NCBI GenBank assembly: GCA_037893245.1
Contig: JBAIAA010000412.1
Location: forward strand, 310,001 to 374,000
Source of the DNA: Crossaster papposus
Lineage: Eukaryota > Echinodermata > Asteroidea > Velatida > Solasteridae
Direction of reading: 5' to 3'
Length of the DNA stretch: 64,000 nt
The position numbers and the translations under genes are program-made. Positions 1 to 64,000 of this stretch are shown here, one piece after another (the first letter of the stretch is position 1; every line of letters begins with the position of its first letter). The notes beneath the pieces were generated by a model, which searched no databases, was not told the DNA's origin, and saw only the letters and a list, made by a program, of their open reading frames with translations.

Positions 1-2707
1 TGTAGGCGGGTTCAACGTGCATGAGGGCGCGAGCCGACGCGTTACCCGTCGCCGCATTCACAACACACATAATCTGCATAATGCGAGGACAGACAGACAT
101 TTCAAATTAAGAGATTTTTTTTTGACGGACGAGTCACGACGACCAGTGAGTGTTACAACTTGGACCTTTGAGGGTTTGAAGTAAAGTTCCTCCGGTGGTA
201 AACGTTCGTCATGAAATTGCCTTGGATGAGGGTTACGTAATTACAGGAGTACAGTCGACTCCTTATAGGGATCGTATACGTTTGGTAATTACTCCAAATT
301 AACGGAAATAAAAAGTTACTTGGTAAGAAGTACATCAGCTTTGGATAGTATAATACATTTGTATAAACTTTTCACTTCGAAGTACTACGGTTATGGAAAA
401 AGACGTCACTTTTTATCCCCCAAATTTGAATCTTAGAAGCGTTACTGCAGTGACGTTTCTTAGATTGTGTATTACAATGCAGATTTTTTTTCCTGCGTGG
501 AAATATTAAACCGCTCCAGATTTTCGGCAATATCTCAAAATCGCTACCACCTTTTGAAATGATTTTTTTACAGGTTAGTTTTATGGTATATATCTAAAAC
601 TATATAGGATTGAAACAAACAGTGGGTTTCAATTACCGAACGTATACAATCCCTTTAATAAGAGCTCGGTTAGGGCGAGATTCCGTTCAAGACGATTTTT
701 TTCGTCAATCCCGACCAAAGTGTACAAAATGTGGGAGAAAAAGGTTTATAATACGAGCTTAGGCGACATGACATTTCGGTTAAGACGAGCATTTTTTACG
801 ATATTATAAGCGCATAATTATGTATTAGTATCCAATGAGTAATCAACGACATTAGCGATCACCACCGGCTGGATAACGGATAACAGTTTAGCAAATAAAT
901 ACAATTTGTTTACCTGAATCGATTGATCTTCGTTCCCAGCATCGTGCACGAGGAGGACGCTGCTGCTCCCGATCGCCTGTACCGTCATCCGCGCCGCAGC
1001 GCCCGCATCGCCGTCCACCTCTTGACCTCCCACCAACCACACGTAGGCTGCTCGGGGCGCAGACTCGGCGTTGCACAGGAACGACACGGACTGGCCTGCT
1101 TGGACAGTGGTCTCGGTCGGAACCAGGCTCACGGTGGGCGGGTCGAGAACCAGACGGAACGGACCCATCGTGCAGGTGCGATGCTCGGCCCAGAAACGCT
1201 GCTTTCCAATGCAGACAAACTCGACAAACTCGTCCGTCTCGGCCACAGTCCAGTCATATCTGTTTCATAAAAATGATGTTTACGAGTTAACCCCCCCGAC
1301 TAGCCATCCTCAATCCTGAAAAATCCTCACCATGTAAAAAAATGAATTCATCCTCATTCCTCCAAAACAAAAGCATCCGTTATTTATAACATTTTGTTCA
1401 GTGGAGGGATGATCACTGTCTCAATCTTTCTGGGTCAAGTCAGTGCCGATGACATTCAGAAGCAATGCGGTTGTAAATTGTAAAATGTAAAGTGCAAAAT
1501 GTAAATTTTAAAGTATTTTCTAACGGTTTTTCCACATTTTTGCACTGATTAACTTTCAATGAGCTAATATGTGACCCAGCACGAGTAAATGAGACACTTT
1601 GAGGCAAAAATGAAAATTGAGATTTTGATTTCATAATTTAAAAGCTTGTTTAGCTGTAGCTTTATAACCTTGATATAGCGGCCATCGACGGTGCCGGTTT
1701 TCGTGGCCACTATACGCAAGTGGCCACTATAGCAAGACGTACACATGTACACACACCCATACATGTACATGTATGAAGTCCAGGAACCAAACAACAGGGG
1801 AGATTTCAAAGTCAACAGAGGGCGCACTTCATTTCTGCGGCCGGAGTACACAGGTTTCACGGCAATGTAATTGTACACATTTTATTTGCTGTGGGCTATT
1901 ATGGGTTGGCCACTGGCCGCGTTACGCAGTGGCCGCATTAGCAGAAATGGTTATGGTATGTTTATGCAAGGTTTGACTGTAATGAAATCAAAATCTCAAT
2001 TTTTATTTTTGCCTCAAAGTGTCTCATTTACTCGTGCTGGGTCACATATGAAGAAGAAAAAACAGTGTCAGGTTGCAACATTTTTTCCGATAAAACTTAA
2101 TATTTATTTTAAAAAATATATTAGTCGACTGGACTTACGCAATTCCCGTAGCAGTTTCCCTGGTCTCCACTGCAATGTCCCCCGTGTTCAAGAAGAGTTG
2201 AGCCCTTGGGTTGCCTCCCTCCACATCGCAAGCCAACGTTAGCGTCTCTGCTACGGCCACCGCATCGTCAGACCCCGCCCCGTGCGCACATCGAGGGTAC
2301 TCCGTGGTAGGCGAGGCCCATATCTGAAGACTGGCGGTGTTGGAGATCAATCCAGTCCCGTCCGCGGTCACCACGCACCGGTAGGAGCCCGAATCGCTCG
2401 CCTCGGTGTCCGCGATGACCAAGTTGTAGCTCCCGACGCCGGTCACTCCTCCGATGGAGAACCGGTGCGAGTCCGGAGCTAGTAAATCGAAGCCACGGGT
2501 GATGACACCGCTGTCTTTGATCCAGACGAACTGACCCGGACCCTGCTGACCGCTGACCGAGCAGTACAGGGTGACCGTCTCGCCGCTGACGGCCGACGTG
2601 TCCCGAGGCTGGAAGACAAACTGCGGGTTGTCCGCCAGCTGCGCCAGGGCGAAAACTAGCGGTGAAATCGCCAGGGATACGAGAAGTAGGCCCCCTGAAA
2701 ACAGCAT
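1..2707 (-). CDS. Ig-domain membrane/secreted protein, three 5' exons, runs off the window
   Basis: I read three exons: 2707-2139, 1259-914 and 73-1. Exon 1 starts at the ATG at 2707, followed by a hydrophobic signal peptide (MLFSGGLLLVSLAISPLVF), and ends at a GTAAGT donor with two bases of a codon left over. Exon 2 follows a CAG acceptor and completes the codon; it ends in phase 0 at GTAAAC. The short exon 3 follows a CAG acceptor and gives IMCVVNAATGN, which supplies the missing cysteine strand of the third Ig domain. In total 988 coding bases are seen. Ig1 has the usual cysteine, tryptophan and YRC pattern. Ig2 carries two extra cysteines (YPRC and RTCTMGP) at the positions found in the single-exon paralog at 7013-8830. 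The transmembrane part must lie beyond base 1. The exact family is not recognised; nectin/Kirre-like adhesion proteins have similar architecture. Confidence 0.8.
1570..2046. mobile_element. TA-flanked inverted-repeat element in intron 1 of the Ig gene
   Basis: Inverted repeats of about 67 bp begin TGTGACCCAGCACGAG and face each other. Each end abuts a TA dinucleotide (1568-1569 and 2047-2048), as expected for a Tc1/mariner-type target duplication. The centre holds a CGGCCA/TGGCCACT-rich stretch and no convincing ORF, so it is a non-autonomous element. Confidence 0.75.
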
Positions 2708-3607
2708 TTTTCCTCGGGTGAAGTTGCGGCGGGACACGCTAAAAGGGAAGGGTCTTCGCGGAGATGAGTCTTAAACTTCTTTAATTATGAGATCCCGAAT
2801 GCAAAATGTTTACACCCCGCACTTTGTAATGAGCATTGGGCGTTGATGTCTTCAGATTAACCTGGATAATTTACAACAAAGCGTTCCTAACCTTAGGCTC
2901 TATTGTTATGCTAAAACATTTGTCATTCTACAGAAAAGAAGGTGGTCACAATTGAAGGGGTATAACAAATGAGGTTGCATCTTCTTACTTTCCTTAAAAC
3001 CAGCTCTTAATTTATTTTTTTTAAACTCCTACCAAACTTACATGCTAAGCATTATAAATAAATCCGTTATTAAGTATTGGCTTCTAAAAACGAATAATAC
3101 TGATCAAACCTTGTATATTTTTTTGAGTATGGAGGAAGGAAAACCTTCCTCAACGCTTTGAGCATAGAGCGCTCAGGGAGCGCTTTTAGTAAAAAGCTAT
3201 GTACATGTACATGCATCATGTATACACTCATGATACAGTTTTCCATTCCCTTTGTAAACGTATCAAAAGCGATTACGTAACGCGCACTCGTTGACCTTTC
3301 TGTTGTGTAAATGGCGATATGCAAGAACGCGCATGCCCAACGTAAGCCGAGCACAGCGCCCTCTGCATCTATTGTCCGTGTGTCCATGGTCAATAGGCCG
3401 TATTATTGAACGTAGAGGGCGCTGTGCTCACGGTATTTGAGATTTTTGGCGAGTGACCGGTTTATCCCCCGAGTCTAATTTCCCTATGACATTGGTGTAC
3501 TCCAGCTGGAGTAGACCATTTTGTCAATTGTGCATTTTTATCGTTTGAAGCAGTAAAATTGCTCAAAATCTAAAGAAAGGTTCTTGAAAATTGTAAATAC
3601 TCTGATG

Positions 3608-3792
3608 AATTTGTATTATTATTATCTATTATTATTACTAAGGATCCCTCAAAAGCGCCCTAGGCACTGTAGCTCGTAAGCATGAAGAAACCTACAGTTA
3701 GAGAAAACAAAACAGTTTTTGAGGTGGGAGAAAAACCCCAGAAAAATATCTTGGAGAAAACCCACAAAATCAGGCAGGGATAGCGTACCAAA
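3608..3792 (-). mobile_element. SINE fragment, minus orientation, (ATT)n tail
   Basis: The body matches segments at 11228-11512 (minus) and 59825-60090 (plus): shared blocks include CAGGCAGGGA, GAGAAAACCCACA and the GAAGAAACCT block. An (ATT)n run at 3610-3640 lies at its 3' end on the minus strand. The tRNA-like head seen in the 59.8-kb copy is missing here. Confidence 0.6.
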
Positions 3793-6600
3793 AGGAGTAG
3801 TTTTACAGTGAGTTTCAAGTTAGTGTCAATAATATCTTTACAACAAGTAAGCTTTTTCAATAGTTGTTTATTTTGGTTGGTTACTTTTGGCAAAGGGTAG
3901 ACTTTAGCTTAAGGCAGTCAAGCTTTAATGTCCTGGTATTCCTCATAGCAGTAATTCAGTTTTACGGGAACCGGAAGTACACCGCCTCACCAGTCTCTGC
4001 TTCCGCATGATAAATATCCCCCATCCGGTATGATGCAAAAACCAACAAACCCGAGGTCAAAGTTCACTGTGGATGACCACATGCTTCTCGCACGTTGTAG
4101 TACAGCAGAATTAACGATGAACACACAATGATCGTTTTTCGACTTTATTCATCATAATCAACATTAATTTGAATGAAATCTAAAGAGTAGGTATAAAAGA
4201 TGTCATTCATGACAACAAAATGTAATCACATTTTGGTGAAATGTTTACTTTACCCTCCAAACGTTGAGTGGACCATTACATGATAATGCACAGCGCGACT
4301 TAATACTTTGTGTTGTTGTAGAGCCGGTCACATTTGTGTTTACCTAGTTTGATGAGTAAGATGATTAGAGGAAAATGCTAGGTCTAGATATATATATCTC
4401 AAGAGGTGGCACATTACTAATGGCAGCATGTTTACAAAACAGGCATGTCCACGGGAGCTTCGTTGTAAAAAAAGAATGTTGAAGACAGAACCTATAAATG
4501 TAAAAGACTCCTGTTAGCAAGCCAGTTGTGTACATACAATACAAATTGTGTAATGGGCCATGCATATCTCGAGATTCAATTAAGCTCAAGTTTTCATTTT
4601 CAGGATTCTTTCTAAACACTCTATATATACTCATCAACACTATAAACAAATTTGGGTTAACCTTTTGTGTGCCCACCCTGCCCACTGGCCTCCGTAACAA
4701 ACCATCATTAGGACTAACCTGGCCTTCAACTCAAGGATCATAAAAAGAAATCGATCAGTATTTTGAAAAAAAAAACAAAAAAAAAACGATAAAACATTAA
4801 AGAAACTGTATATAATTTGTTTTTACTAATAATATATTTATTGCAATTCAAAGTACTCATAAAGTTATAAAAAAATAAAATTAATAGTTATACAAAATAC
4901 AATATCGTTCTATAAGTACGCATTAACAACTTAAAATCACACTAATCTCAATACTAAATGACAAATTGATTTGTGTGTGTTATAAACATTTAAGTGTTTA
5001 TAACGTTATCGATCTACAATTTAAAAAAGAGAGCATACACTTTAAAAACAGACTGGTTAACCATAACTAATATTATACGGTTTTCTGTCGCAACCCATGA
5101 AAACGGTGACCAGTTGACTAACTGATGAATTTAGGTTTAACCAAAATACTGGTTGAAATAACCAAATGATTGTGACAAATATTTTTTTTTTTTTTACCGA
5201 TTTTTTTGTTTAGAGTGTATTAAAGTACAATTCATGGACGTAACTCCAAGAAAAATTACGCTACACTAAATATTACCATTTTATTAAAAATCGAAATTTC
5301 AGGTTTACTAATTAAAAGATAATCCCAGTATTTATTAATTAACGTTTCTTAAAACAATGCGTGTGTTGTTCCCTATACGAGCATTATAAAAGTTATTTAC
5401 TTTTAAATTAGTCATTGAAAACATAAAATCAACTGACCTTTAGTTAATGAATAATTCGAGTTGTCAGACTATATAGTCCTAGCGCAGGGAAGGAGATATT
5501 TGTTCACAAAATGAAAGCCCTTTTTAGAGAGTTGCAGAAGCCCGAAATCAGAAAAAATTGTTTAATTAACATCGCCCCATAAAATTAAAAAAAACACCAT
5601 ATATTCAGTTGTTATCGATTTGCTAACATTAATTTAAAACAATACTAGAATATAAATGTCTGCATTTTCTACCTCAACATTATCAAATTCGTAAGTTAAT
5701 TATAACTATAAAGCCCCTTCATTTATATTTTACACACAAACAATGTAACAAATCTTCAAGTTTCTGTAATGCCCGTCACGTTATCAATTCGTAAGTTAAT
5801 TTATAAAAGCAAGTTTATAAGGCACCTTCATTTATCTTTAACACACAAACAATGTTAACAATCTTCAAGTTTCCATAATGCCCGTCACAATCTTTGCACT
5901 TGTAGATATATTGCATATTTTCACGTTATCAATTTCCTACTCAGTGTCGATTCATACTTCGCGAGAATTCGCCCGAGTTCAAAAGGTGTTCAACATTTGC
6001 GAATTCACAGCGCGAAAACTCCCCGTGACGCCACAAATTCGCGCTCGTAATCGCTTTCACGCCGATTGAATTGACCTTAACAAGGGCAACCCCCACCCCC
6101 CCAAAAGCCTGAACCCGACCCCTTGTATCCCGCCCCATGTGCCACCTCTCTCAGAATGTATAAAACTATTTTTTTCCAAACCAACTGTCTACCTCCCCCC
6201 CCCAAAAAAAAAAAAAATTAAAAAAATAATAAATAAATAAAAAAATTCCCCTCTCCATGTTTCCCTGCAAATTAAGCCCCAGAATGCTACTTTCAATCCA
6301 ACAAACACAATTGACATCTTATTTTACAATGGAGATCATGTGACGACCTTGTGACACAAACACTCTGAAACAAATAGTGAAACAAACATTATCTGCAGCA
6401 GACTCTCAATTCTCGCACACCCCCCACAAAGTTTAGACGCTTTTAATTATAATTTTAGTTCATTTAATTAAAACGAATGCTGATCTCCATCTGCTCAATT
6501 ATGCATCTTCTTGGTTGTTTTACAATCGACAACCACCAATACAATCGATTTTCGTGTTCGACAGATTCCTTTCCAGGTGAGGAAAGTCACAGCTAAAGTT
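3793..6600. other. AT-rich intergenic DNA, no gene seen
   Basis: Only short chance reading frames occur. The region holds homopolymer runs (4764-4790, 5180-5200, 6195-6245) and a two-copy tandem duplication (separate entry). It separates the two Ig genes. Confidence 0.6.
5684..5887. repeat. Two-copy tandem duplication, about 100 bp
   Basis: The block TATCAAATTCGTAAGTTAAT through TCTTCAAGTTTC and AATGCCCGTCAC appears twice head to tail with small indels. Confidence 0.7.
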
Positions 6601-7012
6601 CATTCGAGTGTTGCTGTGGTCATTGTTTTGCCAACCGAAGCAAAATGTCTGACGATTTGTTGACATATTTCCTGGCCTTTGACATTTTCGCCTTTACCTT
6701 TGACCTCAACTCCCGGATGCCAAATCCTCTTTGACCACGATTTGGTTGCTGACTTGCTGATATACAATTGTGATATACAATTGTGATATTTTGTTTGGGC
6801 GAGTTACACCCCAAAGCTATATCTTGGAAGAAAGTGACAAGAAGTTGGGTTTTTGTTTTTTTATAGATGCACACACTGACCACCAGTAATGGATTGGTCT
6901 TTCACGTGTTCTTGTCAGCAACCAATGATGTTGGTCTTCTTCGACCGCATGATCAAGTTGTGATCATACCGCACTATTCGACTCTTCGACGCCAGGCTGA
7001 GCCCTACCGGCA

Positions 7013-8830
7013 TCAGACCTCGACGTGAGACATCTTACGACCACCACAGTTGCAGTTATTAGACTGGTGGGGAGGGTAGGAGTCGTTTAGAGGCTTAACG
7101 AGAACGTCTTCCTCACCGAAACCAGACTCGGGGGATGTAACGGACATTTGAGATTCGTTGTACCGCTTACGGGCTGAGATCGGTGTCAGCTCGGCGTACT
7201 CGTTCTGCTGTACCGGCTCTGTGATCTTGGGCAAGGGGCGACCAGCTTGGCTGTGCGCCGATTCGCTTGGTTTGCGCTCCTTGATGGGAGACGAATCAAG
7301 GTGCTTGGCCGGGCGGTGGGTAGGGGAACCATTGCTGGGGCTGCGGTACTCACGGTGGCTCTGCTCGTGGCGGTGTAAGGGTTTGCCCAGGGAGTCGACA
7401 CTGTACTTCCTGTGGGTAGGGGAGTCTCGAGAATAAGACCTGTTAACCAGAGCAGAGGCCGAGTCCAGGCTGACGCTGTCGAACATGTCCCTGCTGTGGG
7501 AGCGACTACGGTTGAGTTCGAAGTCGACACGGTCCAGGTACGGCGTGCCCGTCCGGGAGATGTTACCGAAGGAAGCCAGGGAATGCACGTCTGCGTGAAG
7601 ATTGTCTAGATCGGTCACTGTGATGACTGCTTGGGTCGGTCGCTTCTTCCTCTTGATGACGAAAACCACCAAAACAATGGTCAGTAAGAGCAAGGCCGCG
7701 GCTATCAGTATGAGAATGATGACGTACGGGGCTGTGATCAGGGGGTCGCCGGATTTAGGCTCGGGGGTTGCTCGAGGTGGAGCTCTGGTTGGGACCACAG
7801 GTAACGTTGGGCGCGGGGGCAGCGTGGTTGGATTGAAGACATCGATAATGAAGGTGGCATTGAGTGCTCCTAGACTGTTCCTTGCCTCACAAGTAACCAC
7901 TGTACCTAGGTCCTCGAACGCCACGTCCCTTAGGACCAATACACTAGCCCCGGCACTCTCAACCCTGCTAGCTTGGCTCTCCCCAACCTCAGGGCTTGGC
8001 GGGGTGACGTGCCAGGTAAACATATTCGCCATTGGGTTGGCATTTGCACCACAGAATAGGATCAAAGTCCCACCCTTCTTGGGTACTAGCGGCGTAGGCG
8101 AGATGGTCGCGTCCATGGGCGGGAAGACCACATCAATAGGTCCTACTCGGCAGGTTGTCGGTTCTTGCAGGAGTTCATGTGTCAATGTGCAGAAGAAAAT
8201 TTTTTTGTCGTCCGCCACGGTGATGTTTTTGGCAAAGCTCAGTTCAATATACCCTGGGGTTGACTCGGTTAGTTTTGCTGGGAGCTCTGCTCCGTCCAGG
8301 GTCCAGTTCAGATTGGCTGCCGGCTCCCCCTTCTCCGAGGAGCAGACGAATTCGGCCTGCTGCCCAATCCGAAACTCCGTGGTTCTGCGGTAATCGGGAG
8401 AGCACAGTGGGTACCCTTCTGACGGAGGGTGCTGAACAATGAGTATCGCCGGGTCTGAAACGATGTCCTCTCCGCCTGACGGCGGCGCACGAAGCTGGCA
8501 ACGGTACGGGTTCTTGTCCAAGAGAAGGACACCGGTAATCATCAAGTTGTAGTAGCCTTGGAGGTGATTCCCGACTATGGAGTACCTGGTAGAGGGAACT
8601 GCTACGGACGTAATAGAGCCATCGTTGCTGATAATTTTGTCGCCTCTGATCCAGTTGACGGTGTATATTGCCTTGTTGGAAACTTTGCAGTACATCACCG
8701 CGGTTTCCTGCGCGACGACGGTGGTCGTTTGAGGGGCGATCTCGATCCTCGGTTGGGCTCCTACTGCCGTCAGGCACAGCAGCAGACCCCACAGCGCACT
8801 GGGTGATACAACCCGAGATACACACACCAT
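7013..8830 (-). CDS. Type I membrane protein with three Ig domains, single exon, 605 aa
   Basis: The ATG at 8830 opens a signal peptide (residues 1-25, cleavage likely near VGA-QP). Ig1 spans about residues 30-133 (C48, W60, C111). Ig2 spans 140-232 (C163, W176, C214, plus an extra pair C143 and C227). Ig3 spans 237-331 (C260, W273, C314). A proline-rich stalk, a transmembrane helix at about 368-392 and a KRKKR stop-transfer follow. The cytoplasmic tail of roughly 210 residues is rich in Ser/Arg and contains YAEL (a YxxL motif). It ends in HVEV, a class-II-type PDZ ligand. Asn-linked sites such as NWT, NIT and NAT lie in the Ig domains. It should act at the cell surface in adhesion or recognition. 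The Ig1-Ig3 layout and the extra Ig2 cysteines match the intron-bearing gene at 1-2707, so the two are tandem paralogs. The exact family is not recognised. Confidence 0.9.
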   Translation of the reverse strand: MVCVSRVVSPSALWGLLLCLTAVGAQPRIEIAPQTTTVVAQETAVMYCKVSNKAIYTVNWIRGDKIISNDGSITSVAVPSTRYSIVGNHLQGYYNLMITGVLLLDKNPYRCQLRAPPSGGEDIVSDPAILIVQHPPSEGYPLCSPDYRRTTEFRIGQQAEFVCSSEKGEPAANLNWTLDGAELPAKLTESTPGYIELSFAKNITVADDKKIFFCTLTHELLQEPTTCRVGPIDVVFPPMDATISPTPLVPKKGGTLILFCGANANPMANMFTWHVTPPSPEVGESQASRVESAGASVLVLRDVAFEDLGTVVTCEARNSLGALNATFIIDVFNPTTLPPRPTLPVVPTRAPPRATPEPKSGDPLITAPYVIILILIAAALLLLTIVLVVFVIKRKKRPTQAVITVTDLDNLHADVHSLASFGNISRTGTPYLDRVDFELNRSRSHSRDMFDSVSLDSASALVNRSYSRDSPTHRKYSVDSLGKPLHRHEQSHREYRSPSNGSPTHRPAKHLDSSPIKERKPSESAHSQAGRPLPKITEPVQQNEYAELTPISARKRYNESQMSVTSPESGFGEEDVLVKPLNDSYPPHQSNNCNCGGRKMSHVEV

Positions 8831-9136
8831 CGCAACTTCGTCAATTAGTCAAGTCCAAGAAGTTAAAGGACGGCTTCAATTTTCAATTACAATCGAAAAG
8901 CAGATTAGAATCAAGTCTCAAATCTGTCTGTCAAACATTCGCAAAAGAGCTTCCAATAAGTTATACAATCACACATCAATCAAAACACACTTCAACCAGA
9001 TGTAAATACCCGATTCGATTCTCAGTGCGAAACGCGTCCAAATAGTAATAGCAATTTGTAAAACAATGGATGATTGTCACAACATCATCACAACTAATCT
9101 AAACATCGCAATGAATCAACTGATCGGTTATCTAGC

Positions 9137-9144
9137 TATAAAAG
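9137..9144 (+). promoter_or_regulatory. TATA box candidate (TATAAAAG)
   Basis: A consensus TATAAAAG is followed by a GC-rich stretch, as in a core promoter pointing right. It lies about 300 bp upstream of, and divergent from, the single-exon Ig gene. The first downstream ATG (9270) opens only a 24-codon frame, so the transcript, if real, may be noncoding or spliced. Confidence 0.35.
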
Positions 9145-9689
9145 GGCCGGCCTGGCCTCGGTTGCGCATCCGCCCACCGTTTCCTCCCTGGGTGTAGTTT
9201 GTGCTGTGTTACTGTTCCGGTTCTAGCTACCGCAGTGAGATAGTTTACGGAAGCTGGAACTAGGATATCATGATGAACTGGATAGGGCTGGATTCCAAGG
9301 TGATTCTTGTGTGTTCAAATGTAAATACTCTGCCTGGAAAATGACCATAGGATTTTGTGAATGATGATGCAATTTGTCTGATTTGTTGACAGTTCGAGAA
9401 AGTTCTATAGCCACTCGCTCTTTTATACTGAAACACGCTTAGTTCAACCTCGTTATAATCTATAACACTATGACAGACGTGCATTTTCAGTATCAACACC
9501 TAGTGTATAGAAGACTTTCTTATTTTATTCGAAATGCACCTTCTCTTTTATTTTTTTAAGTCAGCACTAAAAACTTATTATTTTCGACAGGCCTTTAAGT
9601 AATTTTCCAGTGATTGTGATTTTTAATGTATTTTCTTAATGAATCTTGTCATGTATTTTAATGATTTTTTTAATAGATACATTTTAAAA

Positions 9690-9782
9690 TAATATTTTGA
9701 TGATTAAATTTGTAAAGCGCACTGAGATTATTATATAATGTAATGCGCTATATAAGAATACAATATTATTATTATTATTATG
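9690..9782 (+). mobile_element. 3' tail of a LINE/SINE with (ATT)n end
   Basis: The segment GCGCTATATAAGAATACAAT followed by (ATT)n, with GTAAAGCGC just before, is a typical animal LINE/SINE 3' tail. No upstream body is recognisable. Confidence 0.5.
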
Positions 9783-10466
9783 TAATCAAGTGTTGCTTTT
9801 AAACTATTTTAATTCGGTAAGTAGGTGTTTAAAGAAATTATACACAGCTTTTGCTGTAATTATACACGTATTTATAAATGGATAAACTTGTGAGTTAGTA
9901 TTTTAAAGCACATAAATATCGTTACACTGGCTTGTTTAAAGTTATGTTATATAAACGTTGGGTTAAAAAATCAAGACAAATTTCTCTTTTGCAATCTGGT
10001 TCCCTGACTCTATTTTAGACGATGCAGAGCAATTTATACACGTCGGGGAACTGTCAGGTAAGAGAACCAGAATATGGCTTGCTTTCAACCATTTACTATT
10101 AACACTGATAGCAAACAAAATGTGGACTGACTTGATTTGGTAATTTGGGGGCAGTATCTGGAAAAACAAGTATTTTGCCAACGATAGTCGGCCGACAGCA
10201 ATCGTTATATAATATCAAACTTTTCTAGGAAATGACAGCACATCAGGTGCCGTGATTTCACAGGATGGTTGCGACTATACGTTAATACAATCAAGTAAAG
10301 TAAGATATTTTGGTTGGTTGTTTGATGTTTGAACATTTTGTAAATCACCTTTAATAGGTTTTGCCAACAATATTCCCCTCTGCCAAACCTGTTCCCAGTG
10401 ACCGATAACTGCTGAATCTGGACCGTTTTGTTTTTACATATTTCCCCCGTTATAAGCCTGTGTATC

Positions 10467-10578
10467 GATGACGTCACACGTTGTTTATAACTCGAACTTT
10501 TCATTTGGGGAAACGAAACCGTCATGCTAAACTGGCTTCCATGAGAAAGCGCATCTGTAAACAAAGTGTGACGTCATC
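10467..10578. mobile_element. 112-bp foldback element with two CRE-like ends
   Basis: The ends are inverted copies of about 22 bp (GATGACGTCACAC, then TTGTTTA). Each contains the palindrome TGACGTCA, the CREB/ATF site. No ORF is present. Confidence 0.6.
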
Positions 10579-11227
10579 AGTACAAACTTTCTTCGGCGGC
10601 CTTGCGAAAACTTACCGCGATATGCCTTTGCGTAATTCTACCTCGCGTTCCCACTGGGAGTTTGTTTTACGGCGACGGAATGTTTATTCACCTTGCGAAG
10701 TTGACAGAACAATGTCACACACTGCTGGCGCTAATAACTGTCCGCGGCTACTTTGTGCATGGTAGTTTTACATCACCGCTGTGTTAAGTTGACAGAGACG
10801 TTAGTCTCAGGGATGAGATTATTAATTTGGGAAAATGTTTGAAGATTGATGAAATGTCTGAAAAATTCATATCTTTATACACTAATAATGTCTTATTCTG
10901 AAGTTCAAAAAGTCTGAATTCAGATAAAAGTCTGAACAATCTCATGCCCGGGTTATTCTACCGCTTGTTCCCATTGGATTTAATTTTGCCATTCTGCAGA
11001 ATTAAAGTCGCGGTACGTTTTGATTTTATAACAATTTCAACGGAAACACTGGTTTTTTTTACAATCGAGGGAGGGATATTGTACTGCTCGTCTCATACCA
11101 TGTATATAACATGCGAAACATTAGTTTTCACAGTTAACAATCAATGGGGAAAATACAAAACAAAAAAAATCGATTCTGCCGTTTCCTATAAAACAAACAA
11201 ATAATCGAATTTTGAATGGTACTACAT

Positions 11228-11512
11228 GTATTATTAGTATTATTATGAAGCCTATTATTATGAATTCTTTCTGGTAATGAAACCATCAAGGATCCACCCA
11301 AAAGCCCTTGATAATACAGTATCAATATACGTGTACATGTACATGTACACGTATGTACAGGCACTGCACAGTAGCTCGGAGCTTGAAGAAACCTGTAGAG
11401 AGAAGACAATGAGAAGGTACAGTCTTAGAGGTGGGAGGAAAACCCCAGAAGAATATCCTGGAGAAAACCCACAGAGTCAGGCAGGGACTAAAAACCAATC
11501 CACTACGAAATT
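11228..11512 (-). mobile_element. SINE copy, minus orientation, interrupted
   Basis: It shares the GTAGAGAGAAGACAATGAGA and GAGAAAACCCACAGAGTCAG blocks with the copy at 59825-60090, and has (ATT)-rich sequence at its tail (11228-11265). A TGTACATG-rich insert at 11307-11360 also occurs at 11757-11800. Confidence 0.6.
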
Positions 11513-11989
11513 CTTCCCACGCTACGTCATTAAATTTAATTGCAGATCCGACAACGACGGGTATTGTTTTTCCAGGATATCAATCCGAAGGGAATTTATT
11601 GGGAATTGGATGTTGTGTTAATGGGTTGGCAAAGTGCCAATTTTAGGGATTTGATCATGACTTTTCAATTATTTCTCAGTATGACTGCCAAAAAAAGAAG
11701 AGAAGAGTAAAACATACAACAACAGACAGAAGATTTTTGGTGAAAAGGGCTTTATTTATTGATAATACAGTATCAATATACGTGTACATGTACATGTATG
11801 TATATAATGTACATGAAATAATATACAATAATTGCCGTGATGTTGGATGACGTTTTGAACACCCAAGAAACGCATAGTAGTACCCGAGGGGAAGCCGGGG
11901 TGGTGGGTCCCGGGGTGTTCAAAGCATCATATTCCACATCACAAAAGTCTACAACTGTTTTGTTATATCTGTCCTGAACCTCAGCAGAC

Positions 11990-12950
11990 ACAATGAGGAC
12001 TGAAGATACAAAACGGTAAAGTAAACATTCGTTTTACAATGCAAAAGTAATGAACTCATCAACTTCACGCGCCCGCGCTCAAAACATGCTGATCGTCTGC
12101 TCGTTCGCTGCTCCACTACAGTATCGTCAATAATGCGTAGGTGAAAATTACGCGGGTACCAATGATATACAGCTGAGCTCACAGAATTAAACAGCAGCCG
12201 TGTCATATAATCGCGCCCTCACACGGGGGTGGGATATGCGTTATTATACAATGGACACATGAATGTTCAATGACCAATACAAATACAGTATCCAAGACAT
12301 AGGGAAAATAAAACATGATGTCCTACAAACAATGGCAATACATACATATTTACATATATTTCAATAATAAGTAGACAAATTAAGATTCAAGTTGAATTAT
12401 ACAAAACGTTTGCAGATTTCTACTTTGAGAAACTGACTTTGGAAAAAAAAAAATTCCATATCAATTTCCTTTTTATGTTCCAAAAACTTGAAAGTATCTT
12501 TGCTGATTTAGGGAACAAAACAATACCATTAGAAAAGGGTTATAAGTTATTAACAAAAAACTAATAACCTATCACAATTTGAGCTTAATTAGTAAAACAT
12601 TTTTGAGAAAACTGTTAAAGTACACCGTTTTGTTTTTTAATGCAAAGCAAGTTATGAAAGCTCTTATTCCAACGGGTCATTCCATGAAGTTGAGACACCA
12701 AGACTAGTGTGACATTTTCTAGTTACATGCCATCTATCAACTAAATTATTTAAATTTTAGTTTTCTTCTGATGTTTGTCTTGGATGTTGGACAGATTTGG
12801 GCAAGTTTGTGTACCATTCTAACATTAGTTTCCTGAGAAATTGGGTATTAATGAATTTAACAGGGACACCGCGTCTCTTTTATATCTTTTTGTCATGTTG
12901 CAAGATTTAGTGTACAAACCTCCCCTGCTTACTATTAACTGACCACAACA
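11990..12950. other. No gene recognised
   Basis: Only short frames. A minus-strand frame just to the left (about 11870-11990) is open and codon-like, but I could not tie it to splice sites or a family. Confidence 0.4.
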
Positions 12951-12957
12951 TGGAACC

Positions 12958-13062
12958 ATACATGTTTTTATAAGGATATCAAATAAGTTAAGAGGGCCTA
13001 ATATTTCGATCTTAACAAGATATTCTTCAGAGACATAATGACTGTGTACAAGAAACAAACAT
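12958..13062 (-). mobile_element. Retroelement tail, Penelope-like, with hammerhead-like core
   Basis: Read on the minus strand, TCTCTGAAGA, a stem-loop and AAGATCGAAATATTAGGCCC match the block at 20330-20400, including flanking TTGTACACAG and TTAACTTATTTGAT. The order CTGAAGA, stem, GAAA is the hammerhead core order. Its place in Penelope-like elements is inference from known families. Confidence 0.4.
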
Positions 13063-13196
13063 ATATAGGGCAACATACAGCATGATGCACAATATAAGGT
13101 TATTGTAGATAAACTACAAGGGAAAAACCTAACAAAGGTCGCAATCGGGACCTTTTCGAAATAGGGGACCCCATGTTATTATACTTTCCTTGTTTC

Positions 13197-13430
13197 AATA
13201 CAAAACAAACACACAAACTTGACGCATATTTCCTCATTCCAGACTCGGTAGAAACTTCCCGTAGTTTATCCAGAAAGAACTCAAACCCTTAGCTTCCTTT
13301 AAACACAAAGAGAGAAACAAAAATAAAACCTAATTGTAGAATCAAAGATCAGGAGAATCTAGTACATGTACTGTGAATTTGCGAATAATATAGTTTGGAC
13401 TTCATTGAATGTTCAAGTTACACCGATCAG
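13197..13430. repeat. Dispersed repeat, copy 1
   Basis: About 230 bp (from AAACAAACACACAAACTTGA to the base before GGGGCCAATTTCAT) recurs at 15917-16133 with few changes. In both places it is followed directly by a GGGGCCAATTTCAT element. Confidence 0.75.
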
Positions 13431-13653
13431 GGGGCCAATTTCATAGAGCTTAAGCACAAAACATTCTGATTAGTAAAACCAGCTTACCAGCCACAACTCT
13501 ATGTGATGTATATTATTTATGATTGGTATTTAGCTGTTGTTAGCTTAGCATAACGATCACATGAAATTCTGGCTCCTAACCTGATTTACCAAGCAAGGGG
13601 TTTTTGTGCTTATGCAACATTTTCTGCTTAAGCAGCTCTATGAAATTGGCCCC
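13431..13653. mobile_element. Palindromic GGGGCCAATTTCAT element
   Basis: The ends GGGGCCAATTTCATAGAGCT and AGCTCTATGAAATTGGCCCC are inverted copies, and the interior is rich in TTAGC/GCTTA blocks. Other copies lie at 60362-60610 and 63068-63300, with a half copy at 16134-16195. Confidence 0.75.
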
Positions 13654-14594
13654 AGGTTTTATATGCACCAGCCTAAAATAGACACTGATTGAGACAAGGA
13701 TGAGATTGTCAACTTAGGAAAAAGTCTGACAATTGATAAAATATCTGAAAGATGAATATCTTTGGGTACAAATAATGTCTTTCTCCGAGATTTAAAAAGT
13801 CTGATTTCAGACAAATGTCTGAAAAAAAATATGCCTGTTGAGATTTGCATGCTCCACGGTTGTCAAAAATTGGCAAAGATTGTATTTACCCTTGAGGATG
13901 TGGAAAATGGTATTGAAACAGATCTCTCCCACAGGCAGCCATCTTTTTTTGTAAATAAACTACAACTGCGTAGTCTACACCACCAAGCACAGTGTGCAAA
14001 ATACAAAATGTTACCAACACGCACGCTTGTTGCTTAAAATGTCTTCGAAATACGGTGCAGCTGATGCGCATAATGAAACGGGATACACTAATATGCCGAT
14101 GCACATGGCAATCTGATGGAGATGACGTCATTTGAGAGAGACCTTTCGGAAGATTCAGGATTGTTAGGGTTAAAGTAACAGATTAGGTAGCAAAATGGCA
14201 TATTTTTGGCCTATTGTAAGAAGAAAATCAAGTTAATGTGTCCCAAAAGTTGATTTTGCCAAAAGTGTGGCCTTTGACAAAAAACATACAACTTTAAGAG
14301 AGACACATTCGCGATCTGGCGACCAATAACCAAATGCATGTAACAAAATATTTAGTTTCACTCATTGGTTAGTTTTTCTCTTCTTTTGTTTTTAAGTCGT
14401 TATAAAGCACACACTGTCTATATAGTTTATCAGTGAAGTGCAATCTGCCAAAAAACAAATACACAAATGTGCATCGCACAACACAGCATATTTTTCATTG
14501 AATGAAAACAAGGAAATTGACACAGTCTTGAATGTACTTCCTTCCTTTGTTTGTTTGTAAAGTCAGAATAAAACATGAAACCAATGTGGTCATA

Positions 14595-15017
14595 TGTGAC
14601 CTGTCATCACAAAATGAGCGTAAAGTCGGCAAAATCAAAAATTGAGATATGGGTATTTCTAAATTCTGTGAAAACAGAGCTTTCCAATGGTATATAACAC
14701 TTGGAGGTTTGATACTCAATATTTTTTTTATTTTTATTTTTTAGTCTGGAGTCTTAATACAGAGATTATGAGAAAACGGGCATTTCTTGCGAGAAATTGT
14801 GTGAAAGGCATAGAAAGGCATAGTCAAAATTGTCTCAAAATCTAATTTTGTTTTTATCTGATCGTCCTGAATAATGGGAATTGATTGTTGGGGATTTAGT
14901 CTTAAAAAAACCCATATAATCTCAAAATCGACCACCCCTTCAAATTTTGACTTTGACTGGCCGTACTGGGAAATCACTCCGTGCGACTTTACGCTCATTT
15001 TGTGATGACAGGTCACA
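14595..15017. mobile_element. TA-flanked inverted-repeat element, TGTGACC ends
   Basis: Terminal inverted repeats of about 34 bp start TGTGACCTGTCATCACAAAA. Each is bounded by TA (14593-14594 and 15018-15019). No transposase remains. The first seven bases equal those of the element at 1570-2046. Confidence 0.8.
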
Positions 15018-15786
15018 TATGGAGTCTAATGCTCTGAAAGAAATATATTTAAAGTTATAGTATACAATTTGTCAGTTGTGCATTTTTATCGTTTAAAGGC
15101 AGCAAAAGAATGGTGCTTGACAACTACTCAAAGTTTTAGCTCTGTAAATGCTGAATATTTCGAAACAAATAATATTTGAAAGTTTCAATTTTAAACCAAC
15201 TAGTAATATTAACCCTCCTATAGTTTGCACAAATGTCCTGAGTCCACCCTTTTGCATGTGTTTCTGAAGGGAAAACATTTCTGTCCACACGTTCAACACG
15301 TTCAAAAACACACAATGTGTGCATAATTGTACTGTTGAACAACTAGCACACAAATTGACCTCCGCATCGGAGGATTTTAATGCAAATTTATAAAAAATCG
15401 CATCTCTTAGACGCATTTTCAGACTTATTTTTATTATTTTTTTTCAATTTGACAGCATGCCAGACGAAATAATTTCACAGGGAGTTTAGAGTTGTTAATA
15501 TCTTTGGAATAAGTAAGCTTTGAAAACTATTTTGGTTGTTGCTTTTTGGATAATTGAAAATGGTATACTCTCCCTTTAAGTTGTCCCATTCTACAGAAAT
15601 CCAGGGGTTGTTTTTTTCATGGCCCACTTGGCTGTTTTTTTTATTATCATTTGCTACTTGTTTCCTTGTTGACTGTGCAACTTTTTTACTGCCAGAATTT
15701 CCTAACAAAAGAAATTCACCTAGTCAGTTTCCTTTTGCAATATATTTTGTATAGGTGAATGGGGTTCTAGAATTCTTTTTTTGTAG

Positions 15787-15920
15787 GGTTGGTGGAAAAT
15801 GAGAAACAAAAAAAGGCGCCCTATTGAAGCGAACAAAACTGTGAAACGCCCAGGACTTCACTGAATGCCACTTATTCAATTTGCTAACACTTTTTTTCCG
15901 TGGGAACCACCACCAACAAA
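15787..15920. repeat. Short dispersed repeat with GGTGG / CCACC ends
   Basis: GGTTGGTGGAAAATG to GGGAACCACCACCAAC, with the core AAAACTGTGAAACGCCCAGG, recurs at 17513-17660. The ends are weakly inverted. Confidence 0.6.
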
Positions 15921-16133
15921 ATACAAAACAAACACACCGACTTGACGCATATTTCCTCATTCCAGACTCGGTAGAAACTTCCCGTAGTTTATCCAGAAAG
16001 AACTCAAACCCTTAACTTCCTTTGAACACAAAGGGAGAAACAAAAATAAAACCAAATTGTAGAAACAAAGATCAGGAGAAATTAGGACAATAATTTAGTT
16101 TGGACTTCATTGTATGTTCAAGTTACATCGATT
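15917..16133. repeat. Dispersed repeat, copy 2 of 13197-13430
   Basis: Near-identical to 13197-13430, including CCAGACTCGGTAGAAACTTC. It is followed by a truncated GGGGCCAATTTCAT element (16134-16195). Confidence 0.75.
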
Positions 16134-16193
16134 AGGGGGCCAATTTCATAGAGCTGCTTAAGCATAAAAATTGCTTAAGCACAAAAAATTCTT

Positions 16194-16330
16194 GCAGGAG
16201 CGGGACTTGAACTTGCGACCTTCGGAATATCGGACTGGCGCTCTACCAACTGAGCTATCTTACCTTATGTTGGAGGTCTCCCAAATTCCTCATTGAGCGA
16301 TCTCAAAAATGCTACTTCCCAGGTTGTATA
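16194..16330 (-). mobile_element. tRNA-derived SINE, minus copy
   Basis: On the minus strand it has an A box (TAGCTCAGTTGGTAGAGC) and a B box (AGTTCAAGTCC), i.e. internal pol III promoter elements. The would-be acceptor arms do not pair, so it is not a functional tRNA. It is head to head with the copy at 16340-16510. Confidence 0.7.
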
Positions 16331-16339
16331 TCGTAAAAC

Positions 16340-16510
16340 CGGGCAGACCCTGGCCACACGGTATTCTGGTGTTTAGGACTTCTGACTAGTGCTAACTGAG
16401 CCAAAGATACTGACAATTTGGGAGACTGCCAACATAGGGCAAGATAGCTCAGTCTGTAGAGCGCCGGTCCGGTATTCCGGAGGTTGCAGGTTCAGGTCCC
16501 GCTCCTGTTA
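16340..16510 (+). mobile_element. tRNA-derived SINE, plus copy
   Basis: TAGCTCAGTCTGTAGAGC (A box) and GGTTCAGGTCC (B box) are preceded by a TTCTGGTGTTTAGGACTTCT block shared with 16640-16860. The tRNA-like part sits near the 3' end of the shared unit, which is unusual for a SINE. Confidence 0.65.
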
Positions 16511-16639
16511 GTTTTCTTTGTTCACTTTAATATGTATGCAACTTTACCTAGAAATTCCTAACAAAAGAAATGTACCTAGTAAGTTTCCCTTGTTGTTTAT
16601 TTTTTGTATTATAATATAAAAAGTTGTATCCTCATTGAG

Positions 16640-16860
16640 TGATCCCCACAATGTCGCTTCCCAGGTTGTATCGTACAATTTGGGCGTGATCCCATGGCCA
16701 CACGGCATTCTGGTGTTTATGACTTCTGACTAGCGCCCTCAAATGAAGATACTGACAATTTGGGAGACCACTAACATATGGAAAGATAGCTCAGTTGGTA
16801 GAGCAACGGCCTGGTATTCCGAAGGTCGCAGGTTCGAGTCTCACCTTGCCAAAAGTTGGG
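16640..16860 (+). mobile_element. tRNA-derived SINE, plus copy
   Basis: Same two-part structure as 16340-16510. The A box is TAGCTCAGTTGGTAGAGC and the B box is GGTTCGAGTCT. The acceptor arms do not pair. Confidence 0.65.
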
Positions 16861-17512
16861 ACGGTCGGTCTGTCGGTTGGACAATTGATTTTTTAAAGGA
16901 ATTAAATTGCAGTTCCACCCGAGTAGATAAATGATGAAAAGTGGGTATTATCTCCAGTTTTGTTTATTGCAGTGAGCTTAATAAGTTGACAATAAACATG
17001 AAGGGCCTGGCTTGTAGTCTGGAACATTGAATTCGCCGTCTGTGGTTGAATAAAAAGTCTTATCTTATCTTATTATGATGAGAAGCAATATCATCTCATC
17101 TTCTGGGATTCTGCTGGTTGCTTTATAAGTGCCATACCTTGTGTATAAATCTGGTTATCATTTTCAGTAGATTTTCAAGTAACACAGAACCAGATTGTGT
17201 GAATTTAATATTCCTTTTTTTATTTGTTAATTTGTGTGTTTGCGTTTGTATTGAACGGCAATCGTGGTCGTTGGACAAAAGAATTGGGAGGCAAACAATG
17301 GGTCCACGATTGACACAACGTCCACGATCTCACCTCGTGTACAAATCCTATTAGAGGGAAACAAAAGAGGCAAGACGGTCGGACAATGCCCCGTCCACGA
17401 TTGCCGGTCTATACATGACTGTGTGGGTGTGTGAATGGGTTACTAAATAATCAAAAAAAAATTTTCTTTTCTTGGGTCGGGCATTCCTCCATGGGTCGGG
17501 TGCTCAAAATTA

Positions 17513-17660
17513 GGGTGGGTCGAAAATGGGAACCACAAAAAATACGAAGGGGCGCCCTAGTGAAGCGGACAAAACTGTGAAACGCCCAGGACTCACTTTC
17601 CACTGAATACCACCCATTCAATTTGATAACACCTTTTTTCGTGAGAACCACCACCAACCA
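17513..17660. repeat. Short dispersed repeat, second copy of 15787-15920
   Basis: Shared blocks are GGCGCCCTAGTGAAGCG, AAAACTGTGAAACGCCCAGG and GAGAACCACCACCAACC. Confidence 0.6.
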
Positions 17661-17954
17661 AAGAAATATAAAGCCTGGTACATGTATGAAACCATATCTC
17701 ACCTTGACACGACATTCAGGGAGTATGTTTACCAATGTCAGTGGGGACGGTTCGGTAGGACGAGTGAATTTTCCAATTTGGGGGTGAACAGAATGGGAAG
17801 CTTTCGCTCTAAAAAATGAAGAAAACAAATATATAATTTTTTCAAAACAAATTAGTTTTAAAACATATCTGCCACATCACCGCATTGGCAATTAACTATC
17901 CCAGCAAAAATGGATTTGTTTAGTTTTATTATGGCCTGTGGTGTAACATGATGA

Positions 17955-18130
17955 ACTTTGACATGCAAGTTGACCCGCACATGCTGTGCATATGACCTGC
18001 ATATGACCTGCATATGACCTGCAAGTCGAACTGCAAGTCGACCTGCACATGACCTGCAAGTTGACCCGCACGGCACATGACCTGCAATTTGACCCACACA
18101 TGAACTGCAAGTTGACCCGCACATGACCTG
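17955..18130. repeat. Degenerate short tandem repeat (ACCTGCA units)
   Basis: Units close to ACATGACCTGCA repeat about 14 times with substitutions. The minus-strand frames across it are products of the repeat. Confidence 0.7.
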
Positions 18131-18136
18131 CAGTTT

Positions 18137-18345
18137 CTTAACTGCCAATGAACCCGTTCAGATGACTTGCATACACGCAAAGTTTTTCCTAAATTCAAAA
18201 GAGATAATGGATAAGCTCGAAACGAGCGAAGCTGGAAATATCAGGGTGTTCTGCCCACGATGTCAGCTTGAACCAGTCTCAGATCAATTTCGTGATAATC
18301 AATCCCGTGCCTCGGCTTGGTCAAGGTCAAAATAATTGTTAGGGA
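18137..18345. mobile_element. Truncated TTAACCAGTT-family element
   Basis: It shares the family interior (ACACGCAAAGTTTT, GGAAATATC, GTGCCTCGGCTTGGTCA) but lacks intact TTAACCAGTT ends. Confidence 0.55.
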
Positions 18346-18495
18346 CACTCAAATCGTCATAATTTCTGAGTTGTAGTTCCTTCTTTCTTTTGCAAAGTCC
18401 GCAATCTCAAATACACTTCTCTAAAGATACAAGTTTAAGCAACAACTTTGCAAAGAAACAATTTCTATTTGGCCAAATAGAAGTGAGATACAAAC

Positions 18496-18736
18496 TTAAC
18501 TAGTTTGCGCCGGATGACGTATATAAACGCAAAGTTTTCCCCGGACTCAAAACGGATGACGCATAAACACGCCACGAGCAAGGCCGGAAATATCTGTCAG
18601 CAACGAGCAAGGCCGAAAATGCATGGGTGTGCTTTCCCTCACTATCGGCCTGAACCCACTTCGGATAAAGTTTCGTTAAAAATAATCCAGCCCCTCGGCT
18701 CAGTGATGTTAAAATAATCCCGCGCGAACTGGTTAA
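18496..18736. mobile_element. TTAACCAGTT-family short element
   Basis: It is bounded by TTAA (18496-18499 and 18733-18736), with inverted ends close to CCAGTTCGCGCCGG. The interior is conserved with copies at 19648, 23082, 29483, 31522 and 54300. No coding capacity. Confidence 0.75.
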
Positions 18737-19314
18737 TAAATAGAACTAGCACATTGTTTGTTTGCTAATTCTACGTTTAGTATGTTGTTATTACTATCAT
18801 TATTTTTATTAATTTTTTTATATATTTTTAAAAAAAAGTGAGCATCCCAAACACCCCTCTTACAATAATAGATCGGTCTGAATGCCATAAGAAGTCAGTT
18901 GCTACGTAGGTTTCATAGCTAATCGTATGCAGGTCGAGTGCAAACGACGCACCACGTCACCGCCATGTTAGTGCAGCGCGCCCCTATTACCACGCATGCG
19001 CTTTGAACACGCTTCGAAGTCGTTGGCAAAGTATGACCGAGCGAGGGCGCTAATTTGGATTTCCTCCTATATAACACCGTCATACGCACGATGCACATTT
19101 GTTTGTGGTGTAAATCTAAGATTTATTTTGTTCCTCTCAACGATTTCCTTTGTTTGTACTTTTTCCAACGGCTTTCATTGTTTTTGTACACAAATCTCAA
19201 TCACGGACGTCCTTGATTACACACCTATAACCACGATTACTGACGTGGCGTCAGGGTGTGAGTCCTCCATTTACACCAAAAACAAACCCAGCACACATAC
19301 TGATACGCACATTC

Positions 19315-20070
19315 TTCTTTATAGTATAGCAGGGATTTAAGTATTACATGAAAATCTATGCTCGACTCTTTTATTGTTAAATATTTAATTTGAATACATT
19401 CTTGTGAAGAATATCAATAAGTTTAGAGAAGTATAAAGTAATTAATTTACATTTAAAACTGATTTTAAATCCAATTTTATAGTTTGGCAATAGAGAAAAT
19501 AGTTGTGGTATTGAGAAAATAGAAATGTAAAGAAATATTTGATTATGTAATTTGAAGGTGTACAATTGAAATATGTTACCGATTCCATGTATCAGAAGTG
19601 TACAGCAACTGAACTGTTTGTTACATCATAACTATTATTCATGTTTATTAACCAGTTTGCGTCAGAGGACGTGTATATACAAGCAAACATTTTCCGGAAT
19701 TCGAAACGAATGACTGATAAACACATCACGAGAGAGGCCGGAAACATATGTCAGCAACCAGCTCATCACAGCAAGCAAGGCTGAAAATTTCAGGGTGTGC
19801 CGGCCTGAACCCGCCTTGGATCGATGTTCATGAAAAACAATCCCACGCCTTGGTCTGGTCATTGTCAAAATAATTTCAACACAAACTGGTTAATATTCAA
19901 ATTAGTTTCATGTAATAGTTCTAAATAGGTAGGAATGTTAAATGGTTGTGGATTATAAAGATAAACAAATTAAGAATGGCTTGTATATGATGCAAAATGT
20001 TCAAAACATATCATTAATGTATTTAAGGGACCGCATCAATCCATATCAGGGACAAGCTAGACAAGCTCTT
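19315..20070. repeat. Duplicated segment, copy 1
   Basis: Sequence from TATAGCAGGGATTTAAGTAT to about AACATATCATTAATGTATTT is repeated at 22760-24120. A TTAACCAGTT element sits at the same point in both copies, so that insertion predates the duplication. Confidence 0.75.
19648..19893. mobile_element. TTAACCAGTT-family short element
   Basis: TTAA at both ends (19648-19651 and 19890-19893). The interior aligns with the other copies but is more diverged. Confidence 0.7.
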
Positions 20071-20304
20071 GACGTAGGTGTGCACATCTAATAATATAAT
20101 ACTGTTCACATAATTGGCAAACGTTGGCAATGTTCGCTGAGTGGAATACACCCAGTTTAGTGCAATCAAGTTACAGACGAGAGGAAGAACATTTGAATGG
20201 TTTGACGTTGGAGTTTGCTCCCCTATTTTGAAGAATCGACTGGCCCATGTTTATAGACTGCCAAGTACATTTTATGAAAAAGGACATTATGCTACGTACA
20301 AGGC

Positions 20305-20400
20305 CTAATAATGTTTTTTTTTTTATTCTCTTGTACACAGCCATTATTTCTCTGAAGAAGATCTTGTTAAGATCGAAATATTAGGCCCCTTTTAACTTAT
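20305..20400 (+). mobile_element. Retroelement tail, Penelope-like, with hammerhead-like core
   Basis: CTGAAGA is followed by a perfect 6-bp stem with loop GTT (GATCTT/AAGATC), then GAAA and TATTAGGCC. An upstream GGCCTAATA (20305-20313) is the exact complement of TATTAGGCC and could form stem III. The block is repeated on the minus strand at 12958-13062. Element type is inferred. Confidence 0.45.
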
Positions 20401-20523
20401 TTGATTTGTATTGGTACACAAGTATATTGCATACATTGTATATTATAATCGTGCATTTCACAAACGCACTGTAATTAAATAACACCACGCCCTTTGTACT
20501 GGATAAACAGACGGGCCAGACAC

Positions 20524-20531
20524 TATAAAAG
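20524..20531 (+). promoter_or_regulatory. TATA box of the intronless gene at 20634
   Basis: TATAAAAG lies 110 bp upstream of the ATG, with a plausible start site near 20553. It is one of the few well-formed TATA boxes next to an ORF in the window. Confidence 0.55.
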
Positions 20532-20633
20532 GCAGCAACCGCATTCACAGCGTTCAGAGGACTACATTTTTTTGTGGACAATTTTGTCAAGAATACCTGC
20601 ACCATCTTGAAGTACAGTTTACAACCGAACATC

Positions 20634-21338
20634 ATGGAGGAAAATATGCCTATCAACGGGGACGAACAAATCCTGAACAATGATGAAATCATAAAAGCCA
20701 TCAAGCAATGGTTTTGGACAGGAACAAATTGCGATAAGTTGATAGACGAACTGAATCGGAAAACCAGTACTGAAGGTTCCTCATTGACCCGAAACTTCAT
20801 CAGTCATGGAAGGAGGCCTTGCATATATGGGGTTGAGTTAAACTATGACTTGAAGGATGACGGTAAAATGTGGAAGTTCTGCAAGATTGGGTGCACCGCA
20901 AATATTGCGAAACCCAAAACTCAGACTCGAATACAGAACGTGAAGTATGAGGTAAATAAAGCATACAAAAATCAGTCAGCAGCTGATGAGCTCTTCTGCC
21001 TGCCTATTCACCCAACTGATTGCACACATGTTACGGAGGTGGAGAAAACGATAAAGGGTAAATTCGGACACGAAGTATCCATGGAAATAGCGGAGAGGTT
21101 AAAGTTTCCTGTGCCGACAGAGTGGGTCATCACAACTCAAGATTTCATCACCGAGTTCAAACAGAAAATGGCTGACATAGAGGGAGAACAAGGATATGCA
21201 AGCACTCAAGTATTTGAACACTATGAATTTAACAAGGACGATAATCCACCGCCACGTGAACTGGATAACCTCCTTTACACAGCAATCGTGGATGCTATAG
21301 TTGACAAATTCGATCAGATGCATATTGTTGACGAATAA
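20634..21338 (+). CDS. Intronless 234-aa protein, T5orf172/GIY-YIG-like
   Basis: The start chosen is the ATG at 20634 (context ATCATGG); the frame is open 20 codons further upstream but has no earlier ATG. The middle of the protein reads RRPCIYGVEL, about 15 residues later FCKIGCT, then an arginine region, then TEVEKTIKGKF and ERLKFPVPTEW. This order (a YGV strand, KIG.T, R, E..i...f, E.F/W) matches the T5orf172/MUG113 branch of the GIY-YIG nuclease superfamily, common in phages, large viruses and fungi. I recognise it by pattern only. The N-terminal 60 residues and the acidic C-terminus match nothing I know. The stop overlaps an AATAAA (21333-21338). A TATA box lies upstream, a retroelement tail before that, and a short transposon copy 250 bp downstream. 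Confidence 0.65.
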   Translation: MEENMPINGDEQILNNDEIIKAIKQWFWTGTNCDKLIDELNRKTSTEGSSLTRNFISHGRRPCIYGVELNYDLKDDGKMWKFCKIGCTANIAKPKTQTRIQNVKYEVNKAYKNQSAADELFCLPIHPTDCTHVTEVEKTIKGKFGHEVSMEIAERLKFPVPTEWVITTQDFITEFKQKMADIEGEQGYASTQVFEHYEFNKDDNPPPRELDNLLYTAIVDAIVDKFDQMHIVDE

Positions 21339-21584
21339 AGACAGGATGAAGCAGTCGCCTAGATACCAACAGAAACTACATCAGGCAAGAGGTGTAACAA
21401 GTACAAGATGGAGGGGGAAAATGAGACACGATCCCACCCCTCCAAGACCCTGTTCAACACTGCATCTGGGTGTTCAACAAAAAAACAGAAACATTGAAGA
21501 GGCCATTTTTGAGGCGTTCTGCCAAAATGAGACAGAACTGGGCACAGGAGAAAACTTCAAAATAACGAATAATGGGAGATTTTT

Positions 21585-21944
21585 TTAAAAGGTAGGATAC
21601 GTACACCATTTGCAGATATCTAAAAAAATTACTACCGAATTATCAAAAAATATCCTACTTATTTTAAAGTAATAATGATTGTACTTGTAGGCATTCAGCG
21701 AAATGATTGCCCTAGATATTCTGTAATTGTTCTGAAACGGCGATCGCAGAAAAAACCAAAAAACATAAGAATAACTGCCCGACGCAGGTTGAAAACGAAT
21801 GCCATTTTTCGTGCTTTTCTCGGCATCCATGATTGTAAAACTTCGGACAGGTCAGTTTAACGATATTTACTATGAAATACAACCCCCCAAATTCACCTAT
21901 TCCTTATAATTCAAACAATTACCGCTGGTGTATCATACCTTTAA
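21585..21944 (+). mobile_element. AGGTAGGATACACCAT short element (TTAA target)
   Basis: The ends AAGGTAGGATAC and GTATCATACCTT are inverted and bounded by TTAA. The interior contains the shared blocks GCGATCGC, ATAAGAATAACTGCC and AAATACAACCCCCCAAAT. It has no transposase. This family has ten copies in the window. Confidence 0.85.
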
Positions 21945-22174
21945 ATTAAAGGCGCATGCATCTGACTGCCCTTCTATTGTTACATGGAGACAGTTCACCA
22001 AGTCAGTGGTCCGATTGCCTGATAGGCCCCTGTACCCATGTATGATTAACTCCTGAACACACACACACATACACGCATTCTCAAATTTGTATCCTTGTGG
22101 AGACATACACATATCTTTGTTCTCATGTACAAAATTATCTTAACGCCGAGGGCTATAGTTTCAAAGTGGTCTTA

Positions 22175-22502
22175 TGCTGCGTTCCAATCGCGTCGTGTTT
22201 ATCGTGTTCACAAGTTCACGAGTCGTATAATGGCGTTCTAATTGCCTGGTAACTCGTGTTCACCAGTGGTGAACTCGAGGTGGATTTGTTGTCTTCATGT
22301 TTTCGACTTCGTAACCGAATAGAATACTAGCGCATGCGTATTGGTTCACGTACGAGTTCTATAGTGTGGGAAATGTCCTTACCGCACAACTAACTCGACT
22401 GTGCGAGTGCGTCTTGGTGGGTAGCGTTTGGAATGCAACCCACTCGTGAACATGAGAAATTCACGGTGAACACGATAAATACAACGCGATTGGAACGCAG
22501 CA
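22175..22502. mobile_element. Harbinger-like foldback element
   Basis: Inverted ends TGCTGCGTTCCAATCGCGT are flanked by TTA on both sides (22172-22174 and 22503-22505). A three-base TTA duplication fits PIF/Harbinger. Non-autonomous. It sits inside a dispersed GTGGAGAC-containing repeat (about 22000-22750). Confidence 0.7.
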
Positions 22503-23081
22503 TTATTTACCCTAAATTTAATTTCCTGGGCTATAACCCTAACCCATTCTTCCCTAGAGCTCAAAGATCATTTTGCGACCAATTGCGATGGAAGAAATAT
22601 TCCTGTTTTTATTTAAAAACTTGACAAATCTATTTTGTGAAACACTGTGGAGACCTACATGCATTCATCTACTGAAATATACCCAGTGGAGACTTGTTCA
22701 GTCCCATTGTCCTTATTATGCTCAGGTCTCCACAGGGTACCAAATTTTGAATCGCCCTTTCTTCTTTATAATATAGCAGAGATTTAAGTATTACATGAAA
22801 AACTATGCTTGACTATCTTGAAGGTCTTGATATATACTCTTGTATAATATATCAATCAGTTTAGAGAAATATGAAGTAATTAATTTGTATAATCTGTTTC
22901 GATTTAGATTTTTAAGTTCATGAATAATGTGAAATAGTTGTGGTATAGAGAAAATAGAAAAGTAAACAAAAATATTAGATTATGTAATTTAAAGGTGTAC
23001 AATACAAATAGGTTACGGATTCCATGTATAAGTGTACAGCAACTAAACTTGTTGTTACATCGTAGTTATTATTCATGTTTA

Positions 23082-23979
23082 TTAGCCAGTTCGAGTCCGA
23101 AGACGTGTATATATACACACGGACACAGGGTTGTCACCACGCCGGGCGGCGCCGGGCGGTGCTACCCAGCTCCCAAAATTTCCGCCCGGTACTCAAGGTT
23201 CAGTTCAGCCTTGCCGCCCGGCTCAAATTAACTCAGGCCTCAACCTTGCCGCGATGCCCCAGCCAATTGCCGTGAAGCCCCTTCAAAAAAACACGTACCT
23301 TACGGCCACTTGGCCGTCGTTCCCCTTTCCATTTTAATTATACTATGTATTCGAAAGTGTTAACGTTAACGTTGTGACCCATTATGAAAGTAAAATTGTA
23401 CGTAGCGTACGCTCGCTCGCGCTCCCGCACACTGGTTTTCATAATGCTGCTTGCCATGGGTTGCCACGCATCGCGCACCGAAGTACTTACCTGCAGTGGA
23501 GAACCGAACGTGGCATGGCAACCATATCAAAGTAGTTGAGTTGTTTACTACTAAAAACAAGGCACCAGACTACTCTCATGTATAGACTGGCTACAGGTCC
23601 CTACACTGAATAGGTCGTATTATTGAACGTTGAGGGCGCTGTGACCGCGGTATTTGTTGGTATAATTAAAAGTGATTAGGAGATAATTCACGTCAGGCCG
23701 CGGATCGATGGCACAAATTACCCGGCTCTATAAATGGTCTGGTGACAACCCTGCACGGACAATTTTTTCCGGAATTCAAAACAGACGACTGATAAATATT
23801 TCACGAGTGAGGCTGGAAATATCTGTCAGCAACCGGCTCGCAGTGAGCGAGGCTGGAAATATCAGGGTGTGCTACCCATCAGATAGAGGCCTGAACCCGC
23901 CTGGGACCTATGTTCATGAAAAACAATCCCGCACCTGGGTCCGGTCAATGTCAAAATAATCCCCGGGCGAACTGGTTAA
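23082..23979. mobile_element. TTAACCAGTT-family element split by a hAT-like insertion
   Basis: The left end is TTAGCCAGTTCGAG (one base decayed) and the right end is GGGCGAACTGGTTAA. The two halves are at 23082-23125 and 23754-23979. Confidence 0.8.
23126..23753. mobile_element. hAT-like non-autonomous element, 628 bp
   Basis: It starts CAGGGTTGTCACCA and ends TGGTGACAACCCTG. Both sides carry the identical eight bases CACGGACA (23118-23125 and 23754-23761), the size typical of hAT. It has no transposase ORF. Confidence 0.88.
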
Positions 23980-24584
23980 TATTCTAATTAGTTTCATGTA
24001 ATAGTTCTAAATGTGTAGGAATGTTAAATGGTTGTTGATTATAAGGTTAAACAAATTAAGAATGGCTTGTATATGATGCAACATTTTCAAAACATATCAT
24101 TAATGTATTTAAGGGATCGCATCAATCCATATCAGGTACAAGTTTCAGACAAGTTGCGGACATTGTACTGGGTATAAGTTGCAGGATTCCTACCCAGTAA
24201 TGAAGTTAACAGAATTGGCGAGTCAAGCTATGAACATTTTCCTGTAAAATGTCCTGGACAAATGCTATATGCATTTATTAAACTGGAACAAGTACCGATT
24301 CAAAACATCATGTATGTATGGAGGTACTCGTTAAACAAACCCAATCCCTAAATTTGAAAGTTGCTGTGCAGTTGTTCATTATTAGGGTCCACACAACAAT
24401 GCTTGGTGCGTAAAAACAACAAGATATAAGTGTGCGCATGAGTTCTAAACAGTAGCCTGTTTCATTACAAAACTTCCTTACAAATGACATTTAAAAGCCT
24501 TTCACTGTCATCGTCTGAGAAGTTACGAAGTACCGTAATTTATCAAATTGGTTACAAAAACTTGATCCCATAATCTGGAACAGG

Positions 24585-25085
24585 CAGGGTTGTAGCTAGA
24601 ATTTTTTTAGTGCCGGCTGTTTTCGGGCCGAGAGCCGCACAGTCGTACCAGCTCCAACCTCGTTACCATGGCTACAATCTTGCTGCGCCATGTTTTTTCC
24701 ACCATGCCTTGCGCGATCTTAACGCGCACGCGCCCATGGAGTCGAGGCTGTATCAGCTCATTTAGCTGCAAGAACGAGGAGCGCGCGCGCTCGCGGGTCA
24801 ATGTACATTGTGCATGTACAGTGTACGTACGTACATCACCGGCTGGCCAGTTGGATGATAGCACGCCCTCTACGCGTATATACGTGCATCAGTGATTGCG
24901 GCATGGAGCATACAAATGGACACGTACAAAATTGCGATGCGATGCAGCAAAAAAATACAAAATCGCGATTTAATTCGGCAAAATTTGTGCCGGCCGGCAA
25001 GCTTCATTTTTACCCCGAGTGCCGGCCGGTGATATTGAATGCTGGCTACTGCCAGCCGGCACCAGCCAGCGTAACTACAACCCTG
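24585..25085. mobile_element. hAT-like non-autonomous element, 501 bp
   Basis: The ends are CAGGGTTGTAGCTA and TAACTACAACCCTG. The eight-base flanks are GGAACAGG and GGAACCGG (one mismatch). The duplicated locus near 31994 has the uninterrupted CTGGAACCGGTTCC, i.e. the empty site. Confidence 0.88.
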
Positions 25086-25814
25086 GGAACCGGTTCCTGA
25101 CATCAACGGTCGGGTACTTGAGTACCCGTTGCCGATGCACAGCCCTGTAAACAAGTGTCTTTCGGACAAAGTAAATGATTCTATACCCCCAACTTGTCTG
25201 CAACTCGTCCTGGGTATAAAAAAAAAGTTATGTACTACAATAATTATATTACGTTTATCTGGTAAACGGTTTATATTATTATATTTTGTTTGAGTTTTGG
25301 AAATTTGTTAATTTCTTAAATCTGTATTGTCTTAGAATTCTATGTACAAACTATTTTTAACAATGATTTAGTCAGTGAATCCATTGTACCTCACAGACTT
25401 AAATAGCATTGTACATGTACATCAACGGTCGCGTACTCAGGTACCAGTTGCCGATGCACAGCTCTGTAAACAAATTTCTTCCGAACAAAGTGAATGACTC
25501 TATACGCCCAACTTGTCTGCAACTCGTCCTGGGTGTGAATTACTACGGCCCTAACTGTACATAATTGTGATGGCTTGTTAGTAGTAAGTCTGAAATTATA
25601 GGCTAACTTGAGTTTTGTGTTTAGCAAAAAAAAAAAAAAAAATTATGTACTACAATAATTATATTAGTACTTTTATCTGAAAAACGGTTTATATCTAACA
25701 ATTATTGTTAAAGCTTTGAAATGTTAATTTCTTAAATCTGTAATGTCTTAGAATTATATGTACAAACTATTTTTAACAATGATTTAGTCAGTGCATCAAT
25801 TGTACCTTACAGAC

Positions 25815-26200
25815 TTAAAGGTAGGATACACCATTTGCAGATATCGACAATTTTTACTACCAAGTCATTAAGAAATGTCTTACTTATTAGAAAGTAAATA
25901 ATGATTGCAGGCATCTAGCAAAATGTTTTCGCTAGATATCCTGTATTGTTCCGAAAAATTAAATTGTATAAACAAAAATCACAATCGCCGAACGGCCATC
26001 GCGAAATGAACAAGAACAACATAAGAACCGCTGCCCGGCGACGGTTTAAAACGAATGCCGTTTTTCTTGCTTTTTTCAGCATTCATGATTATCAATCTTC
26101 GGACAGGTCAGTTCAACGATATTTACTATCAAATACAACCCCCCAAATTCACTCATTCGTGATAATTCAAGCAATTACCAATGGTGTATCCTACCTTTAA
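25815..26200 (+). mobile_element. AGGTAGGATACACCAT short element
   Basis: TTAA at 25815-25818 and 26197-26200, with full inverted ends. It is the duplicate of the copy at 32399-32770, so it predates the segmental duplication. Confidence 0.88.
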
Positions 26201-27587
26201 ATAGCATTGTACATGTAAAGTATACAACATGTAGAGAGAATAAACTAATTAAATGATGGATGAAAAGTGGTCCTGATTTTGAATCATTTGTAAATGAGCC
26301 TTAATTCCCCCCCTCAAAAAAACCCCAACCCAACAGAATAATTAGTTACTGCTAAGCAAGTATAGCATAACTTTTCTGCTGTAAAGCAGTTTAATTTATA
26401 ACTATTATAAATGGTAACTTACTGTTAATAACCCCACCCCAAAAAAAACAACCAAAAAAACCACCAACAACCCCAATTAAACAAAAAAATTCAAGGTTGA
26501 TGCCTGTATGTTTTGCATTCCTAAAAAAAGTCAAATGTTTGCATTATGTATAAACGATGACCTCAAATGACCCTTTGACCTCAGTAATCCGATGTAGAAT
26601 TGTATCTTCCCACCCAAGGGTCACTGCTCAAGTGGTAAAGTTTCATCAACATCCATGAAAACATAATTGTTCTTTTTCAAAAACTTAACCTGAAACCTCG
26701 AGCTATAAAAAAAAAGCATGGCCATACAGTCATACAGAATTTAGGACTGGTTCATTCCCCGAAAACTTTGTTAAGGCAACACAAAAATGAAAAGAAAAAA
26801 GGTTTATTATACAAAATAAAAAGTAAGATAGGATTGCCATTGTTACTAACAAAAATTATGCTGTAGGACAGCGGACAGTTCTTAATTTCCTTAACAATAA
26901 AAAACTTCCACATAACGCAGTACAGGCCAGATGAGCACCAGTGCACACATGCCTTGTGCCCACAAGAAGCTCCCATTAGCACCCGTTTACCAAGTGAAAT
27001 TACCCAGGAAATTCATAGAAAAGTTCCAATATGAGTCAGTGTTTATTTATATCACTGTCCAGTTCTTTCTTTTTCCAAATCGCCACAAGGAAGTACATGT
27101 ACTAAACAATAAAAGGAAGTACAAACAAAAGGTGACACGTCAGTAGATGTTTATAAAGCACACTGTGTCCAGCAAAGAAGAAGACGGAGAAACAAACACG
27201 GCCAAGTGATTGCAAAATACAAATCCTTAAACTTTCACATCAGAGGTTAAAGAGAGTAGTAAGATCTGCTCGTAACTGTGGCAACCAACAACCTTTATTT
27301 ACGAACTAAGGCCCGGCGGATTTGAGGCAGTGTGTCCGATGGTCAAGAACATTTCTGGAAGTTTGTTCAGGCAGCTTCTGAATGAATGACTTGAACCTGT
27401 TATCTCCCAATTTAAAAAGACGCTGCAAAAGCAAATGCTGTTTTTACGTTAGGAACTTTAAAAACAACTATAGGCACTTCTTGACCTTAAAGAGAATGAG
27501 CTCTGGACCTTGAAGAAGTTACGCGCTAGCGAAGAACTCTACAAGAGCTTGTCTAGCTTTGTTTCCCTCGGGCGACAAACTTCAAGC

Positions 27588-28582
27588 ATGAATGCTACGA
27601 TCGACGTGCTTGGGGGGAAAAGATCGCGTACGGCATCATTGCCGCACTGGGCATCGCGGGCAACAGCCTGGTGGTGTACGTGCTGACGCACATGGTCAAG
27701 TCTCGCAAGGGCAACATCAATATTCTCATCATCAACCAATCGCTGGTGGGCCTGGCTACCTCCGTGCTCCTGATCCTCTGCTTCCTGACCCCTGAGCCTC
27801 CCTTGCCTGCAGCTCCGACGGCAGCCCGGTTCCTCTGCTCCATCTGGAACTTCAAGTACCTCTTCTGGGCGACCATCATCTCATCCACGTTCAACCTGGT
27901 CTGTTTGACACTGGAGCGATTCTTCGCCATCGTCTACCCGTTCCGGTATCGGAACTGTCGCCTGTTCAATTGGCCCAAGTCTCTCGTTCTAGCAGTAGTC
28001 CCCGTGTTTGTGGGCTACTCCTACCAAGCCTACTTCCCCGCCATGCACGTTGTGGAGGACAGCAAATGCGTTGTGAATGAGTTCTCCAGCCGTGCGGCGC
28101 AAATCGTCTACGCCATAATCATCCTCCTGGTGACCTACCTCGTGCCGCTCATCATCATGACGTTTGCTTACGTCAAGATCTACAGAGCCCTGAAGAGCGA
28201 GTCAATCGGCAACATCACCGGTGAAAATTGCCAGACAACGGATGCTGCGAGGAAGCGGCATCACAACCCCAACGACATCAACGAGAAGGCTCTCCGCAAC
28301 ATCGTCAAGACCCTGATCCTAGTCTACGCGGTCTTTGGTCTTTGCTGTGCTCCCAACGAAGTCTTCTACTTCTACTTCAACGTGAGCGGCAATCGGCACA
28401 TCAACGAAACTGTCTACAATGTCACCATTGGTCTGGCCTTCTTTAACATGTGTGCCAACCCCTTCATCTACGCGTTCAAGTACCGACGGTTTCGGGATGG
28501 ACTTCTGCGTGCCATGCCTTGTCTTGGACGGCTGATATGCGTAACTGACACCAGCTTGATGCAAGAAGACAATTTTCCTTAG
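27588..28582 (+). pseudogene. Rhodopsin-type GPCR, decayed copy
   Basis: It is about 96% identical in protein to the intact gene at 34140-35150. Sixteen bases are missing just after the eighth codon (after GACGTGCTT), so the ATG at 27588 runs into a frameshift inside helix 1. From about 27671 the frame is open to the normal stop, which could at most give a receptor lacking helix 1. Two core residues are also altered: the helix-2 aspartate (LVDLATS becomes LVGLATS) and the helix-6 tryptophan (GLCWAP becomes GLCCAP). Together these argue for loss of function. Confidence 0.88.
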
Positions 28583-28744
28583 TTAATAGTTATTCAATTC
28601 CGCAGATTAAGATGGACGGTCACAGCATTGGTCACGCTATGACCAATCAAATGAATTATTTATTTGATTTATTTAGTTGTTTTATTTAGTTGTTGTATAA
28701 AACAAATTATAATTTGGCAAAAGTAAGGTATTGCATTTCACATG

Positions 28745-29100
28745 TAACAGGACACCAACTTATTTGGTGTTCTAGCATACACCTAGTTGTGGGGACAGGT
28801 TCTTAATTAGTTTGGGAAAAAGCTGACCAAGTTGTGGGGACATTTTTCTGTCCCCATAGCAATTTGGGTCTCTCGTAAAGGGGTCTAGAGGTAGAATTGG
28901 GTTAGGGTGTAATGACAGAAAATAGAGAAGATGACAAATAAGGGTGAAGTTGAACATTTTAGGCTGAAAGAATTTTCTGCGTTTGAGTTTAGAGAGATTT
29001 CCCTCAGCACACAAACCCTATGGAGTGTCTCTATAACGCCATGTACGGAAAGAATTGGTGTCTCTATTATGGTGTGACAGTTTATCATTATCGTGTATGA
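28745..29100 (-). repeat. Dispersed repeat with TGTCCCCA/TGGGGACA blocks
   Basis: Blocks such as GTTGTGGGGACA, TTAGGGTGTAATGA and CAAACCCTATGG recur in opposite orientation at 40435-40690. Related GTGGAC/GTGGAGAC blocks occur at 22000-22760 and 54985-55255. Nature unknown, probably an old transposon. Confidence 0.5.
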
Positions 29101-29482
29101 AGAAAATACGTTTGTAAAATTTGTGTCAGGAATATTAGTGTTGCTCTAAACACACAGAATCTTATAGGTACATAAATTACTTTAAATGTGAAGAAATTCA
29201 CCAAATTTTAAACCATATCCGTAAAGGTAAATTTTTGTTCCCTTTTTTATATTTTTAATTCTTTATAATATTTAGGTGTATTGTAAAGAAATTTATATTA
29301 CATACAAAAGAGCTTTCACTTCTTTGCCATCAGGCCCATTTACAAGTATTCCCATTAAGTAGCAAAAAGGGTCCATTGTAACAAGATTTGTTTTTAATAT
29401 ATCAATTACAAAATTTCAAAGAAATCACAAATGCAGTCCATTTAATTTGAATCCCATTTGGGGAGTATACCCTTCACCCTTT

Positions 29483-29724
29483 TTAACCAGTTGGCGCCGG
29501 ATGACGTATATAAACGCAAGGTTTTCCCCAAATTCAAAACGGATGACGCATAAACAGGCCAAGTTTAAGGTCGGAAATGTCTGTCAGCACCGAGCAAGGC
29601 CGGAAATGCGTAGGTGTGCTTCCCGGCACTATTGGCCTGAACACGCTTCGGATCGAGTTTCGTCGAAAATAATCCCGCCCCTCGGCTCGGTGATGTTAAA
29701 ATAATCTTGGCGCGAAATGGTTAA
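29483..29724. mobile_element. TTAACCAGTT-family short element
   Basis: TTAACCAGTTGGCGCCGGAT at the left and TTGGCGCGAAATGGTTAA at the right. TTAA at 29483-29486 and 29721-29724. Confidence 0.8.
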
Positions 29725-29948
29725 ACTAGTGTAAGTCAAAAAAACTGTACACTTTTAAAATTAGCCATAGTTTTATTCTGTAGCAATATAGATAAGATAT
29801 TTTCATATGTACTTTTAGAGTAACTCTTCCTGTTTCTTTTGGTGACATTTTTGCTGGATTAATTTTTATGCATGACTGCACATGGGACAATTAAGAGGGG
29901 TCGGGTAAAATCTGAGTCATGCCAACTGAGGATATCTGAGGATATCTG

Positions 29949-30125
29949 AAAGCTCGGGTTTACACCACTCCTTCAGCAAATCTGGACATTCTCCAGGAAA
30001 GGATAACTCGTGAAATTGACATTCTCAGACAAGACAGGGAGATGATTCGCCGTGCTGCTGCAGGAATGATGCACCGAGCCCAGCTGTGCATTGAACGAGA
30101 CGGTGGCCATGTTTTGGACTCTTAG
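29949..30125 (+). pseudogene. Mariner/Tc1-type transposase, C-terminal fragment
   Basis: A 58-codon open stretch reads VYTTPSANLDILQERITREI, then DREMIRRAAAGMMHRAQLCI and GGHVLDS-stop. The RI..EI, RRA...M..RA..CI and GGH spacing is typical of the C-terminus of mariner-like transposases. The catalytic part is gone. A more decayed copy lies at 36478-36640, from the segmental duplication. Confidence 0.6.
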
Positions 30126-30839
30126 TCCACAACATCCAACAACAAACGTCAGGTTTGGAATTGAATGCCTTTTTAATTTAATTTATTTAAAAAAAACAAA
30201 AAACCTAAAGTTTCAAAAGATAAGGAAATTTCTTTTAAATTGTCTCTTTCTTATCTAGCCCTGAGCAGTTGGCGCAACTCAGATTAAACCCAACCCCAAT
30301 TAATTGTATCCTGTGCAGTCATGCACGAAAACTAATTTAGTGAAAATGTCACCAAAAGCAGCAGGAATGGTTACTCTAAAAGTCCATACGAAAGTATCTT
30401 TTCTATATTGCTGCAGAATAAAACTATATGGCCAATTGAACAAGTGTAAATTTGTTTTACTTGCACTGTACATAAAGCAAAATGGCAGACATTCTATTTC
30501 TGTTGGTTCTTCCCTCCCTAAAAAAATCTGCATTTTCTCCAGACTGCAGACCCAGACGCTCCTTATTTAGCTTTTTTGTTGGCAGGTTTTCATGCTTTAT
30601 ATCCATATCGACCTTTGAAATGTTTACACCTGGATTGGAATCACAATGCCCCATGTTTGTACGCAATACTATTATTATTACAAGTGGTATCCCTCCACTT
30701 TCTCTGGGTAAACAGAAGGAAAATCTTTTGTCCTGGAAATTGAAGGAAAAAGATTTCTAAAGAGTTGCATATGTCAGTTAAAACATATCTGCCCCCATCA
30801 CCTCATTGGTAACTGTAGCATTTAAAAGTCAAAACTATT

Positions 30840-31870
30840 AAGTTGGTACAGTACAATTTTGGGTGTTTAAAATCAGTTAATAATTAGTTTCAAAAATGGA
30901 CTGATAGTTAGATGATTGTAGATGATAATTGTAAAACTGTGAGCCTAATAAAAAGTACATTCATCTAATTTTGTACACAGTTTATACATTTTATCTTCCT
31001 ATATGTTAATGGAAACTAGTAAATGTTTGTGGGTGTTTAAAATCAGTTTATAATTCGTTAAAAAACTTGACTAACAGTTAGATGATTGTAGATTGTAGAT
31101 CAGAATTGTAAAACTGTGAGCCTAATAAAAAGTACGTTCATCTAATTTTGTACACAGTTTACACATTTTATCTTCCTATATGTTAATGGAAACTAGTAAA
31201 TGTTTGTGGGTGTTTAAAATCAGTTTATAATTCGTTAAAAAACTTGACTAACAGTTAGATGATTGTAGATGAGAATTGTAAAACCTTTGAGCCTTAAGAG
31301 GTACTTTCCTCTACTTTTGTACATAGTTTACACATTTTAATATCCTAGATGTTAATGGAAACTGGTAAATGGTTTTGGATGTGTAAAATCAGTTTATAAT
31401 TCGTTAAAAAACTTGACTAACAGTTAGATGATTGTAGTTGAGAATTGTAAAACTGTAAGCCTAATAAAAAGTACATTCATCTACTTTTGTACATAGTTTA
31501 CACATTTTAATATCCTAGATGTTAACCAGTTCGCGCCGGAGAACGTATATATACATGTACACGCAAAGTTTTCCCCAGATTCAGAACGGGTGACGCATAA
31601 ACACGTCACGAGCAAGGCCGGAAATGTCTGTCAGCAGCGAGCAAGGCCGGAAACGCGTGGGTGTGTGCTTCCCGGCACTATCGGCCTGAACCCGCTTTAG
31701 ATCGAGTTTCATTAAAAATAATCCCGCCCCTCGGCTCGGTGATGTTAAAATAATCCCGGCGCAAACTGGTTAATGGAAACTGGTAAATGTTTTTGGGTGT
31801 GTAAAATCAGTTTATAATTAGTATAACAAACAAATTGGAATGACAGTTAGATGATTGTAGAATGTAGATT
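30840..31870. repeat. Tandem repeat, about 175-bp unit, five units
   Basis: GTGTTTAAAATCAGTTTATA recurs near 30858, 31031, 31208, 31379 and 31797, together with ACAGTTAGATGATTGTAGAT and GAGCCTAATAAAAAGTAC. The last gap is enlarged by the insertion at 31522-31773. Confidence 0.85.
31522..31773. mobile_element. TTAACCAGTT-family short element with visible empty site
   Basis: TTAA flanks at 31522-31525 and 31770-31773. The neighbouring repeat unit reads GATGTTAATGGAAACTGG without an insert, proving TTAA as target. It contains two near copies of CGAGCAAGGCCGGAAATGTC. Confidence 0.9.
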
Positions 31871-32398
31871 AGAATTGTATCATAAGTTCATTATAAAACT
31901 TTCTTACAAACGACATTTAAAAATCTTTCACTGTCATCGTCTGAGAAGTTACCGTAATTTATCAAATTGGTTACGAGAACTTAAACCCATAATCTGGAAC
32001 CGGTTCCTGACATCAACGGTCGGGTACTCGGGTACCAGTTGTTGATGCACAGCTCTGTAAACAAATTTCTTCCAAACAAAGTGAACGACTCTATACCCCC
32101 AACTTGTCTGCAACTCGTCCTGGGTATGCATTACAACGGCCCTAACTGTAAACAATTGTGATGGCTTGTTAGTAGTCTGAAATTATAGGTAGACTTGAGT
32201 TTTGTGTTCAGCAAAAAAAATATATATTATGTACTACAATAATTATATTACTTTTATCTGGTAAACGGTTTATATACTAACAATTATTGTTTGAGCTTTG
32301 GAAATTTCTTAATTTCTTAAATTTGAATGTCTTAGAATTCTATGTACAAACTATTTTTAACAATGATTAAGTCAGTGAATCAATTGTACCTTACAGAC

Positions 32399-32770
32399 TT
32401 AAAGGTAGGATACACCATTTGCAGATATCGACAATTTTTACTACCAAATTATGAAAGTAAATAATGATTGCAGGCATCTAGCAAAATGTTTTCGCTAGAT
32501 ATCCTGTAATTGTTCCGAAAAATTTAAGTTGTATAAACAAAAATCACGATCGCCGGACGGCCATCGCGAAATGAAATGAACAAGAACAAAATAAGAACCT
32601 CTGCCCGGCTACGGTTGAAAACGAATGCCGTTTTTCTTGCTTTTTTCAGCATTCATGATTATCAATCTTTGGACAGGTCAGTTCAACGATACTTACTATC
32701 AAATACAACCCCCCAAATCCACTCATTCGTGATAAATTAAGCAATTACCAATGGTGTATCCTACCTTTAA
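32399..32770 (+). mobile_element. AGGTAGGATACACCAT short element
   Basis: TTAA at both ends. Duplicate of 25815-26200. Confidence 0.88.
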
Positions 32771-34139
32771 ATAGCATTGTACATGTAAAGTATACAACAT
32801 GTAGAGAGAATAAACTAATTAAATGATGGATGAAAAGTGGTCCTGATTTTGAATCATTTGTAAATGAGCCTTTCCCCCCTCAAAAAAAACCCCAACCCAA
32901 CAGGATAATTAGTTACTGCTAAGCAAGTATAGCATAACTTTTCTGCTAACTGTAAAGCAGTTTAATTTATAACTATTATAAATGGTAACATACTGTTAAT
33001 AATTCCACCCCCCCCCAAAAAAAAAACCCCCAATTAAACAAAATTGTAATTTTCCAAGGTTGATGTCTGTATGTTTTGCATTCCTAAAAAAAGTCAAAGG
33101 TTTGCATTATGTGTAAACGATGACCTCAAATGACCCTTTGACCTCAGTAATCCGATGTAGAATTGTATCTTCCCACCCAAAGTTTAATCAAAGTTTCATC
33201 AACATCCATGAAAACATAATTTTTCTTTTTCAAAAACTTAACCTGAAACCTCGAGCTATAAAAAAAGCATTGCCATACAGTCATATAGAATTTAGGACTG
33301 GTTCGTTCCCCGAAAACTTTGTTTAGGCGACACAAAAATGAAGAGAAAAAAGGTTTATTATACAAATTAAAAAGTAAGATACGATTGACATTGTTACTAA
33401 AATAAATGATGCCGTTAGGACAGCTGACAGTCCTTAATTTCCTTAACAATAAAAAACTTCCCCATAACGCAGTACCAGCCAGATGAGCACTGGTGCACAC
33501 ATGCCTTGTGCCCACAAGAAGCTCCCATTAGCACCTCTACCAAGTGAAATTACCCAGGAAATTCATAGGAAAGTCCCAACATGAGTCAGTGTTTATTTAT
33601 ATCACTGTCCAGTTCTTTCTTTCTCCAAATCGCCACAAGGAAGTACATGTACTAAACAATAAAAGGAAGTACAAACAAAAGGTGACACGTCAGTAGATGT
33701 TTGTAAAGCACACTGTGTCCAGCAAAGAAGAAGACGGAGAAACAAAAACGGCCAAGTGAGTGCAAAATACAAATCCTTCAACTTTCACATCAGAAGTTAA
33801 AGAGAATAGTAAGATCTGCTCGTAACTGTGGCAACCAACAACCTTTATTTATGAACTAAGGCCCCGGCGGATTATGTGTCCGATGGTCAAGAACATTTCT
33901 GGAAATTTGTTCAGGCAGCTTCTGAATGAATGACCAGAACCTGTTATCTCCCAATTAAAAAAGACACTGCAAAAACAAATGCTGTTTTTACGTTAAGAAC
34001 TTTAAGAACTTTAAAACTACTATAGGCACTTCTTGACCTTAAAGAGAATAAGCTCTGGACCTTGAAGAAGTTACGCGCTAGCGAAGAACTCCGCAAGAGC
34101 TTGTCTAGCTTTGTTTCCCTCGGGCGACAAACTTCCAGC

Positions 34140-35150
34140 ATGAATGCTACGATCGACGGGCTTCTGACGAATCTCTCCACGGGGGAAAAGATCGCGTACG
34201 GCATCATCGCCGCACTGGGCATCGCGGGCAACAGCCTGGTGGTGTACGTGCTGACGCACATGGTCAAGTCTCGCAAGGGCAACATCAATATTCTCATCAT
34301 CAACCAATCGCTGGTGGACCTGGCTACCTCCGTGCTCCTGATCCTCTGCTTCCTGACCCCTGAGCCTCCCTTGCCTGCATCTCCGACGGCAGCCCGGTTC
34401 CTCTGCTCCATCTGGAACTCCAAGTACCTCTTCTGGGCGACCATCATCTCGTCCACGTTCAACCTGGTCTGTTTGACACTGGAGCGCTTCTTCGCCATCG
34501 TCTACCCGTTCCGGTATCGGAACTGTCGCCTGTTCACCTGGCCCAAGTCTCTCGTTCTGGCAGTAGTCCCCGTGTTTGTGGGCTACTCCTACCAAGCCTA
34601 TTTCCCCGCCATGCACGTTGTGGAGGACGGCAAATGCGTCGTGAACGAGTTCTCCAGCCGTGCGGCGCAAATCGTCTACGCCATAATCATCCTCCTGGTG
34701 ACCTACCTCGTGCCGCTCATCATCATGACGTTTGCTTACGTCAAGATCTACAGAGCTCTGAAGAGCGAGTCAATTGGCAACATCACCGGTGAGAATTGCC
34801 AGGCAACGGATGCCGCGGGCAAGCGGCATCACAACCCCAACGACATCAACGAGAAGGCTCTTCGCAACATCGTCAAGACCCTGATCCTAGTCTACGCGGT
34901 CTTTGGTCTCTGCTGGGCTCCCAACGAAGTCTTCTACTTCTATTTCAACGTGAGCGGCAATCAGCACATCAACGAAACTGTCTACAATGTCACCATTGGT
35001 CTGGCCTTTTTCAACATGTGTGCCAACCCCTTCATCTACGCGTTCAAGTACCGACGGTTTCGGGAGGGACTTCTGCGTGCCATGCCTTGTCTTGGACGGC
35101 TGATATGCGTAACTGACACCAGCTTGATGCAAGAAGACAATTCTCCTTAG
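34140..35150 (+). CDS. Rhodopsin-class G-protein-coupled receptor, 336 aa, single exon
   Basis: Seven helices can be placed. Helix 1 has GN at N31; helix 2 has D60; helix 3 is preceded by C89 and ends ERF (115-117) instead of DRY. Helix 4 has W134, helix 5 P192, helix 6 CWAP (W259, P261) and helix 7 NPFIY (296-300). C165 lies in extracellular loop 2 and can pair with C89. Two N-glycosylation sites lie near the N-terminus (NAT, NLS). The start is the ATG at 34140, shared with the pseudogene copy; the frame is open further upstream but has no earlier ATG. The ligand is unknown; intronless rhodopsin-class receptors of this sort are expanded in echinoderms. The stop TAG (35148-35150) is followed at once by a TTAA holding a piggyBac-like insert, so the 3' untranslated region has been replaced. 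Confidence 0.93.
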   Translation: MNATIDGLLTNLSTGEKIAYGIIAALGIAGNSLVVYVLTHMVKSRKGNINILIINQSLVDLATSVLLILCFLTPEPPLPASPTAARFLCSIWNSKYLFWATIISSTFNLVCLTLERFFAIVYPFRYRNCRLFTWPKSLVLAVVPVFVGYSYQAYFPAMHVVEDGKCVVNEFSSRAAQIVYAIIILLVTYLVPLIIMTFAYVKIYRALKSESIGNITGENCQATDAAGKRHHNPNDINEKALRNIVKTLILVYAVFGLCWAPNEVFYFYFNVSGNQHINETVYNVTIGLAFFNMCANPFIYAFKYRRFREGLLRAMPCLGRLICVTDTSLMQEDNSP

Positions 35151-35154
35151 TTAA

Positions 35155-35910
35155 CCCTTTGCACGCTATCGGCGACTCCAGTCGCCCAGCGCATTTATTC
35201 CCACACTGCTATCGGCGACCACAGTCGCCCGCGACAACGTTCTATTTATAAATGAATGAATATGACAAACCATTGACCCCTGACCCTCACCCGGGTACCA
35301 TTGGATAGATGATTACGAGGCTAACGTTGTTCAACCATAAATTCACACTCGTTTCTTACAAAATTCGTTGCTATTTTCGATTGAAAATCTGTCCGTTCCA
35401 CATTTTGAGTGTGCAATGGACGCCGGCGCTGCATTTCAGGAGATTTTCGGAGACTCAGACCCTAGAGATTCGGACTTTGAAGGCCTTTTTCAGGACGATT
35501 ATGTCAACGATAGTGTCGACAATGAGTATGCCAGTGTGTACGAGAACGTGATGAAGGTTCCATTGATGACGATAGTACTGATGGGGCACAACGCGACGAT
35601 GGCCCCGGTGAAGTTCGCCAGCAAGCTGGAGGTAATGCGGCTCCTAACGCGGCTCGGATCGCAGCTCGTAATGATGCATTTCGGAGGGCTTACCACCACG
35701 ACTGGCTGATCAATTTTAGTCATCCTCACGGCCACCAATGGAAAGGAAATTTCATACTGAACAAATAGTTTATGTTTCATTTTCCTGTAAAACACACCCA
35801 TCATAGAGTAAAAAGCTTCCGAACATATTAGTGTGCATTACTTAGTGACTTGCACAGGAAACCCAGCGCCATGGGAATACGTGTGTATATGAATGGTAGC
35901 GTGCTAAGGG
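35155..35910 (+). mobile_element. piggyBac-like deletion derivative
   Basis: Flanked by TTAA (35151-35154 and 35911-35914), with ends CCCTTTGCACGCTA and TAGCGTGCTAAGGG. A frame from the ATG at 35416 (MDAGAAFQEIFGDSD, then SDFEGLFQDDY) looks like the acidic N-terminus of piggyBac transposases. It shifts frame and ends, so no active enzyme is encoded. The other GPCR copy shows the empty TTAGTTAATAG. Confidence 0.85.
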
Positions 35911-35914
35911 TTAA

Positions 35915-36138
35915 TAGACGATGTGCCTCTGTTTACATCTGTATTCAAATGTGCCCGTCAATATGTTTTACATACATTTGGTTAAGAGATGACATCAGAG
36001 GTCACAAAATTCAAAGGCGATCTGACCTGCGACGTCACTCTTTAAGCAAATTTTATGTAAAACACAATGGGTGCGCATCACTGCCGGGCACATTTGAATA
36101 CAGATGTAAACACGTGACGTCAGAGGGCACATCGTCTA
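35915..36138. mobile_element. Foldback element next to the piggyBac-like insert
   Basis: Inverted ends TAGACGATGTGCC, with inner arms TTTACATCTGTATTCAAATG. It lies directly right of the TTAA at 35911-35914. The duplicate locus lacks it. A TA-type target is likely but the exact edge is ambiguous. Confidence 0.75.
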
Positions 36139-36477
36139 TAGGTATTCAATTCCGCCGATTAAGATGGACGATCACAGCATTGGTCACGCTATGACCAATC
36201 AAATGAACAAGATTTATTTAATTGTTGTATAAAACAAATAATGAATTTTTCACATTAGTGCAATGGTAAGAATAATTTGGTGACACATGTGGAATAACAT
36301 TCAATCTGTCACCTCATGAAATTATTCTTACCAAAATTATTGTACTTACAAACATTATTTGTATAATATCAGATAATTGATGTATCTACATTGTACGTGT
36401 AGAAGGAATGTATGAAAGTCATGGTGAATTTCATGAGCAAGTTAAAATAATCATATAAGTTTTATAACGCCATATAT

Positions 36478-36640
36478 CTGAAAGTTCGGGTTTACACCAC
36501 TCCTCCAGCAAATCTTGATGTTCTCCAGGAAATAATAACTCGTGACAAGACAGGGAGATGATTCGCTGTGTTGTTGCAGGAATGATGGGCCGAGCCCAGA
36601 TGTGCATTGAAGGTGGCCATGTTTTGGACTCTTAGTCCAC
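36478..36640 (+). pseudogene. Mariner-type transposase fragment, decayed duplicate
   Basis: It aligns with 29949-30125 but has two deletions (after ATAATAACTCGTGA and after GTGCATTGAA) that break the frame. Confidence 0.6.
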
Positions 36641-36655
36641 AACATCCAAAAACAA

Positions 36656-36782
36656 ACTTCAGGTTTATTTTTTTAAAAATCAATTAAATTAAAAAGGCAA
36701 GTAAAATCAACGGTGTCTTTTACACCGTGGAATTTATTTGCCTTTTTAATTTAATCAATTTTTTTAAAAATAAACCTGAAGT
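36656..36782. repeat. 127-bp palindrome
   Basis: The arms ACTTCAGGTTTATTTTTTTA and TTTTTTTAAAAATAAACC continue for about 45 bp each around a centre holding ACGGTGT/ACACCGT. The left segmental copy has only one arm. Confidence 0.8.
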
Positions 36783-38157
36783 TTCAAAAGATAATGAATT
36801 TCTTTTAAATTGTCTCTTTCTTATCCAGCCCTGACCAGTTGGCGCAACTCAGATTAAACCCAACCACAATAAATTGTATCCTGTGCAGTCATGCACGAAA
36901 ACTAATTGAGTGAAAATGTCACCAAAAGAAGCAGGAATGGTTACTCTAAAAGTCCATACGAAAATATCTTATCTATATTGCTGCAGAATAAAACTATATG
37001 GCCAATTGAAAAAGTGTAAATTTGTTTTACTCGCACTGTACATAAAGCAAAATGGCATACATTTTATATCTGTTTGTTCTCCCTCCCTCCCCCTACTAAA
37101 TCTGCATTTTCTCCAGACTGCAGACCCATATGTTCTTTATTTCTCTTTTCTGTTGGCGGGTACACATGATTTATACCGGTATCGACCTTTGAAATGTTTA
37201 CACTTCCACTGGCAGCATAATGCAGCTGTGTGTGTATGCATTACTATTATTATTATTTTATGGTTTAATAAAAGTTGGTAAGAGGCAGCCGCAAAGCTGA
37301 CAAAAAGATTTAAAGATAAGTTAAGACATTTTAAGAGAATATCAATATCAATATACAAAAAGAGTGCCCTATCTTGATATTGTCAGATCCCGTTTGAACA
37401 AAAAAATGTGCGGCCCGGTCTGCAATTCTACGTATCTCTCCAAAATTCAAATACAAAAAAAGAAGATATTTTATAGAATCAGTCCCATGTGGACCATCCA
37501 AAATATGTTGACCTGGTATTGTTCACGGCGGGATGCAGGAAATTTATATTTTTTAAAATAATTTATCGGAGGTGGGGGAGAGAATACAATTTTTTTTTTA
37601 AAAACCTGCCATGAAATCTCATGTGTTGTGTTGTCTGCATTATAGCTTAGGTGTAATAGGGGTCTGTGTACAAAGGCTTGTACTATTATTGAGACTAGCG
37701 GTGGGAGAAATTGCAACCGAATCGTAAACCGTATAATGAGTATTTGATTTCATTGGATGTTCAGAAACAGCTTACAATCATGCCAACAAAAAGTGATGAG
37801 CAAGGTGCCCTAAATAGACTCTGTATCGTTTGCAGGATTTAGTAACCACTGGGTCTCTACCAAAACAATAGAGAGCTGTACTGTGGGGTAATAACAAATT
37901 GATGGGATCTCTCTAATAAGTCAAATGGGCAGGCTATAAAGAAACCACTAGTATAAAGTGAATGCAGTTACAATCAGAGACCACGGGGCACATTGGAGGA
38001 TGTTGCAGTTGCTTTCTTTCAGCTGTGTCAAAACAAAATGGAAGACTTAATTTTTTGTTTAGGTTGGTTTTGAATATTCAGTTTTCAAAATCTAATCCGA
38101 ATAGTGAAATTAAAACCAAATATAAAAATTTAAATCAGTTTTAAATCCTAGCACTAA

Positions 38158-38542
38158 TTAAAGATAGGATACACCATTGGTAATTGCTTGAATTATCATG
38201 AATGAGTAGATTTTTGGGGTTGTATGTTATAGTAAATATCGATTTACTGACCTGTCCGAAGTTTCACAGTCATAGATGCCGAGAAAAACACGAAAAACAG
38301 CGTTTTTTGTCAACCGGCGTCGAGCAGTTATTCTTATGTTATCTTAGTTTTTTCGCGATCGCCGTCCGACGATCGCGAATTTTCTTCAATTTTTTTATTT
38401 TTCTGAATAATTACAGGATATCTAGCGCCATTATTTTGCTGGATGCCTAGAATCAATATTTACTTTCAAATGAGTAAGATATTTCTTGATTATTCGGTAG
38501 TAAATATTTTTGATATCTGCAAATGGTGTATCCTACCTTTAA
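38158..38542 (-). mobile_element. AGGTAGGATACACCAT short element, left copy only
   Basis: Inserted at GCACTAATTAA, with TTAA on both sides. The paralogous site at 41510-41523 reads GCACTAATTAAGACAGGG, uninterrupted. Confidence 0.92.
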
Positions 38543-38817
38543 GACAGGGGTGGTTATAAATTTGCCGCTCGAAATGTACATGTTCGCGCGGGAGGATTTT
38601 TTGTGTATACACGTAGGCCTACTATAATTTGATTTAAATAAAACCCAATGGCCGTGTGCACTGTCAATTTTTCTAAAGAGGCTTTGGAATTCAAAAGCCA
38701 AGGTGCCCATGGACAACCACACGTACTCCAAACATGGGTGGGTGAACATGTACAGCAATTTTACAAAAAGGGAACAAGAACTGTTGTACTCAGTGTATGC
38801 AACTACCAAACCTTTAA

Positions 38818-39027
38818 CCCTTTGCACTCAGCCCCGTGCTACATCTGACTTATAAGTCCCTTAAAAGCTCCTGGGGGTCCAAATATTCCCCCCCAAAAAA
38901 TATAGCCCTATTTGTAAGCTTTCCAATGATACATAATTATATGGGATTTGTACACTGTAAATGATATTTGTGTATACAAACTAGCAACACCTACAAAGTC
39001 TTCGAAAACAGGCCTGAGTTTAAAGGG
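38818..39027. mobile_element. CCCTTTGCACTCAG short element (piggyBac-like ends)
   Basis: TTAA flanks (38814-38817 and 39028-39031); ends CCCTTTGCACTCAG and CTGAGTTTAAAGGG. A duplicate copy lies at 41796-41998. The first seven bases equal those of the piggyBac-like element at 35155. Confidence 0.8.
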
Positions 39028-39742
39028 TTAAAGAGGTAGGATACACCATTTGCAAGTATCAAACATTTTTACTACCGAATTATTAAGAAATATCTTACTT
39101 ATTTGAAAGTAAATATTGATTGTAGACATCCAGCAAAATAATTGCACTACAGATCCTATAATTGTTCCGAAACGGCGATTGCAAAAACAACACCAAAACA
39201 ACATTAGAAACACTGCCTGACGCCAGTTGAAAACGAATGCCGTTTTTTTTTTTTTCCTCGACATCCATAATTGTAAAACTTCGAACAGGTCAGTCAAAGG
39301 TACCGGTAGTATACACCCTTGGTTGAATTATCATGAATAAGTGGATTGTTGGGGTTGTATTTTATAGTAAATATCGTTTAACTAACCTGTCCGAAGTTTT
39401 ACAATCGTGAATGCCGAGAAAAGCATGAAAAACAGCGTTTGTTTTCAACCGGCGTCGAGCAATTATTCTTATGTTATTTGTGTTTTTTTATTTTATAAAA
39501 TAATATTTTTTAGAATAACTAAAGGATATCTAGCGCAATCGTTTTGCTGGATGCCTAGAATCATTATTTACTTTCAGGTGAGTAAGATATTTCTTAATAA
39601 TTCGGCAGTAAATTGTTTTGATATCTGCAAATGGTGTATCCTACCTTTAAACGACATTTACTATAAAATACAACCCCCCCCAAAAATTTTTCACCCATTC
39701 ATGACAATTCAAGCAATTACCAATGGTATATCCTACCTTTAA
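39028..39742 (+). mobile_element. AGGTAGGATACACCAT element interrupted by its own family
   Basis: The outer halves are 39028-39297 and 39647-39742. The break lies where intact copies read GTCAGTTAAACGATATT, i.e. in an internal TTAA. Confidence 0.88.
39294..39650 (-). mobile_element. Inner, reversed AGGTAGGATACACCAT element
   Basis: It is inserted in opposite orientation into the outer copy. The left flank is TCAA (one base decayed) and the right is TTAA. Confidence 0.85.
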
Positions 39743-40434
39743 CTTTCCAAATAAGAAATATAATTTTCCACACAGGAAACAGGGTTACCGCTGTCAAGGA
39801 CAAAATGAACATGTGGAAGGAAATAAAAGACCTGTACCATTTGCTTTTGCTGTAAAATGTGGACAAAATGAGTCTGATGTGTTACAAATTTGTTTAAGTT
39901 TTACAGTTGGTTAGAAAAAGCAGAAAATAAGCTTTCATTTGATACATGGCACAACTCTGTAGTGTAATTATGCATTGGTCGTAAAAAAAATTTGAAAAAT
40001 GCTTTTTCTCCATTATATTAAAAATATCTTTGTACAGAAATGAAGATTTAAAATTGTAGTGCTTTATTGGATGTTATGGTAAGAGAATGACAACAACTTA
40101 TGACTTTACTTTAAAGTAAACAAAAGTTGGGATCACTTCGAAACTGAAATTCAGTCAACAACAATTTTGTTTTTCAAATCACATGATCCAAACCAGGAAA
40201 TAAAAACCAATATGAAAAGCATTTTATGACCCTGTAGCACACTCAAACGGACGTGCCTGGTTTTGTGATCAGTTATTGATACCGATATACAAGCTGTAAA
40301 TTCAATAGATCAGATCGCATGACACGCAACAATTCATGTTTAGAAATACCAACACAACAAAAATTGGTTCCTAAAAACAGCAAAACTCAAATCTCTTTTT
40401 TGTCTAGAGGTGTATACTGGCACTTCACTATTTC

Positions 40435-40730
40435 TTTTGGTACATATAGCGTTATGGGGACAACCCATAGGGTTTGTGTGTAAACTGAAATCTCTCTAAT
40501 CTCAAACTCAGAACATTCTAAAATTCTAAAATTTTCAGGATTACCCTAATTTGTCCTCTTCTTCATTTTCTTTCATTATACCCTAACCCGATTTTCCCTT
40601 GTTCTACCTTTACTGAAGACCCAACGCGCTATGGGGACTCGAAAATGTCCCCACTACTCGGTCTGTCTTTTCCAAACAAAAGACCCTGTCCACCTAACGC
40701 GGTGAGTGCCTACCCTATTATGCATACATC
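40435..40730 (+). repeat. Dispersed TGTCCCC-containing repeat
   Basis: Inverted relative to 28745-29100. It shares CCCATAGGGTTTGTGTG and CCCTAACCC blocks. Confidence 0.45.
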
Positions 40731-40737
40731 ATGACTT

Positions 40738-41367
40738 AGTTCTGAAAAGCACCAATATAACCTTTAATATGGCGAAACAAACATTTAAAATGAGGTGCAT
40801 TTTTAAGGATTGCATTCAATAAATTACACTGCATGGCCAATTTACAAGGGTTCCATAATAGTGGCATATTTAACTGAATAATTTGAATCTCGTCAACAAA
40901 GAATAATTGGCAGCACTGCAAGTAAGTCACATAAAGCCCAAGTCTTACTAGGACCTGCGATTCTCCGCGACCAGTTCGGTCGTGCGACTAGGGCCGGTCG
41001 TGGATATTTCCTGAGATTTGAGCCTAGCAGTCTCATTGTAAGACCAGTCGTGCGACCTCACCACTACTCAAGACTACGTACGAGTGGTAAGGTGCAGTCG
41101 CACGACTGGCTACGACCAATCGTGCGACCGATGCAGAACAACTCACGGCTATTTGTACACCTTGTTATAAGGTCGCACGACTAGTCTTGCTTAGTTGTGC
41201 AACTAGTTGTGCAATCGGGTCTACTCGCACGACAAGAAGTGCTAGTAGTCATGCGACTACTAGTCGTGCGACTGTCGTACGACAGGAGAATCCTACGATC
41301 AGCCACGACAATGAAGAACCACCCAAGACTTGTTTCACGACCGTCGCACGACAAATGAAGACTAGCC
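40738..41367. repeat. Dispersed repeat rich in GTCGTGCGAC, copy 1
   Basis: It matches 50170-50825 closely. Its right half consists of irregular copies of GTCGTGCGAC and its complement. The short frames inside (for example 41187-41408) are by-products. Confidence 0.8.
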
Positions 41368-41795
41368 TGCTTTCTTTCAGCTGTGTCAAAACAAAATGGA
41401 AGACCTAATTTTTTGTTAGGTTGGTTTCGAATATTCAGTTTTCAAAATCTAATCCGAATAATGAAATTAAAACCGAATATATAAAAATTTAAATCAGTTT
41501 TAAATCCCAGCACTAATTAAGACAGGGGTGGTTATAAATTTGCCGCTCGACATGTACATGTTCGCGCGGGAGGATTTTTTGTGTATACACGTAGGCCTAC
41601 TATATTTTGATTTAAATAAAACCCAATGGCCGTGTGCACTGTAAATATTTCTAAAGAGGCTTTGGAATTCAAAAGCCAAGGTGCCCATGGACAACCACAT
41701 GTACTCCAAACACGGGTGGGTGAACATGTACAGCAATTTTACAAAAAGGGAACAAGAACCGTTGTACTCAGTGTATGCAACTACCAAACCTTTAA

Positions 41796-41998
41796 CCCTT
41801 TGCACTCAGCTCCGCGCTACATCTGACTTAGTCTCTTAAAAGCTCCTGGGGGTCCAAATATTCCCCCAAAATATAGCCCTATTTGTAAGCTTTCCAATGA
41901 TACATAATTATATGGGATTTGTACACTGTAAATGATATTTGTATATACAAACTAGCAACACGTACAAAATCTTCAAAAACAGGCCTGAGTTTAAAGGG
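41796..41998. mobile_element. CCCTTTGCACTCAG short element, duplicate
   Basis: TTAA flanks; same ends as 38818-39027. Confidence 0.8.
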
Positions 41999-42379
41999 TT
42001 AAAGGTAGTATACACCATTTGCAGATGTCAAAAATATTTACTACCGAATTATTAGGAAATATCTTACTCATTTGAAAGTAAATAATGATTGTAGGCATCC
42101 AGCAAAATGATTGCGCTAGATATCCTGTAATTATTCTGAAAAATAGAATTTTATAAAGAAAACTTCGCGATCGCCATCCGGCGAGCGCGAAAAGAACAAA
42201 GATAACATAAGAATAACTGCTCGACGCCGGTGGAAAACAAACGCTGTTTTTCGTCCTTTCCTCGGCATCCATTTTATTCGGACAGGTCAGTTAAACGATA
42301 TTTACTATAAAATACAACCCCCCAAATCTACCTATTCATGATAATTCAAGCAATTACCAATGGTGTATCCTACCTTTAA
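41999..42379 (+). mobile_element. AGGTAGGATACACCAT short element, right copy only
   Basis: TTAA at 41999-42002 and 42376-42379. The left segmental copy has a single TTAA at this point. Confidence 0.9.
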
Positions 42380-42734
42380 AGGTAGGATACACCATTTGCA
42401 AGTATCAAACAATTTTTACTACCGAATTATTAAGAAATATTTTACTTATTTGAAAGTAAACAATGATTGTAGACATCCAGCAAAATAATTGCACTACAGA
42501 TCCTATAATTGTTCCGAAACGGCGATTGCAAAAAAAACCACCAAAACAACATTAGAACCACTGCCTGACGCTATAGTTCAAAACGAATACCGTTTTTCTT
42601 GCTTTCCTCGACATTCATGATTGTAAAACTTCAAACAGGTCAGTTAAACGATATTTACTATAAAATACAACCCCCCAAATCCACCCATTCATGATAATTC
42701 AAGCAATTATCAATGGTGTATATCCTACCTTTAA
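42376..42734 (+). mobile_element. AGGTAGGATACACCAT short element
   Basis: It shares its left TTAA with the previous element. It corresponds to the outer element at 39028-39742, here uninterrupted. Confidence 0.88.
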
Positions 42735-43469
42735 CTTTCCAAATAAGAAATATAATTTTCCACACAGGAAACAGGGTTACCGCTGTCAAGGACAAAATGA
42801 ACATGTGGAAGGAAATAAAAGACCTGTACCATTTGCTTTTGCTGTAAAATGTGGACAAAATGAGTCTGATGTGTTACAAATTAGTTTAAGTTTTACAGTT
42901 GGTTAGAAAAAACAGAAAATAAGCTTTCATTTGATATATGGCACAACTCTGTAGTGTAATTATGCATTGGTCGTTAAATTGTTTTGAAAAATGCTTTTTC
43001 TCCATTATATTAAAAATATCTTTGTACAGAAATGAAAATTTAAAATTGTAGTGCTTTATTGGATGCTGTGGTAAGAAAATGACAACAACTTATGACTTTA
43101 CAGTAACTTTGAAGTTACTTTGAAGTAAACAAAAGTTGAGATCACTTCAAAACTGAAATTCAGTCAACAACAATTTTGTTTTTCAAATCACATGATCCAA
43201 ACCAGGAGATAAAAACCAATATGAAAAGCATTTTATGACCCTGTAGCACACTCAAACGGACATGCCTGGTTTTGTGATCAGTTATTGATACAGATATATA
43301 CAAGCTGGAAATTCAATAGATCAGATCGCATGACACGCAACAATTCATGTTTAGAAATACCAACACAACACAAATTTGGTTCCTAAAAACAGCAAAACTC
43401 AAATCTGTTTTTTTGTCTGGAGGCGCATACTGGCATGTTACCCTAACCCCCTAGGCCCCTTTTGCTAGC

Positions 43470-43690
43470 AACCATCCTCAATCCTCCAAAATCCTCATTT
43501 TTTTTAAAACCTCATTTTTTGAAAACTCCATCTAGCCTCAATCCACAAAAATCCTCCACACTTGAAACAACATCATGTGCCTCAATTCTCCAAAATCCTC
43601 ATTTTTTTAAATCCTCCAAAACTGCAATGAGGATTCTGGGGATTGAAAAAAGTAAATCCTCCAAAATCCTCATTATGATTTTTTGAAAAC
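43470..43690. repeat. AATCCTC-rich degenerate repeat
   Basis: Repeats of CAATCCTCAAAAATCCTC(A) with T runs. The same sequence type occurs at 48935-49125 and briefly at 1300-1365. Confidence 0.7.
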
Positions 43691-43699
43691 CCCCCCAGG

Positions 43700-44560
43700 T
43701 GAAAATTCCAGTTGAAACCAGTTAAACTTTCAACTGGTTTCAACTGTTTTGAACTGGAATTAACTGGTATCCAACTGGTAGGTGATGGATTCAACTGGAA
43801 TCAACTGGTAGCTCAACTGGATTTAACAAAAACCAGTTGAAACCAGTTGTAAGCAGTTGAAAGAACCAGTTACCAACTGGTAATTTTGTGGCGACAATAG
43901 GAAACAGTTCAAACCAGTTGAAGGGACCAGTTACCAACTGGTTATTTTGTGGCGACAATAGGAAACAGTTCAAACCAGTTGAAGGGACCAGTTACCAACT
44001 GGTCATTCCTGTGGCGACAATAGGAAACAGTTCAAACCAGTTAAAGGAACCAGTTACCAACTGGTTATTATTGCGGCAGCAATATAAAAACAGTTCAAAC
44101 CAGTTGAAGGAACCAGTTACGAACTGGTCATTATTGGGGCGACGATAGAAAACAGTTCAAACCAGTTGAAGAAACCAGTTACAAACAGGTCATTCTTGTG
44201 GCGACAATAGCAAACAATTCACAAAAATTGAATGAACCAGTTACCAACTGGTCATTCTTGTGGCGACAATAGTAAACAGTTCAAACCAGTTGGAAGAACG
44301 AGTTACCAACTGGTTATTATTGCGGCAACGATAGAAAACAGTTCAAACCAGTTACAAAATGATCATTCTTGTGTTGACAATAGGAAACAGTTCACAAAGG
44401 TTGAGGGAACCAGTTACCAACTGGTCATTCTTGTGGGGACAACAGTAAACAGTTCAAAACCAGTTGAAAGGAACCAGTTACCAACTGGTCTTTCTTATTA
44501 ACAATAACCAGTTGAAACCAATTGTTGAAACCAGTTACATGTGCCAACTGGTCAAGTGAA
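43700..44560. repeat. Minisatellite, about 62-bp unit with CCAGTT/AACTGG
   Basis: Ten to eleven units each contain ACCAGTTACCAACTGGT (a small palindrome), GCGACAATA and AACAGTTCAAACCAGTTGAA. Frames across it are products of the repeat. Confidence 0.9.
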
Positions 44561-44671
44561 CAGAAACCAAATGAAAAATTCTTTAGTCTTAACTTTGCTT
44601 TTGTGTTCTGTATTTCTTTATTGAAGAAAAAGCCCAAAACATCCTTATTCTAAAACATGGCTATGTCTGGA

Positions 44672-44765
44672 TTACCTGGCTGCGGCTTAAAATTACACAG
44701 GAGTATGTGCTGTGGCTATAGCTGCTACCATAGACTCGTGTGTAATTTCAAGCCGTAGCCAAATA
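44672..44765. repeat. Short inverted repeat
   Basis: GGCTGCGGCTTAAAATTACAC (44680s) faces GTGTAATTTCAAGCCGTAGCC (to 44761), about 40 bp apart. Confidence 0.6.
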
Positions 44766-44874
44766 ATTCGGACACGGTCAAATTCGATCTTATTATTTAT
44801 CCTGATCAAAATTAACCCAACATGCTTTCCCAGTGTACACGATACAAATTAAATTCATTAAAAAGGATACAAAT

Positions 44875-45141
44875 TATTTGGGGGAAATATACAAATTACT
44901 ACAAAAAAAACCCACCAAACTGTGTACATGTATACCAGTACAGATATAAAAGATAAGGCAAACTTTATGCCTTCAAGGACTATTTTCATACACGCTAGTC
45001 AGTTCTCAATTAGGGGGAAATATACAAATTACTTGCAAAAAAACACACCAAACTGTGTACATGTATACCAGTACAGATATAAAAGATAAGGCAAACTTTA
45101 TGCCTTCAAGGACTATTTTCATACACGCTAGTCAGTTCTCA
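44875..45141. repeat. 133-bp satellite, two units
   Basis: Units begin AGGGGGAAATATACAAATTA and contain GATATAAAAGATAAGGCAAA. The array continues at 47958-48488. Confidence 0.9.
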
Positions 45142-47957
45142 ACAAGTCAAAGGTAAAATGCTCTGAGAGCATAATAAAAGGGCCAACGGGTTTCCAGTTA
45201 AAGTAAAATGCTGTGCGAGCATTCCAGCTAAAGTAAAATGCTGTCTCAGCACTGCACTCTTGTCAAAAAGGAAGTGGACAAGAGAATGCCAACGGGTTTT
45301 ACCTCTTACCCCCCCAACAAGCGCAGACCGAGCGAAAGGTCAGCAGGTGTGGGCCACTAGTTCGGTGTGGGCGGGTCGAAACCGTTGCCCTCCCACCTCG
45401 CCCCCTCCTCCCATAGCAGCATGGACTCACAATCGGGTAGTCTAAAGCACCGACTCAATGAGCCAATGAGAGAGAGACACACGCATTGGAGGGGAAAGCG
45501 CTGCACTCTCTGCGAGAGAGAGAAGGCCGCAACACAAGAGAGTGGGAAGGCGATCACCGGCTATCTAACGCAGTCGGTGGTCACGTAGCTGAATAACTGG
45601 CACGAAATGGACGGCGCGTAAACAATAACTCGTGCTCGCGCGATAGGGCGGATGAGCACGAGCTTATAAATAAGCTTATAATGGGCTTATTAACGGATAA
45701 TCTCGACGCGCGCTGTGGGCCCACGGTGAAGTTCACTTCTTACCCGCTCTGTGCGCGCTGTGTATCAAGTAGTAAGTATGCTGCTGTTGGCGCTCACAGT
45801 TCCGTGCACAAGTTGTTGAGTATTGAAGCAAGGTGACATCTTTTTTTTTTGAATCCGGCACACGTGTCGGATGAATTAGAGAAAGCGTGCGTTCGCTGTG
45901 TATTTGCGAGCGTTTGTGAGACAAATGCGCGCAAGGCACAGCTACGTACGGTGGTCTAAAGGCGGAGAAAGAAGGCGGTGCTAAGTAGAATTGTCATTGT
46001 CAACGGACGTGATGACCTGTTGCAGTGTATGAAGTGCAACCCTATGCAGGCACAGGCGCTCATGCATTAGGTGTAGCTGACAGATGCTGAAAGTACGCCG
46101 GCGCAGATGTGCATGCAAAGCGGAGCGAAGGCTGTCAAGTGTCTTGGGCTAGCTGGAGGGTGTAGGTTAGAATTATGGGCGTAGCTAGTATGCGCCAGAG
46201 TAGAAGAGCATGCATAGCGGCACCTAGGACCTCTCAGACAGTGTCGTCAGTGCAGGAGAGCGCGCAGCGTATATCGAACATTGGTGATAGTACTCTTTAT
46301 AGCAACGCAAAACCAAAATTGAACTCCATCCAAGCCGTAATGGCTATCTTACGATGACCCACCAGCATTAGTGTGTGCAAATAAATGCAGTGATTACGGT
46401 ACGGTGCTAACCAGTTAACATCTACTGCTCGGTGGGAGGGCAACGGTTTCGACCCGCCCACACCGAACTAGTGGCCCACACCTGCTGACCTTTCGCTCGG
46501 TCTGCGCTTGTTGGGGGGGTAAGAGGTAAAACCCGTTGGCATTCTCTTGTCCACTTCCTTTTTGACGAGAGTGCAGTGCTGAGACAGCATTTTACTTTAG
46601 CTGGAATGCTCGCACAGCATTTTACTTTAACTGGAAACCCGTTGGCCCTTTTATTATGCTCTCAGAGCATTTTACCTTTGACTTGTCCACTTCCTTTTAT
46701 TTAGTAGCTTGTGTTTGAACAGTAAGAAGTTTTTCGCGCGCCGACAGAATGCAGTCACCGTCCGCCGCCATGGCAACAAGCTCACGCAAGCGCGCTTCGA
46801 GCGCGTCACGGTTGTCGGCGCGACTGTCGTGAGCGGCAAACTCGGCGTCGACAGCGGCCGACTGCAACTGCCGCAGACGCTCGCGCTGCTCTTTGCGCTT
46901 CGGTTGCGCCCGCTTTTGCCAGCAGCGCTTTTGCGCCCGTTTGCGCCCACCACTGCGCATCCTCTTTGAAGAGGAGCTCGATGATGGTGGCCGGCGACGG
47001 CGGCAGCAGCGCTTTGACGCCCGTGTGCGCCCACCACTGCGCATCCTCTTTGAAGAGGCGGGCGATACGCCGCTTGTGCATTTTCTCGTATGCCGCGTAG
47101 AGGCGCGCGCAAATGTACTCGGAGGGTAGACTTGACCCAAGTCGGACTTACCATGGAGTTAAGACTACCAATTTGCTTTCGTCAATCCGGCCGAATAGTT
47201 ATGTGCTTTGTTGGCCTTAGAAAAAAGGCGCCGTCATCTGGTTGTCGTTCCGCTATCGGCCATCAACGCGATGTCATCATGTCAGTGCAGTAAATCCGAC
47301 TTGACGGATCGGCCAATCAAACCCCCCGCGGTGATATGTAGTTATTCATAAATTATTTGCATACGCATCACATGGTTATGCGATGTATGCCAAATAAGTC
47401 CGCCAATCGGTACGGACTCGCTAGACCGCTAACGGACTATGGAGGAATGGTAGGCAGTACTGTCACTAGATGCTTTTTTCAAATTAAATAACTGCGTCCA
47501 TACTTCGTTTATTTAGTTAGAGTATGGTATAGTGCAAACTTAACGGCCGGACAATGTACACGATAGCAAGACTATTAAACCGTTTGTACATTTACACATA
47601 ATGTACACTATGCACATGTGTATGTACATTGTACATCACAATGTCCACGTATGTCCGTCACACAACTGGGTCAAAGTTCATATTATTACAGATATATGCT
47701 AATTCACATTGTTTGTCATTGTCAGATGGTCAGATTCGTATGACAACCCCCTCTGAGAACTCATGCCCTTGATCTCCTGATCATTTTCGTTATTGGGTTC
47801 TTTTCGATTCCGTGGAGCGATCGCGAGTTATTCCAGTCGGACTGAAGAAAGAATAAAATTAACGCAAAATCGGTGCACTGGCAAAGTAAGGGTGCCGCGG
47901 CGCTGCCACTCCCAGCCGGGCGAACCCGTTGGGTGTGACGCTCCCGCGTCACCCTAG
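45142..47957. mobile_element. 2.8-kb insertion splitting the 133-bp satellite, possibly Helitron-like
   Basis: The satellite is cut between CTCAA and TTAGGGG with no target duplication. The left end is CAAGTCAAAGG. The right end carries a GC-rich hairpin (GTGTGACGC and GCGTCACCC) just before CTAGA. About 270 bp at the left end (45142-45410) is repeated in inverted form inside at 46430-46689. The interior is GC-richer than the surroundings. On the minus strand the insertion point lies between T and T. That, with the end hairpin, resembles Helitron/Helentron elements, but no Rep-helicase is seen. Confidence 0.55.
46697..47150 (-). pseudogene. Frameshifted ORF of unknown function in the 2.8-kb insertion
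   Basis: All three minus-strand frames are partly open. One gives a protein-like stretch at 47110-46900 (ICARLYAAYEKMHKRRIARL, then FKEDAQWWAHTG). A segment FKEDAQWWA.TG.KALL is repeated 29 residues later. From about 46890 another frame looks natural (AEFAAHDSRADNRDALEARL, then ILSAREKL) and stops at 46697-46699, seven bases before the inverted repeat. This suggests one broken gene with at least one frameshift. The family is not recognised. Confidence 0.4.
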
Positions 47958-48488
47958 ATTAGGGGGAAATATACAAATTACTTGCAAAAAAACACACAAA
48001 ACTGTGTACATGTATACCAGTACAGATATAAAAGATAAGGCAAACTTTATGCCTTCAAGGACTATTTTCATACACGCTAGTCAGTTCTCAATTAGGGGGA
48101 AATATACAAATTACTTGCAAAAAAACACACCAAACTTTGTACATGTATACCAGTACAGATATAAAAGATAAGGCAAACTTTATGCCTTCAAGGACTATTT
48201 TCATACACGCTAGTCAGTTCTCAATTAGAGGGAAATATACAAATTACTTGCAAAAAAACACACCAAACTGTGTACATGTATACAGTACAGATATAAAAGA
48301 TAAGGCAAACTTTATGCCTTCAAGGACTATTTTCATACACGCTAGTCAGTTCTCAATTAGGGGGAAATATACAAATTACTTCCAAAAAAAACACACAAAA
48401 CTGTGTACATGTATACCAGTACAGATATAAAAGATAAGGCAAACTTTATGCCTTCAAGGACTATTTTCATACACGCAAGTTGGTTCTC
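47958..48488. repeat. 133-bp satellite, four units
   Basis: Units start near 47960, 48093, 48226 and 48357. Same sequence as 44875-45141. Confidence 0.92.
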
Positions 48489-48553
48489 ATAAACTTTGCA
48501 AGATACCACCCTCTGCTCAGCAGGATACACACATGGAAGTTTCTGAAGTGGCT

Positions 48554-48925
48554 TTACAAAACACAGTGGTTTGGTAAAAAACAAACATATGAATGTCTGG
48601 GAAGTTCCACCACAACACAGTTACAAGTTAAAAAGTGAGCAGAAGCAACCTCTAACATGTTCCGAGTACCTGTCCATTGTTTAATATGCTTAACTGATGC
48701 ACCTGATTGTGGATCTTTAAACTCATTGGCATCAACCAACAACATTTTCTTGTACAGTATGAGGCATTGTCCATCATGCATAAGAATGCGGTGTAATTCA
48801 CCCGGTGTACCGTCACCTAAACAAAAGTATTTGTTACTTCGAACAGTTGTTCTGGTGTAGTGTACTGTCTGAAATGTACACCCATTTGTTCTTAGTCTAT
48901 GGTAGGAGTTTACATTTCTGTTAAC
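48554..48925 (-). pseudogene. ORF fragment, probably transposon-derived
   Basis: An open stretch of about 120 codons reads SYHRLRTNGCTFQTVHYTRT, then LGDGTPGELHRILMHDG and later SGASVKHIKQW, and stops at 48554-48556. It has no start and no visible splice context. It ends against the AATCCTC repeat on one side and the satellite on the other. The composition is that of a real protein. I think it is the C-terminal part of a large DNA-transposon protein but cannot name it. Confidence 0.45.
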
Positions 48926-48934
48926 TGGCCATTC

Positions 48935-49125
48935 AGCCTCATTCCTCCAAAATCCTCATTTTTTGAAAACCCCATTCAGTCTCAATCCTCAAAAATCCTC
49001 CACACTTGAAACAACATTGTGCCTCAATCCTCAAAAATCCTCATTTTTTTAAAACCCCCATACAGCCTCAATCCTCAAAAATTCTCTAAAACTGCAATGA
49101 GGATTTTGGAGGATTGAGGAGCGAC
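48935..49125. repeat. AATCCTC-rich degenerate repeat
   Basis: Same repeat type as 43470-43690. Confidence 0.7.
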
Positions 49126-49129
49126 ATCC

Positions 49130-50169
49130 ATATGGAAACGTTGTCTCATCCGCTCCGTGCGGCCTGCGTACATAGGGAAAATCAGCATTTTTATAAAAAA
49201 GTGCTTTCATTGCTAGCATTGGGCCGCCCGGGAGTCACTAGAACAACTATTCATCAAATCTAAAACCTAAAAATAATACCAGTCAGTTTCTCAGTTTCGT
49301 CGGAAAAAACATAGTAAGTCTGCAAGATGTCCTGTTTTTTACGTGGGAGAGTTGGCAAAACAGCGAGTTTCTTTGTACATGACCCGCTTTCGCAAGCCCT
49401 CACTCGTTTCATCGTGACCAGGCTGCTTTGGGCCTAGCGGTTTATGAATATGCTGATTGTTAGCTTTCTTGTGATATAAAACTTATTTTGATTGGTTAAA
49501 TAAGTTCGTCGGAACAAAGGCTTTAAAGAGCATTGACTATTAACAGCTAGCGTCTGAAATGACCTTTCATCTAAAGGTCCCGGATGCGCTAGTACGCGAA
49601 GCATCATTTGTGACGCTATCACTTGCCACTCATATTCTTTCATCGTCAAATGCTACAATTCTACGATATTTAGTATAAATGTTATTTATTAGTAAAATGT
49701 AAGACTATGTTTTAAGCTATCTCTTAAGTTTTGGGTTGAATTTAAAGTGAACTTTTACAAATAAAACCATTTTTTTCTGGTTTTTACTGGATTATACCAT
49801 AAAAGCTGTAGGGGTGGATTCTCTCGCCACGCCGCGCCGAGTTTCACACACTAGCCTTCGGATACATTAACTATGTAGTTTCGAGTAGCAATTGTTTTCA
49901 ATTTAATTTATGTTTTCCTATGGTATTGATGTAATAATCGGAAAAGTAAGTCGTTCAAATACCTTACAGTGGAACTACACTACACGATTTGTTACCATTA
50001 TATTATTTGGTGCTACTGTTTATTTACCCATTTATACAATGGAACTGCCCTACAGTAACGGTCAGTGGCGCGTGACCTTGTGCACGCCTCGGTCCTGTGG
50101 ATCTCACAGAGCGCTCATGTGGTCAAATTCTTTTATGAGACAAATCCGGGAAAACGTTTCCATATGTGA
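49130..50169. other. No gene recognised
   Basis: Frames at 49434-49649 (minus) and 49910-50260 (plus) are isolated. The second runs into repeated DNA shared with 40738-41367, so I do not call either a gene. Confidence 0.4.
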
Positions 50170-50825
50170 CTCAGTTCTGACTGAAAGCACCAATATAACC
50201 TTTAATATGGCAAAACAAACATTTAAAATGAGGTGCATTTTTGAGGATTGCATACAATAAATTACACTGCATGGCCAATTTACAAGGGCTCCACAGCAAG
50301 CATTAATAAAGCAATAGTGGCATATTTAACTGAATAATTTGAATCTCGTCAACAAAGAAGAATTGGCAGCACTGCAAGTAAGTCACATAAAGCCCAAGTC
50401 TTACTAGGACCTGCGATTCTCCGCGACCAGTTCAGTCGTGCGACTTGGGCCGGTAGTGGATATTTCCTGCGATTTGAGCCTAGCAGTCGCATTGTCTGAC
50501 CAGTCGTGCGACCTCACCACTACTCAAGAATACGTACGAGTGGTAAGGTACAGTCGCACGACTGGCTACGACCAACCGTGCGACCGATGCAGGACAACTC
50601 ACGACTATTCAAACAACTTGTTGTAGAGTCGCACGACTAGTCTTGCTAAGTTGTGCAACTAGTTGTGCAATCGGGTCTACTCGCACGACAAGAAGTGCTA
50701 GTAGTCATGCGACTACTAGTCGTGCGACTGTCGTACGACAGGAGAATCCTACGATCAGCCACGACAATGAAGAACCACCCAAGACTTGTCCCACGACCGT
50801 CCCACGACAAATGAAGACTAGGATG
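50170..50825. repeat. Dispersed repeat rich in GTCGTGCGAC, copy 2
   Basis: Aligns with 40738-41367. It continues into the 10-bp array. Confidence 0.8.
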
Positions 50826-50955
50826 CGACAAGAAGCGACTACTTCAGTCGCAACCAGGTTTTTGAACAAGATCAAAAACCTCTCGGCGACTGATTTCGGT
50901 CGTGCGAATATCCAAGACTGCCAACGACCACCCAAGACTTGTGGCACGACTTTTC

Positions 50956-51440
50956 TGCGATGGCCTGCGATGGCCTGCGATGGCCTGCGATGGCCTGCGA
51001 TGGCCTGCGATGGCCTGCGATGGCCTGCGATGGCCTGCGATGGCCTGCGATGGCCTGCGATGGCCTGCGATGGCCTGCGATGGCCTGCGATGGCCTGCGA
51101 TGGCCTGCGATGGCCTGCGATGGCCTGCGATGGCCTGCGATGGCCTGCGATGGCCTGCGATGGCCTGCGATGGCCTGCGATGGCCTGCGATGGCCTGCGA
51201 TGGCCTGCGATGGCCTGCGATGGCCTGCGATGGCCTGCGATGGCCTGCGATGGCCTGCGATGGCCTGCGATGGCCTGCGATGGCCTGCGATGGCCTGCGA
51301 TGGCCTGCGATGGCCTGCGATGGCCTGCGATGGCCTGCGATGGCCTGCGATGGCCTGCGATGGCCCGCGATGGCCTGCGATGGCCTGCGATGGCCCGCGA
51401 TGGCCTGCAATTGCCCGCAATTGCCCGCAATTGCCTGCTA
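50956..51440. repeat. 10-bp tandem array (TGCGATGGCC), about 48 units
   Basis: The unit is nearly perfect until 51360, then decays to CGCAATTGCC. No stop codon arises in any frame of this unit, so all six frames are open for about 480 bp and produce meaningless 180-270-codon frames (peptide DGLRWPAMAC and its shifts). Confidence 0.97.
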
Positions 51441-51519
51441 TTTCCAGTCGCTGCCTAGTCGTAAGTTGTCGTATCTTCTAGTTTGACTTGAACTCCACCA
51501 TCTCTACCAGAATACTTAC

Positions 51520-54500
51520 ATAGATTGTGACCCTGTCGAGCCAGCCGAGCTATGCCGTGTCGACCCGTCCACTGAACACCTTCCTTCACCCTTCTCCGGC
51601 CCATGTCTGCGATTCAGAGACCTGCGGGAATCGTCTCCCGACATCGTCAACGCAAGGAGTGACCTGTCTAGTCTGAGGTCGTTGACAAGAATGTCCGAGT
51701 TACAGTCACTTGAGGACGCTGTTACATCAGTCTGAATTAAATCAAAGAAATAGTGATGATTCCTAATTGAGCCATTCTGTAAATTTAGGATACCTTTTTT
51801 CCTATCCGTGTTACATCTGACACCTCCAAGATTATATTTTTATATTTCTAAAGATCTTTCTAAAAATCTAGAAATTATGGCAAAATAATCCTGGTGCAAA
51901 CTGGTTAAAGGTAGTATACACCATTTGCAGATATCGAAAATATTTACTACCGAATTATTAGGAAATATCTTGCTCATTTGAAAGTAAATAATGATTCTAG
52001 GCATCTAGCAAAATTATTGCGCTAGATACCCTGTAATTATTCCGAAAAATTGAATTTTATAATAAAATTTTGTATTATAAAATTTTAACATAAGAACAAC
52101 TGCTCGACGCCGGTTGAAAAAAAACGCATTTTTTTGTGCTTTTCTCGGCCTCCATGATTGTAAAACTTTGGACAGCTCAGTTAAACGATGTTTACTATAA
52201 AATACAACCCCCCAAATCTATTTATTCATGATAATTCAAGCAATTACCAATGGTGTATCCTACCTTTAAGAGATGACTTTCACAGTTTTAAAAGTTTTAA
52301 AAGCATACTCTATTAGGACCAAATTTATCAAAAGCCATTTTTTTGTTTAAGTATTGCGGTTGAGGATTTGATACATACATTGACCACATCTGCTAAGCTG
52401 GGGCCCCGCAGCATATCCAGAAACTTGGCGTTCTTGCCTAAAATCCTGAAGGACGAAACCAGAAAGAAGAATTAGTACAACTGAGTAACTTTTGAGATTT
52501 TAACAGCACCACTATTAGGCAGGGACGAAGTTGAGTCCCCCACAAGGCCATCACAAGTCTTCCAATTCATATCAAAAGCTATTCAAATGAGCTTTGACCC
52601 AAGCACGAGTCCAGTCACGAGTCCAGTCACGAGTCCAGTCACGAGTCCAGTCACGAGTCCAGTCACGAGTCCAGTCACGAGTCCAGTCACGAGTCCAGTC
52701 ACGAGTCCAGTCACGAGTCCAGTCACGAGTCCAGTCACGATTCCAGTCACGAGTCCTTTCACGAGTCCTTTCACGAGTCCTTTCACGAGTCCTTTCACGA
52801 GTCCTTTCACAAGTCCTTTCACAAGTCCTTTCACAAGTCCTTTTACAAGTCCTTTCACAAGTCCTTTCGCAAGTCCTTTCGCAAGTCCTTTCGCAAGTCC
52901 TGTCACAAGTCCTGTCACAAGTCCAGCCACAAGTCCAGCCACAAGTCCAGCCACAAGTCCAGCCACAAGTCCAGCCACAAGTCCAGCCACAAGTCCAGCC
53001 ACAAGTCCAGCCACAAGTCCAGCCACAAGTCCAGCCACAAGTCCAGCCACAAGTCCAGCCACAAGTCCAGCCACAAGTCCAGACTTGTGAAGGGACTGGT
53101 GAAGGGACTGGTGAAGGGACTGGTGAAGTGACTGGTGAAGTGACTGGTGAAGTGACTGGTGAAGGGACTTGTGAAGGGACTTGCGAAGTGACTAGCGAAG
53201 TGACTTGCGAAGTGACTTGTGAAGTGACTTGTGAAGTGACTTGTGAAGTGACTTGTGAAGTGACTTGTGAAGTGACTGGTGAAGTGACTTGCGAAGTGAC
53301 TTGTAAAGTGACTTGTGAATGACTTGATTACAACTCAGATTTTTGACCTACTACGAGTGTTTTAGTCGAGACAAAGAACGAGACCAGGTCTCGAGACCAC
53401 CATCACTACCTACTACTTTACCTTTGAACTGGGCTACATTTTTGGCGGTTGTAGCCAATTACCGTTTCGGTTGTTGGTTAAGCATTTCAACAACCTTGAA
53501 TGTATATTTTTATTTTGGCTAAAAAACAATACACCCAAAACACTATATTATAAACAAATGTCATAAAGTTGATTTGGCTTTATAGCATTTTATTATTTCA
53601 TAAAAGTTTCAAAGAATGTACCTAAAATTCGCATATGAGAGGTTTTTTTTACCATTTAAGCCAATCGATTTAAAGGTAGTATACACCATTTGCAGATATC
53701 GAAAAAATTTACTACCGAATTATTAAGAAATATCTTACTTATTTAAAAGTAAATAATGATTGTAGGCATCCAGCAAAATAAGGGCCCTAGATATCCTGTA
53801 ATTGTTCCAAAAAATTGAATTGTATAAACCAAAATTCATTCTCGCCGTCCGGCGAGCGCGAAAAAACAAAGATAACATAAGAATAACTGCTCGACGCCGG
53901 TGGAAAATAAACGCTGTTTTTCATGCTTTTCTCGGCATCCATGAATGTAAAAATTCGGACAGGTCAGTTAAACGATATTTACTATAAAATACAACCCCCC
54001 AAATCCACCCATTCCTGATAATTCAACAAATTACCAATGGTGTATACTACCTTTAGGGAAAGGAATGTAGCCCGTTACCTCTGCGTTGCAGCCTGATGCG
54101 TCAGAGACGTCTCGTACATCTTCTGAATTCGTTTCCTCTCGTAATCCCGCATCCTTGCCTTGAGACGGTACTCCTCCCTCAGTCTGTTTGCCTCAGGGTC
54201 CTCCTTAGGAGGCTCAAGGTCCATGTTGAAGCAGGATAACTGGGGAAACTCCACCTGAAAGTAATGGGCCCTCTTTATTTAGGACTTTAAAAGGTACAGT
54301 TAGACCTGTCTGTTAGCAGCGAGCAAGGCTGGAAATGTCTGTTAGCAGCGAGCAAGGCTGGAAATGTCTGTCAGCAGCGAGCAAGGCTGGAAATGTCTGT
54401 CAGCAGCGAGCAAGGCTGGAAATGTCTGTCAGCAGCGAGCAAGGCTGGATTTGTCTGTCAGCAGCGAGCAAGGCTGGATTTGTCTGTCAGCAGCGAGCAA

Positions 54501-57500
54501 GGCTGGAAATGTCTGTCAGCAGCGAGCAAGGCCGGAAATGCATGAGTGTGCTTCTTGATACCATCGGCCTGAACCCGCCTCAGATCGAGTTTCGTTAAAA
54601 ATAATCCCGCGCCTCGGCTCGGTGAATGTTACAATAATCCCGACGCGAACTAGTTAAGCAAAAGAGACTATTTCTAAGATCTACCTTTCCTAGATGAACC
54701 GTTGGGTCTAGGTCTTGCTCCTTCGAGCTTGGTGAGGTCATCTTACGACCGCTCTTGCCCGCCTTGTCCTCCTGATAATTAAGAAAGTAAAGAAGAACAC
54801 CACTGATTCAAAAACATGAAAAGGTCAAATGACAAACACAAAATGTGACCTGATACATGTACAACAAAACCTGAAACAAGTTAGTTGTCAGTTGTGCATG
54901 TTTATTTGACAACTTGACCTCAAATGACATTTGACCTCAGTATGTGACCCAAGTTTGCTTGACCTCAGTGAGTTAGTCTTGCATACGCACTGTGGACCTC
55001 CGAACAATATAGGTCCACACGATGCGGGAAGAGGTTACGGTTTGTGGACTTGCACACGTCCACAATCCGTTTTTCAGTTTCCGAAAAAGAGCGCTAGAGG
55101 AAAAACGGGTTAGGGTTATATATAGAAAAGATAGAAGGGACAGCTGAGAGGCCCATAATCCAAATTTGAGGGTATATTTGTTTTGGGGAAGCGAGAAAAA
55201 TGAGTATTTAGTCAAAGTTTGTTAACTACACGAAGACAAAGGAATGTCCACATGTAAGGTAAAGCTGTGTGTGTGACCCAAGTTTGCTTGACCTCAGTGT
55301 GTGACCCAAGTTTGCTTGACCTCAGTGTGTGACCCAAGTTTGCTTGACCTCAGTGTGTGACCCAAGTTTGCTTGACCACAGTGTGTGACCCAAGTTTGCT
55401 TGACCTCAGTGTGTGACCCAAGTTTGCTTGACCTCAGTGTGTGACTCAAGTTTGCTTGACCTCAGTGTGTGACCCAAGTTTGCTTGACCTCAGTGTGTGA
55501 CCCAAGTTTGCTTGACCTCAGTGTGTGACCCAAGTTTGCTTGACCTCAGTGTGTGACCCAAGTTTGCTTGACCTCAGTGTGTGACCCAAGTTTGCTTGAC
55601 CTCAGTGTGTGACCCAAGTTTGTGTGACCCAAGTTTGCTTGACCTCAGTGTGTGACCCAAGTTTGCTTGACCTCAGTGTGTGACCCAAGTTTGCTTGACC
55701 TCAGTGTGTGACCCAAGTTTGCTTGACCTCAGTGTGTGACCCAAGTTTGCTTGACCTCAGTATGTGACCCAAGTTTGCTTGCTATTGAACTTCAAGTTTT
55801 CAAATAAGTTTTACATTTTTACAATGACTACGTTTTACAATGACTACGTTTTACAATGACTGTGTTTTGTAATTACTACATACGTATTGATTGCATGGTC
55901 TCCTTCTAAACTTCGTTCAGGCGAGACAGAAACCCAACCTGTTGAATACTGACCTTTTTGAAATGCTGGGTAACCGCCCAGCTGTGGCTGCCGCCTGTCT
56001 TTGTGCCAGGGCGGGAAGGCTCGTTGTCTTCGTAAATCTGGGACAGTTCTCGGGCGAAGGTGTCCGTGGGTTTGTCCTCCTGATTGAGAGAGGCTAATGA
56101 TGACGTCACGCTGTTACACAGGGATGGCTCTGTCGATAAAAGATAATGATGAATCTTGATAAAGCGCATGTTTCCAGCAGACAGATGCTCATTTGCCAGA
56201 ACTCCTCACATATGTACTCCTCGTAGGCACTCCTTGAACTTCCTACCTGTATGTAGATCTTCCTGTGAGCCGACGTGAGCGACGTAGCCCCCAGTCGTTA
56301 TTGCTTCCATGCCTCCAAACAGCAATTGGAGCTTCTCCGGATCCTCAACGTCACTCCAGAAACTTTCCAAGTCTTCAATGGTCTTCATCTTTCCTTCCTT
56401 CGTGAGTTTCTCCTCCAGACAAATGATCTGAGAAACAAGGGGCAAGTCCGATGGATTGTTGAAATTCTTGAGTCTGACTAGATTGACGTGCGAGTCAACT
56501 GGGAAAGAAGGGGGGGCCAAATTTCCAAAATGACATCCGAATGGAGTGGTGTACACTACAAAATTTCAGACTTTTGAAAAGTGCTAGAATTATCTCCGAT
56601 ATCTGTATGGAACTTGGCATCTTATACCTGATGGAGCTTGGTCTTGGGAAGGTTTTCTAGGAAGGTGTTGTCATGATTCAGGAAAGACCTCTCATGTCGT
56701 TTCTTCACTTTGTGAGCCTCCCTCTTCTATAAAATTAACACACAACAAAACAGAAGAATTACCATGTAAACAGAGTCCTTTGCAACTGTTGATTAATTCA
56801 TTCTCACTTTATTCCTACCTGTTGGAGTTCCTTCCTACTGATCCTGTGGTTCAGCTGGTCTGTCCTCCTCTGAAGCTCTTCTCTGGTTCTCCCCAGCTTA
56901 TCTTGTCCTTTGCTAGTTTTTACTCACTGTCAGTCTCACTTAAGTCTTTGTTGGAGTTCCTGCAAGAGGATCCTATGGTTCAGCTGGTCCTCTTCGCTGG
57001 TCCTCCAGCCTCGTCCTTTCTAGTTTTTACTTACTCTCTTTACTTACTTCCTTCAAGAGGATTCTACAGTTTAGCTGGTCCGTCCACTGAATCTCTCTCC
57101 TCTGCTCCTCTAGCTTGTCTCGTCCTTTGCCAGTTTTTACTCACTCTCATCAGTCTCACTTACCTGTTGAAGTTCCTTCAAGAAGATCCTACGGTTCAGC
57201 TGGTCCGTCCTCTAAAATCTCTCTCTCTCTGGTCCTCTAGCTTGTCTCGTCCTTTGCCAGTTTTTACTCACCCCCAGTCTCACTTTAAGTCTTACCTGTT
57301 GGAGTTCCTTCAAGAATATCCTGCGGTTTAGCTGGTCTGTCCTCCTCCTAATTTCTCTCCTCTGCTCCTCCAGCTTGTCTCGTCCTTTGCCAGTTTTTAC
57401 TCACTCTCAGTCTCACTTTAAGTCTTACCTGTTGGAGTTCCTTCATCAGGATCCTACGGTTAGGCAGGTCCATCCTCTGAATCTCTCTCCTCTAGTTTTC

Positions 57501-59663
57501 CAGCTTGTCTCGTCTTTTGCAAGTTTTTACTTACTCTCAGTCTCACTTTAAGTCTTACCTGTTGGAGTTTCTTCATCAGGATCCTACGGTTTAGCTGGTC
57601 CGTCCTCCTCTAAAATCTCTCTCTTCTGGTCCTCCAGCTTGTCTCGTCCTTTGCCAGTTTTTACTCACTCTCAGTCTCACTTCAAGTCTTACCTGTTGGA
57701 GTTCCTTCATCAGGATCCTATGGTTAGGCTGGTCCATCCTCTGAATCTCTCTCCTCTAGTCCTCCAGCTTGTCTCGTCTTTTGCAAGTTTTTACTTACTC
57801 TCAGTCTCACTTTAAGTCTTACCTGTTGGAGTTCCTTCATCTGGATCCTACGGTTCAGCTGGTCTGTCCTCCTCCTAATCTCTCTCCTCTGGTCCTCTAC
57901 TTTGTCGTTCAGCTTGTTCATGTAGACTGTGTAGTAGTGGTTCCGCAGCTTAGTCAAATCGTCCATAACGCGCATGTGTCGCTGCATTTGTAAAGAGAAG
58001 AAAGATTGTTGTTGATAACGTGGTGCAGCGCCTAATGTGGCACACTTTGATTTTCCGCCTCTAGTTTCTTGCTCTAGTTCCTTGCTCGAGCAAATGTGAG
58101 AGCAAATGTGAGAGGTTCTGGCAAAACGAGAGAGAATTGGGCACAGGTTGAAATGATTGGTTTTCAGGCATTAACCCTAAACCTACCCGAGTCCATCAAA
58201 ATACATACCCCCGTTTAGGAGGATTTTGGCAGATTCGGGATACCTCCATATTAAACACTGGGGATTTTGATGGATTGAGGATTGTACGGCTAGCGGTACT
58301 GCAGGCTTCTGATGGATTCAAGATACCTCCACCTTATGCAGTTACCAACACAAACTATTTGTGCGTGACAAAATTGGTGGATTTTTGCGGATTCAGGATG
58401 TGAATTTGAAGTCACAAATTAAACCATTCAAACTTTGCCAGGGTTCAAATGGCATTTACAGGGTTATGGGTTCAGTACCCGATCCCCTGAACAAAGATAT
58501 TGACAAATTCAGGGCATTGTCAACACAGGGCTGGATAGCTCAGTTGTTAGAGCCTCGGAACGGCAATCCGGAGGTTGCAGGTTCAAGTCAATTTCTCTGT
58601 TCAAATAAAAAACAAAGTTCAAATGTGTTCGACTTTGGCAAATTCACATCGCCAAAACTTGTCCCGACATAACATATTCGTGTCCCCATCTGCTTCTGCG
58701 CCGAGCCTGAACCGGCCTCGATCCTAAATTTTAAAACAGAGGAAGATCGGGCTGGCTAAACAGGACTCGCATATTTATACCTCCCGGAGCTCCCTCAATC
58801 TCCTGGTTTCCTTGTCCTCCGTTTCGTTAGGGTCCATACTCTCAGACTTTTCTCGTCGCTTCTTTGATCTTTTCCTCTTTGTCATTTCCTTCTTCTCCAA
58901 CTGCAAGAAAAAAACAAGTTTAGATTTTGAGTGCCACAAATGTGCTGAATGGAAAAGAGTGTTCTAATGATAATAATAATTGGTTCTTATAAAGCGCAGG
59001 TGTCTACCAAGACATCATTATTACCCCGTTAATCATTATTGTACCCACAAAATATTTTGAATATCATCTCAGCTCCGTTGGGAGTATACAGCTCGATGCT
59101 GCCATTTCGGCACAAAGCAGCTAAATCAACCACAATAACCATCTCTGCCCTTACAGGTACCCATTTACTCCAGGGTGGAGAGAAGCAACGAGTGTCGTGC
59201 CCAAGGGCACATGCACTATACCCCCAAGTTGGACTCAAACCCACAACCTGCATCTTTACCCACAGACCACGAATTCAATGCTCCAGACCACGAGGCCACA
59301 ATACATCACTGTACCAGTCCCATTTTTTTCTTCCCCCAAAAAATGGAATCCCTTCTCTAAATTTTGAATAAGACATTGAGCCCCCAAAATAAAATGTTTG
59401 AATTATTTTACGACCAACTATAGGCTGTTTGCTCGAATACGCTTTGTTGCAAATTTTCAAATTCTACAATTCATAAAGTACAAGTACTCCACAGATACCT
59501 TCCATTCAAATCGTTCTTCATCAGTTGCCACGGTGACTCCAGGATTATGCAGAAACTTTGTCCGTGTTGCTTTGAACGATGTGGCTGATGATGAGCTCAC
59601 CTCATGTTCACTGTTGTTACCCGTTGCCATGGTTTTATTTGTAAACTTGATATTTGATTCCAT
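51520..59663 (-). CDS. Coiled-coil protein, ten exons traced, 3' end not found
   Basis: Exons with matching splice sites and phases are 59663-59499, 58900-58781, 57981-57823, 56726-56628, 56427-56247, 56129-55954, 54771-54685, 54254-54079, 52445-52379 and 51731-51520. They total 1442 coding bases (480 codons) with no stop. The start is ATG 59663; a second ATG lies 11 codons in. The N-terminal third is highly charged (KKEMTKRKRSKKRREKSE) and continues as a coiled coil (RHMRVMDDLTKLRNHYYTVY, then RRRTDQLNRRIQMKELQQ). The middle includes FWSDVEDPEKLQLLFGGMEA and a Ser/Thr-rich stretch. Next is a basic helix (EEYRLKARMRDYERKRIQKM), followed by ILGKNAKFLDMLRGPSLADV and an SSS-rich end. No signal peptide or membrane segment is seen. 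The product is probably intracellular, perhaps a cytoskeletal or ciliary scaffold (inference only). I do not recognise the family. Exon 10 ends with two bases of a codon, so more exons lie below 51520, but I found none. Confidence 0.75.
51905..52269 (+). mobile_element. AGGTAGGATACACCAT short element in intron 9
   Basis: TTAA at both ends. The left TTAA is the end of a decayed TTAACCAGTT element (CTGGTGCAAACTGGTTAA). Confidence 0.88.
52594..53330. repeat. 12-bp minisatellite with an internal inversion
   Basis: Left part: CACGAGTCCAGT, changing stepwise to CACGAGTCCTTT, CACAAGTCCTTT, CGCAAGTCCTTT and CACAAGTCCAGC. Right part from about 53085: GGACTGGTGAAG and GTGACTTGTGAA, which is the complement of the left units. 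The 12-bp period keeps frames open, giving false ORFs such as TSPVTSPVTSP. Confidence 0.95.
53670..54056 (+). mobile_element. AGGTAGGATACACCAT short element, 23 bp from a splice donor
   Basis: TTAA at 53670-53673 and TTAG (decayed) at 54053-54056. It lies in intron 8, almost touching exon 8 (54079). Confidence 0.88.
54307..54657. mobile_element. TTAACCAGTT element with expanded internal minisatellite
   Basis: The right part is a normal element (ATAATCCCGACGCGAACT, then TTAA at 54654-54657). Its internal CAGCAGCGAGCAAGGCTGG segment is repeated about eight times with a 29-bp period (54307-54540). Other copies have two. The left end is missing. Confidence 0.85.
54985..55255. repeat. Dispersed repeat with GTGGAC blocks
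   Basis: Includes GTGGACTTGCACACGTCCAC and GGTTAGGGTTATA. It resembles parts of 22000-22760. Probably an old element in intron 6. Confidence 0.4.
55262..55770. repeat. 28-bp minisatellite, about 18 units
   Basis: The unit TGTGTGACCCAAGTTTGC continues TTGACCTCAG and is almost perfect throughout. One shortened unit lies near 55620. A single founder-like unit lies at 54940-54970. It sits in intron 6 of the coiled-coil gene. Confidence 0.97.
56815..57822 (-). repeat. Tandem array of exon 3 fragments, about 124-bp unit
   Basis: Eight imperfect copies of the 3' half of exon 3 plus the start of its intron (GAACTCCAACAG then GTAAG) lie downstream of the true exon. At least one copy has an in-frame TAG and another a frameshift, so most cannot be exons. 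The copy at about 56818-56915 is still in frame. Confidence 0.85.
58440..58600 (+). mobile_element. tRNA-derived SINE
   Basis: GATAGCTCAGTTGTTAGAGC (A box) and GGTTCAAGTC (B box), preceded by GACAAATTC as in the 16-kb copies. Not a functional tRNA. Confidence 0.65.
58965..59305 (-). mobile_element. Full-length tRNA-derived SINE, minus strand
   Basis: On the minus strand a tRNA-like head (GGCCTCGTGGTCTGGAGC and GGGTTTGAGTCC) leads into a body of about 250 bp. It ends TGCGCTTTATAAGAACCAAT followed by (ATT)n. It lies in intron 1 of the coiled-coil gene. Confidence 0.75.
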
Positions 59664-59824
59664 CTCTTTCAGCTACGATCTAAACAAATGTGCGTTGAAG
59701 TAGTGTTAAGGTGTGTTCCCAATTTGATTAGAAACCTAACTTAACCCTAACCCTGCCAGACACAGCGCATTGCATCTGGTAATCAACAAAAGTATGGTGC
59801 ACTTTGATGAATTTATCTGTCAAC

Positions 59825-60090
59825 AACAGGGGAGTCAGGTTGGCGTAGCGGTTCTTTCTTTGCCTTCCACCACTATGATCTGGGTTCAAATCTGGTCTGG
59901 GCAAATATGTGGATTTCGGTTTTCAGTCCCTGCCTGACTCTGTGGGTTTTTCCCAGGATATTCTTCTAGGGTTTTCTTCCCACCTCTAAAACTGTACCTT
60001 CTTCTCATTGCCTTCTCTCTACAGGTTTCTTCAGGCTCACGAGCTACAGTGCCGATTGCACTTTCATTACCAGAAATAATAATAATAACA
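59825..60090 (+). mobile_element. tRNA-derived SINE with (AAT)n tail
   Basis: Head GGTTGGCGTAGCGG and GGGTTCAAATCTGG (A and B boxes), body shared with 3608-3792 and 11228-11512, and tail AATAATAATAATAAC. It is the most complete copy. Confidence 0.75.
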
Positions 60091-60361
60091 GTGAACAGTC
60101 TTAGACTACGAGAGCTAATCCTCATTGAACAATGACAGAGACGGATCCTGCTGCCCTCCGAGACCACAAATTGTGAAGCAGTTTGAGCTTGAGATTTCTG
60201 ACCTGATGGATCTCGCTGCACTCTGCAGCCAAGTCACTTTGACAAACGATGCAATCTGCTGCGTTTGGCAGGGTTTCTAGCCAAAATACCCTGCAGGGTT
60301 AGGGTTAAGGAGTCTAGGTCCTTTTCTTTTTTTATCAGGCAGCTTGCCATGATGGTCTCCA

Positions 60362-60610
60362 GGGGCCAATTTCATAAAACATGTAAGCACTAACATTTGC
60401 TTAACACAAAAATAGTTTTGCTCAGTAAAAACAGGTTAACAAGCTTAAACCTAATTTGCCTTTCATGCTAATATAAGCAAAAACCAGCTGAATACCAGTC
60501 ACAAACAATAAACATCAGTGAAAATTTGATTTGTAACCCTGTTTTTTCCCAAGAAAGAATTTTATTGCTAAGCAAATTTGTGTGCTTACATGTTTTATGA
60601 AATTGGCCCC
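60362..60610. mobile_element. Palindromic GGGGCCAATTTCAT element
   Basis: The ends GGGGCCAATTTCATAAAACA and TGTTTTATGAAATTGGCCCC are perfect complements. It is the best-preserved copy. Confidence 0.85.
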
Positions 60611-60630
60611 TAGCTCATTGAGCGGAGTAA

Positions 60631-60805
60631 CTATAGAATGCAGGGCCACTCAACTACTCTCCGCTTTATTTACCCTAGGACATGGAATGGAGTGGCCCTG
60701 TATTCTATGGTTGTACCCCCAATACCCATAGAATACAGGGCCACTCCATTCTATGTCCTAGGGTAAATAAAGCCGAGAGTAGTTGAGTGGCCCTGCATTC
60801 TATAG
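60631..60805. repeat. 175-bp near-perfect palindrome
   Basis: Two 80-bp arms (60631-60710 and 60726-60805) are separated by 15 bp. Each arm itself has CAGGGCCACT at one end and AGTGGCCCTG at the other. Confidence 0.92.
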
Positions 60806-60809
60806 TTGT

Positions 60810-62049
60810 ACCGATGACCTCGCATCACGTGACACTCAGTCACACACCAGATAAGTCACGATCTCCGTGTCGCATCACGTCAGTTGGCGAGTAAAAACTC
60901 AGATTTTCTACAACAAATTTTAATTCAGATAGCCTATAAATCCCACTAGAGAGCTGTAAACCAACATGACATGAAAGTAGAATTCTAGTTCAAATAAAAA
61001 GCCCATTTCAAATCCTATCGAGTTACTGGGTTCTGAATTGTCAATCGTTGTAAGGCAGATGTCGTAACGATAGACACTATGACGATTCAGTATTTCGTTT
61101 CTTTTCATTTTCTAATTTGTGATTTGGACTAGGGGGCCTAAAGTCCGAAAACCGGCAACTCAACATTCTCGCGGTCGGCATGACGGCACCGGGCCTCGTT
61201 TCTTGTCTCTGATTGGTCAGTGGTGGCTGTTAGTTATCGAACCCTCTGGACTCAAAGGGGAATGAATAGTGTTGTGGTCTATATTAAAAAAATCAAAACA
61301 ATTAATTATTGTCCAACACATTAACAGTCAACACTACACCGAAATATTTCCCAATTTTATTGTTTTAATAAAGTAACAAAATCTCCCACGTTTAATATTA
61401 CACCCGAAAAAAATATTGTCATTGTATGTGCTTATGACCATGCATAGAGCAAGGAACAGATCTATGTTATGACGAGCCCATGGACAAAGGGACAAGATGG
61501 AGCATGGAGGAATAAGAAGGATCCTCCATGGATGGAGTACGGGAAAAAAATTACCCCGTCCCCCACCCATGGCCATGCCATCAACAGGCTACTAAAAAGC
61601 GCCCTCTTTCGTTGGCGCGTGGCATATACGACAAGTTGTAACGACGTTACTCGTTTTAGCGGTAGCTACGTCGTTTTCATTCTCCGTTTTCTACCAATCG
61701 AATTAAACATTTCCTATAAATGTTTCAGAGAATAAGCCATTGAATTTTAATTATTTATATTCACTACTGTGTCTTGAAATATCTTGTTTATATCCGCCAC
61801 AATATTTAATTATCCTAACATATTTCTCACCACGAACCTCGTTGCTGTCAGCGGCCATTTTAAATGTTTGTAGCAACTAAAATATATCAGAGACTGTTTC
61901 ATGTCTCGATTTATTTTATACAAAACAGTCGTTGAGTTGCAATTGATTCGCTGGGTCAAAGGTGAAAAAGTCGACTGGTACCATTTACAACCAAAAATCA
62001 CATGTAATCGTACGGAGCAGACGTTGGGAAACCACCAACAGCAGTAAAC
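60810..62049. other. Intergenic region upstream of UFL1
   Basis: No gene recognised. A GCGGCCATTTTAAA near 61850 and the stretch before 62050 may be part of a TATA-less UFL1 promoter. The coiled-coil gene starts 2.4 kb away on the other strand. Confidence 0.35.
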
Positions 62050-63899
62050 ATGGCGAGTTCCGAGTGGGAAGAAGTGAAGCGACTCGCAGCAGATTTTCAG
62101 CGAATTCAACTGACTAGCGCTGTACAAAAGTGAGATAAACTTCGGAAGGGATAAAATAGGGGTATTTCTTTTTTCATGTAGAATATGGAAGTCATCAGTT
62201 TTCCCGATTTAATTATTGACGGGGGTTAAAGTTATGGTTGGGGGCGGGGAACCTTGCTGTAAACTTGGGGGGGGGGGGTAACTGGGAGAGTGTACATGTA
62301 ACGGGAGGGGGGTTGTAACTGGGGGATCATGTTGAAATATATATCTTTTCAACAATCTAATTTAGATACAAAAGTGGCGTAAGGATACAATATTATTTAG
62401 ATTTTAGATTCTAAAAGGTATTACTAGTTGTACTACTATTTAGCCACGGGCATTGGCATTGCAAACAATTGTTGAACAAATAGAATCAGGGACTGAGAAT
62501 AGTCCGAGTAAGGATTAACGTTTTTCTAACATTTGGACATGATCATGTCCAGCTGTTAAAAATCTACAATCTCCCTGAATTTTAACACAATCCGTCACCC
62601 AGAAATGGTTTTTTTTGTCGATTTTGTTAAACAATTGTGTATAGAAATAATACACTTTTCGGAACTTCAAAGCTGTTTATCTCATAATTAGGTTGTCTAG
62701 GTTTCATCACTAAATCCTATCTCCCCAGAGGAGATAGGGTTGGGGTACATATTGTAAATGATACATCATTTTTAAGCTGAGAACCTAGAAAATTTTATAA
62801 AAGCAAAATATTTTTAAAAAAAATCAACTCTTTCCGGGTTTAGTTGGAGCAGGTCACATATTTTCTTTGCTGATGTTGCCCTATCATATATTTTCACTGC
62901 AGATTATCAGAACGCAACTGCATTGAGATTGTTAATAAGCTGATTGAGCTGAAGCTGATTGAGGTCATCTACACGTTGGATGGCAAGGAATATCTGACAC
63001 CAGCCCAGCTTAGCAAAGAAATACGTGATGAACTAATTTACCATGGAGGTAATTCAGACCGGGCCCTGGGGCCAATTTCATGAAGCTGCTAAGCACACAA
63101 ATTTGCTTAGCACAAAAAAAGTCTTGCTCAGTAAAAGCAGGTTACCAGCCAAATCTCCATGTGCTTTTCATGCTAAGCAAAAACTAGCTGATTACCAGTA
63201 ACAAACAATATACATCACCTGAAAATTTGGTTCGTAACCCTGTTTTTGCCAAGGAAAAATTTTCATGCTAAGCAAATTTGTGTGCTTAGCAGCTCCATGG
63301 AGTACAAAAGAAATCATGCAAAATAAGTTCAGCCCCTGATTTCACTTAGCGTTGCGACGCGTCGCAACTCGAGTTACAAAGCGTAACTCGTCGCGACGCG
63401 TCGTACGATCCATTTCACGAAACTTGCAATGCGGTGAACACATCGCAACAGTTTAAAACACGTCGTAAGTTACGACGTGTCTTTGGGTCGTCTTTTAATA
63501 GCCATCTTTTTTACCCCATAAAATGAAATAAACGAGACTAGAATACTCGGACAATGTGTGGAAAAGTTGTAAATGAAACATTTACCGTAGTCATATAAGT
63601 AAACCTTGTGAGTGCACTTATATGATATGAGTGCACTTTAAAAAATAAAAATTAGCTACAAGTCCAAAGCTAAAAGTGAGCCCCTAAACCCATATATTTA
63701 GCAATTGGTGTATTTTACCTTTAAAGGGATGCTCAGCCAGTGTATATCGAGATAATTTTTTTTACAAAAACAAATTCTTTCTGTTGTATGAAAAACTACA
63801 AGGAGTAAAATATGTTAATTATTAAATATATATGTTAATTTATGCATTTTATCTTTTTAATTCTATGCAGGGCGAATTAACTTGGTGGATTTACAACAG
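62050..63899 (+). CDS. UFL1: UFM1-protein ligase UFL1, first three exons
   Basis: Exons are 62050-62129, 62903-63048 and 63871-63899, with GTGAGA, GTAATT and GTAACA donors and CAG acceptors in matching phases (255 bases, 85 codons). The protein begins [20 protein letters not shown] and continues [40 protein letters not shown] and [10 protein letters not shown]. This matches the conserved N-terminus of UFL1, which contains winged-helix folds and binds its partner DDRGK1. UFL1 is the E3 that attaches UFM1 to ribosomal and other proteins at the endoplasmic reticulum. The rest of the gene (about 700 more residues in the family) lies to the right. The start agrees in position with known family members. 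Confidence 0.97.
63068..63300. mobile_element. GGGGCCAATTTCAT element in UFL1 intron 2
   Basis: The left end GGGGCCAATTTCATGAAGCT is intact, followed by the TTTGCTTAGCAC block. The right end is decayed to TTAGCAGCTCCATGG. Confidence 0.75.
63353..63480. repeat. Cluster of GC-rich palindromes in UFL1 intron 2
   Basis: GTTGCGACGCGTCGCAAC is an 18-bp perfect palindrome, followed by TCGCGACGCGTCGTACGA and CGTCGTAAGTTACGACG. Probably remains of a foldback element. Confidence 0.6.
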
Positions 63900-63929
63900 G
63901 TAACAGTTCATAATTTTGCGTTTGAGTTT

Positions 63930-64000
63930 GGCCAGGTGTTCAGGGTTTGTGACTCATGATCAGTGGGTCAGGGGTTCAAATCTAGCTGCTGGCCGTAGGT
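63930..64000 (+). mobile_element. tRNA-like SINE head, cut by the window end
   Basis: TGACTCATGATCAGTGGGTC is followed by GGGGTTCAAATCTAGCTG, a B-box-like block. The body would lie beyond 64000. Confidence 0.4.

Follow-up and report, generated by a model that had tools for sequence, protein, structure and literature searches.

In a 64,000-nucleotide stretch of the genome of the starfish Crossaster papposus (contig JBAIAA010000412.1; hereafter the window), a segment of approximately 2 kb occurs in two copies, and the locus raises the question of whether the elements that distinguish these copies arrived after the segment was duplicated. A sequence-only reading had proposed that, once the duplication had taken place, one family made no fewer than three moves here, in both copies and always into TTAA, and had suggested dating the copies by their divergence. 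The alignment confirmed two copies that differ by whole elements:

38010..40422, forward strand: left copy of the duplicated segment, with flanks aligned to the right copy
41368..43435, forward strand: right copy of the duplicated segment, with flanks aligned to the left copy

Over 1305 aligned bases, the flanks of the two copies differ at 43 positions (K2P 0.034); one of the three alignments lacks the first 150 bases of the segment, which the other two cover. Whole elements present in one copy and absent from the other numbered three (E4, E6 and E7; 349-377 bp), and the remaining length differences outside elements did not exceed 17 bp. The elements and their counterpart sites, identified by alignment, are as follows:

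38162..38538, reverse strand: E4, a MITE of 377 bp in the left copy only; TSD TTAA at 38158-38161 and 38539-38542
41517..41520, no strand: single clean TTAA, the right-copy counterpart of the E4 site
39298..39646, reverse strand: E6, a 349-bp MITE that lies within element A and is confined to the left copy; TSD TCAA at 39294-39297 and TTAA at 39647-39650
42644..42647, no strand: single clean TTAA within right-copy element A, the counterpart of the E6 site
42003..42375, forward strand: E7, a MITE of 373 bp in the right copy only; TSD TTAA at 41999-42002 and 42376-42379, the latter common to element A
39032..39033, no strand: extra AG between TTAA and left-copy element A, at the counterpart of the E7 site

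All three presence/absence differences terminate exactly at family termini. The interval 38158-38542 had been described as left-only with a clean right-copy site, and indeed one TTAA (41517-41520) within GCACTAATTAAGACAGGG occupies that site. The inner element at 39294-39650 is likewise confined to the left copy, its right-copy site being one TTAA (42644-42647) within GTCAGTTAAACG, but on the left side of E6 the TSD is TCAA. One end of E6 is also about 6 bp longer than usual; decay after insertion, a candidate explanation for this odd end, was weakened by the finding of a similarly extended end at one of 29 other E4-like loci (L054), and the end may thus be inherited rather than damaged after landing. 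The interval 41999-42379 is absent from the left copy, as had been claimed, but its empty site is not perfectly clean: TTAA (39028-39031) is followed there by the extra AG and then by element A. Imprecise deletions in place of perfect TTAA sites, which the earlier reading had named as evidence against itself, were therefore not found for E4 and E6, two of the three empty sites being perfect; the E7 site carries the extra AG.

Two further elements, neither of which had been remarked on previously, are common to both copies:

39034..39738, forward strand: left-copy element A, interrupted by E6 into 39034-39293 and 39651-39738; TSD TTAA at 39739-39742
42380..42730, forward strand: intact element A of the right copy, with TSD TTAA at 42731-42734
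38818..39027, no strand: short repeat with CCCTTT...AAAGGG ends, left copy; TTAA at 38814-38817 and 39028-39031
41796..41998, no strand: CCCTTT...AAAGGG repeat of the right copy, the counterpart of the left repeat

Element A, which is found in both copies, is older than the duplication, and E7 stands head-to-tail with it, with one TTAA between them. The CCCTTT...AAAGGG repeat belongs to a second, high-copy TTAA family and lies immediately before element A; judging from its ends, which fit those of piggyBac, it is probably a piggyBac-like MITE.

The family of E4, E6 and E7 most probably consists of non-autonomous MITEs of the Kolobok type and not of the piggyBac type, because it combines a TTAA target with RR...YY ends. 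Kolobok elements are defined by a 4-bp TTAA TSD and by 5'-RR and YY-3' termini (PMC9587614, PMC6004289). Here, exactly TTAA precedes 81 of 100 distinct family ends (≤2 substitutions; 65 of 75 sources, the ten omitted being one phage contig, four loci with arrays, three pieces of the present locus and two overlaps), the empty sites hold one TTAA, and the termini read AGGTAG...CTACCT or near variants (in E4, E6 and E7 approximately AGGTAGG...CCTACCT; AGGTAGGATACACC). The TTAA target is shared with piggyBac, including the piggyBac-type MITEs of corals (CMITEs; PMC2872659), but the ends are AGGT...ACCT instead of the piggyBac motif CC[C/T]T, which the neighbouring repeat at 38818-39027 does match. 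Typically for MITEs, the elements are short (349-379 bp within the window), bear inverted terminal repeats and are numerous: the genome (1.02 Gb) holds 31,541 exact 16-bp ends, many of those listed lying in tandem arrays, as against 0 for the same pattern reversed. The Kolobok/T2-MITEs described from Xenopus are similar in their TTAA TSD, their AG or AGG start (RR...YY) and their short, non-coding and numerous copies (PMC6004289), but Xenopus T2 ends read AGGRR, compared with AGGTAGG in the starfish family. One Xenopus T2-MITE, Xmix, is also described as the source of a tandem repeat, in that case from an internal segment (PMC6004289). KolobokP solo LTDRs, as described, resemble the family in RR...YY ends, a starfish host (asterinid) and head-to-tail arrangement; their length of approximately 450 or 660 bp, however, differs from the 349-379 bp found here (181-406 bp in those 19 copies, of 28 sampled, for which a partner end is visible), and the tandem E7 and A belong to different subfamilies. 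As far as could be checked, this MITE family is new, although of a known kind.

Within the window, the 16-bp end (≤3 mismatches) occurs at 19 places, compared with a mean of 0.42 and a maximum of 4 in 100 shuffles, and the end matches include the following members outside the duplicated segment:

21589..21942, forward strand: E1, a diverged family member
25819..26196, forward strand: E2, of the E4/E6/E7 family, in a second tandem duplication and common to both copies there
32403..32766, forward strand: E3, the counterpart of E2 (K2P 0.040 to E2)
51909..52265, forward strand: E9, of the E4/E6/E7 family, with TTAA on both sides
53674..54052, forward strand: E10, of the E4/E6/E7 family, with TTAA on the left and TTAG on the right

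Across the genome, TTAA lies exactly at both ends of 11 of the 19 sampled copies with a partner end and, by a looser criterion, at or near both ends of 22 of 30 E4-like loci, E4 included. Nine of the 28 sampled ends lacked a close partner; one (L006) overlaps another locus (L005) and was left out, and the eight that were extended all matched the MITE body or arrays of its end, with no autonomous-looking copy among them. A pair of loci (L017, L026) in which a Kolobok-type MITE carries a nested piggyBac-like MITE was considered as a unit that moved together; this idea was set aside, since the flanks beyond are partly homologous, which is most simply explained by a duplicated or allelic locus. 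Prokaryote genome contigs yielded no match, and a viral-contig match to the 20-base end (L001) was rejected as chance: by eye, it sits in an apparent phage DNA polymerase frame, and no inverted partner end was listed for it.

We consider it probable that three non-autonomous Kolobok-type MITEs, with transposase supplied in trans, inserted after the duplication. The piggyBac-like MITE and element A would have settled side by side at TTAA sites before a tandem duplication copied the segment; E4 and E6 would then have inserted at TTAA sites in the left copy, E6 within A, and E7 in the right copy at the TTAA bounding A, producing a head-to-tail pair with a single TTAA in common. The transposase that moves them would be encoded elsewhere in the genome, and PF20700 is, we presume, a related transposase family. 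The proposal of at least three moves, in both copies and into TTAA, thus stands as the best reading of the exact termini and TTAA targets, qualified by the TCAA of E6 and the extra AG opposite E7; insertion rather than loss, and cut-and-paste as its mode, are what we infer. A preference for landing in or at the edge of element A was not shown: before the insertions, the right copy had 16 TTAA sites, 4 of them in or at the edge of A, and two of the three insertions struck those 4 (P(≥2) 0.16).

Age signals for E4, E6 and E7 appear mixed. Across 63 aligned copies, E7, E4 and E6 differ from the majority base at 5.4%, 7.4% and 8.5% of positions, compared with 12.0-13.2% for A and 12.6-13.0% for E2/E3, which are shared between duplicate copies; E9 (8.7%) and E10 (9.0%), single elements of undated insertion, are about like E6, and the majority takes in 29 copies picked for likeness to E4 and hence flatters E4. 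Private bases in the same alignment amount to 2.62% in E6 and 2.05-2.34% in A, and, measured against the majority sequence of the 29 elements closest to it, E4 stands at K2P 0.072, whereas those 29 stand at ≤0.063. The closest other copy of E4 in the genome search was 93% identical, and the closest in the 63-copy alignment were 92.5% (E4), 91.2% (E6) and 94.8% (E7); thus, no fresh parent was seen in the genome search for E4 or in the alignment for E6 and E7. Element A is more diverged between the copies than the flanks are (20 differences in 345 bases versus 43 in 1305; Fisher p 0.039), and flank divergence may therefore date MITEs poorly; divergence between elements is unable to date any cut-and-paste move.

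These mixed signals bear on an unlikely alternative, which we judge less likely than insertion: that at least one element preceded the duplication and was then precisely removed from one copy, by TTAA-restoring excision or by deletion between the TTAA repeats. A removal of this kind would leave the same pattern as an insertion. Precise excision is described for piggyBac, another TTAA transposon (PMC7351741, PMC2872659), and the extra AG at the left E7 site may be a footprint of excision. In addition, E6 carries no fewer private bases than element A, which both copies share, and E4 stands well apart from the majority sequence of its closest kin. The ends, however, are Kolobok-like and not CC[C/T]T, and the KolobokP excisions described lose 1-5 flanking bases (PMC9587614), so that the footprint-free right-copy sites of E4 and E6 favour never having been occupied. 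Moreover, E4, E6 and E7 are nearer to the whole-family majority than the shared elements are, and a history of three insertions and then three exact losses, spread over the two copies, is less parsimonious than one of three insertions.

More doubtful, and disfavoured, is the reading of the two copies as alleles of one locus mis-joined in one contig, with allelic insertion polymorphisms as the differences. Of 508 candidate matches to a 485-bp flank, 40 were scored; only two of these were full-length, both on this contig, so that no separate haplotype contig was seen among them; heterozygosity of 5.16%, reported for the related starfish Patiria pectinifera (PMC10511450), exceeds the 3.4% found here; and L017 and L026, on different contigs, share 94.6% identity across 1430 bases and 89.1% across 763, which would fit alleles with as much divergence as the two copies. 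Against this, three allele-like pairs (different contigs, homologous over 2.5-3.4 kb), albeit few, diverge by only 0.0003-0.0063 by substitutions, far below 0.034, the sequences outside the copies have no mutual match in a self-comparison (E 1e-8), and a 945-bp spacer with two other repeats separates the copies. That E7 and A are not independent insertions but a KolobokP composite, either as its pair of terminal direct repeats or as a dimer, is scarcely credible: they are arranged head-to-tail with one TTAA between them, and KolobokP is described from Patiria miniata as dimer-forming (PMC9587614), but a K2P of 0.169 between E7 and right-copy A is too high for one composite, both are shorter than 380 bp against KolobokP repeats of approximately 450 or 660 bp, and no internal region lies between them.

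The locus is a clean, well-preserved case of well-known mobile DNA; it is ordinary biology and does not represent a new type of system. The comparison resembles the analysis of related empty sites (RES), in which filled and empty copies of a flank reveal target site and movement (ATon elements, PMC3422177), and a with/without allele pair served as evidence for past movement of coral CMITEs (PMC2872659). Unlike RES, all three filled/empty pairs and an older shared element lie inside one recent tandem duplication, so that a single locus records target choice, the order of insertion and relative age. If both the duplication and the insertions are still segregating in the population, they would offer ready-made markers of how Kolobok-type MITEs have recently moved. 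It is conceivable, though improbable, that the family tends to land in TTAAs left by earlier insertions, giving chains with single TTAAs, and that its 54-bp terminus was amplified into satellite arrays, in linked steps from MITE to satellite, the first of which would be captured in this duplication.

The segments at 38010-40422 and 41368-43435 of the window can be aligned end to end once three elements are excluded, and the sequences outside these two copies gave no mutual match in a self-comparison at E 1e-8. Over 1305 aligned bases from three flank stretches, the copies differ by 43 substitutions, of which 30 are transitions and 13 transversions (K2P 0.034), and the 945-bp spacer between them contains two other repeats. 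When the 1.02-Gb assembly of 1841 contigs was searched with the flank 38543-39027, 40 of 508 candidates were scored; only two of these matched over the whole length, both at the present locus, and the remaining 38 covered only the last ~210-225 bases. In comparison with Patiria miniata, a receptor and an Ig-domain protein showed 88% and 76% identity, respectively, which points to a starfish related to P. miniata but probably of another species. The three excluded elements are members of one Kolobok-type MITE family:

E4, 38162-38538, left copy only: TTAA at each side; a single TTAA in the right copy.
E6, 39298-39646, left copy only: reversed within element A, another family member; left TSD TCAA; one TTAA at that point of the right-copy A.
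E7, 42003-42375, right copy only: between a TTAA and element A.

Alignment of both copies bears out the three presence/absence differences of the sequence-only reading, which had also described a clean site in the right copy for E4 and movement always into TTAA. The empty sites are perfect for E4 and E6, but that of E7 is off by two bases: the left copy has TTAA, then AG (39032-39033), then A. This AG is a gain of bases rather than a loss and may be due to slippage of AG or be a footprint. E4 and E7 are bounded by TTAA, E6 by TCAA on its left side.

Element A, which the sequence-only reading had overlooked together with the repeat next to it, is common to both copies, with 20 differences in 345 bases (K2P 0.061); the family was thus already there before the duplication. 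Copy-to-copy divergence is higher in A (39034-39738 versus 42380-42730; 20/345) than in the flanks (43/1305; Fisher p 0.039). Directly to the left of A lies a TTAA repeat with CCCTTT...AAAGGG ends (38814-39031 and 41792-42002), whose copies on other contigs have the same type of TTAA-bounded ends. This repeat, which has its TTAA in common with the Kolobok-type MITEs, is a separate high-copy, piggyBac-like family. Since E7 and this repeat stand beside A, the right copy forms a chain in the order piggyBac-like MITE, TTAA, E7, TTAA, A, TTAA; further such junctions occur at two genomic comparison loci, L065 and L039, and also at L086, where the second element is decayed. The family also occurs in both copies of another tandem duplication of the window (K2P 0.052 over the main part), at ~25.4-30.7 kb and 31.9-37.3 kb; its members there, E2 and E3 (K2P 0.040), again arrived before the duplication. 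The stretches 25419-28586 and 32010-35154 of that duplication each hold a receptor-like frame, and the end of a TTAACCCTTTGCAC repeat interrupts the right copy at 35151.

We consider it probable that E4, E6 and E7 were inserted after the duplication. Their removal from the other copy, the alternative, is unlikely: a clam study reports that KolobokP excisions lose 1-5 flanking bases (PMC9587614), so clean TTAA sites favor positions that were never occupied, although the clam result may not carry over. The age signals are mixed. In an alignment of 63 copies, 29 of them selected for likeness to E4, differences from the majority base amount to 5.4% for E7, 7.4% for E4 and 8.5% for E6, against 12.0-13.2% for A, E2 and E3, which are known to predate a duplication, and a median of 5.0% among 53 genome copies; this ranking is consistent with late arrival. 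However, E9 (8.7%) and E10 (9.0%), both of unknown age, run counter to it, as do the share of bases found in no other copy, which is 0.53% in E4 and 0.81% in E7, yet 2.62% in E6 against 2.05-2.34% in A, and the K2P of 0.072 that separates E4 from the majority of its 29 closest relatives, none of which lies so far out. Because the choice of copies was biased toward E4 and cut-and-paste elements keep old mutations, these measures give no date, and the mixed signals make insertion slightly less likely and loss slightly more so.

It is less likely that the two copies are alleles of one locus. A heterozygosity of 5.16% in Patiria pectinifera, given in PMC10511450, allows 3.4% between alleles, and loci L017 and L026, on different contigs, share 94.6% identity over 1430 bases before the match breaks off; this pair was not counted as allelic but could be. 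Against this, three different-contig pairs homologous over 2.5-3.4 kb diverge by only 0.0003, 0.0060 and 0.0063, a comparison among 68 loci (L002-L069) that is only a hint, as the pairs are few and were gathered by MITE similarity. Genuine tandem copies are the better reading. Repeated stretches also occur within single contigs: L046 and L047 (G000:C717) are identical over 3.4 kb and lie 76 kb apart, and L007 and L009 (G000:C1) are two copies, ~107 kb apart, of a 1.3-kb stretch around a family member (K2P 0.046), with the MITE in both.

To the observed target, ends and presence/absence pattern we would add a putative Kolobok transposase, most likely acting in trans to bring about cut-and-paste insertion into TTAA. 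TTAA together with RR...YY ends is described in PMC9587614 and PMC6004289 as a hallmark of Kolobok versus piggyBac. The exact 16-bp end occurs 31,541 times in the genome, and the pattern read backwards 0 times. The 100 places listed come from a single contig, all in forward orientation. Of these, 58 have a neighbor within 165 bp and thus sit in arrays, so that the number of elements is not derivable by halving the end count. A genome search with E4 gave 7027 first-look candidates, of which 40 were scored. Among 28 places sampled on that one contig (8 returned by the end search and 20 picked outside arrays), 19 have a partner end at 181-406 bp, 11 of them with exact TTAA at both ends; exact TTAA precedes 81 of 100 distinct ends from 65 sources. 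When the literature was searched by words, not by sequence, PMC9587614 was the only paper with both Patiria and Kolobok. As far as this comparison goes, the family is a new one of a known kind, although a Repbase entry may already exist; its value lies in the tidy multi-event record of related empty sites held in one recent duplication.

The MITE terminus (AGGTAGGATACACCATTGGTAATTGC...) also forms ~54-bp-period tandem arrays at L070, L071 and L072 (G000:C1 near 805-806 kb, 958-960 kb and 1387 kb), a MITE-derived satellite; those of L070 and L072 continue into a MITE body, and that of L071 does not. Elsewhere in the window, a 269-residue open frame (20529-21338) adjoins family member E1 and by eye resembles a GIY-YIG-type domain. 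In the stretch 52604-53326, tandem 12-bp repeats of CACAAGTCCAGT give way at 53082 to GACTTGTGAAGT units, and the two arrays are partly complementary to one another.
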